Of a DNA stretch of 64,000 bases, positions 1 through 64,000 are shown piece by piece; position 1 is the first letter of the stretch; each line of letters opens with the position of its first letter. Position numbers and translations under genes: made by a program. The notes beneath the pieces were generated by a model. It had not been told where the DNA came from. It did not search any database and saw only the letters and a list, made by a program, of their open reading frames with translations. The DNA comes from Methanothrix harundinacea 6Ac (lineage in GTDB: Archaea; Halobacteriota; Methanosarcinia; Methanotrichales; Methanotrichaceae). Where the stretch lies: the NCBI RefSeq assembly GCF_000235565.1, contig NC_017527.1, positions 558,001-622,000 on the forward strand, written 5' to 3'.

Positions 1-978
1 AAGCCCCATTCTAGCCAACGGAGGCTGATAGAGATCCTCAGGGTGATAAACGCGGCGGAGAAGCCGATCGGCGCGAGGGCCATCTCCGACGAGCTATCCA
101 GCAGGGGCTACGAGGTCGGGGAGCGGGCCGTCCGGTACAACCTGAAGATCATGGATGAGCTGGGGTTCACGAAGAAGGAGGGTTACAGCGGCCGAGTCCT
201 CACCCCCCTGGGGCGCCGGGAGCTCTCCGATGCCCTCGTCGACGACAGGGTCGGCTTCGTAAACGCCAGGATCGAGGAGTACATGTACCGGTCGAGCTTC
301 GATCCCGGCTCTGAGAACAACAGGGTGGTCGTCAACACCAGCCTGCTGGATAAGAGGGACTCGGAGAGGGCCCTGGCAGCGATGAAGGCGGTCTTCGATG
401 CGGGCTTTGCCGTCAGCAGGAGGGTTCTGATCCAGGACGAGGGGGAGGAGATGGGGGGGGCGGCGGTCCCCCGAGGTTTCCTGGGGATCTCGACCGTCTG
501 CAGCATCACCGTCGACGGGATGCTCCTCCGGGGAGGGATCCCGGTGAATACCACCTTTGCGGGGGTCGTGGATGTGAGGGAGGGTTCCCTCTACCAGTTC
601 ACCGACCTCCTCGCCTATGCCGGGTCGTCCCTCGATCCCATCAGGGTTCTGATGTCCAGGAAGGCCGCCCGGATCACCGGGGCAGTCAAGACAGGGAACG
701 GCGGCCTTTTGGCCAACCTGAGGGAGATCCCGGTCGCCGCCATCGGACAGGCCCGGGAGTTGCTGGAGATGGCGAAGGGGGCCGGCATCGACGGGGTGAT
801 GAGGATCAGCGAGCCGGGGGAGCCGAACATGGGGTGTCCCGTAGGGGCCGGGAAGGTGGGGATCGCCCTATGCGCCGGGGTCAACGCCGTCCTGGCGGCG
901 GAGGAGCTGGGGGCTGAGATCAGGACGACGCCCATCTCCTCCATCCAGGAGTACGGCAGGATGAAAGAGCTCCGCTGA
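1..978 (+). CDS. nrpR: NrpR-type nitrogen regulator (DUF128), 5' end outside the window
   Basis: Transcriptional repressor of nitrogen-assimilation genes, responsive to 2-oxoglutarate in methanogens. The reading frame is open from base 1, so the true start lies upstream; a GTG at 43 is available but would cut into the helix-turn-helix. The visible 325 residues hold a winged-helix domain (about residues 1-75; the segment around GERAVRYNLKIMDELGF is typical) followed by one NRD/DUF128 domain to the C-terminus, with the Gly-rich PRGFLGISTVCS and PNMGCPVGAGKVG segments. One HTH plus one NRD is the NrpRI layout; some methanogens carry a separate NRD-only partner, which is not seen here. The next gene starts 44 bases downstream on the same strand. 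Confidence 0.88.
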   Translation, partial: KPHSSQRRLIEILRVINAAEKPIGARAISDELSSRGYEVGERAVRYNLKIMDELGFTKKEGYSGRVLTPLGRRELSDALVDDRVGFVNARIEEYMYRSSFDPGSENNRVVVNTSLLDKRDSERALAAMKAVFDAGFAVSRRVLIQDEGEEMGGAAVPRGFLGISTVCSITVDGMLLRGGIPVNTTFAGVVDVREGSLYQFTDLLAYAGSSLDPIRVLMSRKAARITGAVKTGNGGLLANLREIPVAAIGQARELLEMAKGAGIDGVMRISEPGEPNMGCPVGAGKVGIALCAGVNAVLAAEELGAEIRTTPISSIQEYGRMKELR

Positions 979-1022
979 GGCTGACCACAGGGTATAAGAT
1001 CTGCGGTGACGAGGGGTCTCTT

Positions 1023-2252
1023 GTGGGGATTTTGATTCGCGAAGCCCGAATTCTGATGGCTCCGCTCCTGATCTCGGCGGCCCTCGTCGCCACTTTTATG
1101 GCCGTCGCCACAGGCGACCCGTCCGAAAGCTCCGACGTAGTCCACCTTGGATCAGGCCCCCGTCCCATCTACAGGATCGGATACTCTGGGGATGGCTCCG
1201 TCGGCATCGACGAGCTGATCGAGCAGGCCCATATCAGCGTCGCGAAGGGGGCGGGCGATACGGCCCCCTCAGGCCTCTCCTCAGATTCGTTGTCACTTTC
1301 GCCGTCCTCACCTCTGGAGGCTCCGGAGTTCGACCCTCCATCAGAGGTGGGCGGAGCAAGTCCGCCGCAGCTCGCATCCGACGGAGGATCTGGCACCACC
1401 ACCTCCACAGCTGCGGCCAGGATCGGCGATGAGAAGCCCCCCTATGTGAGGGTTCCCGTCGTCTCCGACCCCTCCGGCGCGGAGGTCTACATCGACGGGA
1501 TCTATAGCGGCATCACCCCCTTCATCGCGACGGTGGAGCCGGAGAGCCACCTGGTGGAGGCCTACCGCGAAGGCTATTGGAACTGGTTCAACGTCATCGA
1601 GTTCACCCCCTCTACGGGGACTGTTCCCATCACCCTCACCCCCCGGGAGCCGGCGTCCAAAGGGACGGCGGAGGTGGAGGCGGCCCAAAACCTCTCGTCC
1701 CTCGAGGCGGCGAACCCCGCGGCAGGGGAGAACGGCTCCCTGGAGTTGAGGCCGCTGCTCCCCGATGAGGCGGACTTTCTGGAGGCGAACTACAGGAAGC
1801 TCCTGATAGTCGTGGCCCTCCTCTCCTTCCTGATCGGATCGGGGAGCATAGCCAGCTGGGCGAGGTCGAGGCTCACCACCTCCATCAGGATCAGCTTCCC
1901 CCGCGACGGCGAGGACCGGTGGGCAGGCCTGGTGGAGGGTCAGGCGAGCCGGATCCGCGGCTCCAAGAGGCAGGTCTACGTCCTGGTCAGGTACGACGAC
2001 GAGCACCTCCAGGTGAGGAGGAGGGTGGAGCCGAACCGCGACGGTCGCTGGTCCACCCGGTGCGACGTCGAGGAGGGGACGGTCTACAGGATATACGCGG
2101 TGGTGGTGGACAGGCCCCTCCCCGAGGGGGCTTACCTGGAGGAGATCCCGCCCCACCGGGCCATCTCGGAGGTCGGGCCGGTGACGGGGAAGGGGAAGCC
2201 CCAGAAGCCCCCCGATGGTAAAAACCCCTCTCCGGATTCGGACCCCGGATAA
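1023..2252 (+). CDS. PEGA-domain membrane protein
   Basis: Predicted membrane-anchored surface or regulatory protein of 409 residues. It starts with GTG, preceded by a GAGGGGT ribosome binding site. An N-terminal hydrophobic segment (about 12-30) can act as signal or anchor. A low-complexity Ser/Pro/Gly region (78-135) leads to a PEGA domain at about 142-207, recognised by SDPSGAEVYIDGIYSGITPF and the following Tyr-rich strands. A clear transmembrane helix lies at about 259-279, followed by a 130-residue soluble domain rich in Arg, Asp and Glu. PEGA domains are usually found outside the membrane and may bind cell-wall polymers, so the C-terminal domain is probably cytoplasmic. No partner gene suggests a precise function. 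Confidence 0.75.
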   Translation: MGILIREARILMAPLLISAALVATFMAVATGDPSESSDVVHLGSGPRPIYRIGYSGDGSVGIDELIEQAHISVAKGAGDTAPSGLSSDSLSLSPSSPLEAPEFDPPSEVGGASPPQLASDGGSGTTTSTAAARIGDEKPPYVRVPVVSDPSGAEVYIDGIYSGITPFIATVEPESHLVEAYREGYWNWFNVIEFTPSTGTVPITLTPREPASKGTAEVEAAQNLSSLEAANPAAGENGSLELRPLLPDEADFLEANYRKLLIVVALLSFLIGSGSIASWARSRLTTSIRISFPRDGEDRWAGLVEGQASRIRGSKRQVYVLVRYDDEHLQVRRRVEPNRDGRWSTRCDVEEGTVYRIYAVVVDRPLPEGAYLEEIPPHRAISEVGPVTGKGKPQKPPDGKNPSPDSDPG

Positions 2253-2262
2253 GGTTTTATAT
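2253..2262 (+). promoter_or_regulatory. TATA box for rps6e
   Basis: The TTTTATAT element sits about 50 bases before the S6e start codon, which would place transcription start about 25 bases before the ATG, leaving room for the GAGGAG ribosome binding site at 2298-2303. Confidence 0.5.
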
Positions 2263-2308
2263 GTGGATGGGGCGTAGTGGTGGCCTGTTCAGTTGCGAGG
2301 AGAAAAAA

Positions 2309-2698
2309 ATGGACTTCAGAGTCGTTATCTGTGATCCCCAGAGCGGGAAAGCTTACCAGGTGGAGGCGAAGGACGCCGCCGCCAACAAGTTTCTCGGCCG
2401 AAAGGTCGGCGACGTGATCGATGGAGACGCCGTGGGGATGCCCGGCTATTCGATAGAGATCACCGGCGGAAGCGATCGTGAGGGGTTCCCCCTCCGTCGC
2501 GACCTTCCCGGCTCCAAGAGGAGAAAGGTCCTGATCGCCGGCGGCACAGGATACAATCCCTCGGAGAAGGGGCGGAGGAGGAGGAAGTCCGTCCACGGCC
2601 GCGACATCTCGGCGGACGTAGGCCAGATCAACGTCAAGATCGCCGAACGGGGCGCAAAGCCGGTGGAAGAGCTCCTGGGCGTCTCCCCCTCGGAATGA
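2309..2698 (+). CDS. rps6e: Small ribosomal subunit protein S6e (eS6)
   Basis: Archaeal/eukaryotic ribosomal protein of the 30S subunit, 129 residues, the usual archaeal length. It starts MDFRVVICDPQSGKAYQVE and carries the family block FLGRKVGDVIDGDAVGMPGY, then basic C-terminal stretches (GSKRRKVL and KGRRRRKSVHGRDIS). The open frame extends upstream to 2261, but the ATG at 2309 is chosen because it matches family length and has a GAGGAG ribosome binding site 5 bases upstream and a TATA box at the expected distance. It appears monocistronic: a 220-base gap follows, holding a short GC hairpin (2786-2803) before the next gene. Confidence 0.95.
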   Translation: MDFRVVICDPQSGKAYQVEAKDAAANKFLGRKVGDVIDGDAVGMPGYSIEITGGSDREGFPLRRDLPGSKRRKVLIAGGTGYNPSEKGRRRRKSVHGRDISADVGQINVKIAERGAKPVEELLGVSPSE

Positions 2699-2919
2699 GC
2701 CGACGAGGCCCTGAAAAGATGCCTTTCTTCCAAAGGACCCCCGGTCCGGTAAGCTGGCGGCCGCGGGGCGATCGGCATCCTTTTGGGGCCGGGGTAACGG
2801 CCCACCACGAAGCTAAAGGCTCCCTTTACGGCTTCAGATGGGGATGATGGAGGACTTGATTATGGCAGAAGAGGCCCATCAGCCAGAACCCCCGCCTAAA
2901 CCTCTGCGAGGTTCGACTC

Positions 2920-4230
2920 ATGGTCGAGGTCGAGGCGAAGGAGGAGGGGTCGCTCCTCTCCAGGGCAGCTCTGGAGAGTTCGGTTTTAGTGGCCATGCCG
3001 TCGGATCTGGGGGTCGGCGGCGGCTTGGTTCCGGCCCTGGGTAGGATCTCCAAGATCGTAAAGCAGAGCTTCTTCGCCCTCGTCATCTGCTCCGTCACCT
3101 CCATGGTGGCAGGCTTCTCCCTCGCCAAGATGTCCCCTCTTTTGGCCCTCTACCCCGGCCTGATAATTCTGATCCCCGGAGCCATAGACATGCGGGGGAC
3201 GATCTTTGGGACCTTCGGGGCGAGGCTCGGGACCAGCCTCCACACCGGCGAGATCTCCCCACCCCTCGCGAGGTCCGAGCCCCTCCGCCAGCAGGTGGGG
3301 GGGGTTGCGGTCCAGGTCCTCTCGGTCTCCTTGATCCTCGCCCTGGTGGTGAAGGGGTTGGGCCTCGCCGTCGGCCTCGATACCCTGAGCATCTACGACC
3401 TCGTCCTCATATCGGTATTGAGCAGCATCTTCTCCGGCCTGATCCTCCTGGGGTTCACCCTCCTCGTGATAGAGAAGAGCTTCAGGAGGGGTTGGGACCC
3501 CGACAACATCTCCGTTCCCTTCATCACCGTCGCGGGGGACGTGATAACGATACCCATCCTCTTCGGGACTGCCATCTTCGTCACCTCCCTCGGCCAGCCC
3601 TTCACCGGGGCTGGGACCCTCCTCTTCCTCTTCATCTCTACCGCCGCCGCGGTTTACAGCATCGGCTCAAACCATCAGCTGATGGCGAGGATAGTGAGAC
3701 AGTCGATGCCGGTCCTCATGATCGCGACCCTCTTCAGCACCGTGGCGGGGCTCTTCATGGGGGTCTACGAGGAGATGCTCCTTGCCTTCTCGACGATACT
3801 CTTGCTGATACCGGTCTTCAACGCCGTCGGCGGGAACCTCGGGGGCATCCTCTCCTCCCGGCTCACCTCGGCGTATCATCTGGGTCTGATCAAGATGGAT
3901 GGGAGGCTCGAGGGGGAGACGAAGATAAACTTCGGCTGCACCCTCGTCCTCTCTGCCTTCCTCTTTCCCACCCTCGGCCTCCTCGCCTTCGTCGTATCCA
4001 GGGCCTCCGGGATGGACGCCCTCGGCTTCGGGGACCTCCTGATGATCTGCCTCTTGGCCGGGCTCTTCACCACCCTCCTCGCCATCTTCGTCACCTACTA
4101 CTTTACTTACTTCTTCGTCAAGATCGGTGTCGATCCCGACAACGTGACGATACCCACCATCACGAGCATGATGGACGTCCTCGGGACAGCGTCTCTAATC
4201 CTCGTGACCATGGCCGTCGTCTCGACCTGA
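2920..4230 (+). CDS. MgtE/SLC41-family divalent cation transporter
   Basis: Integral membrane protein of 436 residues, predicted to move Mg2+ or another divalent cation. It contains two homologous MgtE membrane domains in tandem, each about 180 residues; repeated motifs include GLIILIPGAIDMRGTIFG in the first half and LIPVFNAVGGNLGGILSSR in the second, and both halves carry a DPDN motif (VDPDNVTIPTITSMMDVLG in the second). About ten hydrophobic helices are visible. It lacks the cytosolic N-domain and CBS domains of bacterial MgtE, as in archaeal and animal SLC41-type members. The ATG at 2920 has a weak GAGG site upstream. Substrate is not determinable from sequence. Confidence 0.85.
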   Translation: MVEVEAKEEGSLLSRAALESSVLVAMPSDLGVGGGLVPALGRISKIVKQSFFALVICSVTSMVAGFSLAKMSPLLALYPGLIILIPGAIDMRGTIFGTFGARLGTSLHTGEISPPLARSEPLRQQVGGVAVQVLSVSLILALVVKGLGLAVGLDTLSIYDLVLISVLSSIFSGLILLGFTLLVIEKSFRRGWDPDNISVPFITVAGDVITIPILFGTAIFVTSLGQPFTGAGTLLFLFISTAAAVYSIGSNHQLMARIVRQSMPVLMIATLFSTVAGLFMGVYEEMLLAFSTILLLIPVFNAVGGNLGGILSSRLTSAYHLGLIKMDGRLEGETKINFGCTLVLSAFLFPTLGLLAFVVSRASGMDALGFGDLLMICLLAGLFTTLLAIFVTYYFTYFFVKIGVDPDNVTIPTITSMMDVLGTASLILVTMAVVST

Positions 4231-4239
4231 TGGGTCCCG

Positions 4240-4321
4240 ATGTGGAGGAGAAAAAGGACAAGAAAGGACAAAAAGGGCAAGGAGAGGACGAGGAACGGGC
4301 AAGGAAAGGGGGTGGAAAGGG
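4240..4321. other. Purine-rich tract between convergent genes
   Basis: The 109-base gap between the convergent transporter and reductase genes is almost entirely A and G on the plus strand, hence a polypyrimidine run on the minus strand. For the minus-strand reductase mRNA this gives several T-rich clusters just past the stop codon, a plausible archaeal terminator. Confidence 0.4.
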
Positions 4322-4339
4322 CGCCGGAGTTGGGGAGTC

Positions 4340-5515
4340 TCATCGGCTCGCCATCAGGTCTCCGACCCTCTCCAGGGCTTTCGGTATCTGTCCCCTCATG
4401 ATCGCCTTCATCTGGTCGGGGGGAAGGATGCCGAAGAGGGCGTCCATCAGCCGGTCGCTCTTCATCATCCCATCGACGACCTCCCGGATCCTGACGGAGT
4501 TGGCCAGCTCCCGCCCCATCTCCTCCGCGATCCATTCCGGGTACTCCTGGAGGGCGGCCTCGCCCCCGATGTAGCGGGCCGCCACCTCTCCCGCCGCCCG
4601 CCCCCCCACCATCGCCAGGGGGATGCCTCCGCCGGAGGTGGCCATCACCATCCCCGCGGCGTCCCCCGCCAGGAGGACGTTCCCCCTCTGGATCGCGGGG
4701 GGCATCCCCCCGGCGGGGACGAGACCCCGCATCACCGCCGTGACGGACCCCTCCTGGAGCTTCTCTTTCGCTATCGGGTGCTCTGAGATGAAGGAGTCGA
4801 GGACTTCGCGAAGCCCCCGCCCCAGGAGGTAGGGGGGCCTCGTCCCGACCCCCACGTTTGCGACGTCCTCTCCCAGAGGTATGATCCAGGCGTACCCTCC
4901 GGGGGCGGACGCCGTCCCGAAGTACATCTCGGCGGCGGCAGGGTCGATATCCACCCCCGCCATCTCGTACTCGAGGCAGACCCCCACCTCCCCCCGCGCG
5001 GCCAACCCCGCGCCCCGGGCGGTGGCGGAGCCGGGGCCGTCGGCTCCGATCACCACCTCCGCGTCCATCGTTCCGGAGGCCCTACCCGAGAGGTGGAGCC
5101 TTCCCTCCTGAAGCTCCGCCCTGACGCCGACGAGGACCCGGGCTCCGGCCCTCGCCGCCCGCCACGCCAGGTGGCGATCGAAGGACCTCCGGTCGATCAC
5201 CCTCCCGAGGACGGAAAACTCCTTCGACCTCCCCGAGGGGGAGCAGATCCTCTGGACCCGGGTCCGGTGGAGGACGAGCCCCTCGGGGAGGTCGGCGAGG
5301 GCCTCGGGGATCTTTGCTTTCGGTAGGAGGCCCTCCAGCTCCTCTATCTCGGGGAGGAAGCCGCCGCACTGGACTGGGGATCCTATCTCCCTCTTTCTCT
5401 CGATCAGGACGACCTCGGCCCCCAGCCGCGCCGCCGTCTCCGCGGCGACGGAGCCCGCCGGCCCCGCCCCCACCACCGCCACCTCGACCTCATCCAGGCC
5501 GCCAGCCATCTCCAT
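4340..5515 (-). CDS. Geranylgeranyl reductase-family FAD oxidoreductase
   Basis: Flavoprotein of 391 residues related to digeranylgeranylglycerophospholipid reductase, which saturates isoprenoid chains of archaeal lipids. An N-terminal FAD-binding GAGPAGS motif lies near residues 16-22, followed by IERKREIGSPVQCGG, the characteristic GGR segment with the conserved Cys. A GDAAG motif near residue 285 completes the flavin site, and GADGPGS lies between. The start codon overlaps the stop of the upstream symporter (TGATG), so the two are translationally coupled; a GTG one codon earlier is an alternative. The family also includes menaquinone/chlorophyll-type reductases, so the lipid substrate is inferred. 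The coupling with a symporter is unexplained. Confidence 0.85.
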   Translation of the reverse strand: MEMAGGLDEVEVAVVGAGPAGSVAAETAARLGAEVVLIERKREIGSPVQCGGFLPEIEELEGLLPKAKIPEALADLPEGLVLHRTRVQRICSPSGRSKEFSVLGRVIDRRSFDRHLAWRAARAGARVLVGVRAELQEGRLHLSGRASGTMDAEVVIGADGPGSATARGAGLAARGEVGVCLEYEMAGVDIDPAAAEMYFGTASAPGGYAWIIPLGEDVANVGVGTRPPYLLGRGLREVLDSFISEHPIAKEKLQEGSVTAVMRGLVPAGGMPPAIQRGNVLLAGDAAGMVMATSGGGIPLAMVGGRAAGEVAARYIGGEAALQEYPEWIAEEMGRELANSVRIREVVDGMMKSDRLMDALFGILPPDQMKAIMRGQIPKALERVGDLMASR

Positions 5516-7434
5516 CACCCGACGGGGGTCGCCGAGAGGCCGAGCTCCAGGAGGGTCTTCTGGATCTCCTGGTAGGAGAGGTAGATCTCGTCCTTCTGCC
5601 TCTCGATCATCTCCCTCTTCGGCTCCGCCGAGAGCCAGATCGAGAGCCGGTCTCCCCGGACCATCTTCACCGAGGCGAGCATGTCCGGCTGGGTGAGCCT
5701 GTAGATGGTGTCCTTGCCGGTGAGCTCATGCCAGGCCTGGTGCTCTGCCTCCAGCCGCCCCAGAAACTCGCTCCAATCGAGCCTCTCCTCGATCCTGCCG
5801 CCGTCGGCGAGGATCGGCGTGAGATCTAGGCGGAGGTGGAGGTGGGCCCTCTCCCCCGAGACCTTCTCCTCGATCTTCCTTGCGATCTTTCCGTACTCCG
5901 GATCGGTCCGGTCGGCGGCGAGGGCTCCGTCGCCGTAGACTTCCCTCCCGACGTCCTCGAAGAACGGCGCAAGCCTCGCCGCCTCGGGCCTCGCCGTCGC
6001 GAGGGAGACCCCGACGAAGACGAGGGCGCTGAGGGAGAGGCCTATGAGGACGCCGTGCTCCGCCAGGAAGCCGCTCGCGGCGATATCGGGGAACGCCGCC
6101 TCCAGGGGTGCCTTCAGGACGAGCTTCTCGTAGGATATGAGGGCTATTTGGGTTCCTCCACCGACGATCACCGCCGCCAAGGCCCCCCATCGGGTCGCCC
6201 GCTTCCAGAAGAGGCCGCCGATGATCGGAAAGAAGTAGGAGGTGGTCCCGATCACCGTCGCGATGATCACCGCCTCGACGATGCTCTCGACGTGGAGGGC
6301 CACGGCTGCGGCGATGGCGATCATGACGATGACGAGGGCCCTGTTGATCACCAGCATCTCCTTCATGCTCGCCTGGGGCCTGATGTGCCTCTGGACGATG
6401 TCCCGGGAGATGCAGGAGGCACCGGAGGTGGCGAAGGTGTCGGCGCAGGACATGGAGGCGGCGGCAAACCCTATCGCGAAGAGGGCGACGAGGCCGCCAG
6501 GGAGGCTCTCCTGGATGAAGGTGAGGTAGAGCATCTCGGCCTCGATCTCGCCGGCGGGGAGGGGATAGATCCCCCGGAGGGCGACGGCGGCGACGAGGCA
6601 GGCGAGGTAGACGACTGCGAGAAGGACGGCCCCCAGGATGAGGCCGCGCCTGGCGGCCCTATCGTCCCGGGAGGCCCAGATCTTCTGCCAGGGGTCCTGC
6701 TCCGCGACCCAGCCGGGGAGGAGGGCTAGCTGGAGGACGAGGGCTCCGGTGACCCCCCCCAGGATGAAGAGGTTCCACCAGTCGGACCCGAGGGAGGCGG
6801 AGGCGGCGGCGAGGGTGATCCCCCCCGCCACCGAAGCCCTCGTCGCGAGGAAGGCGACGCCGACGGCGACCCCCGCCAGGAATAGGAACTGGACGGCGTC
6901 GGTCCAGACGACGGCCCGGAAGCCGCCGAGGCTGACGTATATCGATACCGCGACGGCCATCAGCAGGACCGCGTACAGGGGGGGGACCCCGAAGAAGGTC
7001 GCGAGGACGAGCTTGAACCCTATGAAGTCGGTCACCGCGAAGAGGACCATGGTGATGGCTATCGCCACCGCCACCGGGGCCCGGACGATGGGGTGGTACC
7101 TGATCTCCAGAAGCTCCGGCTGGGTCATGGCGGGGATCCTCCTGACCCTCTTCGCGATCCCTGCGATGATCAGAAGCCCCGCGACGTTGGGGAAGACCCA
7201 GACCCAGACTGACCCAACCCCTATGTAAAGAAAGAGGCCGGTCGCCAGGAGGAGGGCGGACGCCGTCAGCCACGAGGCTGCGGCCGATAGGCCGATGTTG
7301 GCAGCCCCGATCTCGCGCCCCGCCAGCCAGAAGTCCTCGACGGACCTCTGCCCTCGGGACGACCGGAGGCCGATCGCGATGAGGGCTGCTATGTACAGCC
7401 CCAGAAGGAGGAGGAAGAGGTGGTAGGAATCCAT
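5515..7434 (-). CDS. Sodium:solute symporter family transporter
   Basis: SSS-family secondary transporter of 639 residues, about 13 membrane helices in the first 490 residues. Family hallmarks include WLAGREIGAANIGLSAAASWL, the GGFRAVVWTDAVQF segment and the GFAAASMSCADTFATSGAS region of the core helices. A roughly 150-residue soluble C-terminal extension follows the last helix and is unusual for simple transporters; it is rich in charged residues. The chosen ATG at 7434 begins MDSYHLFLLLL; the open frame extends further, but a TATA box lies only 30 bases upstream. The substrate could be acetate or another carboxylate in an acetoclastic methanogen; this is a guess from physiology, not from sequence. 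Confidence 0.8.
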   Translation of the reverse strand: MDSYHLFLLLLGLYIAALIAIGLRSSRGQRSVEDFWLAGREIGAANIGLSAAASWLTASALLLATGLFLYIGVGSVWVWVFPNVAGLLIIAGIAKRVRRIPAMTQPELLEIRYHPIVRAPVAVAIAITMVLFAVTDFIGFKLVLATFFGVPPLYAVLLMAVAVSIYVSLGGFRAVVWTDAVQFLFLAGVAVGVAFLATRASVAGGITLAAASASLGSDWWNLFILGGVTGALVLQLALLPGWVAEQDPWQKIWASRDDRAARRGLILGAVLLAVVYLACLVAAVALRGIYPLPAGEIEAEMLYLTFIQESLPGGLVALFAIGFAAASMSCADTFATSGASCISRDIVQRHIRPQASMKEMLVINRALVIVMIAIAAAVALHVESIVEAVIIATVIGTTSYFFPIIGGLFWKRATRWGALAAVIVGGGTQIALISYEKLVLKAPLEAAFPDIAASGFLAEHGVLIGLSLSALVFVGVSLATARPEAARLAPFFEDVGREVYGDGALAADRTDPEYGKIARKIEEKVSGERAHLHLRLDLTPILADGGRIEERLDWSEFLGRLEAEHQAWHELTGKDTIYRLTQPDMLASVKMVRGDRLSIWLSAEPKREMIERQKDEIYLSYQEIQKTLLELGLSATPVG

Positions 7435-7464
7435 TCTGTCACCCCTCGTCCAGAGGGATCGCGA

Positions 7465-7472
7465 ATATATAA
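7465..7472 (-). promoter_or_regulatory. TATA box for the symporter-reductase operon
   Basis: An ATATATAA element (minus strand TTATATAT) lies 31 bases before the symporter ATG, implying a very short or absent 5' leader. Confidence 0.5.
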
Positions 7473-7644
7473 GGGATGAGATCTCCGATTTTTCTAGCCG
7501 GATTAGCCCCCCCTGGATCTCATATCTCTGGGCCACGGCCGAAGGCACCTCATCTTGGAGGAGGATGGTCTCGCCCCCTTACCGCCCCTCGGCCCGCGGA
7601 AGACTTAAGGATGCGGCGCTCAAGTCTCTCCTGAGGTTCTTCTC

Positions 7645-9291
7645 ATGAGAAGCGATATCACCAAGGTCGGGCCGGAGAGGGCGCCCCACCGGGCCCTCCT
7701 CAAGGGCACCGGCCTCATAGACGAGGAGATGGACCGCCCCTTCGTCGCGGTCGTCAACTCCTGGAACGAGTTCATACCGGGCCACATCCACCTCGACAAG
7801 ATCGCCCAGGCGGTCAAGGCCGGGATCAGGATGGCGGGGGGGGTCCCCTTCGAGTTTCACACCATCGGCATCTGCGACGGCATCGCCATGGGCCACCGGG
7901 GCATGAAGTACTCCCTCCCCAGCCGGGAGATCATCGAGGACACCATCGAGGTGATGGTGGAAGCCCACCAGCTCGACGGGATGGTCCTCATCTCCTCCTG
8001 CGACAAGATCGTCCCCGGCCATCTGATGGCGGCGGGGAGGCTCGACCTTCCGGCGATAGCCGTCACCGGCGGCCCCATGTACCCCGGCTTCGCCTGCGAT
8101 CAAGAGCTGGACCTGATCGACGTCTTCGAGGGGTGGCAGAAGGGGGGCGAGGTCCTGGAGGTGCTGGAGAACCTGGCCTGTCCGGGGGCCGGCTCCTGCG
8201 CCGGCCTCTTCACCGCGAACACCATGGCATGCCTGACGGAGACCCTCGGCCTGAGCCTCCCTGGCTGCGCGACCGCCCACGCCGCGGACGCCAAGAAGAT
8301 GAGGATAGCGAAAAAATCGGGGCTCAAGATCGTCGAGCTGATCGAGAGGGGGATCACCGCTAGAGAGGTCGTGACCCGAAAGTCGATCGAGAACGCCATC
8401 CGGATGGACATGGCCATCGGCGGGTCCACCAACACCGCCCTCCACATACCGGCGGTCGCCTCCGAGTTTGAGATCGATATCGATCTTGAGGACTTCGATC
8501 GGTTGAGCCGGGAGACCCCCCACCTCGTCAACCTCCGCCCCGGGGGCCCCCACCACATCATCGACCTGGAGCGGGCCGGGGGGATCCCCGCCGTCATGAA
8601 GCGGCTTCAGTCGAAGCTCCACCGGGACGTCCTGACGGTGACGGGGAGGACCCTCGGCGAGGAGATCGCTGCCTTCAGCCCCGCAAACCCCGAGACCTTC
8701 GCGAAGGTCGTCAGGACCCTGGAGAGCCCTGTCCACCCCGAGGGCGGCATCGCCATCCTGAAGGGGTCCCTCGCCCCCGAGGGGTCGGTCGTCAAGCAGA
8801 CGGCGGTCTCCCAGGAGATGAGAAGGCACACCGGGAAAGCCAAGGTCTACGACTCCGAGGAGGACGCCCTGGCGGGGATCGTCGGCGGCGAGGTGGTCGC
8901 AGGAAACGTCGTCGTCATCAGGTACGAGGGGCCCAAGGGCGGCCCCGGAATGAGGGAGACGCTCTCGCCGACCTCGGCGATCCAGGGGATCGGCCTCGGA
9001 AACTCCGTCGCCCTGATCACCGACGGCAGGTTCTCCGGCGGCACGAGGGGCCCCTGTATCGGCCACGTATGCCCCGAGGCGGCCGTCGGCGGTCCGATCG
9101 CCCTCGTCGAAGACGGCGACGAGATCAGAATCGACATCGACGCCCGGAGGATCGACCTTTTGGTCGACGCCGGGACAATCGAGGGGAGGAGGGGCGCCTG
9201 GAGGCCACCGGAGCCGAAGGTGGCGAAGGGGATGCTGGCGAGGTACAGCAGGTCCGTCACCTCCGCGAGCCGGGGCGGAGTTCTCAGGTAG
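7645..9291 (+). CDS. ilvD: Dihydroxy-acid dehydratase
   Basis: Iron-sulfur dehydratase converting 2,3-dihydroxy-3-methyl acids to 2-oxo acids for valine and isoleucine (and leucine/CoA) biosynthesis. Length 548 is normal. Conserved elements are [38 protein letters not shown] (C77), ISSCDK (C119), CPGAGSCAG (C179, C185) and TANTMAC, which supply Fe-S and Mg2+ ligands, and the C-terminal [10 protein letters not shown] and [12 protein letters not shown]. The Gly where some [2Fe-2S] enzymes have an early Cys is usual for the GHIHL subgroup. An in-frame GAGG site precedes the ATG. The thpR gene follows after 7 bases, so the three genes to 11267 may share a transcript. Confidence 0.95.
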
Positions 9292-9298
9292 GTGAGAG

Positions 9299-9895
9299 AT
9301 GGCTCCTAAGGGCGCAAGGCCTCAGGAGGCGGGGAGCTCCCCGAGGGGGATCCGGTCTTTCGTCGCCGTCGACCTCCCCGGACCGATCCGCGACGGTATG
9401 GCCCGGGTCCAGGCGGAGATCGCCCTCCCCGGGGTGAGGCTCGTCAACCCCGGCCTCATCCACATCACCCTCAAGTTCCTGGGGGACGTCCCACCGTCGA
9501 AGGTGGGGAGGGTGGACGAGGCCCTCCGAAGGGTGAGGCGCTCCTCCTTCACCGCCCGGGTGCGGGGCGTGGGGGCCTTCCCCGGCCGGTCCATCCGGGT
9601 CGTCTGGATCGGCGCCGAGGGCGAGTTCGAGGGGCTCTTCTCCGCCGTAGAGGAGGCCCTGGTCCCCCTCGGTTTTCCCCGGGAGGGGCGGAGGTTCACA
9701 TCCCACGCCACCATCGCCCGGGTCGCGAGGCCCGGCCCCGAGACGACCGCCCTCCTCGCCGAGAGGCTCGCCCCCTTCAGGGAGATCGACCTCGGCGAGT
9801 TCCGAGTCGAGGAGTTTTCCCTCAAGAAGAGCACCCTCACCCCCGGAGGGCCCATCTACGAGGATCTCGGATCCTTTCCTCTCTCCTCTGACTGA
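9299..9895 (+). CDS. thpR: RNA 2',3'-cyclic phosphodiesterase (LigT/ThpR family)
   Basis: 2H-family phosphoesterase of 198 residues acting on 2',3'-cyclic phosphate RNA ends. The two HxT motifs are intact: H55-I-T57 in LIHITLKFLGD and H136-A-T138 in SHATIARV. A Lys/Arg-rich unstructured N-terminus of about 17 residues precedes the usual start of the fold (IRSFVAVDLP). A GGTGAG ribosome binding site overlaps the ilvD stop codon. The neighbour is the CCA-adding enzyme, a frequent archaeal pairing, which supports a role in tRNA 3'-end or splicing metabolism. Confidence 0.92.
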   Translation: MAPKGARPQEAGSSPRGIRSFVAVDLPGPIRDGMARVQAEIALPGVRLVNPGLIHITLKFLGDVPPSKVGRVDEALRRVRRSSFTARVRGVGAFPGRSIRVVWIGAEGEFEGLFSAVEEALVPLGFPREGRRFTSHATIARVARPGPETTALLAERLAPFREIDLGEFRVEEFSLKKSTLTPGGPIYEDLGSFPLSSD

Positions 9896-9911
9896 GGAGG
9901 TCCTCGCCAGG

Positions 9912-11267
9912 GTGAGGCCCTCCCCTGAGGAGCGGGAGAGGCTGGCGGCCGTCGCGGGGAGGATCATATCCTGGATCGAGGAGCTGATGAGGGCCGCCGG
10001 GATCGGGGGCGAGGCGGTCCTGGTGGGGTCCGCGGCTCGGGGGACCTGGCTCTCAGGGGACCACGACCTCGACGTCTTCATCGGCGTCCCCGAGGGGTCC
10101 TCCCTCCTCCCGGCCCTGGAGGTGGCGAGGCTCGTCGCCCCGGAGTTCGAGGAGCGGTACGCCGAGCACGCCTACGTCCACGCCCTCTTCGAGGGGTTTG
10201 AGGTGGACATCGTGCCGTGCTATCTGGTGGAGGACGCCTCAGAGATCATATCCGCCGTCGACAGGACCCCCTTCCACAGCCGGTACGTCTCGGCGAGGAT
10301 ACGGGGGCTGGAGGACGAGGTCCTCCTCTTGAAGCAGTTCATGAAGGGGGTCGGGGTCTACGGGTCGGAGCTGAGGATCGGCGGCTTCTCCGGATACCTG
10401 GCGGAGCTTCTGGTGATCCGGTACGGTTCGTTCGTCGGCGTCCTGGAGGGGTCCTCCCTCTGGCGGCCGGGGGAGGCGATCGATCTGGAGGACCACTCCA
10501 GCCGGTCCCACGAGGATCCTCTGGTGGTGGTCGACCCCGTCGACCCCGGAAGGAACGTCGCCGCCGCCCTCACCCTCGACAGGATGTTCGCCTTCGCCGC
10601 CGCGTCCCGTCTATTTCTGAGGGAGCCCTCCTTGGAGTTCTTCTTCCCGCCAGACCTTCCGCCCCTCCCTGACGAAGAGCTCCGCGAGGCCCTCGCGGAG
10701 CGGAGGAGCACCCTCATCCTCCTGGAGTTCGCCGCCCCGGACCTGGTGGAGGACGTCGTCTTCCCGCAGCTGAGAAAGGCGGAGCAGTCGGTCCGCGCCC
10801 TCCTGGAGAGGGGCGGCTTCTCCCTCCTCAGGTCCGACGCCGACTGGCACCGGGCCGTCCCGGTTCGCGATGATGGGGTGGGGGCGACCGGTCCGTCCGA
10901 TGACGTCGGCGTCCTCCGGATCCTCCTCGAGCTGGAGGTCGCCCTCCTCCCCCGGGTCGAGAGGAGGGTCGGCCCCCCAGCCTGGGAGGCGGAGCACGCG
11001 AAGAGGTTCGTCGCAAGCCACCCCGCCCCTCTATCGGGCCCTTACATCGAGGGCGGGAGGGTGGTGGTGGAGGTGGCCCGGAAGTTCCTCAGAGCCGAGG
11101 ACATCCTCCGGTCCCAGGTGGCGGGCCTCTCCTTGGGGCGCCACCTCGGCCCCTCCCTGAGGCGTGGCTACAAGATATACGTCGGCCAGGAGATCCTGGA
11201 GGTGAGGGACCCCGAGTTTCGGATCTTCATCGCCAGGTACTTCTCGGCGCGAGAGAAGGTCGGCTGA
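9912..11267 (+). CDS. cca: CCA tRNA nucleotidyltransferase, archaeal class I
   Basis: Adds CCA to tRNA 3' ends. The 451 residues match archaeal class I enzymes: the nucleotidyltransferase signature GSAARGTWLSGDHDLDVF with D52 and D54, the third carboxylate in VDIVPCY, then AVDRTPFHSRYV, LLKQFMKGVGVYGSE and GFSGYLAELLV. The GTG at 9912 is the first standard start after a GAGGAGG site at 9894-9900. In the same frame, the codons just before it (from 9888) read LTEEVLAR, which resembles the N-terminus of homologues, so translation could begin slightly earlier at a rare codon. The tail (residues about 290-451) is the body/tail domain. Confidence 0.93.
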   Translation: MRPSPEERERLAAVAGRIISWIEELMRAAGIGGEAVLVGSAARGTWLSGDHDLDVFIGVPEGSSLLPALEVARLVAPEFEERYAEHAYVHALFEGFEVDIVPCYLVEDASEIISAVDRTPFHSRYVSARIRGLEDEVLLLKQFMKGVGVYGSELRIGGFSGYLAELLVIRYGSFVGVLEGSSLWRPGEAIDLEDHSSRSHEDPLVVVDPVDPGRNVAAALTLDRMFAFAAASRLFLREPSLEFFFPPDLPPLPDEELREALAERRSTLILLEFAAPDLVEDVVFPQLRKAEQSVRALLERGGFSLLRSDADWHRAVPVRDDGVGATGPSDDVGVLRILLELEVALLPRVERRVGPPAWEAEHAKRFVASHPAPLSGPYIEGGRVVVEVARKFLRAEDILRSQVAGLSLGRHLGPSLRRGYKIYVGQEILEVRDPEFRIFIARYFSAREKVG

Positions 11268-11280
11268 TGACCATCCGCCC

Positions 11281-12303
11281 TCATCGGAAGCAGTTCCAGT
11301 AGGGGCTCATCGCCCTCTTCACCTCTTCTATCCTCTCCGCCGCCCTCGGGTCCTCCTCGCCGTCGATCCGGCCCGGGTCCTCCCCCGAGAAGCCCCTCAG
11401 GACGGCGACGATCGACTCGGCGAGGGCGGAGAGGTTGTAGCCTCCCTCGAGGGCGGCGACGAGCCTGCCGCCGCAGCATCGGTCGGCGACCTCCTTCACC
11501 GCCGCCGCCATGTATCCGAAGGCTCCGCAGGTGAGGTTCATGCCGCTGAGGGGGTCTGCCTGGTGGGGGTCCTGCCCCGCCGAGACGAGGACGATGTCGG
11601 GGTCGAACTCCAGCGCCAACGGCTTTAAGATCTCCTCGAAGGCGGCGAAGTAGCCCGAGTCCCCCGTTCCCCAGGGGAGGGGGACGTTCACGGTGAACCC
11701 CTCGGCGCCGTCCATCCCCAGCTCTTTTACCCGGCCTGTGCCGGGATAGTGGGGGAACTGGTGGGTGGAGAAGTACATCACCGACCTGTCGTCGTAGAAG
11801 ATGGCGCTCGTCCCGTTCCCGTGGTGGACGTCCCAGTCTACGATCAGGACCCTCTCCATCCCCATCCTCTGGGCGAACCTAGCCCCTATCGCGACGTTGT
11901 TGAATATGCAGAACCCCATCCCCCGGTTGGGGAGGGCGTGATGCCCCGGCGGCCTCACCAGGGCGAAGGCGTTCTCCAGGCCGTCGTTCACCCGTTCTAT
12001 GCCGGTGATCACCCCTCCCGCCGCCATGAGGGCCGCCTCATAAGATCGGCGCGAGACGACAGTGTCCAGGTCCAGGTATCCTCCTCCTCTCTCGGAGATG
12101 GTCCTGACCTGATCTATGTATCCGGGGGAGTGGACCGCTCTCACCTCCTCCAGGGTGGCGGGCCTCGGGGTGACGAGCTCCAGCTCCAGCCCCGAGGATC
12201 TTATCATCTCGAGGGCGGAGATGAGCCGCTCCTTCCTCTCGGGATGGCCGTCGGTCTCGTGCTCCAGGTAGATGGGGTGGTATATAAGGCCAGTTCGCGC
12301 CAT
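11281..12303 (-). CDS. Histone deacetylase-family protein (AcuC/HDAC-like)
   Basis: Zinc-dependent amidohydrolase of 340 residues. It carries the HDAC signatures: TGLIYHPIYLEHETDGHPE at the N-terminus, LVRPPGHHALPNRGMGFC with the catalytic His pair, DWDVHHGNGT with metal-binding Asp and His, FPHYPGTG, and LVSAGQDPHQADPLSGM with the second metal Asp. Substrates in archaea could be acetylated proteins, polyamines or other acetamides. The ATG at 12303 has a GGTGG site upstream; the frame runs further but adds no family sequence. It converges with cca with only 13 bases between stop codons. Confidence 0.88.
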   Translation of the reverse strand: MARTGLIYHPIYLEHETDGHPERKERLISALEMIRSSGLELELVTPRPATLEEVRAVHSPGYIDQVRTISERGGGYLDLDTVVSRRSYEAALMAAGGVITGIERVNDGLENAFALVRPPGHHALPNRGMGFCIFNNVAIGARFAQRMGMERVLIVDWDVHHGNGTSAIFYDDRSVMYFSTHQFPHYPGTGRVKELGMDGAEGFTVNVPLPWGTGDSGYFAAFEEILKPLALEFDPDIVLVSAGQDPHQADPLSGMNLTCGAFGYMAAAVKEVADRCCGGRLVAALEGGYNLSALAESIVAVLRGFSGEDPGRIDGEEDPRAAERIEEVKRAMSPYWNCFR

Positions 12304-12966
12304 AGAGCCACCTTTGTCGTCTCGGACGTAAAAACAATTCTCCCCGATCTTAAGGGGGCGTGGGGTTTCTGAAACTGAAATAATGGGCATATTTCCATTA
12401 TTGTTCGATTATTACGGGATATTATCACGAATAAAACTATAATGGTGTATTATGGGCTTAAAAAGTACAAAATATAACTTTTTTACGTAAAATAAGCTTC
12501 ATAATAATGGTATAATGAAAGATCAAGCCTTAAAATAGTTTTTTATGTTGTTTTTTCCATCTAGCCCGTTCATACGGCCAATAATCCCTCGGAACTGCGG
12601 CATAAGTGTATTTTATATTTTTCTCTGGCATTAATCTTGGAGAGTCATCGGGTTCCCTCCCGGCCCATCTCTATATAAACCGCCGACCTACGAATCATAA
12701 TTTCAGGTGCAGGGAGATGGGGTCTCGCTGGAGAGACCACAAAAGATATATGGTGATATCCTCTATCATATCCCCATAGTCCCAAAGGGATCGGGAGGGT
12801 GATGCAGCTATACAGTGTCATATTGATGCCAAACAGCAACTGATGGCGCTCTTTGGCCGCGCCACAGAGGCGGGGAGATCAGTGTGGGCAATAGTTTTAA
12901 GAATCATCATACTGTATGCTGTATGAACCTTGCCCCATAGGGGATATGTAGGAGGTTATCGAAATA
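12304..12966. promoter_or_regulatory. AT-rich intergenic region with S-layer promoter and leader
   Basis: This 663-base gap is markedly AT-rich between about 12,370 and 12,640, in contrast to the GC-rich genome. It holds no convincing gene. Candidate TATA boxes for the S-layer gene include CTATATAAAC at 12671-12680, which would give a leader of about 270 nt, and an AT-rich box near 12745. Small hairpins lie at 12721-12738 (6-bp stem) and 12932-12942 (CCCC/GGGG), the latter just before the GGAGGT ribosome binding site at 12951-12956. Confidence 0.5.
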
Positions 12967-15081
12967 ATGACGAAAGTGACCGCGATTACGCTTACCGCTC
13001 TTGTATTGCTGCTAGCGTCAGCTATGGCAGTAAGCGCAGTCGATAAGGTGGAGATCCGCGGTCCTGTGGCCACCGTCGAGGACGGGAAAGTTGTAACTTG
13101 GGGCCCGCAGGAGTTCGCCGGTTTCTACTATGACATCGACGACAACATCGGAACCGAGAGCATCACCCTGACCGTCACCGGTGACGCCCTCGAGAAGGAC
13201 ACCGGCGTGATCTACGAGACCGCAGCCCAGAATAAGGAGTTCGACTTCGATGACTGGGGCGAGTACAAGACGATCGGCTTCTTGGCCGACGAGTACTTCG
13301 CTGCCTATAACGAAGGAACCCACCTGGCGACCGAGTCCACCGACGCCAACCTGATGAAGGACGAGCAGCTCTCCAAGGTCCTGATGGACGACGACGAGGA
13401 CCGGACCTTCACCTCTGGCACGCCCCTGAAGCTCGCTGAGGACTACGAGCTCGCCATCCAGGCGATCGACCTCGACGGGAACAAGGTCTACGTCCAGCTG
13501 ATGAAGAGCGGCGCAGTCGTCGACTCCGCAGTGGTTGAGCCCTCCAAGACGGGCGCTACCCTCAAGGACATGACCTACGTCTACAAGAAGGACCTAGGCG
13601 ACACCAAGAAGATCGTCGTCATCGCTGTCCACTTCAAGAACGCCTTCCGCGGAGCTGAGGTCGACCTGGCCACCATCGACGGCATCTGGCAGATCTCTGA
13701 CGCCATCACCGACGTCTCTCAGGACACCGAGTACGACAAGATGACGATCCAGTCCGTCAACGCTGCCGCGATGACGATCACGATGAACAACGACGACGAG
13801 AAGATCACCCTCACCAAGAAGAAGGACATCCTTCTGATGGAGAACCTCAGGATCAAGACCGCCGACCAGGATGAGATCACCCCAGAGGAGCCCCTCAGGT
13901 TCTACCTCTACAAGGAGATCACCGAGCCCGGCACCTACGAGATCAGAGGGAACGTCCAGGACCTCGGCATGGGGACCGTCGAGTGGGACGCCACCACCTT
14001 TGCTGGCTTCTACTATGACATCGACGACAACCTCGGCAGAGAGAAGTTGACGATGACCATCACCGGCGACGCCCTCGAGAAGGACACCGGCGTGATCTAC
14101 GAGACCTCTGCCGAGCTGAACGACTTCGAGCTCGAGGACTGGGGCCAGTACCGCACCATCGGCTTCCTGGCTGACGAGTACTTCGCCGCCTACGCCGAGG
14201 GAAGCTTCCTCGCGACTGAGTCCACCGACGCCAACCTGATGAAGGACGAGCAGCTCTCCAAGGTCCTGATGGACGACGACGAGGACATGACCTTCTACTC
14301 TGGCACGCCCCTTAAGCTCGCTGAGGACTACGAGCTCGCCATCCAGGCGATCGACCTCGACGGGAACAAGGTCTACGTCCAGCTGATGAAGAATGGCGCA
14401 GTCGTCGACTCCGCTGTGGTGGAGCCCTCCAAGGACGGAGCTGTAACCAAGGACAAGACCTACATCTACAAGAAGGACCTGGGCGACACCAAGAAGATCG
14501 TCGTCATCGCTGTCCACTTCAAGAACGCCTTCCGCGGCGCTAACCAGGACCTCGCCACCGTCAACGGCATCTGGCAGATCTCGGACACCGTCACCGACGT
14601 CTCTCAGGACACTGAGTACGACAAGATGACGATCCAGACCGTCAACGGCGCCACGATGACGATCACGATGAACAACGACGACGAGAAGATCACCCTCTCC
14701 AAGGACAAGGACATCCTCCTGATGGAGAAGATCAGGATCAAGACCGCGGACCAGGATGAGATCACCCCAGAGGAGCCCCTCAGGTTCTACATCTACAAGG
14801 AGATGACCATCGAGGGCGAAGAGGCTGAGGAGGCCGCACCGGCCCCCGTCGAGGCCCCTGCCCCCGCAGTCGAGGAGCCTGTAGCTGAGGAGCCCGTCGC
14901 TGAGGAGCCCGCCGCTGAGGCGCCTGCAGTCGAGGAGCCCGTCGCTGAGGAGCCCGCCGCTGAAGAGCACGCCGAGGAGCCCGCTGCAGAGCCCGCTGGC
15001 GGAATCCCCGGATTCGAGGCGGTCTTCGCCCTGACTGGCCTGTTGGCAGTCTCCTACCTCGTCCTGAGGAAGAGAGAGTAA
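12967..15081 (+). CDS. S-layer protein, duplicated S-layer domain, PGF-CTERM anchor
   Basis: Major cell-surface lattice protein candidate, 704 residues. A signal peptide ends near ASAMAVSA (residue 24). Two tandem copies of the methanogen S-layer family domain (DUF1608 type) follow, about residues 25-315 and 318-612, with near-identical blocks such as AGFYYDIDDN, STDANLMKDEQLSKVLMDDD and VVIAVHFKNAF. A Pro/Ala/Glu/Val-rich stalk (about 613-677) leads to a PGF-CTERM tail (GIPGFEAVFALTG, a hydrophobic helix, then RKRE), the target of archaeosortase. The acidic composition and strong GGAGGT site fit an abundant exported protein. A 9-bp stem terminator follows the stop. Confidence 0.92.
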   Translation: MTKVTAITLTALVLLLASAMAVSAVDKVEIRGPVATVEDGKVVTWGPQEFAGFYYDIDDNIGTESITLTVTGDALEKDTGVIYETAAQNKEFDFDDWGEYKTIGFLADEYFAAYNEGTHLATESTDANLMKDEQLSKVLMDDDEDRTFTSGTPLKLAEDYELAIQAIDLDGNKVYVQLMKSGAVVDSAVVEPSKTGATLKDMTYVYKKDLGDTKKIVVIAVHFKNAFRGAEVDLATIDGIWQISDAITDVSQDTEYDKMTIQSVNAAAMTITMNNDDEKITLTKKKDILLMENLRIKTADQDEITPEEPLRFYLYKEITEPGTYEIRGNVQDLGMGTVEWDATTFAGFYYDIDDNLGREKLTMTITGDALEKDTGVIYETSAELNDFELEDWGQYRTIGFLADEYFAAYAEGSFLATESTDANLMKDEQLSKVLMDDDEDMTFYSGTPLKLAEDYELAIQAIDLDGNKVYVQLMKNGAVVDSAVVEPSKDGAVTKDKTYIYKKDLGDTKKIVVIAVHFKNAFRGANQDLATVNGIWQISDTVTDVSQDTEYDKMTIQTVNGATMTITMNNDDEKITLSKDKDILLMEKIRIKTADQDEITPEEPLRFYIYKEMTIEGEEAEEAAPAPVEAPAPAVEEPVAEEPVAEEPAAEAPAVEEPVAEEPAAEEHAEEPAAEPAGGIPGFEAVFALTGLLAVSYLVLRKRE
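13030..14799 (+). repeat. Tandem 885-bp domain repeat inside the S-layer gene
   Basis: Two units of 885 bases are in register at an offset of exactly 885 (for example the TGACATCGACGACAAC block near 13121 and 14006, and the block starting near 13333 and 14218). Several stretches are almost identical in DNA, suggesting recent duplication or ongoing gene conversion. Confidence 0.85.
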
Positions 15082-15090
15082 TAAAGTATC

Positions 15091-15125
15091 TGGAAGAGCA
15101 TAAAGCTCTTCCATCTTTCCTTTTT
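15091..15125 (+). terminator. Hairpin terminator of the S-layer gene
   Basis: A perfect 9-bp stem (TGGAAGAGC at 15091-15099, GCTCTTCCA at 15105-15113) with a 5-base loop lies 10 bases after the S-layer stop and is followed by a T-rich run. Confidence 0.75.
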
Positions 15126-15310
15126 ATATAATCGTTTTTATCCGCTCTCCGCTATTTTGCTACTCCCATTTCGTAGGGTGGAAGCTTTCTCGACCTTGCA
15201 TCGGGGGCATAGGCGGTCGGTGGTCCGACTCGCGGAGAAGAATAATTATATGGGATTACATCTCATATAATTTGGGGCGATCTTTATCCCGAATATGGAT
15301 GGTGCTCTTC

Positions 15311-16312
15311 ATGACTGAAGCCCTATTCTACGATAAGCTGGATGGCGGAGCCGTCCGGTGCGGCCTATGCAACCACTTCTGCAGGATTAAGCCGGAGAAG
15401 AGGGGGATCTGCGGCGTCAGGGAGAACTATGGCGGCGTCCTCAAGACCCTCGTCTACGGCCGGCTGATCGCCATGCACGTCGACCCTATAGAGAAGAAGC
15501 CCCTCTACCACTTCATGCCGGGCCATCTCAGCTACTCCATCGCCACCGTCGGCTGCAACTTCCGGTGCCTCCACTGCCAGAACGCCGACATATCCCAGAT
15601 CCCCGCCGAGGGGGGGGCCATCCGAGGGGAGCGGGTCGAGCCGGAACGGGTGGTGGCGGAGGCCCTCAGCGCCGGTTGCAGGTCGGTGGCCTATACCTAT
15701 ACTGAGCCGACGATCTTCTTTGAGTACGCCCTGGACGTATCGAGGCTGGCGGCAGATAGGGGGCTCAAAAACGTCTTCGTCAGCAACGGCTACATGAGCG
15801 AGGAGGCGACGAGGACGATCGAGCCGTACCTCGACGCGATAAACGTCGACCTGAAGGGAAATGACGGCTTCTACAGGAAGGTCTGCGGCGCGAGGCTCGA
15901 CCCCGTTAAGAGGACGATAGAGCTGATGTGGGGGCTCGGGATCTGGGTGGAGGTGACGACCCTGGTGATCCCCGGATACAACGACTCCGACGAGGACCTC
16001 CGGGAGATCGCGGAGTTCCTATCGTCGGTGAGCCCTGAGATCCCGTGGCACGTCACGGCCTTCTATCCCACCTACAGACTCAAGGATGCCCCGCCCACGC
16101 CAGCGAAGACGATCCGGAGGGCGGAGGAGATCGGAAGGGGAGCAGGGCTAAATTTCGTCTACGCCGGAAACATACCCGGCGAGGGCGAGAATACGACCTG
16201 TCCGGCTTGCGGCGAGACCCTGGTGGAGCGGTTCGGCTTTCGGGTGGCGAGAAACGGGATCGTCGACGGCAGATGCCCATCATGCGGCGAGGGGATCCCG
16301 GGGGTATGGTGA
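15311..16312 (+). CDS. AmmeMemoRadiSam system radical SAM enzyme
   Basis: Radical SAM protein of 333 residues in the family that accompanies AMMECR1 and Memo proteins (PflA-related). The N-terminus has a Cys-rich segment (C17, C20, C24, C34), followed by the radical SAM cluster motif C82-NFR-C86-LH-C89. Downstream motifs include YTYTEPTIFFEYALD and the NVDLKG segment typical of activating-enzyme-like members. A C-terminal zinc-ribbon-like CPACGE...CPSCGEG pair closes the protein. The ATG at 15311 is chosen because family members begin shortly before the first Cys motif; an upstream in-frame start at 15272 adds 13 atypical residues. AMMECR1 and Memo partners are not in this window. Confidence 0.88.
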   Translation: MTEALFYDKLDGGAVRCGLCNHFCRIKPEKRGICGVRENYGGVLKTLVYGRLIAMHVDPIEKKPLYHFMPGHLSYSIATVGCNFRCLHCQNADISQIPAEGGAIRGERVEPERVVAEALSAGCRSVAYTYTEPTIFFEYALDVSRLAADRGLKNVFVSNGYMSEEATRTIEPYLDAINVDLKGNDGFYRKVCGARLDPVKRTIELMWGLGIWVEVTTLVIPGYNDSDEDLREIAEFLSSVSPEIPWHVTAFYPTYRLKDAPPTPAKTIRRAEEIGRGAGLNFVYAGNIPGEGENTTCPACGETLVERFGFRVARNGIVDGRCPSCGEGIPGVW

Positions 16313-16405
16313 TATCCCGTTCTAGGTCGGCCTGGGGGATAAGAATAGATACTTCCCAGAGCGATATTTGGGTGCCATGATCAGGAAAGTCAGGATGACA
16401 AAGAC

Positions 16406-17671
16406 ATGAGTATTCAGTCGAGGGAGAACCTTCTTCAGGCCGCCATCAGAGGCATAGAGCCTCCGGCCGTCAGGATGGTGGCCGGGGCTGAAGGGTTAAG
16501 CCCAGCCGTTCTTCTGAAGCTGGTGGCCGCTGGACGCGCCGTCATAATGCAGAGAGACGGCAAACCGCCCCTGGGGATAGGGGAGGGGCTGAGGACCAAG
16601 GTCAACGCCAACGTCGGGACCTCCGCCGATCTCATCGATCCCGATGGGGAGGTAGAGAAGGCGATGGCAGCAGAGAAGTACGGCGCCGACACCGTCACCG
16701 ACCTCTCCATGGGTGGTCCCATCGACGAGATATTCAGGAGGATAAAAGAGGCGACTAGCGTTCCCCTGACGACGGTGCCCATCTATCAGGCCGTCGCCGA
16801 GAAGGGCTCCTTCAGCTCCATAACCGGGGGCGAGATCCTCCGGACCATCAGAAAGCAGATCGGAGCGGGGGCGTCGTCCGTCGTCGTCCATGCGGCCATC
16901 ACCCTCGAGATGCTGGTGGATCTGAAGAGGTCGAAGAGGATCATGGGGGTCGTCTCCAAGGGCGGCTCCTTCACGTCGGCATGGATGCTCCAGAAGGGCG
17001 AGGAGAACCCCTTCCTCTCCCATTTCGACGAGATATGCGGGGTCCTCGCCGAAAGGGACGCGGTCCTATCTCTGGGAAACACCATGAGGAGCGGGTGCAT
17101 CTCCGACCCCATGGACGCGGTACAGGTGGCGGAGATGGAGATGAACGCGGATCTGGCGAAGAGGGCGAACGATCTGGGGGTCCAGGTCATTGTAGAGGGG
17201 ATGGGAGGCCACGTCAGGCCTGACAGGATACCCGAGTACGTCGCCCTCTACAAGAGAAGAACGAGCTTCAGGCCTCTATTCGTCGCCGGCCCCCTGCCCA
17301 TCGATATAGGTGTCGGGTACGACCACATCTCCGGATCCGTCGGGGGCGCCATGGCGGCCGGTGCCGGGGCCGACTACCTCTGCTACATAACCCCCTCCGA
17401 GCACCTCGCCCTCCCCGACGTCGGCCAGGTGAGAGAAGGGGTGGTGGCCTTCAAGATCGCGGCCCACATCGGCGACACCATGAAGTACGGACCAAGGCTC
17501 GAGGACGAGATGCTGGCCAGGTACAGGAGGGTCCGGGACTGGGAGAATCAGTTCAAGCTCGCCATCGATGCTGATCGGGCGATGGAGATCCGTTCTCGAG
17601 GCGGAACGGACGGCTGCACCATGTGCGGGAAGTACTGCGCCATCGCCATCATGGAAGACCATCTCCGGTGA
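16406..17671 (+). CDS. thiC: ThiC-family phosphomethylpyrimidine synthase (or BzaF-like paralogue)
   Basis: Radical SAM enzyme rearranging aminoimidazole ribotide, normally to HMP-P for thiamine. The 421 residues lack the bacterial N-terminal domain, as in archaeal members. Visible family blocks are GIGEGLRTKVNANVGTS, ADTVTDLSMGG, TVPIYQA, the LSLGNTMRSGCISD block, and VEGMGGHVRPDRIPEYV. The C-terminal cluster motif is C-TM-C-GKY-C, spacing CX2CX3C rather than the CX2CX4C of bacterial ThiC. Methanogens make 5-hydroxybenzimidazolyl cobamide, and the anaerobic HBI synthase BzaF is a ThiC relative of similar length, so the product could be HMP-P or 5-hydroxybenzimidazole. It lies 93 bases after the radical SAM gene and may be co-transcribed. 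Confidence 0.85.
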   Translation: MSIQSRENLLQAAIRGIEPPAVRMVAGAEGLSPAVLLKLVAAGRAVIMQRDGKPPLGIGEGLRTKVNANVGTSADLIDPDGEVEKAMAAEKYGADTVTDLSMGGPIDEIFRRIKEATSVPLTTVPIYQAVAEKGSFSSITGGEILRTIRKQIGAGASSVVVHAAITLEMLVDLKRSKRIMGVVSKGGSFTSAWMLQKGEENPFLSHFDEICGVLAERDAVLSLGNTMRSGCISDPMDAVQVAEMEMNADLAKRANDLGVQVIVEGMGGHVRPDRIPEYVALYKRRTSFRPLFVAGPLPIDIGVGYDHISGSVGGAMAAGAGADYLCYITPSEHLALPDVGQVREGVVAFKIAAHIGDTMKYGPRLEDEMLARYRRVRDWENQFKLAIDADRAMEIRSRGGTDGCTMCGKYCAIAIMEDHLR

Positions 17672-17834
17672 TCTTAGGCGATGGATCCGGCTTCCTTTAT
17701 ATAAGATCTAATGGGTCGATTGAAGTGGATAAACTGGGGCGAATGGGAGGTGGGAAACCCCGGACGTCTCGATCCCCCCCCCTCTGCCCCTTCTCCGCAT
17801 CCTATCCTGTAAGACCCTTCCTGCTCCTGCGGGC

Positions 17835-18491
17835 TCAGAGGACCGCACCCTTGAACTTCTCGAATCCGATCTCTTCGATGAACTCGCCGAGCCTCTGTTT
17901 CTCGGCGTTGGCCTTGTAGTAGCCGATCACCTTCTCCACCAGGGCGAGGGCCTCTTCGTCGGATAACGCTTCAGCCAGGACGACCCCGAGCCGGGGCTTT
18001 CTTGCGGCGTTTCCTCCCACCAGGACGGTCCATCCTTTGGCGGTCCCCATAAGGCCCAGGTCCTTGACGGCGGGCTCGGCGCAGGAGTTGGGGCAGCCGG
18101 ATACCCCGATCTTGAACTTGGAGGGCATCTCCATCCCATGGTACTTTTCATCGAGCTTCAGGCCGACGCCGACGGAATCCTGGAGGCCCCGCTTGCAGAA
18201 GGTGGTTCCAGGACAGATCTTGACGCTCCGGACGCAGAGGCCGATGGCGGCACCGGGCTTCATCCCCAGGTCCGCCCAGGCGCCGTCCAGGTCCTCGGGC
18301 TTGAGGCCGACGATGGCTATCCTCTGGGCTGAGGTTATCTTCAGGGCTGCAGCCTTGTACTTCTCCGCCACCTCGGCTATCCTCTTGAGGCTCGCCGGGT
18401 CGATGATCCCCCCCGCGATGTGGGGGGCTATGGCGTAGGTCTCCTTGTCTCTCTGGAGGATCGCTCCCTTCTCCATCAGGTCTTTTGCCAT
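17835..18491 (-). CDS. Small dissimilatory sulfite reductase-like protein (Dsr-LP)
   Basis: Nitrite/sulfite reductase-type siroheme and [4Fe-4S] protein of 218 residues, the compact single-domain form common in methanogens. After a ferredoxin-like N-terminal half (ITSAQRIAIVGL is the substrate-binding strand pattern), the cluster ligands appear as C93-PGTTF-C99 and C133-PNS-C137. These small proteins lack the additional domains of assimilatory enzymes; their physiological electron donor and substrate are not established. It lies just downstream of the DUF166 gene on the same strand (71-base gap), so the two are probably an operon. Confidence 0.88.
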   Translation of the reverse strand: MAKDLMEKGAILQRDKETYAIAPHIAGGIIDPASLKRIAEVAEKYKAAALKITSAQRIAIVGLKPEDLDGAWADLGMKPGAAIGLCVRSVKICPGTTFCKRGLQDSVGVGLKLDEKYHGMEMPSKFKIGVSGCPNSCAEPAVKDLGLMGTAKGWTVLVGGNAARKPRLGVVLAEALSDEEALALVEKVIGYYKANAEKQRLGEFIEEIGFEKFKGAVL

Positions 18492-18562
18492 ATTCTTCAG
18501 GCTCCTTCCATCTTTTCCTCTCTATTCTCGATCTTTACTATATCAAAACTATCCAATCGACC

Positions 18563-19399
18563 TCATCTTTCGGCCCTGGGCCTCGCCGCCCCCGAGAAGG
18601 TCCCCGAATCCCTCGGCTCCGCCCTCTTTTCCCTCTTTATGGCGTCCTCGACGGCCTCGCGGATGATGTATCCCGCCCTGTGCAGGATGGTGTCTTTCAG
18701 CTCTGGGTCCTGCTCCATGCTGGCGGTGCATGGGTATGCGTGGTGGGCCTCGGCTATCCTCTCCCGGAGGTCGGGCTGGTCGGTCTCGAGTCCCGCCATC
18801 CTCTTGGCCACGTACCAGGTGGATCCGCACGGGGCGCTGCGGACGACGTTGGCGGCGAGGATCGTCTCCTTTCCCGGCCGGCTCTCCTGAGCTACGATCT
18901 CGATCTCGGGCTCGCCGAAGTGGGCCTTCTGCATGAAGGCGTTTATGGCAGGGGTGGCCGGGTCGGGCCTGAGGGCGCAGAAGGGCTTGGCGAAGGCGGC
19001 CTCCAGGCCCATCCTTCTCGCCTCCTCGGCCAGCTGGGTCCGGAGGCCCAGGGGCAGGTCCTTGGGCATCTCGGACCCTCCAATGATCCCTTTGTACCCT
19101 TTTTCTTTCAGGATGGAGAGGAGGCCGAATATGATGTCGGGGTGGACGTGGACGACGATGGCGATATCCGCCTCGGGGATCTCGGCGGGGATGTAGGGAG
19201 ATACGTCGTCGATGAAGTCTTCGAGGCCCTCGGGGTCGGGCATCTCGATGACGGATAAGAGGTCCTCGGCGAGGCTGTACTTGCCGGCCTTGCAGAGGGT
19301 GCAGCCGTCGCCGCAGGATATGCAGAACCCCGAGAAGTTGATCAGGTTTCCTATCAGGGTTCGCCCGAACTCGCCGTTGTAGAGGACCACGACCTTCAT
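18563..19399 (-). CDS. DUF166 family protein, copy 1
   Basis: Conserved methanogen protein of 278 residues, sometimes mislabelled thymidylate synthase; function unknown. A striking Cys cluster C26-IS-C29-GDG-C33-TL-C36 near the N-terminus suggests a metal or Fe-S site. The middle holds ADIAIVVHVHPDI, IIGGSEMP and further Cys at CALRP and APCGSTWYVAK. The C-terminal 25 residues look disordered. The ATG has a GGAG site. It is about 96% identical (12 substitutions of 278) to the gene at 51705-52541. It is co-directional with the Dsr-like gene downstream and divergent from an HxlR regulator, consistent with a redox-linked role. Confidence 0.8.
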   Translation of the reverse strand: MKVVVLYNGEFGRTLIGNLINFSGFCISCGDGCTLCKAGKYSLAEDLLSVIEMPDPEGLEDFIDDVSPYIPAEIPEADIAIVVHVHPDIIFGLLSILKEKGYKGIIGGSEMPKDLPLGLRTQLAEEARRMGLEAAFAKPFCALRPDPATPAINAFMQKAHFGEPEIEIVAQESRPGKETILAANVVRSAPCGSTWYVAKRMAGLETDQPDLRERIAEAHHAYPCTASMEQDPELKDTILHRAGYIIREAVEDAIKREKRAEPRDSGTFSGAARPRAER

Positions 19400-19444
19400 G
19401 ATTTAGCTCCTGGCAGGGCATCTGGACCCGTTCATGATATACTT

Positions 19445-19489
19445 AGGATACCAACGTATATAGGCTAGAAGGTTTCTACGAGGATACCA
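19445..19489. promoter_or_regulatory. Divergent promoter with direct repeat, HxlR/DUF166
   Basis: The sequence AGGATACCA occurs at 19445-19453 and again at 19481-19489, 36 bases apart, flanking a TATA-like CGTATATAGG (19455-19464). The second copy abuts the HxlR start codon, so the HxlR transcript is probably almost leaderless. The repeats are candidate operator half-sites for autoregulation. Confidence 0.45.
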
Positions 19490-19848
19490 TGCAGGAAGGC
19501 TGCACCGTCAACAGGACCGTCAGGTACATCGCCCGGAAGTGGACCCTCCTCGTCCTTCTGGAGCTCTACAAGGGCGAGGGGCACGTGAGGAGGTTCAGCG
19601 AGCTGAAGAGCTGCCTTTCCGGGATCACCCCGAAGGTCCTGTCGGCGCGGCTGAAGGAGCTGGAGCGGGAGGGGCTCGTGAAGAGGAGGTTCGACGGCCG
19701 CTCCTTTCCCGCCAGAGCCGAGTACTCCCTGACGGAGAGCGGCCTTGAGATCGTCGAGATTGTCAAGGAGATGAAGCGGTGGGCCCTCAAGTGGAAGATC
19801 ACGAACATCGAGTGCAGCTGCCAGGACTGCTCCGAGTGCGTCCTGTGA
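19489..19848 (+). CDS. HxlR-family winged-helix regulator
   Basis: DNA-binding regulator of 119 residues. The family fold is clear: NRTVRYIARKWTLLVLLELYKG, then the recognition region FSELKSCLSGITPKVLSARLKELEREGLVKR and the wing with ARAEYSLTESG. Cysteines are at C5, near C44 and in the C-terminal CSCQDCSEC, which could bind metal or sense redox state; the last cluster is unusual for HxlR proteins. Divergence from the DUF166/Dsr-like operon suggests it controls that operon. Confidence 0.88.
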   Translation: MQEGCTVNRTVRYIARKWTLLVLLELYKGEGHVRRFSELKSCLSGITPKVLSARLKELEREGLVKRRFDGRSFPARAEYSLTESGLEIVEIVKEMKRWALKWKITNIECSCQDCSECVL

Positions 19849-19911
19849 TCCGATGCCTGTCGCATCGATGGCATCTTGCTTGTAAAAGGGCAGGCGATGG
19901 GATGATAAATA

Positions 19912-19953
19912 GAAGAGCGGTGCGTCCCATGGGTTGGGATCAGAAACCGCTCT
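19912..19953 (-). terminator. Long hairpin at the end of the small secreted gene
   Basis: A 9-bp stem (19912-19920 with 19945-19953) encloses a 24-base loop and overlaps the last codons of the minus-strand gene; the minus strand then becomes T-rich. It may serve both convergent genes. Confidence 0.4.
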
Positions 19954-20311
19954 TGATCCTCAAAAGCTTGAGCCCCTCCCAGTCCTCGCCGCCAAACCCG
20001 CCGGTCTGGTCCACCAGCTGAAGCTCATCCTCGGATAAGACCTTGAGGACGGCCGTTCCCATTATGGTGGCGTTCCCCTTCGGCACGTCGGCCCAGTTCA
20101 CGCTCACCGTGTCGCCCTCGACGGTCCCGAAGGCGACGCTCGTCCAGGTCGGCTCCTCGGCGGAGTTCTCGGCGTACCACCAGACGGTATCGTTCACCTG
20201 TCGGATGTAGATATTCGCGCCTTCCGCCCCCCAGTCTCCCGTCAGATCGAACGCCTCCGCGGTGGTCCCGAGAAGGGCCGCCATTGCCACGATCCAAAAA
20301 ACTCTGTTCAT
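19940..20311 (-). CDS. Small secreted beta-rich protein
   Basis: Exported protein of 123 residues, not recognised as a named family. A signal peptide (MNRVFWIVAMAALLGTTAEA) ends at about residue 20. The mature part alternates aromatic and polar residues (LTGDWGAEGANIYIRQV, VWWYAENS, VSVNWADVPKGNA), suggesting a small lipocalin-like or beta-barrel fold. A strong GGAGG site lies just upstream. No anchor is visible. Confidence 0.7.
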   Translation of the reverse strand: MNRVFWIVAMAALLGTTAEAFDLTGDWGAEGANIYIRQVNDTVWWYAENSAEEPTWTSVAFGTVEGDTVSVNWADVPKGNATIMGTAVLKVLSEDELQLVDQTGGFGGEDWEGLKLLRIKSGF

Positions 20312-20643
20312 AGTCCGCCTCCTTAGATTTTAGCACAGCTTTCTCGTTTCCTCCTTTAATAGTTAACCTTTTTTTGCCTGTTCAATCCGAAGAAGACCTC
20401 AGGCAAATGGTGGTCGAAGCATATCTGGATATCAAATTTGGGTCGGGCTCGTCGAATGGGGGGAAGCTTAGCGACTTTGCCGCAGAAAACCACGGAAAAA
20501 GGTTTTAAATAATAATTATAGGGGGGCTAGATGCCCCCAAAAGAGACGCCGTCCCTTCACCTCGACCTTCGTCATCATCTCCTCGGGCTTCTGCTCCCTC
20601 TCCGGTATCTTCAGCTCGGTTTCGAGAGGCCCGTCTCCTCCGG
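20312..20643. other. Intergenic region between two minus-strand surface genes
   Basis: These 332 bases hold the promoter of the small secreted gene (AT-rich box around 20358-20370 and a GGAGG site near 20325), an AT-rich tail around 20500-20520, and the terminator of the large surface gene. In another frame, codons just past that gene's stop could encode about 40 more residues, but there is no independent evidence for a gene. Confidence 0.5.
20520..20537 (-). terminator. Terminator of the large surface-protein gene
   Basis: A stem GGGGGC/GCCCCC with a 5-base loop is followed on the minus strand by an AT-rich run containing T clusters, about 105 bases past the stop codon. Confidence 0.6.
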
Positions 20644-23600
20644 CTATCCGGGCCCCTCGCAGGTCATATCGTACGTCATGGGGCTGTACTTGAGCTCCCA
20701 GTCCGGGGGCATCCACCCCGCCGGGACCTCCTCAGCCTCCTCGAAGTCTCCGACATCGACGACGGCGGAGATGGATACGATCCCAAGCTCCGTCCCTCCG
20801 AGGGTGTACGCCTCGACCTCCGCGACGTTCAGGAACCTTCCCCGGGTCCGGGCCTCGACTAGGTACTCGATCGTCCTCACCTCCCGGGGGTTCAGGTCCG
20901 CGATGACCCAGCTTATCCTACCCCGGGACCGGTCGTACTCTGCCGGCATGACTGAAGCCCCGAGGAGGGATAACCCGGAGGGGAGGGTGTCGACGATGTT
21001 GGCCACCACCGTCTCGTTCTGGAGGTTCTGGACCGTCAGCCTGTAGGTTATGATGTTCTCGAGGACGGGGTCGACGGACCCGGTCTTGCTCGCGAAGATC
21101 TCGGCGGGGCAGCAGGATAGCCACCCCGCCTCCAGGACGGAGAAGTTGCTGGCGGTGAGGTGGGTATCGTTCCCGGCGCTGGCCGTCGCCTTGACGACGT
21201 TTACTAGGGATCCGCCGTCCTCTATGACTTCGAGGACGAGCTCGATCTCGAATCTCCCTCCGGCCCCAAGGGGCGAAACGCTCCATACCGCCCTATCGGC
21301 GGCTATCTCCGGCCTGAGAGACGAGCTGATGTACGAGGTCCTCGGTGGGAATACGTCCTCGACGGTTATATCCTCGAGGGGAGCGTTCCCGTCGTTGGTC
21401 ACTGTGATGGCGTACCTGACCTGGCTGGAGTTCTTATCGGCCTCGCCGATCTTGGATATGGATAGGTGGGGGTGGTCGTACTTGGGGACGCCGGAGAGGA
21501 CGATCTTCCTCGCCACGGAGTAGTCCCCGGAGTAGACCTCGTCGTAATCGATGAGGGGCAGGTCCCCCTCCCCCTCAGAGCCGGCCCCTTTGGACCTGTT
21601 GGCCACGACGACCCTGTACCGGGCAGCTCCGGAGAAATCGGCCTCCGATGATAGATCGTTCAGCCCCCGGAAGGTCGCCTCCCGTTCGAGCCGGTCGATG
21701 GAGTAGTACTCCTCGCCGATGTAGCTCACCCCCTCCGCCCTGGAGTAGATCCCCTCCTTCCATCTCATGGCGGCGTTGATATTCGTGGAGTTGGTGAGGT
21801 TCAGGGACGCAGGGGCGCTGGTGACGTTGATATCCTTGGCGATGTAGTTGGTGCCGGTCTCGATGATCTCCTCGGATTCGTAGGATCCGGCCCCGGCCTC
21901 GTAGGACCTCTGAGATGACCCTACTCTTCTATCTCCGACGACGAGGCCCGAGCCCGAAGCTGACTTCTCGTAGGAGACGCCCCGGCCGTACTCGTCGACC
22001 CTCTGGAGGACCTTGAAGCTTCCTGCATAACTCTCTTCCATCTCGAAGGTGGGTTTCGATCTCGGGCCGGAGGAGTTGGACGGCATCTTGAAGAAGCCGA
22101 ACTGGGCCACCCCATCGAACTCGGCGTCTATCTCCATCACCGACTCGTTCCTGTCGAGGAAGATCCTCGACTCCCGGTCGATGGAGGTGGCGTACCGGTA
22201 GGATTCGGTCATCGAGGCTCCAGTGACGCGGTTTTTGGCCCTCGCCTCCTGGCTCCATCGGGACGAGTAATCGAGGACCCTCCCGTTGTAGAGGCCGAGG
22301 GTGGTGGGGGCGTAGGCGGCGGAGACCTCCTTCTCCATCGAGATGGACTTATTCTCGGTCCTCATCCGGAGGACCTCATCGCTGTCGTATCTCCCGGAGC
22401 CGTGCTCCCGGGTGGAGAGCTCCGTACCGGCCTCGGAGACGAGGACGGTCTCTGTATCCGTGTCCGTATTGTTGGTTTTGTTCAAATCCGTGGCCGTGAC
22501 GACGTTGGTGAGGGTGTACGATGGCGGTTCCGTATTGTAGTCGTTCGCGACCTTGACGAACCCCTCCCCGGAGACCCCCTGCTCCATCTCGAAGGTGAAC
22601 TCCTTCCTCAGGGTCTTGATGTGGAGGATGATGGTGGCGCAGGTGGTGTTGTTTCCACCAGGTAGTGTCAAATTCCACTCCTGCCACCGATCGCCGATCT
22701 TCAACGGCCGGGGCTCGGCACATACGAACTCCACCGGCCGGTCGAATAGGTCTCGAACATTCACCCGCGTCCCCGCCGGGCCGCAGACGGTGATGTTGTA
22801 CGTCACCTCGTCCCCCGGCCTCACGGCCTTCTGGAGGGCGGTTTTGGTGACGGTGAGGTCTGATGGTGGCTTCGTTTTATTATCCGCCCCGGTTACATTG
22901 ACCACGGCGGAGTCCTCGGCGGAGACGGGCTGCTCGCTATCGTCCATCTCGCTTACCGCCACCCCCGTCACCGTCGCGTTGTTGACGACCCGAGGAATGT
23001 CTTCGGGGAGGATAGTGTAATCGGCGGTCCCGACGGCGATCTCGCCGGGCTTCAGGGCTGTCCTGTTCAGCTCGATGAAGCGGTCGAGCCGATCGTCGTA
23101 CAGGAGGAGGCCTTCGACGGGGGCGATCCCGACGTTCTGGACGACGAAGGAGTAGGTAACCACCTCCCCCACCGTCACGTTGGTCCTGTCGGGGGTCTTG
23201 ATGAGGTCGATATCTGCAGCGAAGGCGTAGAGGGGTACGGTGGCGGTATCCTCATCCGCGATCTCGTCCCCCTGGGGGTCGGTGCCGGTCACCGTCGCTT
23301 TGTTCTCGATGGGGCCCGGCAGGTCGGCGGTGACGACGGTGTAATCGGCGGTCCCGCCGGCGGCCTCGTCGGGCTTCAGGGTCGTCCTGTTGAGGTCGAT
23401 GAGCCGGTCGAGGCGGTCGTCGAAGAGGGTGATGTTCGCTATGGTGGTGCCGCCGACGTTCTCGACGGCGTAGGAATAGGTGATGACGGTCCCGACGGCT
23501 GCCGGTATCGGTGATGCCACTTTCGTCAGCCTCAGCTCCGAGAGGTAGGCGACGGTCACGTCGGCGTAGTCGGAGTCGGTGACATCACCCCGGTCAGATC

Positions 23601-26142
23601 TGCCGGCAGCGGTTACGGCGTTTCGGAGCCGGAACTGCTTCTCCTTGGGGATCCCCGGGGTCCTCCGGTAGTCCCTCTGGATCACCTCCCCCGTCGGGTC
23701 TACCCTCTCGATGAGGGTGTCTCCGGTCTTGTAGTCCGTCACCGTCCTGGTCCTGTACCCGGGGGCCGGAGTATCGTAGTCTATCCTCAGCCTCTCCAAC
23801 ATCGAGACCGATAGGAGGCTCTCGGCGACGAGGGCGCCGTCGGCCCCGTACTCCGAGGTGAGGACCGAGTCCATCTCCGGGTTGTAGTACTCCGATCTGG
23901 TGATATTTCCCGCGGCGTCGACGAAGAGGACGAGCCGCTCATCGGTGGCGGGGCGGGTGTAGTTTTTGACGAGAACTCCCGGAAGGTCCCCCTCCCGCTC
24001 GTCGAAGACGACGCCTGTCGATCCTGGATCGAACCTCCTCGATAGCTCGATCATCTTCGCCATCTCCACCTCCAGCCTCACCCTCAGCCAGATCAGCCCC
24101 TCGATGGTATCGGCGAGGCCTCCCCGGCCGACCTGCTGGACCCAGAGGACCTCTTCTCCGGCCAGATCAGCACCCGTGCCGAGGTCGGAGGATCCGAGGA
24201 CCGTCAGCCCCTCCGCCGACGGGGCGGACGTTGGTATATCCTCCCCGATCTCGGCGACGACCAGGATCGTCGTCTCGTTCCCGGGTCCCAGAGCTCCGAG
24301 GCCATCCCAGAAGATCTCCGTCGTCCCGTCGGCGTTCTCTATGACCCTGTCGGGGGCTGGGGAGGCGGAGATGTAGCTCATCCCCGCGGGGAGGGTGTCG
24401 TTCACCTCGAGGGCCAGGGGGACTTTCCCGGTGTTTCTCACCACGATGGTGAAGGTGACCTCCGTATGCGGAACCCCCGCGGTCGGTGACGCCGTCTTGG
24501 TGACCTCCAACCCGGGGTTGAGCTGCTCAGGATCGGTGTATTCGTTGGTGATCATTACCTGCTTTACAGCATCAGTCAGCCCATCTATGATGAAGGGAGA
24601 CCCCTCGACGGTGACCGTCCAGACGAGGCCGTTCTCCTTCTCGGAGACGTTGTAGACTCCCGGAGCGAGGTCGTTCCAGGCGAGGACCCCGCCATCGGAG
24701 CCCACGGTTTTGCAGCTCTTCCAGGACTCGTTCTCGATGCAGATCTCAAAACCGGTATCAACGAGCGCCCTATGGTCAAAGGGATAGCTGCTCCAGTTTA
24801 CGACCTTGGTGACCTCGACGGAGCCTCCCCTCTTGTTTATGAAGTTCACCGTCGCCGTCTCTCCAGGGCCGAGGTCGACGGTGGCTTTAGATCCCTCGAT
24901 GGAGGCGGCTCCGTTTACATCCGCGAGGGTCCAGCCTTCGGGGATGATCTCTTCAATGGTGTAGGTTCCAGGCACCAGAAGTCCCGATGCGTTCGTCTCG
25001 CCATCCTTTAGGAGGATCTTTTGGTCGGCGTAGCTTGCAGCAAACTCGAAGACCTCGCCAGACCCTTTCTGCTCTGTGACCTTCCCGACCACGATGGATC
25101 CGAGCTTAATGTTGGTGAAGTTCACCGTCGCCGTCTCCCCTGGGCCTAGGTTGACGGTGGCTTTTGATCCCTCGATGGAGGCGGCCCCGTTTATATCCGC
25201 GAGAGTCCAGCCCTCGGGGATGATCTCTTCAATGGTGTAGGTTCCAGGCACCAGAAGTACCGACGCGTTCGTCTCGCCGTCCTTGAGGAGGATTTTTTGG
25301 TCGGCGTAGCTCGCCTCAAACTCGAAGACCTCGCCAGACCCTTTCGGCTCTGTGACCTTCCCGACCACGATGGATCCGAGCTTAATGTTGGTGAAGTTCA
25401 CCCTCGCCGTCTCTCCAGGGGCGATGGTAACTTTTATGAAACCGTCCCCCGAGGAGAAGTCGTCGTGCCAGCTGGTGGCGTCGGAGCTGTACTGGGCCGA
25501 TGCCGCCCCCTCCACCCCGATGCTGGATAGGTCCCAGCCCAACGCCTCCTCCTCTCCAATGACGTAGCTTCCCGGAGGGAGGCCTCCGAACGTCTCGGCC
25601 TCACCCCCTGCCAGGGTGAACTCGGTCGGGCCGTATGAGAGGCGGAGGTTGAAGGCCTCCGGGTCCCCCAACGGCTCCGTCTCCTTGATGACGGTGATGC
25701 TGCAGGTCTGGGGCTGGATGGTTAAGTTGATCAGAGCGAGGCCATTACATGCGGGGTAGGCCTTGACTCCGGCGAGGACCGAAACGGTGACGTTGGTGGG
25801 GCAGTTCACATCGGGGGCCGTCCATACGAACTGGTGGCCAGATGCCCCCTCATGGCTGCCGCAGCTTTTTGTCCCACAGCAGCTCGGATCATCACAGCAG
25901 GCAGGATCGCTGCAGCAGGAAGCCTCCCAGTCGAAGATGAAAAGATCAGGATCTAAGTCGGTGGTGAACGTATAGGTCTCGCCAGCATAATAAGCGGCCG
26001 GAACCTCTGCGTAGACCCCTGGAAAGAGGAGGAATATAATTAGAAGCAATGCGAAGGTGAAAGGAGATATCGCCCCTCTCTTCCCAGAACGGCGAGTTAT
26101 CCGATCACTTCCCATAAGAAGGGAGTTCGTTTCCATCTCCAT
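20644..26142 (-). CDS. Very large secreted adhesin-like protein, SpaA/Cna-B and DUF11 repeats
   Basis: Predicted extracellular protein of 1832 residues. The ATG at 26142 has a GAGGAGG site; other in-frame ATGs flank it. A signal peptide (FALLLIIFLLFPGVYA) ends near residue 45, followed by a Cys-rich region (ASCCSDPACCDDPSCCG). Three prealbumin-like SpaA/Cna-B repeats follow, each with GTYTIEE or similar and GETA(T/R)VNFTN; two are near-identical in tandem. About six DUF11-type repeats follow, with starts like EVTKTASP, RLTKVASP and DLIKTPD. A long Tyr/Ser/Glu-rich segment lies before the last two DUF11 units. The C-terminus lacks a transmembrane helix or PGF motif, so attachment must be non-covalent or via partners. 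It is the downstream gene of an operon with the PKD protein. Confidence 0.82.
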   Translation of the reverse strand: MEMETNSLLMGSDRITRRSGKRGAISPFTFALLLIIFLLFPGVYAEVPAAYYAGETYTFTTDLDPDLFIFDWEASCCSDPACCDDPSCCGTKSCGSHEGASGHQFVWTAPDVNCPTNVTVSVLAGVKAYPACNGLALINLTIQPQTCSITVIKETEPLGDPEAFNLRLSYGPTEFTLAGGEAETFGGLPPGSYVIGEEEALGWDLSSIGVEGAASAQYSSDATSWHDDFSSGDGFIKVTIAPGETARVNFTNIKLGSIVVGKVTEPKGSGEVFEFEASYADQKILLKDGETNASVLLVPGTYTIEEIIPEGWTLADINGAASIEGSKATVNLGPGETATVNFTNIKLGSIVVGKVTEQKGSGEVFEFAASYADQKILLKDGETNASGLLVPGTYTIEEIIPEGWTLADVNGAASIEGSKATVDLGPGETATVNFINKRGGSVEVTKVVNWSSYPFDHRALVDTGFEICIENESWKSCKTVGSDGGVLAWNDLAPGVYNVSEKENGLVWTVTVEGSPFIIDGLTDAVKQVMITNEYTDPEQLNPGLEVTKTASPTAGVPHTEVTFTIVVRNTGKVPLALEVNDTLPAGMSYISASPAPDRVIENADGTTEIFWDGLGALGPGNETTILVVAEIGEDIPTSAPSAEGLTVLGSSDLGTGADLAGEEVLWVQQVGRGGLADTIEGLIWLRVRLEVEMAKMIELSRRFDPGSTGVVFDEREGDLPGVLVKNYTRPATDERLVLFVDAAGNITRSEYYNPEMDSVLTSEYGADGALVAESLLSVSMLERLRIDYDTPAPGYRTRTVTDYKTGDTLIERVDPTGEVIQRDYRRTPGIPKEKQFRLRNAVTAAGRSDRGDVTDSDYADVTVAYLSELRLTKVASPIPAAVGTVITYSYAVENVGGTTIANITLFDDRLDRLIDLNRTTLKPDEAAGGTADYTVVTADLPGPIENKATVTGTDPQGDEIADEDTATVPLYAFAADIDLIKTPDRTNVTVGEVVTYSFVVQNVGIAPVEGLLLYDDRLDRFIELNRTALKPGEIAVGTADYTILPEDIPRVVNNATVTGVAVSEMDDSEQPVSAEDSAVVNVTGADNKTKPPSDLTVTKTALQKAVRPGDEVTYNITVCGPAGTRVNVRDLFDRPVEFVCAEPRPLKIGDRWQEWNLTLPGGNNTTCATIILHIKTLRKEFTFEMEQGVSGEGFVKVANDYNTEPPSYTLTNVVTATDLNKTNNTDTDTETVLVSEAGTELSTREHGSGRYDSDEVLRMRTENKSISMEKEVSAAYAPTTLGLYNGRVLDYSSRWSQEARAKNRVTGASMTESYRYATSIDRESRIFLDRNESVMEIDAEFDGVAQFGFFKMPSNSSGPRSKPTFEMEESYAGSFKVLQRVDEYGRGVSYEKSASGSGLVVGDRRVGSSQRSYEAGAGSYESEEIIETGTNYIAKDINVTSAPASLNLTNSTNINAAMRWKEGIYSRAEGVSYIGEEYYSIDRLEREATFRGLNDLSSEADFSGAARYRVVVANRSKGAGSEGEGDLPLIDYDEVYSGDYSVARKIVLSGVPKYDHPHLSISKIGEADKNSSQVRYAITVTNDGNAPLEDITVEDVFPPRTSYISSSLRPEIAADRAVWSVSPLGAGGRFEIELVLEVIEDGGSLVNVVKATASAGNDTHLTASNFSVLEAGWLSCCPAEIFASKTGSVDPVLENIITYRLTVQNLQNETVVANIVDTLPSGLSLLGASVMPAEYDRSRGRISWVIADLNPREVRTIEYLVEARTRGRFLNVAEVEAYTLGGTELGIVSISAVVDVGDFEEAEEVPAGWMPPDWELKYSPMTYDMTCEGPG
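24826..25420 (-). repeat. Tandem SpaA/Cna-B repeats in the adhesin gene
   Basis: Two units of about 270 bases (roughly 24,840-25,105 and 25,110-25,375) are nearly identical, sharing long identical runs that encode SYADQKILLKDGETNAS and GTYTIEEIIPEGWTLAD. Such identity indicates recent duplication and is a likely site of repeat-number variation. Confidence 0.75.
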
Positions 26143-26164
26143 CGGTCCTCCTCGGCCCATATCC

Positions 26165-27772
26165 TCAGAAGGCCACATTTATCGATGCCTCAGGAACTTT
26201 CAAGATCGATAGCGTCATATCATCGCTTGTGCTGAAGGTGCCGCAGGGGCCAATCCCGACGGCCGTCAGGGTGATATTAACCCTCCCCGCCTCCCTGTCC
26301 CCATCGCTGGGGTGGTAGCGGGTGCTGAGCCCCCCATCCGGCTCAAAGTGGCCTGTGCCCGAAGTCGTCCAGAGGTATGTGGCAGGACCACCCGAATTCG
26401 ACCCAGCTATCAGGATCTGCTCTTCCGTCTCGCATATGTAGAGGTCCGCCCCCGCCGAGACCGCCGGCCTCCTCTGAACCAGGACCGTCGTCTTCGCTTC
26501 GGTCTCGCAGCCTTCTTCATCGACGACCTTCAGCGTATAAGTCCCAGCGTTGGCCAGGGTGGCAGGATAGATGGTGGTGTTCTGCAGGCTGCTCGCGAAC
26601 CCCTCGGGGCCGGTCCAGGAGTAGCTGATCAGGCCGTCGGGGCCGCCATACAAGTTGATCGTCGATCCCTCACAGACGGGAGAGTTTGATCCTGCCGTCG
26701 CTTGAACTGCTGGATTTACGGTGACATCCTTGACTATGAAGCCGGTGCATCCATGCGAGTCCGTTACGGTGAGCCGAACGGGATAGGTCCCCGGGGCCGG
26801 GAAGGTGTACTCGGGGCTCTGCATTGAGCTATCTATAGCGCCGCCGCCGTCGAAATCCCAGCTCTGCGCCGTGATCGTCGGCATGACGTCGGCCGTTGGC
26901 GTTGCCGTCGAGAGGTCCGAGAACTGAACTTCGAACCCGCACCCCTGGGCGTAGCTGAAGTCTGCAACCGGGGGGGCCCAGACGTAGTAGCTCTGGGATT
27001 TCGTCGAGACTACGCCTTTATTGTCCGTCACCCTCAGGGTGACCGTATATCTTCCTGGAGAGGCGTAGGTTTTGGGAGGGGGGTTGCAGGGAGAGGCTGA
27101 AGAGCAGCTGTAGGTGGTGGCGTCGCCGAAGGTCCAGACCGACGAGGCGTAGGGCTTGTAGCCCCCGGTGGTCAGGTCGGTGAACTGGATCGATCCTCCA
27201 AGGCAGACATTGAAGCCCGAAAAGTTGGCGATGAGCGAAGCTGGGACGACCAGAGGACCTGGGTCCTTATAGCATTTAGAGGACTGATAATTGTTACAGT
27301 TATCGCCGCATGTGGACTTGCTCGCAGACCACTGGACGTATATATTTTTTAACACTATAGGCTCATCGGGGGGGCGAGTTATCGTTGCAAGGGGGATCTC
27401 CTGGGGGGACGTCCCTCCCGAGAGGGTGGTAAGCCAGGTGACGTGCTTCAATTTTATGGGAGTCACCCCGTCCCCTCGGTATATGTCCACCACGGAGTAG
27501 GGGCAATATCTATCGGTGGCCAGATTCAGGCTGAAGGTCCCCATGAGGGTCACCGAACTCGGGGAGTTCTGGGCGAGGTAGACCCTGGTGACGGAAATAT
27601 CATTGGCAGTACAGGAGCCTCCGGGATAGTTGCACCACGGGTCCCAGCTCGACTGCCCATCCGCCAGCAGGGCCTGAGAGATCCCGAGGATGACTAAGAT
27701 GTACGCAATCGATCTACTCTTCACGCCGCCTGCCTCCACATCTCTGGTCTCATCTCTTCTGTCCTCTACCAT
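26165..27772 (-). CDS. Secreted PKD-domain surface protein
   Basis: Extracellular protein of 535 residues. A signal peptide lies at about residues 20-40 (SIAYILVILGISQALLADG). The N-terminal 170 residues are Cys-containing and unrecognised. Two PKD domains follow at about 190-270 and 272-355, each with the W-D/TFGD and Y..PG.Y.V.L.VTD signatures (SSVWTFGDATTY, ASPGRYTVTLRVTDNKG; QSWDFDGGG, PAPGTYPVRLTVTDSHG). Two Ig-like beta domains (SYSWTGPEGFASS; TYLWTTSGTG) form the C-terminus. The adhesin gene starts 22 bases downstream, so the two are co-transcribed and may form a surface complex. Confidence 0.8.
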   Translation of the reverse strand: MVEDRRDETRDVEAGGVKSRSIAYILVILGISQALLADGQSSWDPWCNYPGGSCTANDISVTRVYLAQNSPSSVTLMGTFSLNLATDRYCPYSVVDIYRGDGVTPIKLKHVTWLTTLSGGTSPQEIPLATITRPPDEPIVLKNIYVQWSASKSTCGDNCNNYQSSKCYKDPGPLVVPASLIANFSGFNVCLGGSIQFTDLTTGGYKPYASSVWTFGDATTYSCSSASPCNPPPKTYASPGRYTVTLRVTDNKGVVSTKSQSYYVWAPPVADFSYAQGCGFEVQFSDLSTATPTADVMPTITAQSWDFDGGGAIDSSMQSPEYTFPAPGTYPVRLTVTDSHGCTGFIVKDVTVNPAVQATAGSNSPVCEGSTINLYGGPDGLISYSWTGPEGFASSLQNTTIYPATLANAGTYTLKVVDEEGCETEAKTTVLVQRRPAVSAGADLYICETEEQILIAGSNSGGPATYLWTTSGTGHFEPDGGLSTRYHPSDGDREAGRVNITLTAVGIGPCGTFSTSDDMTLSILKVPEASINVAF

Positions 27773-27866
27773 ATCCTTCGGAAAAATAGAGTTTTTAGTT
27801 TCCTGTATATGATGATAAAAATATTGAAGCTGGCGACCGAATGTCGCGCTAGCTTCGGCGGAGCCT

Positions 27867-28595
27867 TCAGCTGAAAGCCACCGATACCGTCACCTCGCCC
27901 TCCGGATCCCAGTGGAGGTTGAACTCGAGGTCGCACTCGTAAAGCACATACGGATCAGAGTGATGCTTTGCCCCGTACTCCGAACCGGTCAGATCCTGAA
28001 CGATCTTCATCGTCACCTTCTGGGGCTTGGTGGGGGCCTCTTTTGATGGCAGATCGTATCCATCATTGAGGAAGTCGGGGGAGTAACATGGCTCCGTGCT
28101 GACGGGGGTCTCGGCACCGTTGATGTACCACTCAAACCCGATTGATCTGGACGGGGTGAAGGGAGCTGCGGTGCCGCAGGAGTCGTACCAGCACCATGTA
28201 TCCTTATTGCTGGTACAATAGTCCGTTTCAGCATCTGGGCAGCATTCGTACACCCTCAGACCAAAACAGTTCTGAGCCGAACATGCGGGTGCCATCTGGT
28301 TCGTTATGATCACGTCCACCGTGTAATCTCCAGCCGTGGCGGGCGACGTAATCGCTGATTTGGTGTTATCTACTACCCCAGGAGGATCGAGAAACGTCAC
28401 TCCTGAAGACGCTGACCAATCGTAAAAGTAGGTGGTACTGTCATCGGGATCCGCTTGGAGCTCCACGTGTTGGTTGACGAATACATTCGCCCAGCTGCTG
28501 GGCGTACAGCTTGGGACCGCCACACCTGCAGAGGGCGCCGCCAGGGCAATGGCGCCCACTATGACCAGGGCCCAGATCTCTATCCTAAGACGCAT
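27867..28595 (-). CDS. Cys-rich secreted protein
   Basis: Exported protein of 242 residues, family not recognised. The ATG at 28595 fits a GAGGTG site; a GTG three codons earlier is possible. A signal peptide ends near PSAGVA. The first mature domain (about 30-105) resembles an Ig/PKD-like fold (ADPDDSTTYFYDWSASSGV, AGDYTVDVIITNQ). The middle is rich in Cys (CSAQNCFG, YECCPDAETDYC, WCWYDSC), implying disulfides or metal. The end (FNLHWDPEGEVTVSVAFS) parallels the C-terminus of the PKD protein downstream (EASINVAF). It lies 94 bases before that gene on the same strand and likely belongs to the same surface operon. Confidence 0.7.
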   Translation of the reverse strand: MRLRIEIWALVIVGAIALAAPSAGVAVPSCTPSSWANVFVNQHVELQADPDDSTTYFYDWSASSGVTFLDPPGVVDNTKSAITSPATAGDYTVDVIITNQMAPACSAQNCFGLRVYECCPDAETDYCTSNKDTWCWYDSCGTAAPFTPSRSIGFEWYINGAETPVSTEPCYSPDFLNDGYDLPSKEAPTKPQKVTMKIVQDLTGSEYGAKHHSDPYVLYECDLEFNLHWDPEGEVTVSVAFS

Positions 28596-28834
28596 CTTCT
28601 TCACCTCTCATCCCTCCAGAATCGGATGGTAGAAGCCATCCCTCCGGCTCCTATCCCGCACCTCTCATCTCCGGGCAATATTGCCCACCGACTTTTTAAG
28701 AGGCGCTCCTTTCCTAAATAAGGATATCGCTTCGATGAATTATATAGCCATCCCTCGAAGAGTTTTTGTAGTATCGTATCGTATGATGAGGTTAAGATAC
28801 GTTTGCAGTCATCGACGGATGAGGTGAATGAACT

Positions 28835-29845
28835 ATGGCAGTCCGATTGGCATCCACATTGATAGCCCTTGTATCCATCATCGCAATCTTCGGCTCGGCG
28901 CAAGCGTCGGACCAGCCGACGATAGTCAACCTGATGATCACGGCTGGCGTCCCGCCAGAGGCGACGGCGGAGGAGAAGAAAGCTGGGGAGATTGGACTTG
29001 TAAATCTTTACACCAATATATCCAGCAGAGACCTCGTCGCCACGATCTTCTCTACCCAAGATTTCATAGACACTAGGGGCCGAATCCGGCTCACCCGCAT
29101 GGGCCTCGAGTCGGAGTTCGAGTTCGCCATGTCCGGCAAGCACTCCGATGAGAAGCTCAGCGACCTCTCCTATCTGGAGCAGAGCCGGCTGTTAGAGACC
29201 TCCAAGAGGTACGTCGAGTCCACCGTCGTCTGCGGGACCAACGTCATAAACGCGAGGGGCTTCATGCCCCAGTCCTTCGATCAGAATGAGGATACGTACG
29301 ATGCCCTGGACCTCCTAGAGATCGAGTACAGTGCCGGATTCCAGGCAGGGCTTCTCTTCGAGCCCGGCCATGAGAACGATGTCTGGCCCTACCCGGTGGA
29401 GGGGCACAACTTCCTCGCCGTCCCGGTGAGCACCCTCGACCTATCGGGGGATCGGGTCGTCCTCCATGACGGCAGCTTCTCCGATGCCGGAATGGATGGA
29501 GATGAGTGGTACGCCGCCCTCGTCGGCAAGTTCGATGAGATCGAGGGAAAAGACGAGCCGATGGTGGTGAGCCTGACCAACACCGTCTCCGGCTCCGGAG
29601 AGTATCTGGATGCCCTCAATAGGTTCATGGATTACGCCATCTCCCAGAATGCCACCTTCGTCACCACGATCCAGCTGGTGGAGATGGCCAGGTCCGGGGT
29701 CCAGGACGCATCAGAGCTGCCAGAAGCGGCCGCCCCGGAGGAGTGTCCCGAATGCGGTGAAGGCGAAGACGGGATCAATGCCACGATCACCGTCATCGAC
29801 GATATAGAGGCCAATGCCACCGAAGCTGAAGGCACCTGGTCATAA
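28835..29845 (+). CDS. Secreted NodB-like (polysaccharide deacetylase fold) protein, probably degenerate
   Basis: Exported protein of 336 residues with a signal peptide ending near FGSAQAS. Residues about 65-200 follow the NodB/polysaccharide deacetylase pattern: SSRDLVATIFSTQDFID (strand 1), FEFAMSGKHSDEKLSDLSYLEQ where active enzymes have an HxxxH metal motif, and VCGTNVINARGFMPQSFDQNEDTYDALDLL. In this copy the second His position is Lys (HSDEK), so catalytic competence is doubtful. A C-terminal Cys pair (CPECGEG) and an acidic tail follow. It is divergent from the surface operon and ends in a clear terminator. The fold assignment is inference from motif order. Confidence 0.6.
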   Translation: MAVRLASTLIALVSIIAIFGSAQASDQPTIVNLMITAGVPPEATAEEKKAGEIGLVNLYTNISSRDLVATIFSTQDFIDTRGRIRLTRMGLESEFEFAMSGKHSDEKLSDLSYLEQSRLLETSKRYVESTVVCGTNVINARGFMPQSFDQNEDTYDALDLLEIEYSAGFQAGLLFEPGHENDVWPYPVEGHNFLAVPVSTLDLSGDRVVLHDGSFSDAGMDGDEWYAALVGKFDEIEGKDEPMVVSLTNTVSGSGEYLDALNRFMDYAISQNATFVTTIQLVEMARSGVQDASELPEAAAPEECPECGEGEDGINATITVIDDIEANATEAEGTWS

Positions 29846-29874
29846 TGGTGGCTTTAGAGGGGCGGCGAGGCGAC

Positions 29875-29904
29875 CATCCCCGAGCCGGGGGATGACCTTT
29901 TTTC
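29875..29904 (+). terminator. Hairpin terminator after the NodB-like gene
   Basis: A 7-bp stem (CATCCCC at 29875-29881, GGGGATG at 29888-29894) is followed by a run of six T. Confidence 0.7.
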
Positions 29905-30150
29905 CGCCCTTCGTGGGCATCACATCCTCCTGGTGCGGATCGACTTCTCTCCGCCGTCTCTCCTCCCAAGCCCAAAAATGGCGGCAGAGCATTATGAAGG
30001 GGCCCAGCAGAAGGCCTCCCATGAAGCGGTCCGGTGGTGGTGGGCCGGGGCGGCTCACGCCCTCAAATCCATAAGATGCCGGTTTCTTGTGTCACCAGGA
30101 ATATGAGTAAATTAATAAAGAGTTACTGACCATAAGGGTGAGTGATTATC
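29905..30150 (+). promoter_or_regulatory. Leader region of the first beta-helix gene
   Basis: The rest of the gap before the beta-helix gene holds no supported gene. From 30115 to the ATG at 30151 it is nearly identical to the leader of the second beta-helix gene (31912-31950), including the GGGTGAG ribosome binding site. Confidence 0.55.
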
Positions 30151-31824
30151 ATGATCCGATGGCAAACTCCGATAATCCTTATCCTGATCCTCGTCGACTT
30201 CGGAGCCGGAGCCCTCCAGGTCGACGGCTCTGGCACCAAGGACTTCTCGAAGATCCAGGACGCCATAGACGCCTCCGAGGCGGGCGACGAGATAGTCGTC
30301 AAAAATGGCACTTATGCGGAGAGCCTCGTCGTCGATTGGCCCATCACCCTGCGGGGAGAGGGGATGCCCCTCGTCGAGGGCTGCAATGCGACCTCCCCCG
30401 TCATAACTATAAATGCGAGCGGCGTCGTCCTGGACGGTTTTATCATCGCCGGATGCACCAACGACTCCTGCGATTCAGCCTCGGTCAGCGTCCTCTCGGA
30501 CGGCTGCAAGATCCTGAACAACACCATATACGGCTCAATGAGCCACGGCATCTCTCTCCTCAACTCATCGGGTCACCTGATCTCTAAGAACCGGATCCAC
30601 GACAACTTCAGGGCCGGGATCCAGCTCGCCGGGGCGAACTCGAGCCAGATCTCCGATAACGAGATCCGCGGGAACGGATACGGAATCTACATCGAGGCAT
30701 CCGAGGGGGCTGTGATCGCATATAACGATATCAGTGCCAACGGTGCCGATGGAATCGCCATCGTCGCCTCTTCAGGCCAGCAGATCACCGGAAACGAGAT
30801 CCACAACAACTCTGAGAACGGGGTATACCACCTCGATTCGAAGAACAACATAATCGTGGCAAACACCATCCAGGACTGCAGAAATAGCGGGATCGACGTC
30901 GTGAGGTCCTTCAGCACTCTGATCGTCTTCAACACCATCGAGAGGTGCGGCGAGATGGGGATCAACCTCGACGAGACGGACAACATCGTCGTCAACCGGA
31001 ACTTCCTATCAGCCAACGACATCAACGGGGTTTCCATCCTCGGATCTGACCACAGCACCATCTCCAACAACGTCGTCGAGAAGAACCGGGACAACGGCAT
31101 CTCCCTCCGCCGGGATAGCAGAAACAGCATGATAGCGAACAACACCATATCGGAGAACAAGAGGTACGGCCTGATCTTGGACGAGAGCAACCTGAACTCC
31201 GTCCAGGAGAACCAGATCCACCACAACACCAACGGCATCGTCATGAGATACTCCGCCGGGAACTCCGTCGTCGAGAACGTCGTCCGGGATAACGGCTTCG
31301 GCTTGAGTCTGGAGATGGTCGATAACGTGGTCGTCTCGAAGAACGAGATCGCGAACAGCTCAAGAGACGGCATCAGCCTCAATAGATGCGACCACAGCAA
31401 GATATGGGCGAACAGGATCCTGGACAGCGCCGCCGACGGGATCCACATAATCCGATCGACGGCGACGATCGTATCGGACAACGACATCCTGAGGAGCGGC
31501 GAGTACGGCGTCCAGATCCTGGATCAGAGCACCCAGAACCTCCTCTTGGCAAACCTGATCCAGGACTCGGCCCTGGGCGGAATCTACCTCTTCGAGGGGG
31601 AGTTCAACCTCGCCTCCTTCAACGCCCTGATCGATAACAAGAAGTTCAACGGCTGGGATAATGGCGGCAACCTGTGGGACGGGAACTACTACAGCGATCA
31701 TCAGTGCGAGGAGACATTCTGGCAGGTTCTATGCACCGAGCCCTTCGAGGTCCGCGGCCAGAGGGGGGCGGTCACCCTCGACCGGAGGGCCTTCAGCGAC
31801 CCCAACGTCGCCCTGGGGAGATGA
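30151..31824 (+). CDS. Secreted right-handed beta-helix protein, copy 1 (NosD-like)
   Basis: Exported solenoid protein of 557 residues. A signal peptide (about 1-20, IILILILVDFGAGA) precedes LQVDGSGTKDFSKIQDAIDA, the standard start of archaeal NosD/parallel-beta-helix repeat proteins. About twenty rungs of 22-24 residues follow with N(T/E/R)I..N...GI periodicity. A C-terminal cap has ALIDNKKFNGWDNGGNLWDGNYYSD, typical of the family. Such proteins are thought to bind or process cell-surface carbohydrate, but no catalytic residues are evident. The ATG at 30151 follows a GGGTGAG site; a GTG at 30142 overlaps that site. The next gene is a full-length paralogue. Confidence 0.82.
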   Translation: MIRWQTPIILILILVDFGAGALQVDGSGTKDFSKIQDAIDASEAGDEIVVKNGTYAESLVVDWPITLRGEGMPLVEGCNATSPVITINASGVVLDGFIIAGCTNDSCDSASVSVLSDGCKILNNTIYGSMSHGISLLNSSGHLISKNRIHDNFRAGIQLAGANSSQISDNEIRGNGYGIYIEASEGAVIAYNDISANGADGIAIVASSGQQITGNEIHNNSENGVYHLDSKNNIIVANTIQDCRNSGIDVVRSFSTLIVFNTIERCGEMGINLDETDNIVVNRNFLSANDINGVSILGSDHSTISNNVVEKNRDNGISLRRDSRNSMIANNTISENKRYGLILDESNLNSVQENQIHHNTNGIVMRYSAGNSVVENVVRDNGFGLSLEMVDNVVVSKNEIANSSRDGISLNRCDHSKIWANRILDSAADGIHIIRSTATIVSDNDILRSGEYGVQILDQSTQNLLLANLIQDSALGGIYLFEGEFNLASFNALIDNKKFNGWDNGGNLWDGNYYSDHQCEETFWQVLCTEPFEVRGQRGAVTLDRRAFSDPNVALGR

Positions 31825-31830
31825 GCCGGG

Positions 31831-31848
31831 GGGGGGCAGAAGCCCCCC
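31831..31848 (+). terminator. Hairpin between the two beta-helix genes
   Basis: A stem GGGGGGC (31831-31837) / GCCCCCC (31842-31848) with an AGAA loop lies just past the first gene's stop codon. Confidence 0.6.
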
Positions 31849-31947
31849 AATCCCCCATCGCCGGAAATCCTAAAAATATAATCTCATATTTGAACTGAAA
31901 TGAGCAGACTGATAAAGAGCGACTGACCATAAGGGTGAGTGATTCTC

Positions 31948-33621
31948 ATGTACAGATGGCCAACAGCGGTATTGCTGATCCTGATCCTGGTCGGCCCCGG
32001 AGCCGGAGCCCTCCAGGTCGACAGCTCTGGCACCAAGGACTTCTGGAAGATCCAGGACGCCATAGACGCTTCCGAGATCGGCGACGAGATAGTCGTCCTG
32101 AACGGCACTTACGGGGAGAACCTCGTCGTCGATCGGCCCATCACTCTCCGGGGAGAGGGGATGCCCCTCGTCGAGGGCTGCAATGCGACCTCCCCCATCA
32201 TAACTATAAATGCGAGCGGCGTCGTCCTGGACGGTTTCATCATCGGCGGATGCACCAACGACTCCTGCAATTCGGGGTCGGTCCTCGTCCTCTCGGACGG
32301 CTCCAGGATCATGAACAACACCATATACGGCTCAACGAGCCACGGCATCTGCGTCCTGAACTCCTCGGATCATCTGATCTCTAACAACCGGATCCATGAC
32401 AACTTCAAGGCGGGGATCCGGCTCGCCGGGGTGAACGAGAGCCGCATCGCAAAGAACAACATCAGCAATAACGGGTACGGAGTCTTCATCGAGAGATCCC
32501 ATGACAACTGGGTCTCAAACAGCGATATCTGGGGGAACGGCGCCGACGGCGTCACCATAGCCTCCTCCACCGGCAGCGAGCTCACCTCCAACTCGATCCA
32601 CAGCAACGCCGACAACGGGGTGTACCTGGTGGATTCCAACAACAACATCTTGGTCGGAAATCGGATCCGGGACTGCATGAATAGCGGGATCGACATCTAC
32701 CGGTCCTTCAGCATCATGATAGCCTCGAACGCCATCGAGGGGTGCGACGGGATGGGGATCAACGTCGATTCAGGCGACAACAACGTCATGGCCTGGAACT
32801 CCGTATTGAACAACGACCTCGACGGCATCTCGATCCTCGGGGCGAGCTACAACACCATCTCCCATAACGTCGTCCGGAGCAATCGGGAGAGCGGCATATC
32901 CCTCCGGCTGGATAGCAAACGGAACATGGTGATCTACAACAACTTATCGGAGAACAAGAGATACGGCATCGTATTCGACGAGAGCGACTCAAACTTCGTC
33001 CAGGCGAACGAGATCGATAACCACTCGACCGCCCTCATCATCCGGTACTCCTCCGACAACTCCATCGTAGAGAACAGGATAATAGACAGCGGCTTCGGCT
33101 TGAGTCTGGAGGTGGTCGATAACGTCGTCGTCTCGAAGAACGAGATCGTCAACAGCACGAGGGACGGGATTCGCCTCTTCAGATGCGACAACAGCAACAT
33201 CTGGTCCAACAGGATCCCGAATAGCGCCGCCGACGGGGTCCACATCATCAGATCGACGGGGACGATCGTCTCAGACAACGACATCCTGGGGAGCGGCGAG
33301 TACGGGATCCAGGTTCTGGATCAGAGCGCCCAGAACCTCTTCCTCTCGAACCTGATCCAGAACTCGGGGCTTGGAGGGATATACCTCTTCGATGGGGAGT
33401 TCAACCTCGTCATGTCCAACGGCCTGATCGACAACAAGAAGTTCAATGGGCGGGACAACGGCGGCAACCGGTGGGCCGGCAACTACTACAGCGACTTCGA
33501 GTGCCGTGAGATGATCGGAACGATGGTCTGCGCGGAGCCCTACGAGATCCGTGGCCATAGGGGTCTGATCACCCTGGACCACAGGCCCTTCGTTGACTAC
33601 CACGTCATCCTCGGCCGGTAG
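31948..33621 (+). CDS. Secreted right-handed beta-helix protein, copy 2
   Basis: Paralogue of the preceding gene with the same length (557 residues), arising by tandem duplication. The signal peptide and first 150 residues are very similar (KDFWKIQDAIDASEIGDEIV; INASGVVLDGFIIGGCTNDS), the central rungs have diverged, and the end is again conserved (DNKKFNGRDNGGNRWAGNYY). The leader is nearly identical too, so the two may be co-regulated. The divergence pattern (conserved ends, variable middle) suggests selection on the exposed rungs. Confidence 0.82.
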   Translation: MYRWPTAVLLILILVGPGAGALQVDSSGTKDFWKIQDAIDASEIGDEIVVLNGTYGENLVVDRPITLRGEGMPLVEGCNATSPIITINASGVVLDGFIIGGCTNDSCNSGSVLVLSDGSRIMNNTIYGSTSHGICVLNSSDHLISNNRIHDNFKAGIRLAGVNESRIAKNNISNNGYGVFIERSHDNWVSNSDIWGNGADGVTIASSTGSELTSNSIHSNADNGVYLVDSNNNILVGNRIRDCMNSGIDIYRSFSIMIASNAIEGCDGMGINVDSGDNNVMAWNSVLNNDLDGISILGASYNTISHNVVRSNRESGISLRLDSKRNMVIYNNLSENKRYGIVFDESDSNFVQANEIDNHSTALIIRYSSDNSIVENRIIDSGFGLSLEVVDNVVVSKNEIVNSTRDGIRLFRCDNSNIWSNRIPNSAADGVHIIRSTGTIVSDNDILGSGEYGIQVLDQSAQNLFLSNLIQNSGLGGIYLFDGEFNLVMSNGLIDNKKFNGRDNGGNRWAGNYYSDFECREMIGTMVCAEPYEIRGHRGLITLDHRPFVDYHVILGR

Positions 33622-33636
33622 GATCGGATGGGGGAA

Positions 33637-33656
33637 GGGCCCCTAAGGCGGGGCCC
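33637..33656. terminator. Bidirectional hairpin between convergent solenoid genes
   Basis: A GGGCCCC (33637-33643) / GGGGCCC (33650-33656) stem with a 6-base loop fills the 40-base gap between the beta-helix and pentapeptide-repeat genes. Confidence 0.6.
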
Positions 33657-33661
33657 CCCTC

Positions 33662-34819
33662 TCACTTTATAGCCTCTATATCCCTCTTCAGCTCTTCGTC
33701 CAAGAGGGTCCCCTCCAGATTCGCCTTCGAGAGGGATACTAGGGTGAACTGGTCGACCTTCGCCCGGATGAGGTTCGCCCCCGCGAGGTCCGCCCCCGTC
33801 ATCTCCACCGACGAGAGGGTGGCGCCCCGGAGGTCGGCCCCCGTCAGGTTGGCGTCGGTGAGGTAGGTCCTGTCGATGGTGGCATCCCTCAGATAAGCCC
33901 CCGATAGGTCCACCCCCCGGAGGTCGAGCCCCTGGAGGTAAGCCCGGCCCATCTTGGTGTTGCTTAGGTTCGACTTTATAAGCCGGATGGCGGTGAGGTC
34001 GGCGTCGGTCAGGTCGGCCCCCGAGAGGTCGGCGCCGGTCAAGTCCGCGTAGGATAGCTTCGTTCCCCGGAGGGTAGAACGAGATAGCTTCGCCTCCGTC
34101 AGGTCGGCGTAGGCGAAGAGGGCCCAGTTAAGGTTCGCGTCGCTGAGGTTTGCCCGCATCAGGTATGCCCTCGAGAAGTCGGAGTCGGAGAGGTCGGAGC
34201 CGGAGAGGTCGGTCCCGTAGAACTCGGCCCTGGAGAACTGGCCGCGGTTGAGGTAGCTTCCTCTCATCTCCGCCCAGTTCATGTGGGCTCCGACGAAGTT
34301 GCCGCCGATCAGGTAAACTCCGGTCATCGTCGCTCCGGTGAGGTCTGCCCGGAAGAGCCGGGCGTTCGTCATCTCCGCCCCGGTGAGGTCGGCATCGGTG
34401 ATGTCCGTCCTCGTCAGATCGGCCTTGGTGAGGGTGGCGTCGACGAGGCTCGCCCCCGATATCTTCGCCCCCCAGAGCTTCGCCTCTGAGAGGTCCACCT
34501 CCGAGAGGTCCGCCTCCGAGAGGTCTGCGCCGGAGAGGTCCGCCCCGGCTAGGTTGGCCTTCTTGAGGTTTGCGCCGAGGAGCCATGTGGACCTGAGGTA
34601 TGCGTCCCTGAGGTCTGCTCCCGAGAGGTCGGCGCCGGAGAGATCTGACTGGTTCAGATGGGCCCCCACCAGGTCTCGGCCCGAGAGGTCGGCGGACCTG
34701 AGGTCGCACCTATCGGATATCCTGTCGTCCATCGAGCCTTCGCCGCAGAGGGAGAGGATGAGCAATATCGCTAAGATAAAATCGAGCGACCTGATGATCC
34801 CGATCCGGATTTCAATCAT
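33662..34819 (-). CDS. Secreted pentapeptide-repeat protein
   Basis: Solenoid protein of 385 residues built almost entirely of A(D/N)LXX repeats (over 60 pentapeptides, about 35-375), forming a quadrilateral beta-helix. The N-terminal hydrophobic segment (SLDFILAILLILSLCGEG) is a signal peptide, possibly with a lipobox-like Cys. No other domain is present. Roles of such proteins range from structural to topoisomerase mimicry; export makes a surface-structural role more likely. It is convergent with the beta-helix pair, giving three solenoid proteins in a row. Confidence 0.85.
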   Translation of the reverse strand: MIEIRIGIIRSLDFILAILLILSLCGEGSMDDRISDRCDLRSADLSGRDLVGAHLNQSDLSGADLSGADLRDAYLRSTWLLGANLKKANLAGADLSGADLSEADLSEVDLSEAKLWGAKISGASLVDATLTKADLTRTDITDADLTGAEMTNARLFRADLTGATMTGVYLIGGNFVGAHMNWAEMRGSYLNRGQFSRAEFYGTDLSGSDLSDSDFSRAYLMRANLSDANLNWALFAYADLTEAKLSRSTLRGTKLSYADLTGADLSGADLTDADLTAIRLIKSNLSNTKMGRAYLQGLDLRGVDLSGAYLRDATIDRTYLTDANLTGADLRGATLSSVEMTGADLAGANLIRAKVDQFTLVSLSKANLEGTLLDEELKRDIEAIK

Positions 34820-34882
34820 ATCGACATCTCGCTTAATCTGTGGCCCTTTTTGACTGCAGTACTGAGCTTCTGTGGGTAAAGA

Positions 34883-35563
34883 TCATCCCAATCTCCATTC
34901 CGGGTTTATCGCGTCGAGGTGCTCAAACCCCTCGAAGCTGTACGGAGCGGTGTAATATTCATAATCCGTCATGACGCCGTAGTAGCTGTCCACGGCTATC
35001 CATAAGTCTGGCCGGTCGCCATCTTCGACTAGGATCCAGAGGTGCCCCTGCCAATCCCATTCGCTCGGATCGTACATATATCTTACTCTATAATTGAAAC
35101 TTTCATAGGTATCGGCCAGCTTCTTCGATCCGTCGTAACACATCCCCAGGGGCGTCACAGGAAAGATCACCTGCCTCGTCACATCTCGAATGAACTTGCT
35201 GTTACCGGTCTTCTCAAACGTCGCGTTCCTCTGGATGGCGTCGGGGAGGATCACCCTCACCGGCCCCGTGGGGGTCGGCGGCTCCGACCAGAGGTCAGCG
35301 AGCCTGGGAGCTGCGCCGTTGGGGGTGAGGTAGGCCTTTTCGCCGTCGGAGAAGGTCACCGTCACGTAGCTCCTCATGGGGGTGGAGTTGTATCCGTGGG
35401 TCGCGAGGAAGAAGGCGAGGTCGTTGACGGTGATCCCGATGTCCTCGTAGCTGGATATGAGGAGCCAGAGGTCGTTCACCTCGGTTCCGCTAGACGTGCC
35501 CGAGATGACCACCAGATACAGGATTATAAGGGCCACCTTCAGATCCCATCGAATGAAGCTCAA
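34883..35563 (-). CDS. Secreted transglutaminase-like cysteine protein
   Basis: Exported protein of 226 residues. A TTG start with a GGAGAG site gives a signal peptide (VALIILYLVVISGTSSG). The C-terminal half shows an ordered Cys-His-Asp triad like transglutaminase/papain-like domains: C142 in PLGMCYDGSKKLA, H174 in WQGHLWILVE and D192 in WIAVDSYYG. The N-terminal part (ITVNDLAFFLATHGY, MRSYVTVTFSDGEKAYLTPNG) is unrecognised and may bind the substrate. In archaea such proteins may act as proteases or amidases on surface polymers. The gap to the pentapeptide gene is 63 bases, same strand. Confidence 0.65.
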   Translation of the reverse strand: MSFIRWDLKVALIILYLVVISGTSSGTEVNDLWLLISSYEDIGITVNDLAFFLATHGYNSTPMRSYVTVTFSDGEKAYLTPNGAAPRLADLWSEPPTPTGPVRVILPDAIQRNATFEKTGNSKFIRDVTRQVIFPVTPLGMCYDGSKKLADTYESFNYRVRYMYDPSEWDWQGHLWILVEDGDRPDLWIAVDSYYGVMTDYEYYTAPYSFEGFEHLDAINPEWRLG

Positions 35564-35720
35564 TTCTCTCCAGCCACCGGCATTAGATCATGGAGATATG
35601 GATCCGGAGATATAAAATACATCCCCGATGGAGTCCCGCCCCGCTCTTCCTCAGGATCGTACCCCTCCCGCGGCTTTGTCGGGGGGGGATCGCGGGTCAG
35701 ATCCCGCCGCCGTGGCCGGG

Positions 35721-35792
35721 AAAGTATATACCCCTCCGAGGCCGATCTGATCAGAGGAGACCGGAGGAGATGGTCAGGATGGAGGACGAGGT
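35721..35792 (+). promoter_or_regulatory. Promoter and mini-ORF before the Ig/FN3-like gene
   Basis: A TATA box (AAAGTATATA at 35721-35730) precedes a possible 8-codon reading frame from the ATG at 35770 whose stop overlaps the next gene's start (GTATGACC). A GGAGGACGAGG site lies inside it. This could be a leader peptide that couples translation. Confidence 0.4.
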
Positions 35793-37010
35793 ATGACCGG
35801 CCTCATCGACGGCTCCTTTGAAGCCCTCATGGCGGCCGCCGAGAAGGTAGACGGGCTACTTCAGGGGAGGCGGTCGAGGTGGGGGATCGTGGCGATTCTT
35901 TTCTTCCTCCTCCTGGGGTACGCCCTGGCGCCGGCCCCCTCTGAGCCGGGGACCCCCTGCCCCCCGGAGAAGACCGCCGGCATAGGGCTATCCCCCCCTC
36001 TCTGGTGGGTCGGGGGGGGTCCGGAGACGCCGGTCCTGTCGTCAATAGGTCTTGACCCCAACTCCCGGATCGATTACCATCTCCTTCTCGGGGCCGCCGG
36101 CGAGGATATGACGCCGGTGGGGAGGGCCCGCGGCGGCCGGGAGATGGAGAGCCTATCCATCAACCTGACGGCCCCCCTCGCCCCCGGCACCGCCTACCAA
36201 TGGCAGGTGGTGGCCGAGAACCGGATCAAAAAGCGGGCCCCGGGAGAGGTATGGACCTTCACCACCCGGCCTCTCCCCGAGATTGAGCTCTTCGAGGCGG
36301 ATGCCTCCATCCTGGATCTGGGCGAGGAGGTGACCCTCCGATGGTCCGTCGAGAACGCCACGGAGGCCGATATGGGGCCGGGGGTGGGCCCCGTCCCCCT
36401 TCGGGGGGAGGTGAGATCGGCGCCTCGGGAGAACGTCACCTACACCCTCACCGGCCGAAACTTTGCAGGTTCTGTCAGCTCCTCTCTGGACGTCACGGTC
36501 CTCTCCCCCCTCGCCATCGACTCTATGGCCGGGGGGTGGAGCACCTACGAGGACGGCAGGGGCTCTGCCATCTCGGGGATCAGGGCGGTCCCGGGGGTGG
36601 TGGATGACGCCACCAGGATCTCCTTCGACCTCTCCCCTGGAGGGGTGGCTGGAATCGCCAAGGTCTTCTCGTCGACGGCAGGGGAGGGCGGCCTCAACCT
36701 CGCCGGAACCGATGGCCTATCCTTCCACTTCCGGGGCGGCGGAGACCCCACCGCCTTCGAGGTGATGATCGTCGACGGAAACGGCAGCCTCTATCGCCGC
36801 CTATGGGATGAGGGCGCAGTCCCGGGGGAATGGGCCCGGATGGAGGCTCGATACGAGGAGTTCGGGGGGGCTGGGGCGGAGGGGATCTGCGAGGAGATCG
36901 GGAACGTCATAGAATTCCGCTTCCTGGTCTCCGTCGGCGATGGGGATGAGGGGGCCTCGGGCTGGATCGCCATCGACGACCTGGAGGCCTTCCATCGGTG
37001 GCGGAAGTAG
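35793..37010 (+). CDS. Membrane-anchored Ig/FN3-like surface protein
   Basis: Protein of 405 residues with a single N-terminal transmembrane helix (about 30-47, WGIVAILFFLLLGYALAP) and a large extracellular part. Residues about 65-165 look like a fibronectin-III domain (SPPLWWVGGG..., LAPGTAYQWQVVAENR, EVWTFTTRPLPEI). Residues 168-245 form an Ig-like domain (FEADASILDLGEEVTLRWSVENATEADM, VTYTLTGRNFAGSV). The C-terminal 150 residues resemble a carbohydrate-binding jelly roll (LNLAGTDGLSFHFRGGG, SGWIAIDDLEAF). A role in surface polysaccharide binding is inferred. Confidence 0.65.
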   Translation: MTGLIDGSFEALMAAAEKVDGLLQGRRSRWGIVAILFFLLLGYALAPAPSEPGTPCPPEKTAGIGLSPPLWWVGGGPETPVLSSIGLDPNSRIDYHLLLGAAGEDMTPVGRARGGREMESLSINLTAPLAPGTAYQWQVVAENRIKKRAPGEVWTFTTRPLPEIELFEADASILDLGEEVTLRWSVENATEADMGPGVGPVPLRGEVRSAPRENVTYTLTGRNFAGSVSSSLDVTVLSPLAIDSMAGGWSTYEDGRGSAISGIRAVPGVVDDATRISFDLSPGGVAGIAKVFSSTAGEGGLNLAGTDGLSFHFRGGGDPTAFEVMIVDGNGSLYRRLWDEGAVPGEWARMEARYEEFGGAGAEGICEEIGNVIEFRFLVSVGDGDEGASGWIAIDDLEAFHRWRK

Positions 37011-37082
37011 AAGGGGAACTGAAATGGTTCTTGGGTTTCGGGCCGATCGCCGGAGGGGGGCGCTCCGCGAGGGCTGGGGTCT

Positions 37083-37631
37083 TTATCCGCTCCTCCGGAC
37101 CGACCTCTCCGCGAGGTCCTCCGCGAACTTGAAGTAGCCGCAGACCGGCCTTCCCAGGGGGACGATCCTCCCCCGGACTTCCCCCCCCTCCACCTCCAGC
37201 ACCGCCACCGCCGGCGGCGATAGGCGGGGCTCCGTGGGGCTTCCGGGGCAGATGAGGAGGCGGTCTCCCCCCTCCAGGAGGGGCCTGTGGAGGTGGCCGA
37301 AGACGAGGGCGTCCGCCTCCATCTCCCTCGCCAGGAGGTCGGCGCCCAGGAGGTCGGCGGAGAAGGAGGGCCGGTGGACGAGGCCGATCCTCACCTCCTC
37401 CACCTCCACCACTCTCCTCTGAGGAAGGAGGGCCGCCACCGCCGGATCGTCGGAGTTGCCCGAGACCGCCTCGAAGGGGACGAGGTCTCGGAAGGCCTCG
37501 TACGCCTCGAGGCTGACGAAGTCCCCGGCGTGGAGGACCAGGTCTGCCTCCCCCGAGAGGTCGATGAGGGGCTTGGGCACCCCCGCCCCCTCCTGGAGAT
37601 GGGTGTCGGAGATCGCCAGGATCTTCTTCAT
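37083..37631 (-). CDS. YfcE/MJ0936-type metallophosphoesterase
   Basis: Calcineurin-like phosphodiesterase of 182 residues. Metal motifs are visible in order: D8-T-H10 in AISDTHL, GDFVS, GNSDD (GNxD type), and GHLHRP; the motif that is often GH is LVH in GLVHRPSF. Substrates of the family include cyclic and model phosphodiesters. The start codon overlaps the stop of the upstream SIS gene by four bases (ATGA), so the two are translationally coupled. Confidence 0.88.
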   Translation of the reverse strand: MKKILAISDTHLQEGAGVPKPLIDLSGEADLVLHAGDFVSLEAYEAFRDLVPFEAVSGNSDDPAVAALLPQRRVVEVEEVRIGLVHRPSFSADLLGADLLAREMEADALVFGHLHRPLLEGGDRLLICPGSPTEPRLSPPAVAVLEVEGGEVRGRIVPLGRPVCGYFKFAEDLAERSVRRSG

Positions 37632-38818
37632 GCGTGGAGCCTTTTCATCCCCGCCTCTTCTATCCCCAGGAACTCGGCGCCGACGGCGACGACGCTGTTG
37701 GTGAAGATCGAGGCGTTGATCTCGAATATCGGGTACCTGTGCATGCTGTACTCCGAGACGAGCCAGCTCGTCGTCCTCCTGCTTCCGCAGATCTGGTCGA
37801 GGTACTCCTCGGAGACGGGTATGAAGGCGATATCCTCCTCCCTCCCCCTCTCGGCCATCAGCTCCACCAGCTCCGAGGTGGGGTTAGTCGTGATAGGAAG
37901 GACGTCCGCCCCCCTCTTGAAGGCGCTCCTCACCCCTTCGAGGCACTCGTAGGTGTTCCCGCTTCCGGTGATGGGGACGTAGACGTCCCCGATCTGAAAG
38001 CTGGGGGTGTTGAAGTCCCTCTCCCAGTAGCTGGTCTTGTTGAGGTGGGTGAACCTCATCTCGAAGGCCCGGGCCACCAGCCCCGACCTCCCCACGCCGC
38101 CGATGATGTACCTGCCGTTCCGGGGGAAGAGCCTCTCAAACCACCTGGTGAGCCTCCCCTCGTCCACCTTTGAGATGAGATGGCACTGGCCTGCAAAGTC
38201 CTTGATGGTGGAGAGATACCTCTGGCAGTCTCCGCTCTCCTCGCCTTCGATCCTGCTTTGGACCTCCTTGAAGACGGCGTTGAGGAAGGCGAGGACCTCC
38301 AGCTCGAACTCCGTCCCCATGGGAGAGAGCTTAGAGGTCCTGGTCAGGTCCAGGTCGTACTTCGTCTTCCCCTTGATCACCAGGACCGATCCGTTCTCGT
38401 ACCTCTCCACCAGCTGATGGGCGGTGCCATCCTCGTTGGCGGTGATCAGGGTGATATCCCCCCCCTGGTTTATTATGTCCTCGATGTACTTGTTCACTGC
38501 TGGGGTCTCCCCCGACCCCGAGACCGCGATCCCCAGGTTCTTCCTGGTGCTCCGGAAGTGCTTCTGGACCGGGTCCTCCATGGTGCAGGGGAAGGCGTTG
38601 AAGTGGTTGTAGAGGAGCTGGAGGAAGCTGTAGAGGGAGAGGGCGCTCCTCCCCGCCGCGAGGCCGTAGACGAAGTTCTTCTCGTCCTTTGACCTCAAAA
38701 ACGACGCCAGCGAATCGGCGAAGCCGTTTACGCTCTCCAGGTCCAGCCTCGTCAGCTTCTCGACGAAGGAGCACTGGAGGGCGGTGGCGTCTTTATACGT
38801 GTCGAAGAGACCTGCCAT
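37628..38818 (-). CDS. Tandem SIS-domain protein
   Basis: Sugar isomerase-type protein of 396 residues with two SIS domains. The first (about 35-190) has YGLAAGRSALSLYSFLQ and GIAVSGSGETPAVNKYI; the second (about 230-350) has YIIGGVGRSGLVARAFEMRF and VPITGSGNTYECLEGV. The SGSGxT phosphosugar-binding loop is present in both. Typical 6-phospho-3-hexuloisomerases are single-domain and half this length, so this is a fused or duplicated relative. It could act on hexulose or amino-sugar phosphates. Only a weak ribosome binding site precedes the ATG. Confidence 0.75.
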   Translation of the reverse strand: MAGLFDTYKDATALQCSFVEKLTRLDLESVNGFADSLASFLRSKDEKNFVYGLAAGRSALSLYSFLQLLYNHFNAFPCTMEDPVQKHFRSTRKNLGIAVSGSGETPAVNKYIEDIINQGGDITLITANEDGTAHQLVERYENGSVLVIKGKTKYDLDLTRTSKLSPMGTEFELEVLAFLNAVFKEVQSRIEGEESGDCQRYLSTIKDFAGQCHLISKVDEGRLTRWFERLFPRNGRYIIGGVGRSGLVARAFEMRFTHLNKTSYWERDFNTPSFQIGDVYVPITGSGNTYECLEGVRSAFKRGADVLPITTNPTSELVELMAERGREEDIAFIPVSEEYLDQICGSRRTTSWLVSEYSMHRYPIFEINASIFTNSVVAVGAEFLGIEEAGMKRLHA

Positions 38819-38870
38819 ATAAGGGAAAAGGTCAGGCGGGGGGAAGATAATAAAACTTTGCCCTCGCCCG

Positions 38871-39941
38871 CTAGCTTATGATCTCCGAGAGCCTCCCCTG
38901 GTCCCTGGCGAGGCTGATCTCCTGGGCTATCCTCTTCCCGTTGGAGAGGTCCCTCTCGATCAGGTCGGAGTAGGGGGAGCCGCTGATGAAGACGTTCGTC
39001 CCGGCGACGATCCGGGCTGAGATCTCGAAGACCTTGAACTTCAGGTCGTCGGTGACGATCGTCTCCAGGCAGAAGGGGCCTATCATCCCTCCGAAGAGAT
39101 CTAAAGACGCCTCGACGACCCTCTCCCCCAGGTCGAAGGCCTTGGGGAGGAGGGACTCCCTCAGGACGAGGGGTATGTTCCCGGTGACGACGAAGCTTGG
39201 AAATATCCCCGCCGCCTCCAGCTCGTCCATGGAGCCGATCCTGAAGATCTCGTCGGCGTTGCTCTCGACCCGCCGGTCGATCCCCAGCATCTCCAGGGTC
39301 CCCTTGCTCAGGGTGTAGCCGTGGGACCGGATCGGCGAGTAGAAGTAGTGGATGTAGTACCGGGTTCCCAGGATGAACTCCTGGATGGTGTGCCGCTGGG
39401 TGGCGTCGACCTTGCTCAGGTATTCGCCCTTGCTCTTGGATATGAAGAAGCCCTTGCCGCCCTTGGCGCCGTGGTACTTGACGATGACGGGCCTGTCGAT
39501 CTCCTCGGGGGTCGCAAACCTCCGAGGGAGGTCGATCCCCGCCTTGAGGAGCCACTCCCGCTCCATCTCCCGGTCGCTCTCCCAGGCTAGGGACCTCCGG
39601 TTGCCGAAGGTCGGGACCGGCATCTCCTCGAACCTCTCCGTCCCCAGGTACTCCACCAGGGAGCCGTGGGGGACGACGATGGCGTTCTCCTCGACGAGCC
39701 GGTCGCTCTCCCCCAGGAGGGCCCCGTAGCTATCGAGGCTGAGGAAGGTGTCGGGCTTGGCCAGGGGGAAGGCGTCGTAGAACTTAGGAGGCCTGCCGAG
39801 GCATATTCCCAGGGTCCTGAACCCCTTCTGGCGAGCCCCATGAAATATCTGGAGGCTGCTATGAGAGCACACTGTAGCTATAGTTAGCTCTTTTGTGTCA
39901 TACTCATCCAAAATTTCTTGTATTTTGCTCTTATCTATCAT
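38871..39941 (-). CDS. purP: 5-formaminoimidazole-4-carboxamide ribonucleotide synthetase
   Basis: ATP-grasp ligase that formylates AICAR with formate in archaeal purine synthesis. The 356 residues begin MIDKSKIQEILDEYDTKELTIATVCSHSSLQIF, the PurP N-terminus; later motifs are PVIVKYHGAKGGKGFFI (ATP-grasp), IQEFILGTRYYIHYF, and GPFCLETIVTDDL...FEISARIVAGTNVF. The frame extends to 40316, but the ATG at 39941 matches family length. It is divergent from a HisB-like gene 163 bases away. Confidence 0.94.
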   Translation of the reverse strand: MIDKSKIQEILDEYDTKELTIATVCSHSSLQIFHGARQKGFRTLGICLGRPPKFYDAFPLAKPDTFLSLDSYGALLGESDRLVEENAIVVPHGSLVEYLGTERFEEMPVPTFGNRRSLAWESDREMEREWLLKAGIDLPRRFATPEEIDRPVIVKYHGAKGGKGFFISKSKGEYLSKVDATQRHTIQEFILGTRYYIHYFYSPIRSHGYTLSKGTLEMLGIDRRVESNADEIFRIGSMDELEAAGIFPSFVVTGNIPLVLRESLLPKAFDLGERVVEASLDLFGGMIGPFCLETIVTDDLKFKVFEISARIVAGTNVFISGSPYSDLIERDLSNGKRIAQEISLARDQGRLSEIIS

Positions 39942-40071
39942 ATCGATAACCTTTGGAACGGAACGACATGATCCAGGGGTACATAAGGGCTTCGATCCGT
40001 CCCATCCCCCGGGGTAGATCTCGGGCCCCGACATCCACCGAACTTCCGGGTTCCGGGGCGGCTCCTCAGAA

Positions 40072-40083
40072 TAAGTTAAAATA
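40072..40083 (+). promoter_or_regulatory. TATA-like box for the HisB-like gene
   Basis: AAGTTAAAATAT lies 22-33 bases before the start codon, which would give a leaderless transcript. Confidence 0.4.
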
Positions 40084-40104
40084 TCTTCGGATAGACCCCT
40101 CACC

Positions 40105-40647
40105 ATGCGCGCTTCATTCAGGCGAGATACCGCGGAGACGAAGGTCGAGGTCTCCATCGACCTCGAGGGGTCGGGGTCGTCAGAGGTGGAGACGGGGGTC
40201 CGCCTCCTCGACGAGATCCTCAGGCTCCTGGCGAGGGGATCGGGGTTCGACCTCCGGGTGAGGGCCTCAGGGGACCTCCCGACAGGAGACCACCACACCG
40301 TCGAGGACGTCGCCATCTCCTTCGGCCAGGCCCTGGCCCAGGTGGCGGTGGCGGGGATCGGGAGCTCTTCCGTCCCCTCCGGCGAGGCCCTCGCCTTCGC
40401 CGCCGTCAGGTTCGGGGCAACGGGTTACCGGGAGGAGGTCGACATATCTCGGCGATCCCTGGAGGGGATGGACCTTGAGAACCTCGGCCACTTCATGAGA
40501 ACCCTCGCCTACAACGGCGGGCTCACCCTCCATCTGAGGGCCTCGGGAGGCGACGACTGGCAGAAGGTGGAGGCCCTCGCCACCGCCCTCGGTCGGGCCC
40601 TCAGGAGGGCGGTAGAGGACGGGTGCGGCGATCCGGGAAATAAATGA
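40105..40647 (+). CDS. HisB-like protein lacking most metal ligands
   Basis: Homologue of imidazoleglycerol-phosphate dehydratase, 180 residues. The N-terminal family pattern RRDTAETKVEVSIDLEGSG...TG is followed by LLDEIL where active enzymes have FLDHM (His to Glu at 37), and the following His is Gly45. The first HHxxED motif is intact (H63, H64, E67, D68), but the second (HHxxE in active enzymes) is WQKVE at 152-156, and the PMDEAL substrate loop is PSGEAL. With three of four metal-binding elements altered, dehydratase activity is unlikely. It may be a pseudoenzyme or have new chemistry. A genuine hisB is expected elsewhere if histidine is made. Confidence 0.75.
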   Translation: MRASFRRDTAETKVEVSIDLEGSGSSEVETGVRLLDEILRLLARGSGFDLRVRASGDLPTGDHHTVEDVAISFGQALAQVAVAGIGSSSVPSGEALAFAAVRFGATGYREEVDISRRSLEGMDLENLGHFMRTLAYNGGLTLHLRASGGDDWQKVEALATALGRALRRAVEDGCGDPGNK

Positions 40648-40803
40648 GATCGCATCTCATCACCGCTCCTTCCGAGGCGGACGACAGACGCCTCCGGTCG
40701 AAATAAGACGAGGCGAAAGGCCCCTCATCAGGAGGCAGAGGCTCTCCCGCGCAGAAGGGATGCTATAAGAGGAAGACTAGAAGATCCTGCGGCGGCGTCG
40801 GGT

Positions 40804-41295
40804 CTACCGGAAGCCTGACTGCTGGGTCGGCTTGATGACGATCTCGGAGGTCGCGATGGCGTTTCCGCCCCTGGCGGTGTTAATGGATATGACGATGATG
40901 TTTCTGACGTCGATGTCCATGTAGTTGACGTCCGTCGGGACCGATCCGAACTCTCCCCGGCCGGTGACGGTCCTTCCCCTTTCGGTGTTGATGGCCACGA
41001 CGCCCTGGAAGGTCTCATCATCTTCATCATCGTCGAAGATGGAGAAGCCGGTCAGATCCTGGATGGTGGAGGTGCCGATGGTGCTGCCGTTGGTCAAATC
41101 GCTCAGGATCGTGGTTCCGAGCTTGGCGGAGGTGCCGCCCCTGGCGAAGTCATCGTGATAATTCCTAACCCGGTTTAAGGAGTCTGGATATTCCCGCTCC
41201 GCTATCGAAGCGTCCCAATCTACAGCGGCAGAAGAACCAAAAATGAGAAGCATGCTCATCAGCGCCAGGCTGATGAGCTGCCATTTTATCTCCAT
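40804..41295 (-). CDS. Small secreted protein, paralogue of the upstream gene
   Basis: Exported protein of 163 residues, family unknown. A signal peptide (MEIKWQLISLALMSMLLIFGSSAA) ends near residue 24. The mature part has an acidic stretch (FDDDEDDETF) and repeated beta-type segments (VVAINTERGRTV; IIVISINTARGGNAIATSEIVI). The last segment resembles the C-terminal part of the upstream gene (GGAIARNSISV), so the two are likely distant paralogues. It starts 6 bases after that gene's stop and forms an operon with it. Confidence 0.65.
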   Translation of the reverse strand: MEIKWQLISLALMSMLLIFGSSAAVDWDASIAEREYPDSLNRVRNYHDDFARGGTSAKLGTTILSDLTNGSTIGTSTIQDLTGFSIFDDDEDDETFQGVVAINTERGRTVTGRGEFGSVPTDVNYMDIDVRNIIVISINTARGGNAIATSEIVIKPTQQSGFR

Positions 41296-41301
41296 TGTAT
41301 C

Positions 41302-41778
41302 CTATTGGGCGATGAATGTATCACAGTCGCAGCAATCACAGCCCGCAGCAGCGCCCTGGGTAGCGCAAACGGATATGCTGTTTCTGGCGATCGCTCCACC
41401 GGTGGCGGTAGCGAACTGGTTACCAGAGGAGACTCTCTCTATGTTTACGACCCTGGTATCCCATCCCATCTGGTCCGCGGCGGTACAGGTGCCCAAAGTG
41501 GAGGCACACGCCGGCTTCGGGAAGCCTTCCTGATACAGCATTCCTGCATTCTGGTCGTTCTCAACCTTCAGATCGTTGAAGGCCTGTCCATTCCAAAAGG
41601 CAAAGGCACGCTGCTCTCCTGAGCTGACGAGCTTCACGTTCGCGTTAGCAGGCCAGTCGCCCAAGGAGAAGTCCACAGCCTGGAAGCCACAGAGGCAGTC
41701 AGGCCCGGTACAGTCTGCCATGGCTGGGACGGCGAAGAAAGCCGCCACCAAGACTAATAGCGCAGCAAATTTCTTTAT
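41302..41778 (-). CDS. Small Cys-rich secreted protein with a possible ATA start
   Basis: Exported protein of about 158 residues. A GGGGTGAG ribosome binding site lies three bases before an ATA codon at 41778, and reading from it gives a textbook signal peptide: KKFAALLVLVAAFFAVPAMA, then the mature DCTGPDCLCG. No ATG, GTG or TTG exists between the site and the TTG at 41751, which would remove the positively charged n-region. So AUA is the likely initiation codon, unless there is a sequence error. The mature protein has Cys at both ends (CTGPDCLC; CATQGAAAGCDCCDC), possibly disulfides or metal. Function unknown. Confidence 0.6.
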   Translation of the reverse strand: MKKFAALLVLVAAFFAVPAMADCTGPDCLCGFQAVDFSLGDWPANANVKLVSSGEQRAFAFWNGQAFNDLKVENDQNAGMLYQEGFPKPACASTLGTCTAADQMGWDTRVVNIERVSSGNQFATATGGAIARNSISVCATQGAAAGCDCCDCDTFIAQ

Positions 41779-41910
41779 GGTCTCACCCCTTCATTGCTTG
41801 AAGTAATCATAGTTAGGCGTCGGTCATATTTGTATTTTTTGGTACTCGCCGGCGGAGCGACCGCCCCTCAGATCCCCTGCCGTTCCTCCTTGGTGGCAGA
41901 GGACGCCGAT

Positions 41911-41967
41911 CCTCCCCTCTCGGGGAGGTCCGTCGGCCCTCCTCCGGCGCCGATCCGGCGGAGGAGG
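41911..41967 (-). terminator. Tandem hairpins after the oxidoreductase operon
   Basis: Two stem-loops stand side by side: CCTCCCC/GGGGAGG (41911-41928) and a 9-bp CCTCCTCCG/CGGAGGAGG (41938-41967). They lie 80-140 bases past the last stop of the minus-strand operon and probably terminate it. The rest of this 270-base gap holds only the promoter of the secreted pair. Confidence 0.5.
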
Positions 41968-42048
41968 AGGATGAAGAAGAGATATCCGCCCGCCCTGGAA
42001 CCCCTCCAGAAAGGGGCTTCTCGGTCGGGCGGCGGATCTACGGCTACT

Positions 42049-43476
42049 TCAGAGATCCGGCCTGACGCTCATAGCCCCCGCCTCCAGGATCTCCAGGTTG
42101 AGGGGTATCAGCTTCGGCTTCTTGGCGAAGGTCCTCTCGAAAGCCCCGCCGAAGGCCTCCCGGGGAAGCCCCAGGTTTCCCCTCTCCATCAGGGCCCCGA
42201 ACATGGCGGTGTTGGTCGCCTGCTCCACCCCTCGGGAGAGGGCTATCTCCGTCGCCGGGACGGGGATGGCGGTGACCCCCTCCGGAGGCTCGAAGGCTCC
42301 GGCGAGGGCGTCGTAGAGGATGAGGCCCCCCTTCGGGACGTCGGCGGCGAACTTCTCCAGGGACGGCCGGTTGAAGGCGACGAGGATGTCGGGCCGGTCG
42401 ACCACCGGCGAGCCTACCCTCTCGCCGGAGATGACGACGGAGCAGTTCGAGGTCCCCCCCCTCTGCTCCGGGCCGTAGTCGGGGTACCAGGAGACGAAGC
42501 GGCCTGATCGGTACGCCGCCTGGGCGAGGGCGAGTCCCATGCTGAGGACCCCCTGGCCTCCGAAGCCCGCGATCTTCACCCCCTTCGTCTCGAAGGCGGG
42601 GTCTGGCAGGACCTCCACCTCCACCTCCCCGGCGAGGCCGAAGATCCGGTCGAGGGCGGCTTTGGTGAAGTCGGACTCCCTCCTCTCGATCGGCTCCGTC
42701 TCGCTCGATAGGTCCCGGAACCTCTTCAGGGGGAACTCCCGCTCCATCTCCTCGTTGATGAACCGCTCGATCCCCCTAGCGTCCATCCTCAGGATGGTGG
42801 GGCAGGGGGAGAGGAACTCGACGAAGGCGTACCCCTTCTTATCCCGCTGGATCTCAAGAGCCCTTCTGACCGCCCGCCGGGCCCTTCTTATGTGATTTAT
42901 GTTCGAGAGGGAGACCCGCTCGATGAAGACGGGGGCCCGGAGGGTGTCGAGGAGCTCGCAGAGGTGGATCGGATATCCGGAGTCCCGGGGGTCCCTCCCC
43001 GCGGGGGTCGTCGCCGTCACCTCCCCCACCAGAGTCGTCGGGGCCATCTGTCCTCCGGTCATCCCGTAGACGGTGTTGTTGACGAAGAAGACCGCCATCT
43101 TCTCCCCCCGGTTAGCGGCCTGGACCGTCTCGTTGAGGCCGATGGAGGCTAGGTCCCCGTCCCCCTGGTAGGAGATGAGGATGGCGTCGTCCTCGGCCCT
43201 TGACAGCCCTGTAGCGATCGCCGGAGCCCTCCCGTGGGCAGCCTGGACGTGGCCGCAGTCGAGGTAGTAGTAGGCGAAGACCGAGCATCCGACGGGGCTC
43301 ATGACGACGCACCGGTCCTGGATATCGAGCTCCGCCATGGTGTCGGCTATGATCTTGTGGAGTATCCCGTGGCCGCACCCCGGACAGTAATGGGTGGCGG
43401 TGGGGGCGGAGCCCCCCTTCCTCTCAAAGGTGCTGTAGAATCCCAGAGGTCCGATGACCTTCTCCTTCGCGGCCAT
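42049..43476 (-). CDS. 2-oxoacid:ferredoxin oxidoreductase, fused TPP (beta) and gamma subunits
   Basis: Catalyses reversible oxidative decarboxylation of 2-oxo acids to acyl-CoA, with ferredoxin. The N-terminal 290 residues are the TPP-binding beta subunit: [13 protein letters not shown], then [18 protein letters not shown] and [12 protein letters not shown] (Mg-TPP motif). From about 300 to 475 is the gamma subunit domain: [41 protein letters not shown] and [11 protein letters not shown]. The beta-gamma fusion resembles 2-oxoisovalerate-type (VOR) or related archaeal enzymes. The ATG at 43476 starts one base after the alpha-subunit stop. The delta-type ferredoxin is not a separate gene; it is found at the C-terminus of the acyl-CoA synthetase. 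Confidence 0.88.
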
Positions 43477-43477
43477 T

Positions 43478-44521
43478 CTAGGCCACCTCCCTGATCTTCT
43501 CGAGGATCTGATGGCGCTGGATGAGGTTTCCTCCATACCTCGATACGAGGGCTACCTCCCGGCAGCCTGTAGCGAGGCGGATGTCCTCTCGCATCTGACC
43601 GTCGCTCATCTCGACGGATATGAATCGAGAGCCTCTATCGGCAAAGGCCCTCAGCTCCCGGGAGGGGAAGGGGAAGAGGGATATGGGCCTGAAGAGGCCG
43701 GCTGCTATCCCCTCTCTCCGGGCGGCATCGACGGCGGACTTGGCGATCCGGCTGCTGATCCCGTAGGAGACGAGGACCACCTCGGCGTCCTCGCACCTGT
43801 AAAGCTCGTACTCGACCTCCTCCTCCCGGATCCGGTCGTACTTCGCCTGGAGCCGGAGGTTGTGCTCCTCCAGCTCCCTGAAGTCGAGGTCGATGGAGGT
43901 GACCAGGTTTCCTCGCGTCTCTTTATTCCCCCGGACGGCCCAGGAGTCGTCGATCACCGGCTCGATCGCCCTCTTCGGAAAGGTGAGGAGCTCCACCATG
44001 TGGCCGAGGACCCCGTCGGCGAGGATGACCGCCGGGTTTCGGTACTTGAAGGCGAGGTCGAAGGCCTTGATGGTGAAGTCGCACATCTCCTGGACGGAGT
44101 TGGGGGCGAGGACGAGGTTCCTGTAGCATCCGTGCCCCCCGCCCTTCACCGCCTGGTTGTAGTCGGACTGCTCCGGCCCGATGTTCCCCAGCCCCGGACC
44201 GGCCCGGGCGATGTCGACGATGACGCAAGGAAGCTCAGCCCCCGCGATGTAGGATATCCCCTCCTGCTTGAGGCTCATCCCGGGGCCGGAGGAGGCGGCG
44301 AGGACCCGGTGGCCGGCGGCCGCCGCCCCGTAGACCATGTTTATCGCCGCCTCCTCCGACTCCGCCTGGACAAACTTTCTCCCCACCTTTGGGAAGTACT
44401 TTGAGGCCTCGTGGAGGATCTCGCTCGCCGGGGTTATGGGGTAGCCGAAGTAGCAGTCGCATCCCGCATACATCGCCCCGACGATCACGGCGCTGTTTCC
44501 ATCAACTAGCTGGGCTGGCAT
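43478..44521 (-). CDS. 2-oxoacid:ferredoxin oxidoreductase alpha subunit (VorB/KorA-like)
   Basis: Alpha (PYR-domain) subunit of 347 residues. Family sequence is clear: [71 protein letters not shown] and [19 protein letters not shown]. The C-terminal half has the transketolase-C type fold ([18 protein letters not shown]). The presence of [13 protein letters not shown] and its neighbours points to the branched-chain (VOR) or 2-oxoglutarate (KOR) subgroups. It starts immediately at the stop of the synthetase gene, so stoichiometric expression with it is likely. Confidence 0.9.
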
Positions 44522-46408
44522 CTATCCCTCCTCCTCGAACTTCTCCTTTGACGGTATGTGGACCTCGATGGCGAAGGGCTCCGGGCAGGTGTAGTAGCAG
44601 TTCCCGCAGCCGATGCACCCCTCCCCCGAATAGATCGCGTAATGGTATCCCCGAGCGTTCAGCTCCTCTCCCAGGGCGAGGACGTTGGTGGGGCAGGCGA
44701 TGATGCACCTCTCGCACGCCTTGCACTCCAGGGCGTTGATCACCGGATAAGGCTTGTCCTTCTCCCTGATCTCAACCCTCCTTATCTTGCCGCTGATCGT
44801 CTTCGGGAGCTCTTCTGCGAACTCGACGATCCTCGGGTACTTGTAGGGGGCGGTGATAGCTTTGACGTGGTTTTGGAGCTCATTCTTCAGCTCCTCCGAC
44901 GGCGCAGAGCCTTTCGTCAGGACGACCGTCGCCTTCACCACCTGCCCCCGGAGGGGGTCCGGGACCCCGGTGATAGCGCACTCCAGGACCGCGGGGTGGG
45001 TGAGGAGGGCGCTCTCCACCTCGAAGGGGCCGACCCTATAGCCGGAGCTCTTGATGATGTCGTCGGCCCTTCCGACGAACCAGAAGTAGCCGTCCTCGTC
45101 CATCCAGGCGGTGTCCCCGGTGTGGTAGTAGTCGTCGTGCCAGGTGTTCCTCATCTTCTCGGGGTCGAGGTGGTAGTCGACGAAGAGGCCGATGGGCTTG
45201 CCCTTATCCGTCTTGATGACGATCTCCCCCTCCTCCCCGACCTCGCAGATCCTGTCGTTCTTGTCCACCAGGACGATCTCGTAGCCGGGGGAGGGCTTCC
45301 CCATCGACCCGGGCTTCGGGTCCATCCAGGGGTAGTTGGCTATGGCGACGACCGTCTCAGTCTGGCCGAACCCCTCCATCAGCCGCAGCCCCGTCGCAGC
45401 GAGGAACTTTTCGTATATCGAGGGGTTGAGGGGCTCGCCGGCGGTGACGGCGTACCGGAGGGTCGAGAAGTCGTACCTGGAGATGTCCTCCTTTATCATG
45501 AACCGGTAGATGGTGGGGGGGGCGCAGAAGGTGGTGACTCTGTACTTAGCCGCCATATCCATCATCCTCCCGGCGTCGAACCGGTCGTAGTCGTAGACGA
45601 AGACCGCCGATCCCGCGATCCACTGGCCGTAGAGCTTCCCCCAGACTGCCTTCCCCCAGCCGGTGTCGGCGACGGTGTAGTGGAGGCCGCCATCCTCGAC
45701 GTTCTGCCAGTACCTCGCCGTCAAGATGTGGCCGAGGGAGTAGCTCTGGTCGTGGTTTACCATCTTGGGGTTTCCTGTCGTCCCGGAGGTGAAGTAGGCG
45801 AGGAGGATGTCGGAGCTCTTCGTCCCTTCTGGCCTCTCGAACTCCGGGGATGCCGCCTCCAGCTCCTCCCTCAGGTTCAGCCAGCCGTCCCTCGCCCCTT
45901 CTCCGACGAAGGCCTTCAGGACCCCGGCATCTCTCAATTCCTTACAGGCTCCGTCCACCTCCTCGGGGACCCCCTCCTCGGCGATGGATATGATCATCTT
46001 CAGGTCCGCCCGCCGGATCCTATAGACGATATCCTTCCTCTTCAGCATGTGGGTTGCGGGGATGGCGACGGCCCCGATCTTGTGGAGGCCGATCATAGAG
46101 ATCCAGAACTCATATCGGCTCTTGAGGGAGAGCATCACGGCGTCTCCCTTCCTTATGCCGTGCCCCTTGAAGAAGTTGGCAGCCCTGTCGCTCTCGCGCT
46201 TCATATCCCCGAAGGTCAGGATCTTCTCGTCCCCGGAGTCGTTGCACCAGACGAGGGCCACCTTATGGGGGTCCTCCTCGGCGTAGACGTCGACGACGTC
46301 AAAGGCGAAGTTGAACTCCTTGGGGACTATGATCTTGAAGTTCTCTATAAAATCCTCATAAGATTTGAAATCCGTCCTGGGGACGAACCTATCCAGTAGA
46401 GACGACAT
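44522..46408 (-). CDS. AMP-forming acyl-CoA synthetase fused to a 2[4Fe-4S] ferredoxin
   Basis: Activates a carboxylic acid with ATP and CoA. Residues 1-555 are a medium-chain-type acyl-CoA synthetase: the P-loop-like [66 protein letters not shown] and the catalytic Lys in [10 protein letters not shown]. As I recall, the related Methanosarcina enzyme prefers 2-methylbutyrate. Residues 559-628 hold two CX2CX2CX3CP clusters (C562/565/568/572 and C598/601/604/608), the ferredoxin type found as the delta subunit of 2-oxoacid oxidoreductases. Alpha and beta-gamma subunit genes follow directly. The fusion implies that acid activation and reductive carboxylation of the acyl-CoA are physically linked. 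Confidence 0.88.
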
Positions 46409-46429
46409 TTTAAGATCCTCTTTCTGCGG

Positions 46430-46978
46430 TTACATCACCACGACGAGCATCTTCGCGGGCCTGTCGTCTTGGGCCTCCATGGCGTGCAGGAAGGACGAAT
46501 CGAACAATATCGAGTCCCCCTCGTTGAGGACGATCTCGTGATCGTGGATCGAGAACTTGAGGGACCCCTCCAGGACGTAGTCGAACTCCTGGCCGGGATG
46601 GCTGTAGGCTGCCGGCTTCTCCCTCTTCGGCTCGATGGTGACGATGAAGAACTCCCCCCTCTTGGAGAGGAACTTCCCCGCCAGGTTCTGGTACCTGTAC
46701 TGCCTCCGCCGCTCCACCTCGACCCCCTCGCCCTTCCTAGTCACCGTGAATATCCGCATCCTCGGCTCTTCCCCGGTGAGGAGGAGGTTCATGTCGACCT
46801 CGAGCCGCTGGCCGATCTCGATCAGCTTGCTCGCGGGGATCTCCATCTTCCCCTCCTCGTAGCAGTTGTACGTCTCCAGGGGCACCTTCAGGTGCTCTGC
46901 CATCTCCTCCGCCGTCACCTTGGACAGCTCTCGCATCTCCCGAATTCGGGTTGCTATCTCCTCAATGGTCTCCGCCAT
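46430..46978 (-). CDS. XRE-family regulator with C-terminal cupin domain
   Basis: Transcriptional regulator of 182 residues. Residues 5-68 are an XRE helix-turn-helix ([45 protein letters not shown]). Residues about 105-180 are a cupin ([52 protein letters not shown]), likely a small-molecule sensing barrel. It is the first gene of the synthetase/oxidoreductase operon (21 bases before the next gene), so it is probably the local regulator responding to a carboxylate or acyl-CoA. Confidence 0.88.
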
Positions 46979-47123
46979 GCCGATTCACCCACTCACCCTC
47001 GATATGCCAAAATGGTATAAAGCCTCCGCCTCTCTGCCGGGGGAAAATTCGATAATATGCGGTCGATAAAAATCTATCGGGGGATCTCTTGCCCTTTCCG
47101 GGCCTCGAGAGGGGGACCTCAAC

Positions 47124-47133
47124 CTATTAATAA
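47124..47133 (+). promoter_or_regulatory. TATA box of the archease-rtcB-trmJ operon
   Basis: TATTAATAAA is centred about 32 bases before the archease ATG, with no ribosome binding site between, which indicates a leaderless or near-leaderless transcript. Confidence 0.5.
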
Positions 47134-47159
47134 ACCCCCCACCCCTTGATCATATCGAG

Positions 47160-47597
47160 ATGGAACCCGTTGAATATCTGGAGCACACCGCCGACGTCAA
47201 GTTCCGGGTCCGGGGCCGGAGCCTGGAGGAGCTCTTCGAGAGCGCAGGCCTCGCGCTGATCGGAGCCATGATAGACCCCTCCACCGTCCGGGTCGAGGAG
47301 TCCTGGCCGGTGGAGATCGAGGCGGAGTCCCTGGAGGCCCTCCTCTACGAGTGGCTATCGGAGATCCTTTACCTATTCGAGGTGGAGCTGGCGGCGTTCT
47401 CGGAGTTCGAGGTCGCCCTCGATGGAGGGCCCGACGGCTGGAGCCTTTCGGGCCGGGTCGGGGGGGAGAGGATCGACCCAGAGAGGCACCTCTTCGAGAC
47501 GGAGGTGAAGGCGGTCACCCTCCACCAGTTCGAGATCGGTAGGGAAGAGGTGGGGGGGGAGGAGATCTGGACCGCTCAGGTGGTTTTAGACGTTTGA
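47160..47597 (+). CDS. Archease, RtcB ligase cofactor
   Basis: Protein of 145 residues that accelerates guanylylation of the RNA ligase RtcB. The start YLEHTADVKFRVRGRSLEELFESAG is the family signature, with the metal-binding Asp in HTADV; other conserved parts are ESLEALLYEWLSEILYLFE and the C-terminal EVKAVTLHQFEI followed by VVLDV, whose final Asp is expected at the metal site. It lies 9 bases before rtcB. Confidence 0.93.
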   Translation: MEPVEYLEHTADVKFRVRGRSLEELFESAGLALIGAMIDPSTVRVEESWPVEIEAESLEALLYEWLSEILYLFEVELAAFSEFEVALDGGPDGWSLSGRVGGERIDPERHLFETEVKAVTLHQFEIGREEVGGEEIWTAQVVLDV

Positions 47598-47606
47598 GGA
47601 GATCCC

Positions 47607-49028
47607 ATGCTGAACAGGATAGACGATTACATATTTGAGGTGCCGATCGGCCACCAGAAGGGGATGCGCGTCCCGGGACGGATCTTCATCTCCGAGAGGC
47701 TCCTCGAGCAGGTGGAGTCCGGAACCCTCGACCAGGTGGCGAACGTCGCCACCCTCCCCGGGATAGTCAACTACTCGATGGCGATGCCCGATGCTCATCT
47801 CGGCTACGGCTTTCCCATCGGCGGCGTCGCCGCCTTCCGGGAGGATGGGGGGGTGATAAGCCCCGGGGGCGTCGGCTTCGACATAAACTGCGGCGTCCGG
47901 ATGCTGAGGACGGACCTTCTGGCGGAGGATGTGGCGCCGATGATGACGAACCTCGTCGAGGACCTCTTCCACGACGTCCCCTCCGGCGTCGGGGCGAAGG
48001 GGAGGCTCCGGGTCTCGGAGCACGAGCTCGACGAGGCCTTCACCCGGGGGGCGGCCTGGGCGGTGGAGGCGGGGTTCGGCGTTCCTGAGGATCTCGAGCA
48101 CTGCGAGGAGGGGGGCCGGATGGAGGGGGCGAAGCCCGACCAGGTGAGCCTGAAGGCGAGGAAGAGGGGGCGTCCCCAGCTCGGGACCCTGGGGAGCGGA
48201 AACCACTTCCTGGAGATCCAGAGGGTCGACGAGATCTTCGATGACGACCTCGCCAAAAGGTTCGGCCTCTTCCGGGGCCAGATCACCGTCATGATCCACT
48301 GCGGATCGAGGGGGGCAGGCCACCAGATCTGCACCGACCACCTCCAGGTCCTCAGCCGGGCGGTAAAAAAGTACGGTATAGAGCTCCCCGACAAGCAGCT
48401 CGCCTGCGCGCCGTTGGGGACGCCGGAGGCGGAGAACTACTTCGGGGCGATGGCGGCGGCGGCAAACTACGCCTGGGCGAACCGTCAGATCATCTCCGCC
48501 TGGACGAGGGAGGTCTTCGAGAGGTACTTCCCCGACGCTCGGCTGGACCTCGTCTACGACGTCGCCCACAACGTCGCCAAGGTGGAGGAGCACGAGGTCG
48601 ACGGCTCGAGGGAAAGGCTCTACGTCCACCGGAAGGGGGCGACGAGGGCCTTCGGCCCCGGGAGGCCCGAGATCCCAATGGCGTACAGGGAGGCGGGCCA
48701 GCCGGTGATCATACCCGGGTCGATGGGGACCCCCTCCTACGTCCTCTGCGGGAGCGCCGGGGCGATGCGGCTCACCTTCGGCTCCGCCTGCCACGGGGCC
48801 GGAAGGATCATGAGCAGGACCCAGGCGAAGAAGACCTACGCCGGGGCGGAGGTGAAGGATGTCCTGACGAGGCGCGGGATCAAGGTGATGGCGACTCACC
48901 CGAAGATGCTCGCCGAGGAGGCCCCCGAGGTCTACAAGCCGAGCTTCGAGGTCGTCGACGTCGTCCACCACCTGGATATAGCGAGGAAGGTGGCGAAGGT
49001 CGTCCCCCTGGGAGTCTCCAAGGGATGA
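47607..49028 (+). CDS. rtcB: RNA-splicing ligase RtcB
   Basis: GTP-dependent tRNA ligase joining 2',3'-cyclic phosphate and 5'-hydroxyl ends of split tRNA exons. The 473 residues are full length and contain no intein. Active-site blocks are AMPDAHLGYGFPIGGVAAF, GGVGFDINCGVRML (metal Asp and Cys), LGSGNHFLEIQ, MIHCGSRGAGHQ and DVAHNVAKVEEH; the C-terminal CHGAGRIMSR carries the guanylylated His. It overlaps trmJ by four bases (ATGA). Confidence 0.96.
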   Translation: MLNRIDDYIFEVPIGHQKGMRVPGRIFISERLLEQVESGTLDQVANVATLPGIVNYSMAMPDAHLGYGFPIGGVAAFREDGGVISPGGVGFDINCGVRMLRTDLLAEDVAPMMTNLVEDLFHDVPSGVGAKGRLRVSEHELDEAFTRGAAWAVEAGFGVPEDLEHCEEGGRMEGAKPDQVSLKARKRGRPQLGTLGSGNHFLEIQRVDEIFDDDLAKRFGLFRGQITVMIHCGSRGAGHQICTDHLQVLSRAVKKYGIELPDKQLACAPLGTPEAENYFGAMAAAANYAWANRQIISAWTREVFERYFPDARLDLVYDVAHNVAKVEEHEVDGSRERLYVHRKGATRAFGPGRPEIPMAYREAGQPVIIPGSMGTPSYVLCGSAGAMRLTFGSACHGAGRIMSRTQAKKTYAGAEVKDVLTRRGIKVMATHPKMLAEEAPEVYKPSFEVVDVVHHLDIARKVAKVVPLGVSKG

Positions 49029-49828
49029 GGATCCGGGTCGTCCTGGTGGAGCCTCTCTACGAGGGGAACGTCGGCTCCGTGGCGAGGGCGATGAAGAACT
49101 TCGGCTTCTCCGACCTCGTCCTCGTCCGCCCCTGCGAGATCGAGGATTTCGGCCTCGCCATGGCGTCCCATGCGAGGGAGGTGATCGAGGGGGCGAGGGT
49201 CGTCGATGGTCTTGGGGAAGCGATCTCGGCCGCAAACCTCGTCGTCGGGACGACGGGGGTGAGGGGTCGGACCACCGACCGCCACCTGAGGGTTCCAAGC
49301 CTCTCCCCGAAGGAATTGGCAGAGAGGCTCCAGGGCGGAAGGGGGGAGGTGGCCCTCCTCCTGGGGAGGGAGGACGACGGCCTCTCCTGCGAGGAGCTCG
49401 CAGCCTGCGATGTCGTCGTCTCGATACCCACAAGCCCCGAGTACCCCATAATGAACCTCTCCCACGCTGCCGCCGTCCTCCTCTACGAGCTCTCCCGGGT
49501 CGAGGGGGGGGAGGTGGAGCTGGCTCGGCCCGAGAACCTCGCCCGCCTCCTAGACCACTTCCGGGCCGCCCTGGTGGAGTCGGAGTACCACCAGCACAAG
49601 CTCGAGAAGACGATGCTGATGCTGAAGAGGATCTTCGGGAGGGCGAGGCTCACCGACCGGGAGGTCCAGACCCTCCGCGGCGTCGTCCGGAACCTCCGGT
49701 GGGGGGCTGTCCACCGCGGAGGCGGCTCTGAAGAATGGTGTTTTGGGGCGGGCACCGAGGTCCGGGAAGATGGCCAGGACGAGGGGGAGGGGGCTGCCGG
49801 GTCCGACAGGAGCGGGGTTCAGGAGTAG
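49025..49828 (+). CDS. trmJ: TrmJ/SPOUT RNA 2'-O-methyltransferase
   Basis: SpoU-family methyltransferase of 267 residues, in archaea modifying C32 of tRNA. Family sequence: VVLVEPLYEGNVGSVARAMKNFGFSDLVLV (motif 1), LLLGREDDGLSCEEL (motif 2) and IPTSPEYPIMNLSHAAAVLLYEL (motif 3, trefoil knot). The last 30 residues are acidic and likely disordered, beyond the usual family end. Coupling with archease and rtcB makes this a tRNA maturation operon. Confidence 0.9.
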   Translation: MRIRVVLVEPLYEGNVGSVARAMKNFGFSDLVLVRPCEIEDFGLAMASHAREVIEGARVVDGLGEAISAANLVVGTTGVRGRTTDRHLRVPSLSPKELAERLQGGRGEVALLLGREDDGLSCEELAACDVVVSIPTSPEYPIMNLSHAAAVLLYELSRVEGGEVELARPENLARLLDHFRAALVESEYHQHKLEKTMLMLKRIFGRARLTDREVQTLRGVVRNLRWGAVHRGGGSEEWCFGAGTEVREDGQDEGEGAAGSDRSGVQE

Positions 49829-49882
49829 GGCGATGGGTCCTGACCGGAGCTTCTTGAACCGGCTTGCGGCATGTGGCCGCCG

Positions 49883-49919
49883 AAAAAAAAGCATTATGGG
49901 GGGCGAGGCTCTGCCCCCC
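49883..49919 (-). terminator. Terminator of the first RDD gene
   Basis: On the minus strand a GGGGGGC/GCCCCCC stem (49898-49904 with 49913-49919) is followed after 7 bases by a run of eight T (plus-strand A run at 49883-49890). Confidence 0.75.
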
Positions 49920-49948
49920 CAGTTAGGTATCAGACGGCCTTATTGAGA

Positions 49949-50377
49949 TCAGGCGTTGACTACATAGGTTCCCGCGATCTTGTCGTGCCAACCCTGCTTC
50001 TTCTTGTCGATGAGGATCCAGAGGTATCCGAGGAGGATCACCGCGGTCGATATGCCCATCCCGATCCACCGGAGGAAGCCCTTTCCGTATCCTATCGGAT
50101 AGGTCCCGTCGGTCCCTACCAGCTTGATCTTCATCGCCATCATCCCCGGAGTCTGGCCGTTTCCGAAGAAGTAGGTGTAGTACCCGACCGATACCAGAAA
50201 GCCCAGGAAGGCGTTTATGCCGCCCAGGGTCTCGCCGACGTTCATCGAGGCGTAGCTGAGGATCGATCCGATCACCCCGACGATGACGCTGTCGATCAGG
50301 TAGCCTATGAACCTCGACCCGACGCTCGCCAGGTCGAGGGGCGGCTCCCCCCTCTCTCCGGCAGTTTCCGTCTCCAT
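49949..50377 (-). CDS. RDD-family membrane protein, copy 1
   Basis: Small membrane protein of 142 residues. The RDD pattern is visible: SRFIGYLIDSVIVG (Arg-Asp helix), GNGQTPGMMAMKIKLV and the C-terminal DKKKQGWHDKIAGTYVV. About three or four helices. RDD proteins have been linked to ion exchange and stress; function is otherwise unknown. A TATA box (TTATTTATATG, minus strand, near 50427-50437) precedes it. The next upstream gene is a paralogue. Confidence 0.82.
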   Translation of the reverse strand: METETAGERGEPPLDLASVGSRFIGYLIDSVIVGVIGSILSYASMNVGETLGGINAFLGFLVSVGYYTYFFGNGQTPGMMAMKIKLVGTDGTYPIGYGKGFLRWIGMGISTAVILLGYLWILIDKKKQGWHDKIAGTYVVNA

Positions 50378-50426
50378 CTTCCAGCACCTCCATGAAATTT
50401 CTTCGGTACCTCTTTACATAACACTC

Positions 50427-50437
50427 ATATAAATAAT
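50427..50437 (-). promoter_or_regulatory. TATA box for the first RDD gene
   Basis: An ATATAAATAA element on the plus strand (TTATTTATAT on the minus) lies 50-60 bases before the ATG. Confidence 0.5.
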
Positions 50438-50578
50438 TTCTCTTAATTTGGTCTTAGCTGTCGTTTGATCGTCTCATCTCTCCATTAAACTGGGCGTGGA
50501 CGAGGATATCGCCGGAGATGGCCCGCGGATCGGCGCCCCCGTCGAAGGGAGGCGCCGGGATTTCCTGGAGACCCTCCG

Positions 50579-51034
50579 TCACTCCTTGACGACGTAGGTC
50601 CCAGCGATCTTGTCGTGCCAACCCTGCCTCCTCCTGTCGATGAGGATCCAGAGGTATCCGAGGAAGAGGACGACGCCAGATATCTCCATCCCGACCCACC
50701 GGAGAAAGCCCCGGCGGAGGCCTATAGGCTCGATTCCGTCGGCCCGGACCAGCTTGATCTCCAGGAGCCTCATCCCCGGCGTCTGCCCCGCCCCGAAGAA
50801 GTAGGTGTAGTATCCTATGCCGATCGCCGCCATCAGGAGGTATATCGGGGGATAATCCGATGGGAGGCCGCTCCAGGCCAAAGACCAATCCTCCGCCGGG
50901 AGGTCGAAGAGGAAGACGAGGGCGATGTAGATGATGCTCAGGACGACCAGGTCCATCAGGTATGACGCCATCCTCTGGCCGATGCCTGCCAGGTTTGGCA
51001 CCACCCCTTCCTTCTTATCGTATGGTTCATTCAT
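50579..51034 (-). CDS. RDD-family membrane protein, copy 2
   Basis: Paralogue of the neighbouring gene, 151 residues, with the same motifs: QRMASYLMDLVVLS, FFGAGQTPGMRLLEIKLV and DRRRQGWHDKIAGTYVVKE. The loop between the first two helices is longer, with FLFDLPAEDWSLAWSGLPSDYP. The ATG at 51034 is supported by an AGGGGTT site; the frame is open to 51061. The two genes are separated by 200 bases holding a separate promoter, so they are expressed independently. Confidence 0.82.
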   Translation of the reverse strand: MNEPYDKKEGVVPNLAGIGQRMASYLMDLVVLSIIYIALVFLFDLPAEDWSLAWSGLPSDYPPIYLLMAAIGIGYYTYFFGAGQTPGMRLLEIKLVRADGIEPIGLRRGFLRWVGMEISGVVLFLGYLWILIDRRRQGWHDKIAGTYVVKE

Positions 51035-51222
51035 TCTTCTAACCCCTTCCTTCGGGATCAAACTCCAGCAATGTATTTCATGCAGGTATAAATATTCGAC
51101 TTGCTGAGAAATAAGAGGTCACGCCGATTCAAATCATGCATATGAGAAAGAAAGGGAAGAAGGAAGGTGGACGGAATGGATTTGAAAGGTGAGGGAAAAG
51201 GCGATATATACGCACCGGGAGG

Positions 51223-51408
51223 TCATACCTCCCAGGCGGCGATCACCTTCTCGATGTTCACGTAGTCTCTTCTTCCTCCGTTCTCCAGGACCAGGACGCC
51301 GTCGGCGGAGCCCACCACCCTCCCGCGAAGCCGCTGGTCGCCGTCCCCGCCGAAGTAGACCTCAATATCTTTGTTGTACAGGTGCTCGGATATGAATTTG
51401 TCCATCAT
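51223..51408 (-). CDS. Small Sm-like beta-barrel protein
   Basis: Protein of 61 residues, not assigned to a named gene. Its strand pattern (KDIEVYFGGDGDQRLRGRV, ADGVLVLENGGRRDYVNIEKV) follows the Sm/LSm fold: a first strand, a Gly-rich turn, and a final strand setting up a VNxxKV end. It may bind RNA or pack as an oligomer. Two in-frame ATGs begin it, preceded by a GGTGGTGA site. The preceding gap holds two strong palindromes. Confidence 0.6.
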   Translation of the reverse strand: MMDKFISEHLYNKDIEVYFGGDGDQRLRGRVVGSADGVLVLENGGRRDYVNIEKVIAAWEV

Positions 51409-51704
51409 CGATTCACCACCTTAAAGGATCTATTTAGCAATAATAAGGCTTTAAACTAGATATAACTTGTGGTTAAGCCAAAAATTCGACCAGAAATCCC
51501 AAAAAACACGCCAAAATTTAAATCAACTTGATTAAATGATTTTAACTCGGATCAACCGGGGTTGATGATCCGAAGATCTTTCCTCAAGTCAAGTCGAGTT
51601 TAAATGGAAGGCCCAGTTCGAAAAGTGCTAAAAGGAGAGATGCACGGTTGAGGGCAAAAATCTGATCAGCGCCCTCGCATTTTCCCGTGAACTTGATGGA
51701 GGTA
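51409..51704. promoter_or_regulatory. AT-rich leader with two palindromes upstream of the Sm-like gene
   Basis: This 296-base gap has no gene. It holds a TATA-like AGATATAAC (51457-51465) oriented for the minus-strand Sm-like gene and two palindromes, AATCAACTTGATT (51521-51533) and ATCAACCGGGGTTGAT (51551-51566). Both carry the core ATCAAC, suggesting one regulator or an RNA structure. Confidence 0.45.
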
Positions 51705-52541
51705 TCATCCGGATACCTTGGGCCTCGCCGCCCCCGAGAAGGTCCCCGAATCCCTCGGCTCCGCCCTCTTTCCCCTCTTTATGGCGTCCTCGACGGCCTC
51801 GCGGATGATGTATCCCGCCCTGTGTAGGATGGTGTCTTTCAGCTCTGGGTCCTGGTCCATGCTGGCGGTGCATGGGTATGCGTGGTGGGCCTCGGATATC
51901 CTCTCCCGGAGGTCGGGCTGGTCGGTATCGAGTCCCGTCATCCTCTTTGCCACGTACCAGGTTGATCCGCACGGGGCGCTGCGGACGACGTTGGCGGCGA
52001 GGATCGTCTCCTTTCCCGGCCGGCTCTCCTGAGCTACGATCTCGATCTCGGGCTCGCCGAAGTGGGCCTTCTGCATGAAGGCGTTTATGGCAGGGGTGGC
52101 CGGGTCGGGCCTGAGGGCGCAGAAGGGCTTGGCGAAGGCGGCCTCCAGGCCCATCCTTCTCGCCTCCTCGGCCAGCTGGGTCCGGAGGCCCAGGGGGAGG
52201 TCCTTCGGCATTTCAGACCCTCCAATGATCCCTTTGTACCCTTTTTCTTTCAGGATGGAGAGGAGGCCGAATATGATGTCGGGGTGGACGTGGACGACGA
52301 TGGCGATATCCGCCTCGGGGATCTCGGCGGGGATGTAGGGAGATACGTCGTCGATGAAGTCTTCGAGGCCCTCGGGGTCGGGCATCTCGATGACGGATAC
52401 CAGGTCCTCAGCGAGGCTGTACTTGCCGGCCTTGCAGAGGGTGCAGCCGTCGCCGCAGGATATGCAGAACCCCGAGAAGTTGATCAGGTTTCCTATCAGG
52501 GTTCGCCCGAACTCGCCGTTGTAGAATACCGCGACCTTCAT
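51705..52541 (-). CDS. DUF166 family protein, copy 2
   Basis: Second copy of the protein at 18563-19399, 278 residues with only 12 differences, most in the last 25 residues and near the start (MKVAVFYNGEFG). The Cys cluster C26, C29, C33, C36 is intact. The open frame runs to 52871, but the ATG at 52541 overlaps the stop of the upstream gene by four bases, as expected for coupled genes. Unlike copy 1, there is no Dsr-like gene downstream, so the copies have different partners. Confidence 0.8.
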   Translation of the reverse strand: MKVAVFYNGEFGRTLIGNLINFSGFCISCGDGCTLCKAGKYSLAEDLVSVIEMPDPEGLEDFIDDVSPYIPAEIPEADIAIVVHVHPDIIFGLLSILKEKGYKGIIGGSEMPKDLPLGLRTQLAEEARRMGLEAAFAKPFCALRPDPATPAINAFMQKAHFGEPEIEIVAQESRPGKETILAANVVRSAPCGSTWYVAKRMTGLDTDQPDLRERISEAHHAYPCTASMDQDPELKDTILHRAGYIIREAVEDAIKRGKRAEPRDSGTFSGAARPKVSG

Positions 52542-52846
52542 GCTCCTCCCTTTTTGTTGTCTTTGGTATCTATCCCTTCCGCCTCCCGACGAGCCCCGGC
52601 CACCAGCTCCTCCAGCCCCGGGACCTCTGCAAGAAGCTCGTCGAGGGGCGCCTCCTCCCCGGAGATGTCCAGGGCGATGGCCCCCCAGGGTCCCAGGGCG
52701 ACGACGGCCGCTGCCCTCTTCCTCCCTGCGAAAGAGCCCGTCCCGCCCCGGAGGTACGAGAGGGATTGGACCTCCGCCACGGGGATGATGGTCACCTCGC
52801 CCACCCTGAGGGGGAGGTCGGCGGCGAGGGACCTCCGATTCATCAT
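52538..52846 (-). CDS. Conserved-looking hypothetical protein upstream of DUF166 copy 2
   Basis: Protein of 102 residues, not recognised. The sequence has a compact beta-rich middle (LRVGEVTIIPVAEVQSLSYL, AAAVVALGPWGAIALDISG) and a helical end (APLDELLAEVPGLEELVAGA). Two ATGs start it after a GGTGG site. Its stop overlaps the DUF166 start (ATGA), so the two are translated together. Copy 1 of DUF166 has no such neighbour. Confidence 0.6.
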   Translation of the reverse strand: MMNRRSLAADLPLRVGEVTIIPVAEVQSLSYLRGGTGSFAGRKRAAAVVALGPWGAIALDISGEEAPLDELLAEVPGLEELVAGARREAEGIDTKDNKKGGA

Positions 52847-52865
52847 GCCACCAACTCCATCCGAT

Positions 52866-52880
52866 CACCATATATCTATA
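52866..52880 (+). promoter_or_regulatory. Promoter region of the dipeptidase
   Basis: ACCATATATCTATAG at 52867-52881 is a TATA-like box about 40 bases before the ATG; this 70-base gap also separates the divergent hypothetical gene. Confidence 0.45.
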
Positions 52881-52916
52881 GTCGCTTTTTCGTACAAAAA
52901 TGGTGAGGGTGAGCGG

Positions 52917-54380
52917 ATGGAAGAAGACCTCAGCGGCATAGAGCCCCGCCTCCTATGGAGGCATTTCGACGAGCTCCGGAAGATACCGCGGTGTTCGAAG
53001 CGAGAGGAGCGGGCGGCAGAGTACGTCCTCGCCGTCGGAAGGCGGATGGGGCTGGACTGCGGGATGGACGGGGCTGGAAACGTCCTATTGAGGAAGGGGG
53101 CGACCCCCGGCAGGGAGGGGTCTCGGGCCGTCCTCCTCCAGGCCCACCTGGACATGGTCTGCGAGAAGGATCGGGGGTCGGATCACGACTTCTCCAGAGA
53201 TCCGATCCTAGTCCAAGTCGAGGACGGCTTCGTCTCGGCCGTAGGGACGACCCTGGGCGCCGACAACGGGATAGGTGTCGCCGCCGCCCTGGCCGTCCTC
53301 GCAGACCCCGGAGCGGTCCACGGTCCCCTGGAGCTCCTCTTCACCGTCGACGAGGAGGAGGGGATGTCGGGGGCCGGGGCCGTCCAGGAGGGGCAGATCG
53401 CGGCGAGGATGATGATCAACCTGGACACCGACGACCCCCACGCCGTCTACGTCGGCTGCGCCGGAGGCGAGACCTCCAACCTGCGGCTTCCCATGAGGTG
53501 GGACCGCCCCGACCCGGCCGGGGCCTCGGCCTTCGAGGTCGTCGTGGGGGGGCTCTCAGGGGGCCACTCCGGCGTCGACATCCACCTTCAGCGGGGAAAC
53601 GCCATCAAGCTCCTCGGCCTCCTCCTCTGGGCCGCCGGGGAGAGGGTCTTTCCGGGCCTCTCCTCCCTCAGGGGCGGGGAGAAGCACAACGCCATCCCCC
53701 GGGAGGCGGAGGCGGTCGTCGTCGTCCCCCGGGAAGAGGCGGAGGCCTTCTCCTCTTTGGTGGAGGCGGAGGCCCGCGCCCTTCGGGAGGAGTACCGGGC
53801 CGTCGATCCGGGGCTCTGGGTGGAGGTCTCGGCCGTGGAGATGCCGGCGAGGGTTGCGTCCCCGGAGGGGTCGAGGCGGGCGATCGGCCTCGTCGCCGCC
53901 CTCCCGAACGGGGTCCTCCGGTGGAGCCCCGAGATCCCAGACCTCGTCGAGACCTCGACGAACCTCTCCGTCGCCTTCACCGAGGAGGAGGACCTCTACC
54001 TCCAAACGGCCTCCCGATCGTCGTCGAAGGTCGGTCTCGAGGCGACGACCGCCACCATCCGGGCGGCGGCGGCCCTCGCCGGCGCCCGGGTCGAGAGGGG
54101 GGACCGCTATCCCGGGCGGCTCCCAGACCTCGACTCTGAGCTCCTTTCGGCCTGCAGGGCGGCCCATCGGAACCTCTTCGGCCGGGATCCGGAGGTGAAG
54201 TCGATCCACGCCGGCCTCGAGATGGGGATCATCGGGGAGAAGTTTCCGGATATGGATATGGTCTCTTTGGGAACGTTGATCGAGCACCCCCACTCCCCGG
54301 CGGAGAGGGTGAAGATCTCAGCGGTGGCGGAGTTCTATCGGTTCATCCTGGCGGCGCTGGAGCGGATATCGGAGATGTAG
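52917..54380 (+). CDS. pepD: M20C aminoacyl-histidine dipeptidase (PepD-like)
   Basis: Zinc dipeptidase of 487 residues hydrolysing Xaa-His and other dipeptides. Metal-site motifs are LLQAHLDMVCEK (His, Asp), GTTLGADNGIGV (bridging Asp), VDEEEGMSGA (Glu-Glu), NLDTDD and the late His in EHPHSPAERV. The lid domain includes GGLSGGHSGVDIHLQRGNAI and EKHNAIPREA. The ATG at 52917 follows a GGTGAGGGTGAG site; the frame runs back to 52062, but that part is antisense to the DUF166 gene. No operon partner is visible. Confidence 0.93.
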   Translation: MEEDLSGIEPRLLWRHFDELRKIPRCSKREERAAEYVLAVGRRMGLDCGMDGAGNVLLRKGATPGREGSRAVLLQAHLDMVCEKDRGSDHDFSRDPILVQVEDGFVSAVGTTLGADNGIGVAAALAVLADPGAVHGPLELLFTVDEEEGMSGAGAVQEGQIAARMMINLDTDDPHAVYVGCAGGETSNLRLPMRWDRPDPAGASAFEVVVGGLSGGHSGVDIHLQRGNAIKLLGLLLWAAGERVFPGLSSLRGGEKHNAIPREAEAVVVVPREEAEAFSSLVEAEARALREEYRAVDPGLWVEVSAVEMPARVASPEGSRRAIGLVAALPNGVLRWSPEIPDLVETSTNLSVAFTEEEDLYLQTASRSSSKVGLEATTATIRAAAALAGARVERGDRYPGRLPDLDSELLSACRAAHRNLFGRDPEVKSIHAGLEMGIIGEKFPDMDMVSLGTLIEHPHSPAERVKISAVAEFYRFILAALERISEM

Positions 54381-54600
54381 GGGACGGGAGGGTGAGGGGG
54401 AAGTGGTGAGGATCGGAGGTTGGGGGCTTCGATCCGGATCGGACAGCGGACGCGCTCCCTGGAGCAGTGCTGGAGAGGAGCTTCCGGGGCGAGGCTGAGC
54501 GAGGTGCCGAAGAAGATGGAGGTGGGAATGAAAAGGGGTATCCGAGATCGACGAAAATCTCTATATGATGTCGAGCGTATTAGAATGTGGAGGTTCTATA

Positions 54601-55029
54601 ATGGGCGCGAAGATATCAATTTTGTTCGTAATCAGCATTTTGGCATCGATCCTGCCCGTCTGCGGTGGGCCGTTGTTGGCGCAGTGGTCCTTAGAAGACC
54701 TGGTTGGCGGCATCGCCATCGGCCCCGGTGGCGAGGTATATGTGACCATCAACAACAGCCACAAGGTGGTGAAGTACTCCCCCGAGGGCGAGAGGCTGGC
54801 AGAATGGGACGTCGACGGCGTGATTGAGACAAACGGCATCGCCGTCGGACCTGGGGGCGAGGTATACGTGACCATCAACAACAACCATAAGGTGGTGAAG
54901 TATTCGTCCGAGGGCGAGAAGCTGGACGAGTGGGCCGTGGATGGAATGATGAACGGCATCGCAGCGGGGCCGAACGGCCTCATTTACATCTCCTTCACGA
55001 ACCGTATGATTCAGGTATTTTGGGCCTGA
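54601..55029 (+). CDS. Secreted NHL-repeat protein, truncated
   Basis: Exported protein of 142 residues. A signal peptide (about 1-25) is followed by three NHL-type blades (GGIAIGPGGEVYVTINNSHKVV, NGIAVGPGGEVYVTINNNHKVV, NGIAAGPNGLIYISFTNRMIQVF). A complete propeller needs about six blades, and the last strand ends in VFWA and a stop, where homologues continue. This looks like a truncated gene or the N-terminal remnant of a longer one. GGAGGT precedes the ATG. Confidence 0.6.
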   Translation: MGAKISILFVISILASILPVCGGPLLAQWSLEDLVGGIAIGPGGEVYVTINNSHKVVKYSPEGERLAEWDVDGVIETNGIAVGPGGEVYVTINNNHKVVKYSSEGEKLDEWAVDGMMNGIAAGPNGLIYISFTNRMIQVFWA

Positions 55030-55074
55030 TCAGTGTCGATCCTATTTTTTTGCAGATCGACCAGAAGACACTCA

Positions 55075-55220
55075 CGGCTACATGCGCCGCAGCTAAAAGA
55101 AGAAACATACTGATCGGCAGTGAACGGGCCCCGCTCCACGGATACCAGGCCCGGACGGCGGAGGAGCTGGCCGCCCTCCTCCCGGCGGTGCTGGAGAGGG
55201 CCTTCCGGGGGGAGCTCTGA
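55075..55220 (+). pseudogene. Possible C-terminal gene remnant
   Basis: One frame reads through codon-like sequence ending RAPLHGYQARTAEELAALLPAVLERAFRGEL with high-GC third positions, like the C-terminus of a cytosolic protein, but there is no start or upstream body. The last bases belong to a direct repeat that reappears at 56.7 kb. The family was not recognised. Confidence 0.35.
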
Positions 55221-55256
55221 TCCCGCGCCGCCGGGGGTATTCGAGCTATTTTATTA
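55198..55256. repeat. Direct repeat, left copy, flanking the pentapeptide gene
   Basis: The segment from GGGCCTTCCGGGG to ATTCGAGCTATTTTAT at about 55198-55256 recurs in the same orientation at 56723-56779 with scattered differences. It overlaps the end of the pentapeptide gene and brackets a 1.5-kb low-GC segment. Confidence 0.7.
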
Positions 55257-56514
55257 TGACGGTGTTTGCTAGGGTGATGAGGAACAACAGGAAGAACAAG
55301 GTCCCCAGGAACCTCTCCAAGACCGCCCGATCCTTGTACTTCTTTTCCAGCTTAGAAAATTCGAGCAAGTCGGTGCTGAAGGGCTTTGTGCCGGAGAGGA
55401 AGGCTTTGACGCTGAATTTGAGGGCCCGTTTTAAAGGACAATCTCGATATACTGATGCCCAAAACCAGAGTGCGAAAGAGAGAACGACTACAAACGACCA
55501 GATTATCGGACGAAGCGGCTTCACGCCATACCCATAAAAGGCCAGCAAAGGCAAGTCGAGGAGCTTATGGCTCCATGACAGATTGGATCGTCGCAATACT
55601 CTATGGCTATAGTAACAGTTATCTGCGTCAGCGAACGACCCAATATTCTTGTAATTTTCCACAAGGCGAAGATAAACTTCATCGTCGTGGGCTAGCTTAC
55701 CGTCGATATCTTCCCATCTAATGTATAACCGACCAAACTTTGATCCCTTCAAGTAGAGCATTTGATCGAATATGGCATCGATGAATGATGCGTCCCCATT
55801 GAAAAGGGTGTAATTGAATTGAGCATCTCCGTTAAATTCGGCATTTCTGAAGTTGGCCACTCCAGAAAATTTCGCACTATTGAAATTGGCATCGTGCAAT
55901 CCAAAATTCGCATAATTAAATAGGGCATCTTTCTCGAAACAGCTATTTTGAAAAATTGTGGATGCATTTGAGAATATAACGCCCGTGAAGAAGGCTATAT
56001 CCTTGAACTGAGCATCATCGAAATCAGCACCGTTGCTAAATTTTGCATAGTTAAATAGAGCTTTTCCGTCGAAACTGATGCGGTCAAAGGAATTTCCCCC
56101 ATCGAACTGAACATATTTGAAATCTGCATCTTTAATGAAATGTGTATCTACTAAATGTACTTTCTTTTCGAATATAGTATATAATGGCTTGTTATCGTTT
56201 TTTTGTGTATCGAACAGCGTCACTTCATCATTAAATGTCGTGCCGCTGAAGTCAACTTGACCTTCGAAAGTCTTTCCCGCGAAGTTTACAGGTCCGTTGA
56301 TGATCGAGTTTGTTATCTTTATATCTCCTCTGATCGGATCTTTCAGATTCCTAAGATCGAGGCTTCCATTTATGATAGCACCATCTATTGGTTCGAGATT
56401 TCCTGAACGAATATCTTTCAGGATATCGTGAGCGCTAATCGTCTCCATCTCTCCCGCATTCGGCTCACTGGAGCCTGCTGCCTGAATACAGAGGATCGCG
56501 AAAGATAAAATCAT
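55246..56514 (-). CDS. Pentapeptide-type repeat protein with C-terminal membrane helices
   Basis: Protein of 422 residues in a low-GC segment. A signal or anchor (MILSFAILCIQAAG) starts it; in-frame codons from an ATT (about 56541) preceded by GGTGATGA would add a more basic n-region. Residues about 45-265 are degenerate pentapeptide repeats of the (A/F)xFxx type (ANFGLHDANFNSAKFSGVANF). Residues 330-422 have two hydrophobic helices (IIWSFVVVLSFALWFWASVY and FLGTLFFLLFLITLANTVII) around a pore-like loop, a layout known from channel-like archaeal proteins. AT content differs strongly from its neighbours, and direct repeats flank it, so it was probably acquired. Confidence 0.7.
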   Translation of the reverse strand: MILSFAILCIQAAGSSEPNAGEMETISAHDILKDIRSGNLEPIDGAIINGSLDLRNLKDPIRGDIKITNSIINGPVNFAGKTFEGQVDFSGTTFNDEVTLFDTQKNDNKPLYTIFEKKVHLVDTHFIKDADFKYVQFDGGNSFDRISFDGKALFNYAKFSNGADFDDAQFKDIAFFTGVIFSNASTIFQNSCFEKDALFNYANFGLHDANFNSAKFSGVANFRNAEFNGDAQFNYTLFNGDASFIDAIFDQMLYLKGSKFGRLYIRWEDIDGKLAHDDEVYLRLVENYKNIGSFADADNCYYSHRVLRRSNLSWSHKLLDLPLLAFYGYGVKPLRPIIWSFVVVLSFALWFWASVYRDCPLKRALKFSVKAFLSGTKPFSTDLLEFSKLEKKYKDRAVLERFLGTLFFLLFLITLANTVIIK

Positions 56515-56585
56515 GAGTAATTTGATTTTGCTGAGCGTAATTCATCACCTGGAGACGATTACACCCCAATATATTTAATAATATC
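56515..56585 (-). promoter_or_regulatory. AT-rich promoter of the pentapeptide gene
   Basis: A minus-strand TATA region (ATTATTAAATATATTGG, about 56563-56579) precedes the gene, with the GGTGATGA site near 56542-56549. Confidence 0.45.
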
Positions 56586-56765
56586 TCATAAGTTCGAAGG
56601 CAGAAGATCCTCGTTATTCCAAATTTCCTGGGATACGAAGCTGGCGACGCAGGCCAAACCTATCCGATCGATCGATTCCTTGAGACCTGGATTGATGTCC
56701 GATTCTGCATCCCATAGAGAAAGGGCCTTCCGGGGCCGTCCCTGATACCGCGCCGCCGGGTGCAT
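56586..56765 (-). CDS. Possible 59-residue small ORF
   Basis: An ATG at 56765 opens a frame encoding 59 residues that includes KALSLWDAESDINPGLKESI and LACVASFVSQEIWNNEDLLP, compositionally protein-like. Its first 45 bases are the right-hand direct repeat; in the left-hand repeat the same codon is ATA. It may be a real small gene or the 3' remnant of a larger one that was joined to the repeat. No family recognised. Confidence 0.35.
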   Translation of the reverse strand: MHPAARYQGRPRKALSLWDAESDINPGLKESIDRIGLACVASFVSQEIWNNEDLLPSNL

Positions 56766-56779
56766 TCGAGCTATTTTAT
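56723..56779. repeat. Direct repeat, right copy, flanking the pentapeptide gene
   Basis: Counterpart of the segment at 55198-55256 in direct orientation. The pair encloses about 1.47 kb carrying the pentapeptide gene and its promoter, as would result from insertion or segmental duplication. Confidence 0.7.
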
Positions 56780-56803
56780 ATTATATCTCATCTAAAGCTC
56801 TGC

Positions 56804-57592
56804 CTACACCGCCCGGCATGTGAAGATGCTGTAGTGGAGCCACGCAGTGAACCCCTCCCTCGTCTCGACGAAGACCCCCGCCCTCTCGCCGAACTCGCGC
56901 CCCACCTCCACCCGGATCGAGGCGACCTGTGGAGCGCTCAGAACGTACCTCTCGGCGAGGTCGGAGGAGTCGAGGCGGAGGGGCGGCGCCGCCCGGACCT
57001 CGCGGAGGAGAAAGCCCGCTTCTTCGAGGGCCGCCTCCAGCTCGTCGATGGTAGAATACCACTTCTCGGTCCCCATCATCCCGTAGATCCGGTTTAGGCA
57101 GGCGGCGTCCCCCTCGTCGGCGAAGCAGGCCGACTGGTGGATGAACGCTTCGCCGGCTTGGAGCTGGCCACGGAGGTGGCGGAGGAGGGGCTGGAGCCCC
57201 GCCCTTCCGAAGTAGTGGAGGAGGGATCGGGCGACGAGAAGGAGGCTCCGGCCTTCCGCCCCGAGGTCCCGGCGGGTGAGGGTGGCGGCCGAGGCCGCGA
57301 GCCTCTCGATCCTCCCGTCGTCGCAGGCCGAAAGCTGCGCCTCGGATATGTCGACATCCACCAGCCGGACGCCTTCGAGGGGACGCCGCCTCAGGAGCTC
57401 TTTTAGGATAAAGCCGGTCCCGCCGCCGAGGTCTGCGATGACGTCGGGGCGGGAGGCTTCGACGGCCTGGAGGATGGCGGCGGTCAGGGGCTCCGCCACC
57501 TGGGGGTCAGAGAAGTAGCGGTGGTGGAAGCCCTCCCAGCGGGCGCCGTGGACCCGCGCCTCCCGCAGGACCGAATCCTCTTTCCTGGTCAA
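56804..57592 (-). CDS. Class I SAM-dependent methyltransferase
   Basis: Methyltransferase of 262 residues, target unknown. Motif I is DVIADLGGGTGFILKELL (about 50-67), followed by the acidic strand VRLVDVDISEAQL; motif IV-like RSLLHYFG follows. The C-terminal part (YGMMGTEKWYSTIDELEAALEEAGF) resembles natural-product or small-molecule O-methyltransferases, in which a Tyr-rich lid covers the substrate. It is 49 bases downstream of the Fic gene on the same strand, probably the same transcript. Confidence 0.78.
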   Translation of the reverse strand: MTRKEDSVLREARVHGARWEGFHHRYFSDPQVAEPLTAAILQAVEASRPDVIADLGGGTGFILKELLRRRPLEGVRLVDVDISEAQLSACDDGRIERLAASAATLTRRDLGAEGRSLLLVARSLLHYFGRAGLQPLLRHLRGQLQAGEAFIHQSACFADEGDAACLNRIYGMMGTEKWYSTIDELEAALEEAGFLLREVRAAPPLRLDSSDLAERYVLSAPQVASIRVEVGREFGERAGVFVETREGFTAWLHYSIFTCRAV

Positions 57593-57641
57593 ACGATTCT
57601 CCTCCCGTCTCGTTCAGGGGTCCTCTGGGACCCCTTCGATA

Positions 57642-58805
57642 TCAATCGCCATTATCCGGCATTGCCGATAAACCGCCGAGATATTGCCGATAAATTGCCG
57701 ATAACTCGTAGCTTCTCGCCCGCTTCGAGGGGTCCCTCAACACCAGCCAGCCGTCACTAACCCAGCCGCGGATGAGCACCCGGGCCATCCGGTCGGAGAG
57801 CCCCAGGGCCTCGGCAACGTCGGAGGTCCTGATCCTCTCCATCTTCGTAAAGAGGGCGAGGACGGCTCTTGCCCGAGGGTCGAGCCTTCGAAGCTCCTCG
57901 GGCTCGGGAGAAATCCCCTCTCTGGCAGAGCGTTGGGCCCCTTCCCTGGCCATGCGAAATACCCTGGCGGTCGTCTCGATGAAGTACTCCAGCCAGGGGG
58001 TGAGGTCCGCCTCCTCCCTCCCCTCGTAGTAGTTGTGATGGGGATGGGTGGCCAGCGCCCGATAGTACCCTTCGAGGTCCTGGGAGTGGAGCTCCTCCAG
58101 GGAGATGAGGCCGTTGAGACCGTATCCGCCCCTCTGGAGGATGAAGGTCGCGATGAGCCGGGCCGTCCTGCCGTTTCCGTCGTAGTAGGGGTGGATCGTG
58201 ACGAACTGGTAGTGGACCAGTCCGGCGATTATGGGGACGGGGAGCCCCTCCCTCTCCGCCTCTTGGGCCCACCCTACCATCTCCGCCATGAGGGCCGGGA
58301 CGTCTTTTGCCTCCGGCGGGAGGTAGACGATGGCTCCTGTCGCGGAGTCCCTGATGACGTTCTGGCCGTCCCGGTAGGGCGTCGGCTTCGGCCTCGCTCC
58401 TCCTCTCGCCTCCCCCCTTGGTCCCGTCTCCGAGCCCGTGCCCTTCGTCACCAGGGCGTGGAGGCGGCGGATCAGCTCCTCGGAGAGGGGCTTCTTCTCG
58501 GCGGCCCACTCTTCGACCCTCAAAAGTGCCGCCCAATAATTTCGCACCTCGGCGACGTCCCTTTCCCTCCCCTCGATCTCCCGGCCCGAGATAGCCTCCT
58601 CCGCCTCGGCGAGTGTCAGCCGGTTCCCTTCGATCCTGGTGGAAAAATGGGTCGAGCGGATTCGGGCGAGGCGGCGGAGCTCCGCCTCGATGGCCAGGGG
58701 GAGGGGCGTCTCGGCCACCACAGCCCGGGCCGCCTCGATCTCCATCAGGGAACGGGCTATGGCGGGGGTGATGACGTAGCGGGGGTGCCAGGGGGGTGGG
58801 GTCAT
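57642..58805 (-). CDS. Fic-domain protein (AMPylase-type)
   Basis: Protein of 387 residues transferring AMP, or another phosphate-containing group, to a target. The catalytic motif is HPYYDGNGRTAR (standard HxFx(D/E)GNGRxxR, with Tyr at the Phe position). The autoinhibitory motif STRIEGN is present near residue 53 in cis, the class II arrangement. A C-terminal winged-helix (RTSDVAEALGLSDRMARVLIRGWV) follows, as in Fic/DUF4172-type regulators that bind DNA. The last 15 codons contain three near-copies of ATTGCCGATAA. Confidence 0.9.
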   Translation of the reverse strand: MTPPPWHPRYVITPAIARSLMEIEAARAVVAETPLPLAIEAELRRLARIRSTHFSTRIEGNRLTLAEAEEAISGREIEGRERDVAEVRNYWAALLRVEEWAAEKKPLSEELIRRLHALVTKGTGSETGPRGEARGGARPKPTPYRDGQNVIRDSATGAIVYLPPEAKDVPALMAEMVGWAQEAEREGLPVPIIAGLVHYQFVTIHPYYDGNGRTARLIATFILQRGGYGLNGLISLEELHSQDLEGYYRALATHPHHNYYEGREEADLTPWLEYFIETTARVFRMAREGAQRSAREGISPEPEELRRLDPRARAVLALFTKMERIRTSDVAEALGLSDRMARVLIRGWVSDGWLVLRDPSKRARSYELSAIYRQYLGGLSAMPDNGD

Positions 58806-58898
58806 GGAGGATCTATTCTGGTTAGTGGAGCCAGATCTTATCGTCTTTCGTCAGAATCTGAGCCAAAATTTTGAGGAGTTTATATCCTATATGCCATC
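58806..58898 (-). promoter_or_regulatory. Gap and promoter upstream of fic
   Basis: This stretch is the boundary from high-GC to low-GC sequence. A TTTATATCC box (58879-58887) could serve either strand. No gene. Confidence 0.35.
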
Positions 58899-60248
58899 TT
58901 AGTCATTTTCTCCGTTTGCTTTAGTCAGATCGATGTCGATTTCACCGACTAACTCCTTCATATCGGTTGATAGCTTTTCTAATTCAGCTTCTATTAGGTC
59001 CATCCGTTCTGATAGAACCAACAAGAATTCTCCTTTTTTAATAGAGTTTTTAATATAGTTCAATGTATTAATATAATCACTATCTGAATACTTTACATAT
59101 TTCATTAAATGCTGTATATCCTCTGTCGATTGAGATTTTTCCATCATATTTATTAAATTAATATTTTCTCTATTCTCAATAAATATTTTAAATTTTTTCA
59201 TTTTTATTAAAGCATCGTACATATACTCCTCATTTAAACATCCTGAAAGGTAATCCGAGAAACTATAATTCTTCTCGGAGATGACCAAAAATTCATTCAG
59301 CATTTCCAGTTCCGATTTAATCGTTAAGAGCAAATCTTCTGCCTTGAAATCATCCCTTGATATGTCATTTTTGCTCATAAAACTGAGAATTTCTAGAAGA
59401 GCTATATATAGAAAATCTGTATTCCTCAAAAGAGTATAATTGTTTTCACCGATGTTTTTATTGAATTTATTAGTGCCAATTAAATTCTTCATGAATTGTG
59501 CGCCGGAAAATAGTATTATAATGCTATCATTTATTTTTTCGTTCAACTCGATTACATATTGAATCGCCTTTGCATCACGATAATTTTGAATGGTTTTATT
59601 TTTTCTGCCCCTCATCAATTTCATGAATTGATTTGGATCTTGCTCGTTAATTTCGCGAACTACATTTATATAGTCCATAAAAAGACCCGGCACTATGCTA
59701 TCAGGCTTTGGGTTAATATAATTTCTCATTAAATTTTTAAATAGATCTATCCCGCCATAAAAACTAGGGCTGAACAAAAACACTAAATCTGGCGCCACCT
59801 TGCACAAAGAGTCAAGCAATTCTTTAGAATTCATTTCATTTATTGTATCAAAATGCGCGAAGATCTCATAAATATAATCTATTTTTGATTTGAAATCATT
59901 TTTATTATCTATTCTTTCGCTTAATGTAATAAAATCAATACATTCTTCCAAATATGGCGGCAATAATAAAATAGGAACTTCGTATAACATATTCGTCTGT
60001 GATAGCAAACCCCATCGACCGATCTCTCTTCTCAATACGCGAGTTTTATCTTCTATACGACGTTCAAAAGGGAAACAATGCTCAAATATGTCATAAAAAT
60101 CCAACGAAACAATTATTTTATAGTTATATTCACTAATTAATTCAAGATCCCCTTTCAGCATCTCTAAAGATTTTTTATAATATTTTGCCCATTTTATAAA
60201 TTCATCCCATTCTTCTGGATATTGTTTGAAACCATACTGATTAGGCAT
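58899..60248 (-). CDS. Low-GC hypothetical protein, possibly PIN-like
   Basis: Protein of 449 residues with strikingly low GC and many Asn, Ile and Lys codons, unlike the surrounding genome. It is not recognised. Residues near 44-62 (KIIVSLDFYDIFEHCFPFE) resemble the first strand and Asp of a PIN-type nuclease, and around 228-255 RDAKAIQYVIELNEKINDSIIILFS has the spacing of a PIN Asp followed by a late strand. This suggestion is weak because the last catalytic Asp is not obvious. The C-terminal third is helical and probably coiled (MDLIEAELEKLSTDMKELV). It is divergent from the deoxyribosyltransferase-like gene with a palindromic gap, suggesting a two-gene module. Confidence 0.6.
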   Translation of the reverse strand: MPNQYGFKQYPEEWDEFIKWAKYYKKSLEMLKGDLELISEYNYKIIVSLDFYDIFEHCFPFERRIEDKTRVLRREIGRWGLLSQTNMLYEVPILLLPPYLEECIDFITLSERIDNKNDFKSKIDYIYEIFAHFDTINEMNSKELLDSLCKVAPDLVFLFSPSFYGGIDLFKNLMRNYINPKPDSIVPGLFMDYINVVREINEQDPNQFMKLMRGRKNKTIQNYRDAKAIQYVIELNEKINDSIIILFSGAQFMKNLIGTNKFNKNIGENNYTLLRNTDFLYIALLEILSFMSKNDISRDDFKAEDLLLTIKSELEMLNEFLVISEKNYSFSDYLSGCLNEEYMYDALIKMKKFKIFIENRENINLINMMEKSQSTEDIQHLMKYVKYSDSDYINTLNYIKNSIKKGEFLLVLSERMDLIEAELEKLSTDMKELVGEIDIDLTKANGEND

Positions 60249-60416
60249 AGTAGCATTACAGGCGTTATACTATATCCTTTTTCTCTATACACAATCTACC
60301 GTGCGTTAATATATTAATATAAAATACTAATATTAATGTATTACAGTTTTCCGTAAAAAATATATCCTAGATATGGATGTATTAAAAACTACTAAAGCCC
60401 CGGAACGGTGGTATAA
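60249..60416. promoter_or_regulatory. Divergent promoter with AT-rich inverted repeats
   Basis: The 168-base gap holds ATTAATAT (60313-60320) and ATATTAAT (60330-60337), an 8-bp inverted repeat with a 9-base spacer, and an adjacent palindrome TTAATATATTAA (60306-60317). A TATA box AAAAAATATATCC (60355-60367) serves the plus-strand gene, with GGTGG before its ATG. This is a natural operator site for a shared repressor. Confidence 0.5.
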
Positions 60417-61304
60417 ATGGGCGAAAATAATACCTGCTTTGTTATTGCTCCAATCGGAAGTCCAAACTCTGACATCCGAAAGAGGTCTGATAAAATCCTA
60501 AGGTATGTTATACAACCTGCAGCTGAGCAACTTGGTTTCGAGGCTATAAGGGCTGATAAGATTTCAGAGCCGGGAATCATAACTTCTCAAATGATTCAAC
60601 ATATAATTGGAGATCCGATGGTTGTTGCGGATCTAACAGGCTGGAATCCTAACGTATTTTATGAATTGGCTATTCGTCATGCACTTAGAAAACCATATGT
60701 TCAAATTATTCGGAGAGGCGAACATCTACCGTTTGATGTATCCTCTGTTCGTACAGTTGAAGTAGATATAACTGATTTGGACGATGTTGAGGCAGCAAAA
60801 AATGAAATATGTCGTCAGATGAGATCGATGATGAAAAATGAAATTGAAATAGACAGTCCGATATCTGTTGCAATCGACTTAGAAGTCCTTCGTCTTAGTG
60901 GTAATCCCGAAAAGAGGCAAATTGCAGATGTGCTTTCTTCGATCAATGAATTAAGACAAGAAATACAAAAGCTTGGGAATAGGTTAACTGATCCAAAGTC
61001 GCTTATGCCTCCTTCTTATATTAAAGAAGTATTATTAAAGGAAGTTGGGCTATTCGAAGATTCGATAACACCCATGAAAAATAAATATATAATTAATAAT
61101 AAAATAAATAAAACATTAGACCAGCTTAAAAACCACCTTTTAAGTGTGGATAATTCGAATAAGCTTGATTTTGATTGGCTTAAAAAAGCACAAAATCTCG
61201 TCTCAGAATTGGATATTGATATTAAAAATTATATGACCTCTCTCGATTTTTACTCGCAATGCAACATCTTAGATTTCTTTGTTAAAGATGATGCGACCGA
61301 ATAA
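60417..61304 (+). CDS. Nucleoside deoxyribosyltransferase/TIR-like effector
   Basis: Protein of 295 residues. Residues 5-135 match the pattern of a domain found in many bacterial and archaeal conflict systems: CFVIAPIGSPNSDIRKRSDKI, EAIRADKISEPGIITSQMIQ, VVADLTGWNPNVFYELAIRHAL (Asp and catalytic-type Glu) and GEHLPFDVSS. Related nucleoside deoxyribosyltransferase-like folds cleave nucleosides, nucleotides or NAD. The rest is a coiled segment (SINELRQEIQKLGNRL) and a helical C-terminus (150-295), perhaps for oligomerisation or sensing. Low GC and divergence from the 449-residue gene suggest a transferred module. Enzymatic activity is inferred. Confidence 0.65.
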   Translation: MGENNTCFVIAPIGSPNSDIRKRSDKILRYVIQPAAEQLGFEAIRADKISEPGIITSQMIQHIIGDPMVVADLTGWNPNVFYELAIRHALRKPYVQIIRRGEHLPFDVSSVRTVEVDITDLDDVEAAKNEICRQMRSMMKNEIEIDSPISVAIDLEVLRLSGNPEKRQIADVLSSINELRQEIQKLGNRLTDPKSLMPPSYIKEVLLKEVGLFEDSITPMKNKYIINNKINKTLDQLKNHLLSVDNSNKLDFDWLKKAQNLVSELDIDIKNYMTSLDFYSQCNILDFFVKDDATE

Positions 61305-61477
61305 TTGCCTTGTCAAGTTGTGCGACGCACCTGCAGCAGAGCTGTGGGGTATTCGATAAAAATAACTCGCTCAGCAGAGAGCTTGTATTTGGAGACAAGA
61401 GCAAGAGCGCCATCAGCAGATTGCGGCACTATTCCAATTTTAGAGTTATATACTTCATGATCTTTCGGGCGGAGGCC

Positions 61478-61973
61478 TCAGCACACCTCCGCCCCTTCCT
61501 CCTCCGCTTCCTCGCCCTCGGCGCCCTCCAGCTTCTCCAGCACCGGCCTCGTGGAGACCGAGTTCATCGAGAGGCCCAGCTCCTCCGGGCCGAGGCCCAG
61601 GGCGAGCCCCGCCATCTGGGTGACGTATAAGACGGGCAGATTGATCTCCTCGCCGAACTTCTTCTCCAGAAGCGGCTGGTTGGCGTCCAGCATCAGGTGG
61701 CATAAGGGGCACAGCGCGACGACGAAGTCTGCGCCTGACTCCTTGGCGTTTCTCAGGATTCGGATGAGGGTCTCGGCGGCGCCCTCCTCCTCGGGCATGA
61801 AGATGGGGCCGCAGCGGCACTTCATCTTCAACCTGAAGTCGGTGGGCTCCGCGCCGAGGGTCCGGATGAGGTCTTCGAGGATCGAGGGGTTCTCGGGGCT
61901 GTCGATCCCCCCGCCGGGCCTCGTCAGGAGGCAGCCGTAGTAGGGGGCGGCCTTGAGGCCTGCCAGGGGCCTG
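61478..61973 (-). pseudogene. C-terminal half of hdrB, decayed copy
   Basis: Residues from RPLAGLKAAPYYGCLLTRPG to GAEVC are about 90% like the C-terminal half of the intact hdrB at 62647-63534, at a constant offset of 1169 bases. The N-terminal half, with its own CCG motif, is absent; homology breaks at about 61973. In the remaining second cluster motif one Cys is replaced (KCRCG versus KCCCG), consistent with decay. The frame is still open, so it could be translated from internal starts (for example a TTG at 61831). Confidence 0.8.
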
Positions 61974-62065
61974 GATGTGGTGGGGGCGATGACGTCTCGG
62001 CCGTTTGCCGATCAATAAAAAGTGAGATTGGGCTTTGTAATCGAATGCCCCTTCAGAAATCAAAC

Positions 62066-62287
62066 TTAAACGGCCTCTACCCGAACCTTCCCTATGAAAA
62101 GGTTCTCTTCGATGGGGGCCGCCACCTCTTCCTCCTTCAAGGCCATGAGGTGAGCCTCGACGGCCTCCTTGGTGTTGCTCAGGGTTTCATCGATCGTCTC
62201 ACCTTGAGAGTAACATCCCGGAAGCGCAGGAACTTCGGACCAGTAGCCCCCTTCTTCCGCTTGGTGTATCAAAATCGTATATTCCAA
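62066..62287 (-). CDS. hicB: HicB-type antitoxin
   Basis: Protein of 73 residues with the partial RNase H-like fold of HicB antitoxins: YTILIHQAEEGGYWSEVPALPGCYSQGETIDETLSNTKEAVEAHL. There is no C-terminal DNA-binding domain in this short form. It begins at a TTG with a GGTGAT site and follows hicA by 6 bases. Confidence 0.9.
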   Translation of the reverse strand: MEYTILIHQAEEGGYWSEVPALPGCYSQGETIDETLSNTKEAVEAHLMALKEEEVAAPIEENLFIGKVRVEAV

Positions 62288-62293
62288 GATCCA

Positions 62294-62518
62294 TCACCCC
62301 TTCAAGAGCGCGATAAACTCGTCATCATCCAGCCCGGCCTTTTTTATGGCAGACTTGAGAAGGCCTATCTTCAGATCGCCGGAGATGGGAATGGTGACGA
62401 TCTGACCGTTTGGCATCTTGATATTAACGTGATCGCCTTTGCCGCGGCCCACAACTCCGCCCGCCTTGACAAAGGCTTTGACGGCGTCTTTGCCAGTCAC
62501 ACTCCGAAGTCTGCTCAC
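62294..62518 (-). CDS. hicA: HicA-type mRNA interferase toxin
   Basis: Double-stranded RNA-binding-like toxin of 74 residues that cleaves mRNA when free. The catalytic His lies in GKGDHVNIKMPNG, followed by TIPISGDLKIGLLKSAIKKAGL, the HicA signature. The gene starts with GTG and precedes hicB, the usual order. It sits between the intact and decayed hdrB copies, and its insertion may relate to the break. Confidence 0.88.
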   Translation of the reverse strand: MSRLRSVTGKDAVKAFVKAGGVVGRGKGDHVNIKMPNGQIVTIPISGDLKIGLLKSAIKKAGLDDDEFIALLKG

Positions 62519-62646
62519 AACAAGTCCACCTTTGAACTGCCCAAAACCAGATTAAATCTTTAAGACCTTTTTATACATGTATCTTTCGGGAAATATCCTA
62601 CCGAACATCCCAGATAAAAATCCCTCCCGAAACTCGGGCGGCGGCC

Positions 62647-63534
62647 TCAGCAGACCTCCGCCCCCTCCTCCTCAGCTTTCTTCCCCTCGATCTTCTCCAG
62701 CTTCTCCAGCACCGGCCTCGTCGATACGGAGTTCATCGATAGGCCCAGCTCTTCTGGGCCTAGGCCGAGGGCGAGCCCCGCCATCTGGGTGACGTATAAT
62801 ACGGGGAGGCTGATCTCTTCGCCGAACTTCTTCTCCAGGAGCGGCTGGTTGGCGTCCAGCATCAGGTGGCATAGCGGGCATAGCGCGACTACGAAGTCGG
62901 CGCCGGAGGCCCTGGCGTTCCGGAGGATCCGGATGAGGGTCTCGGCGGCCGCCTCTTCCTCGGGCATGAAGATGGGGCCGCAGCAGCACTTCATCTTTAA
63001 TCTGAAGTCCGTAGGCTCCGCTCCCAGGGTCCGGATCAGGTCTTCGAGGATCGAGGGGTTCTCGGGGCTGTCGATCCCCCCGCCGGGCCTCGTCAGGAGG
63101 CAGCCGTAGTAGGGGGCGGCCTTCAGGCCGGCGAGGGGCCGGACGACCAGGTCTTCTGGGTCCTCAGCCTCGGCGAGGGCTTTCGTGATCATCTCGATGA
63201 CGTGGAGGACCTCCTTTTCTTCCTCGTACTTCTTCTCCAGGGCCTCGTTCACCCGCTCCCTCAGTTTTCGGTCCTTCAGGCGGATCATCGCCGCCCGGAG
63301 CCTGCTGTAGCAGATGGAGCAGGAGGCCATCACTGGAAGCTCCGTCCTCACCAGGTTTCGCGCCGCCAGGGCCGTCGAGACGACCTCGTTCGAGACGTGG
63401 GTGGCGCCGCAGCAGTTCCAGTCGTCGATCTCCGATAGCTCTATGCCGAGGGCTCGGGAGACCGCCAGGGTCGATATCTCGTACTCCCTCCCCGTCGACC
63501 GGGCGACGCATCCGGGGTAGTAGGCGAGCTTCAT
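62647..63534 (-). CDS. hdrB: CoB-CoM heterodisulfide reductase subunit B
   Basis: Catalytic subunit with noncubane [4Fe-4S] clusters, reducing CoM-S-S-CoB. The 295 residues have both CCG domains: first C9, C41-C42-G, C72-SI-C75; second near C144, KCCCG and CPLC. The C-terminal tail (EGKKAEEEGAEVC) is Glu-rich. The start overlaps the hdrC stop by four bases (ATGA). HdrA is not in the window. It may be a soluble HdrABC component or an HdrB2-type paralogue. Confidence 0.93.
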   Translation of the reverse strand: MKLAYYPGCVARSTGREYEISTLAVSRALGIELSEIDDWNCCGATHVSNEVVSTALAARNLVRTELPVMASCSICYSRLRAAMIRLKDRKLRERVNEALEKKYEEEKEVLHVIEMITKALAEAEDPEDLVVRPLAGLKAAPYYGCLLTRPGGGIDSPENPSILEDLIRTLGAEPTDFRLKMKCCCGPIFMPEEEAAAETLIRILRNARASGADFVVALCPLCHLMLDANQPLLEKKFGEEISLPVLYVTQMAGLALGLGPEELGLSMNSVSTRPVLEKLEKIEGKKAEEEGAEVC

Positions 63535-64000
63535 TTTTCTCCCTCCTCTTTTTCTCCGGCCTTCTCAGACTTTCCTTCTTTCCTCCCGTCGTCGCCGAGA
63601 AGCTCGAAGATCCGCCTCATCTCCTCCGTCCCCTCGATCCTCTCCCCCCTCGCCGCCTCAAAGCCGAGCTCGATCTTCCCCTTGGGGACGAGCTCTGCGC
63701 CGAAGGCCATGATCTGCGCCGCCGAGCTGGGGCTACGGATCATGTACTCCGCCGACAGCAGGAACTCCGATATCCTCCCATAGTCGCGGATCTGGCGGGC
63801 GAAGATCCCCTCGAAGACCGAGTCCTTGCACTTCAAGCCCTCCTCCTCGTAGATCGTCTTGAGGGCGGCGACGACCGCCATCGGCCTGATCTTCCTCGGG
63901 CAGCGGACGGTGCAGAGGAGGCAGGAGGTGCAGAGCCATATCGACCTGCTCGCCATGGCAGCAGCCTTCTCCCCTTCGAGGACCAGCTTTACGAGCTTTC
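63531..64000 (-). CDS. hdrC: CoB-CoM heterodisulfide reductase subunit C, 5' end outside the window
   Basis: Ferredoxin-type subunit passing electrons to HdrB. The frame is open to the window edge, and only the second cluster motif (C-TS-C-LL-C-TVR-CP) is visible in SIWLCTSCLLCTVRCPRKIRP; the first motif should lie beyond 64000. The ATG at 63956 is thus internal. After YEEEGLKCKDSVFEGIFARQI and AAQIMAFGAELVPKGKIELG there is an acidic, Lys-rich C-terminal tail. Confidence 0.9.
   Translation of the reverse strand, partial: KLVKLVLEGEKAAAMASRSIWLCTSCLLCTVRCPRKIRPMAVVAALKTIYEEEGLKCKDSVFEGIFARQIRDYGRISEFLLSAEYMIRSPSSAAQIMAFGAELVPKGKIELGFEAARGERIEGTEEMRRIFELLGDDGRKEGKSEKAGEKEEGEK

Follow-up and report, generated by a model that had tools for sequence, protein, structure and literature searches.

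Two IGP dehydratase (IGPD, HisB) paralogues were found in the genome of Methanothrix harundinacea 6Ac. One of them, here called beta, is encoded in the window, the stretch of 64,000 nucleotides that was analyzed. The other, alpha, adjoins hisA and is not linked to the beta gene. The active-site residues of IGPD were found to be divided between the two proteins. Judged from this division, alpha and beta very probably form an obligate alpha/beta IGPD in which each protein completes the metal site of the other. Neither protein should work alone, because each keeps the half of the metal site that the other has lost. In the literature searched, neither a heteromeric IGPD nor a duplication of the enzyme was found described for Methanothrix, and by that measure the pair would be a previously unreported form of a known enzyme.

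The beta gene is an intact open reading frame of 180 codons, and its features are collected in Table 1. The protein matched the Pfam family for IGPD (PF00475) with 117 bits over the whole model, compared to a cut-off of 27, and its AF2 model (pLDDT 93.5) resembled solved IGPDs with a TM of 0.91, in agreement with the IGPD fold proposed in an earlier note on this DNA. The match of alpha to PF00475 was 157 bits (cut-off 27), and its AF2 model had a pLDDT of 91.5. The PDB structures closest to the two models were IGPDs only. Scores against the NCBIfam HisB equivalogs were below the cut-offs for both proteins, namely 135.5 against 269 for beta and 189.6 against 231 for alpha. The replacements listed in the earlier note were all present in beta: FLDHM to LLDEIL (H47 to Glu), a second His to Gly (H55), PMDEAL to PSGEAL (D108 to Gly) and the second HHxxE to WQKVE (DHHxxE to DWQKVE, with Trp-Gln for H169-H170). 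Its statement that nothing but the first HHxVED motif remains was correct for HHTVED, including the ligand-binding D78 (34/35 beta sequences), but overlooked the catalytic E21 and the Mn2 ligand H145. Both are kept in 35/35 beta sequences, and their retention is what explains the protein. The C-terminal STKG loop, required for IGPD catalysis, is absent from beta and present in all 36 alpha sequences. The gene was also correctly described as intact and maintained; the dN/dS ratio is about 0.2, and orthologues carry losses at identical positions, which excludes a sequencing accident. A leaderless promoter with the putative TATA-like element is a plausible reading of the sequence upstream of beta.

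Table 1. Features of the beta gene, its neighbours and the alpha gene. Positions are those of the window unless a locus is named; E21, H47 and the like are numbered as in Arabidopsis IGPD2.
Feature	Position	Strand	Basis or remark
Candidate IGPD beta subunit gene, 180 aa	40105..40647	+	ORF; PF00475; predicted fold
Putative TATA-like TTAAAATAT, about 25 bases 5' of the start codon	40076..40084	+	Sequence
Glu11 = E21 (catalytic acid/base), kept in beta	40135..40137	+	35/35 beta, 3/36 alpha
Glu37 replaces H47 (Mn1 ligand), lost in beta	40213..40215	+	H47 in 0/35 beta, 36/36 alpha
HHTVED = H73, H74, E77, D78, kept in beta	40291..40308	+	H73, H74, E77 in 35/35 beta; H73, H74 in 0/36 alpha
Gly93 replaces D108 (proton relay), lost in beta	40381..40383	+	D108 in 0/35 beta, 36/36 alpha
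His129 = H145 (Mn2 ligand), kept in beta	40489..40491	+	35/35 beta, 0/36 alpha
Trp-Gln replaces H169-H170 (Mn1, Mn2 ligands), lost in beta	40558..40563	+	H169 in 1/34, H170 in 0/34 beta; both in 36/36 alpha
purP (FAICAR synthetase), divergent neighbour of beta	38871..39941	-	NF009781 over cut-off
396-aa SIS-domain protein, two HxlB-like stretches	37628-38818	-	Score below NCBIfam cut-off; next to purP in many relatives
Alpha IGPD gene, adjoins hisA	L001:1444-2010	-	Only other IGPD in genome

Conservation of the active-site residues was followed in an alignment of 36 alpha and 35 beta sequences from the Methanotrichaceae (family f1), 24 canonical class members and Arabidopsis IGPD2, the numbering of which is used throughout (PMC4509728). 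The canonical relatives retained the full residue set. All beta sequences kept E21, H73, H74, E77 and H145, and H47, D108 and R99 were present in none of them; H169 was found once in 34 sequences and H170 not at all (0/34). All alpha sequences kept H47, R99, D108, R121, H169, H170, E173, K177 and STKG, and H73, H74 and H145 were missing throughout, with E21 left in 3/36. At the level of motifs, alpha retains FLDHM, PMDEAL, NDHHQAE and STKGVL, as well as the phosphate-binding arginines and lysine and the C-loop, and has AQRSRAL in place of DHHxxED. Its lack of HHxxED, H145 and E21 is complementary to the losses of beta. A complete set of eight Mn ligands and two D/NxHHxxE motifs in one chain was found in neither protein. 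Beta has four of the ligands and alpha another four. Exceptions to the partition were E173, an imperfect separator that is also Glu in 23/34 beta sequences, and position 77, where 10/36 alpha sequences have a Glu beside a deletion, an assignment that depends on the alignment. H55, which makes a water-mediated phosphate contact, was lost from both proteins. No new invariant His or Glu able to replace a lost ligand was found in the alpha or beta sequences. Alpha and beta each formed one clade with an SH-aLRT of 100. The stems of both clades are long, and a sister relationship of the two is therefore not proven. Within the genus, dN/dS was about 0.20-0.21 for alpha and beta alike. Co-divergence of the two proteins beyond the species tree was weak in a mirror-tree comparison (partial r 0.26-0.35) and was set aside as support for the pairing.

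The division agrees with the way in which IGPD active sites are built. One di-Mn cluster is made from two subunits, with arginines from a third (PMC10978614), and the metal sites lie near molecular two-fold axes (PMC6029752). In Arabidopsis IGPD2, Mn1 is bound by H47, H74, H169 and E173, and Mn2 by H73, E77, H145 and H170 (PMC4509728). In the Acanthamoeba structure 6FWH, the ligands of Mn1 are H67 of chain A' and H40, H162 and E166 of chain A; those of Mn2 are H66, E70 and H138 of chain A' and H163 of chain A. D101 of chain A holds a water, and the phosphonate is held by K170 of chain A and R92, R114, S191 and K193 of chain C (PMC6029752). In Arabidopsis numbering, H47, D108, H169, H170, E173 and K177 come from chain A, R99, R121, S199 and K201 from chain C, and H73, H74, E77 and H145 from chain A'. 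The alpha set equals that of chains A and C and the beta set that of chain A', with essentially no exception among the 36 alpha and 35 beta sequences. Twelve positions (eight A/C, four A') are both assigned to a chain in the literature and represented in the alignment, and all twelve sorted by chain between the paralogues. The chance of complete sorting is 1 in C(12,4)=495, assuming independent positions.

E21 was considered separately. In the internal repeat of IGPD, E21 is equivalent to D108; in either half, the second strand starts two residues after it. In the beta model the two places are residues 11 and 93, and the strands start at 13 and 95. H47 and H145 are likewise equivalent, as are the two HHxxE motifs. 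Because E21 and D108 are equivalent in the repeat and D108 is on chain A, the repeat symmetry predicts E21 on chain A'. The paralogues obey this symmetry, with E21 in beta and D108 in alpha. However, Fig. 2 of PMC4509728 lists 'Glu21A' beside 'Glu173A' in its legend, which would put E21 on the chain matched by alpha, where it is lost, and counts against the model, although a prime may have been dropped in the legend. No other statement on the chain of E21 was found in the literature searched, and it is not given in PMC6029752. The predicted place of E21 on chain A' is the main point of doubt in the heteromer model.

The two genes probably go back to a duplication of an ancestral hisB that preceded the divergence of the known Methanotrichaceae, after which alpha would have stayed by hisA and beta would have moved, often to the side of purP. 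In a normal IGPD, each subunit contributes some residues to its own site and a second set to that of its neighbour across the two-fold axis. Alpha has kept only the own-site set (H47, D108, H169, H170, E173 and K177) together with the third-chain phosphate ligands (R99, R121 and the STKG C-loop), and beta the across-axis set only (E21, H73, H74, E77 and H145). Physical association of alpha with beta in the right order would give one complete di-Mn site and leave the reciprocal site nearly without ligands. The pair would then have IGPD activity and catalyze step 6 of histidine synthesis.

A particle of 24 subunits is typical for all known IGPDs (PMC6029752), and according to work cited in PMC10978614, removal of Mn left inactive trimers in other species. 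In the particle proposed here, alpha3 and beta3 trimers would alternate at the eight corners of the 24-mer, so that all metal sites would be alpha/beta sites. The stoichiometry is probably (alpha3)4(beta3)4, in which 12 sites would be live and 12 dead. In an octahedral 24-mer, like three-fold partners together with unlike edge two-fold partners were possible in 48/48 generator choices. An arrangement with like four-fold-related and unlike two-fold-related subunits was rejected, since only some generator choices (12/36) permit it. Provided that chains A and C come from one trimer, the alternation would also account for the retention of R99, R121 and the C-loop by alpha. The fuller picture is evenly balanced in our judgement: a natural tetrahedral hetero-24-mer, derived from an octahedral homo-oligomeric metalloenzyme by complementary loss, in which exactly half of the 24 shared di-manganese sites are left and no site can be formed by either subunit alone. 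In this picture, histidine synthesis may be coupled to purine synthesis via AICAR through the adjacency of beta and purP.

The M. harundinacea genome of 2,571,034 bases (two contigs, with a chromosome of 2,559,043) contains exactly two IGPD genes, beta and alpha, and no complete IGPD was found in genomes carrying the pair. For this reason the suggestion that beta is a pseudoenzyme or regulator beside a canonical HisB was dropped. A second hisB does exist, as the earlier note had thought possible, but it is not canonical: it lacks H73, H74, E77, H145 and E21, exactly the residues kept by beta, and there is thus no normal HisB to regulate. The note had also held that its reading would fail if no other hisB existed. 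Another gene exists and is incomplete as well, and this comparison was therefore indecisive. The new chemistry offered as a further option in the note is less satisfactory than a reading in which each protein holds one half of an ordinary IGPD active site.

The reading of the note in the form in which beta is dead and regulates or stabilizes an alpha that catalyzes alone, perhaps with altered metal binding, is considered unlikely. Alpha is at the ancestral hisA-hisB locus, has more motifs and higher family scores than beta, and dead activating paralogues are known from trypanosomatid deoxyhypusine synthase (PMC3663545). Against this, alpha lacks H73, H74 and H145 in 36/36 sequences and E21 in 33/36, Mn2 would be left with one of four ligands in alpha alone, where no new conserved candidate ligand was seen, and beta keeps its ligands in 35/35 sequences although a mere scaffold would not need them. 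It is more improbable still that neither protein is an IGPD any longer, both having been recruited elsewhere while another enzyme performs step 6. Scores below all NCBIfam HisB equivalog cut-offs would fit such a loss of function; however, the residues retained are precisely the catalytic residues of IGPD, split in the manner of chains A/C and A', alpha and hisA are linked in most genomes, and other pathway steps are present (hisG, hisI, hisA, hisF and hisD) with no further IGPD found. Degenerating genes or an artefact of annotation or sequencing would explain the many missing family motifs, but this reading, the least probable of all, is already contradicted by intact open reading frames in dozens of independent genomes, finished ones included, by a dN/dS of about 0.2 and by the invariant residues. 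DSMZ medium 334 is not known to contain amino acids. Since M. thermoacetophila has been cultured on DSMZ medium 334 with acetate (PMC10470525), a working IGPD is expected in Methanothrix, with alpha and beta as the only candidates.

The archaeal heteromeric tRNA-splicing endonuclease is a homo-oligomer divided into two specialized paralogous subunits. The alpha/beta IGPD is similar in being an archaeal homo-oligomer split into paralogous subunits, but in the endonuclease these have catalytic and structural roles and share no bimetal site. In the trypanosomatid deoxyhypusine synthase, an ancestral homo-oligomer has likewise given way to an obligate complex of two paralogues, both of them impaired, as proposed here for IGPD. 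In that enzyme, which belongs to a different family, one subunit is impaired, the other is dead and the activation is called allosteric (PMC3663545), whereas each paralogue appears to give half of the ligands of every live site in the alpha/beta IGPD. Canonical IGPD/HisB proteins (PF00475; Arabidopsis IGPD2 4MU3/4MU4, Acanthamoeba 6FWH, Medicago HISN5) have a like fold with a TM of about 0.9; alpha and beta together match all of their metal ligands and catalytic residues, and the linkage of alpha to hisA is shared as well. They assemble as homo-24-mers, and each of their chains carries both D/NxHHxxE motifs (PMC6029752, PMC4509728), in contrast to the one motif and half site per chain found here. 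If the model is true, the pair is a clean natural case of duplication followed by complementary loss inside one shared active site, and the split can be compared with solved structures one residue at a time. The model makes the sharp prediction that neither gene alone complements and both together do. The annotation of alpha and beta each as HisB would be corrected, with the warning that loss of motifs in one paralogue need not indicate a pseudoenzyme, and the question is raised of what half-occupancy and two-gene control would mean for Methanothrix.

In a search of 238 genomes of the class, two IGPDs were found in 44 of the 50 Methanotrichaceae genomes, and a single IGPD was the rule outside the family. 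The two matches in each of three outside genomes (G086, G148, G161) were partial and covered different parts of one profile. In a sample of 393 genomes of the phylum, two IGPDs were found in Methanotrichaceae genomes only. One paralogue only was found in 6/50 genomes of the family. Three of these (G017, G227, G233) lack alpha and also a close hisA, the usual neighbour of alpha, and an assembly gap is likely there. Two others (G014, G237) are incomplete genomes. The last, G036, is a 99% complete draft in 200 contigs with alpha present and beta not found; another gene lies upstream of its purP (L226), so that a contig end there does not explain the missing beta, which may be an assembly gap or a real loss. 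Among 80 loci kept from a GTDB-wide scan, beta-type proteins occurred only in records titled Methanothrix, Methanosaeta, Methanotrichaceae or Methanocrinis, or in broadly titled or unplaced bins. The other loci had the full canonical set at 13 positions, save for Glu at H145 in L146 and L153. Acquisition of beta from outside the family was rejected, since none of the 80 loci showed a beta-type protein outside Methanotrichaceae-like records.

In about 22 of the 35 beta loci, purP was the neighbour of beta. AICAR, the substrate of the purP enzyme, arises as a side product of the histidine pathway. With beta and purP divergent, one control region may serve both histidine synthesis and the purine synthesis that consumes AICAR; the neighbourhood is conserved in many relatives but not in all. 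As a link through AICAR, this adjacency is suggestive only. HisF was a second histidine enzyme found duplicated in this genome, and complementary loss was seen in HisB only. The HisF-like proteins have lengths of 270 and 272 aa (L213:141-953 and L214:147-965, both on the minus strand) and are encoded by apparently intact genes at C2:2092493 and C2:2456132.

Two kinds of interrupted IGPD genes were observed elsewhere in the class. In a genome of family f3 (G161:C2:1469172-1469734), the gene is split into two pieces that overlap and contain TAG and TGA, due to a frameshift or an assembly error. In two genomes of family f2 (L025:1447-2025 and L026:1405-1983), the single IGPD gene carries a TAG in frame, at a position common to both and in the context PMDDSCA-TAG-VAID, and the ligands are otherwise canonical. 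This TAG may be read as pyrrolysine.
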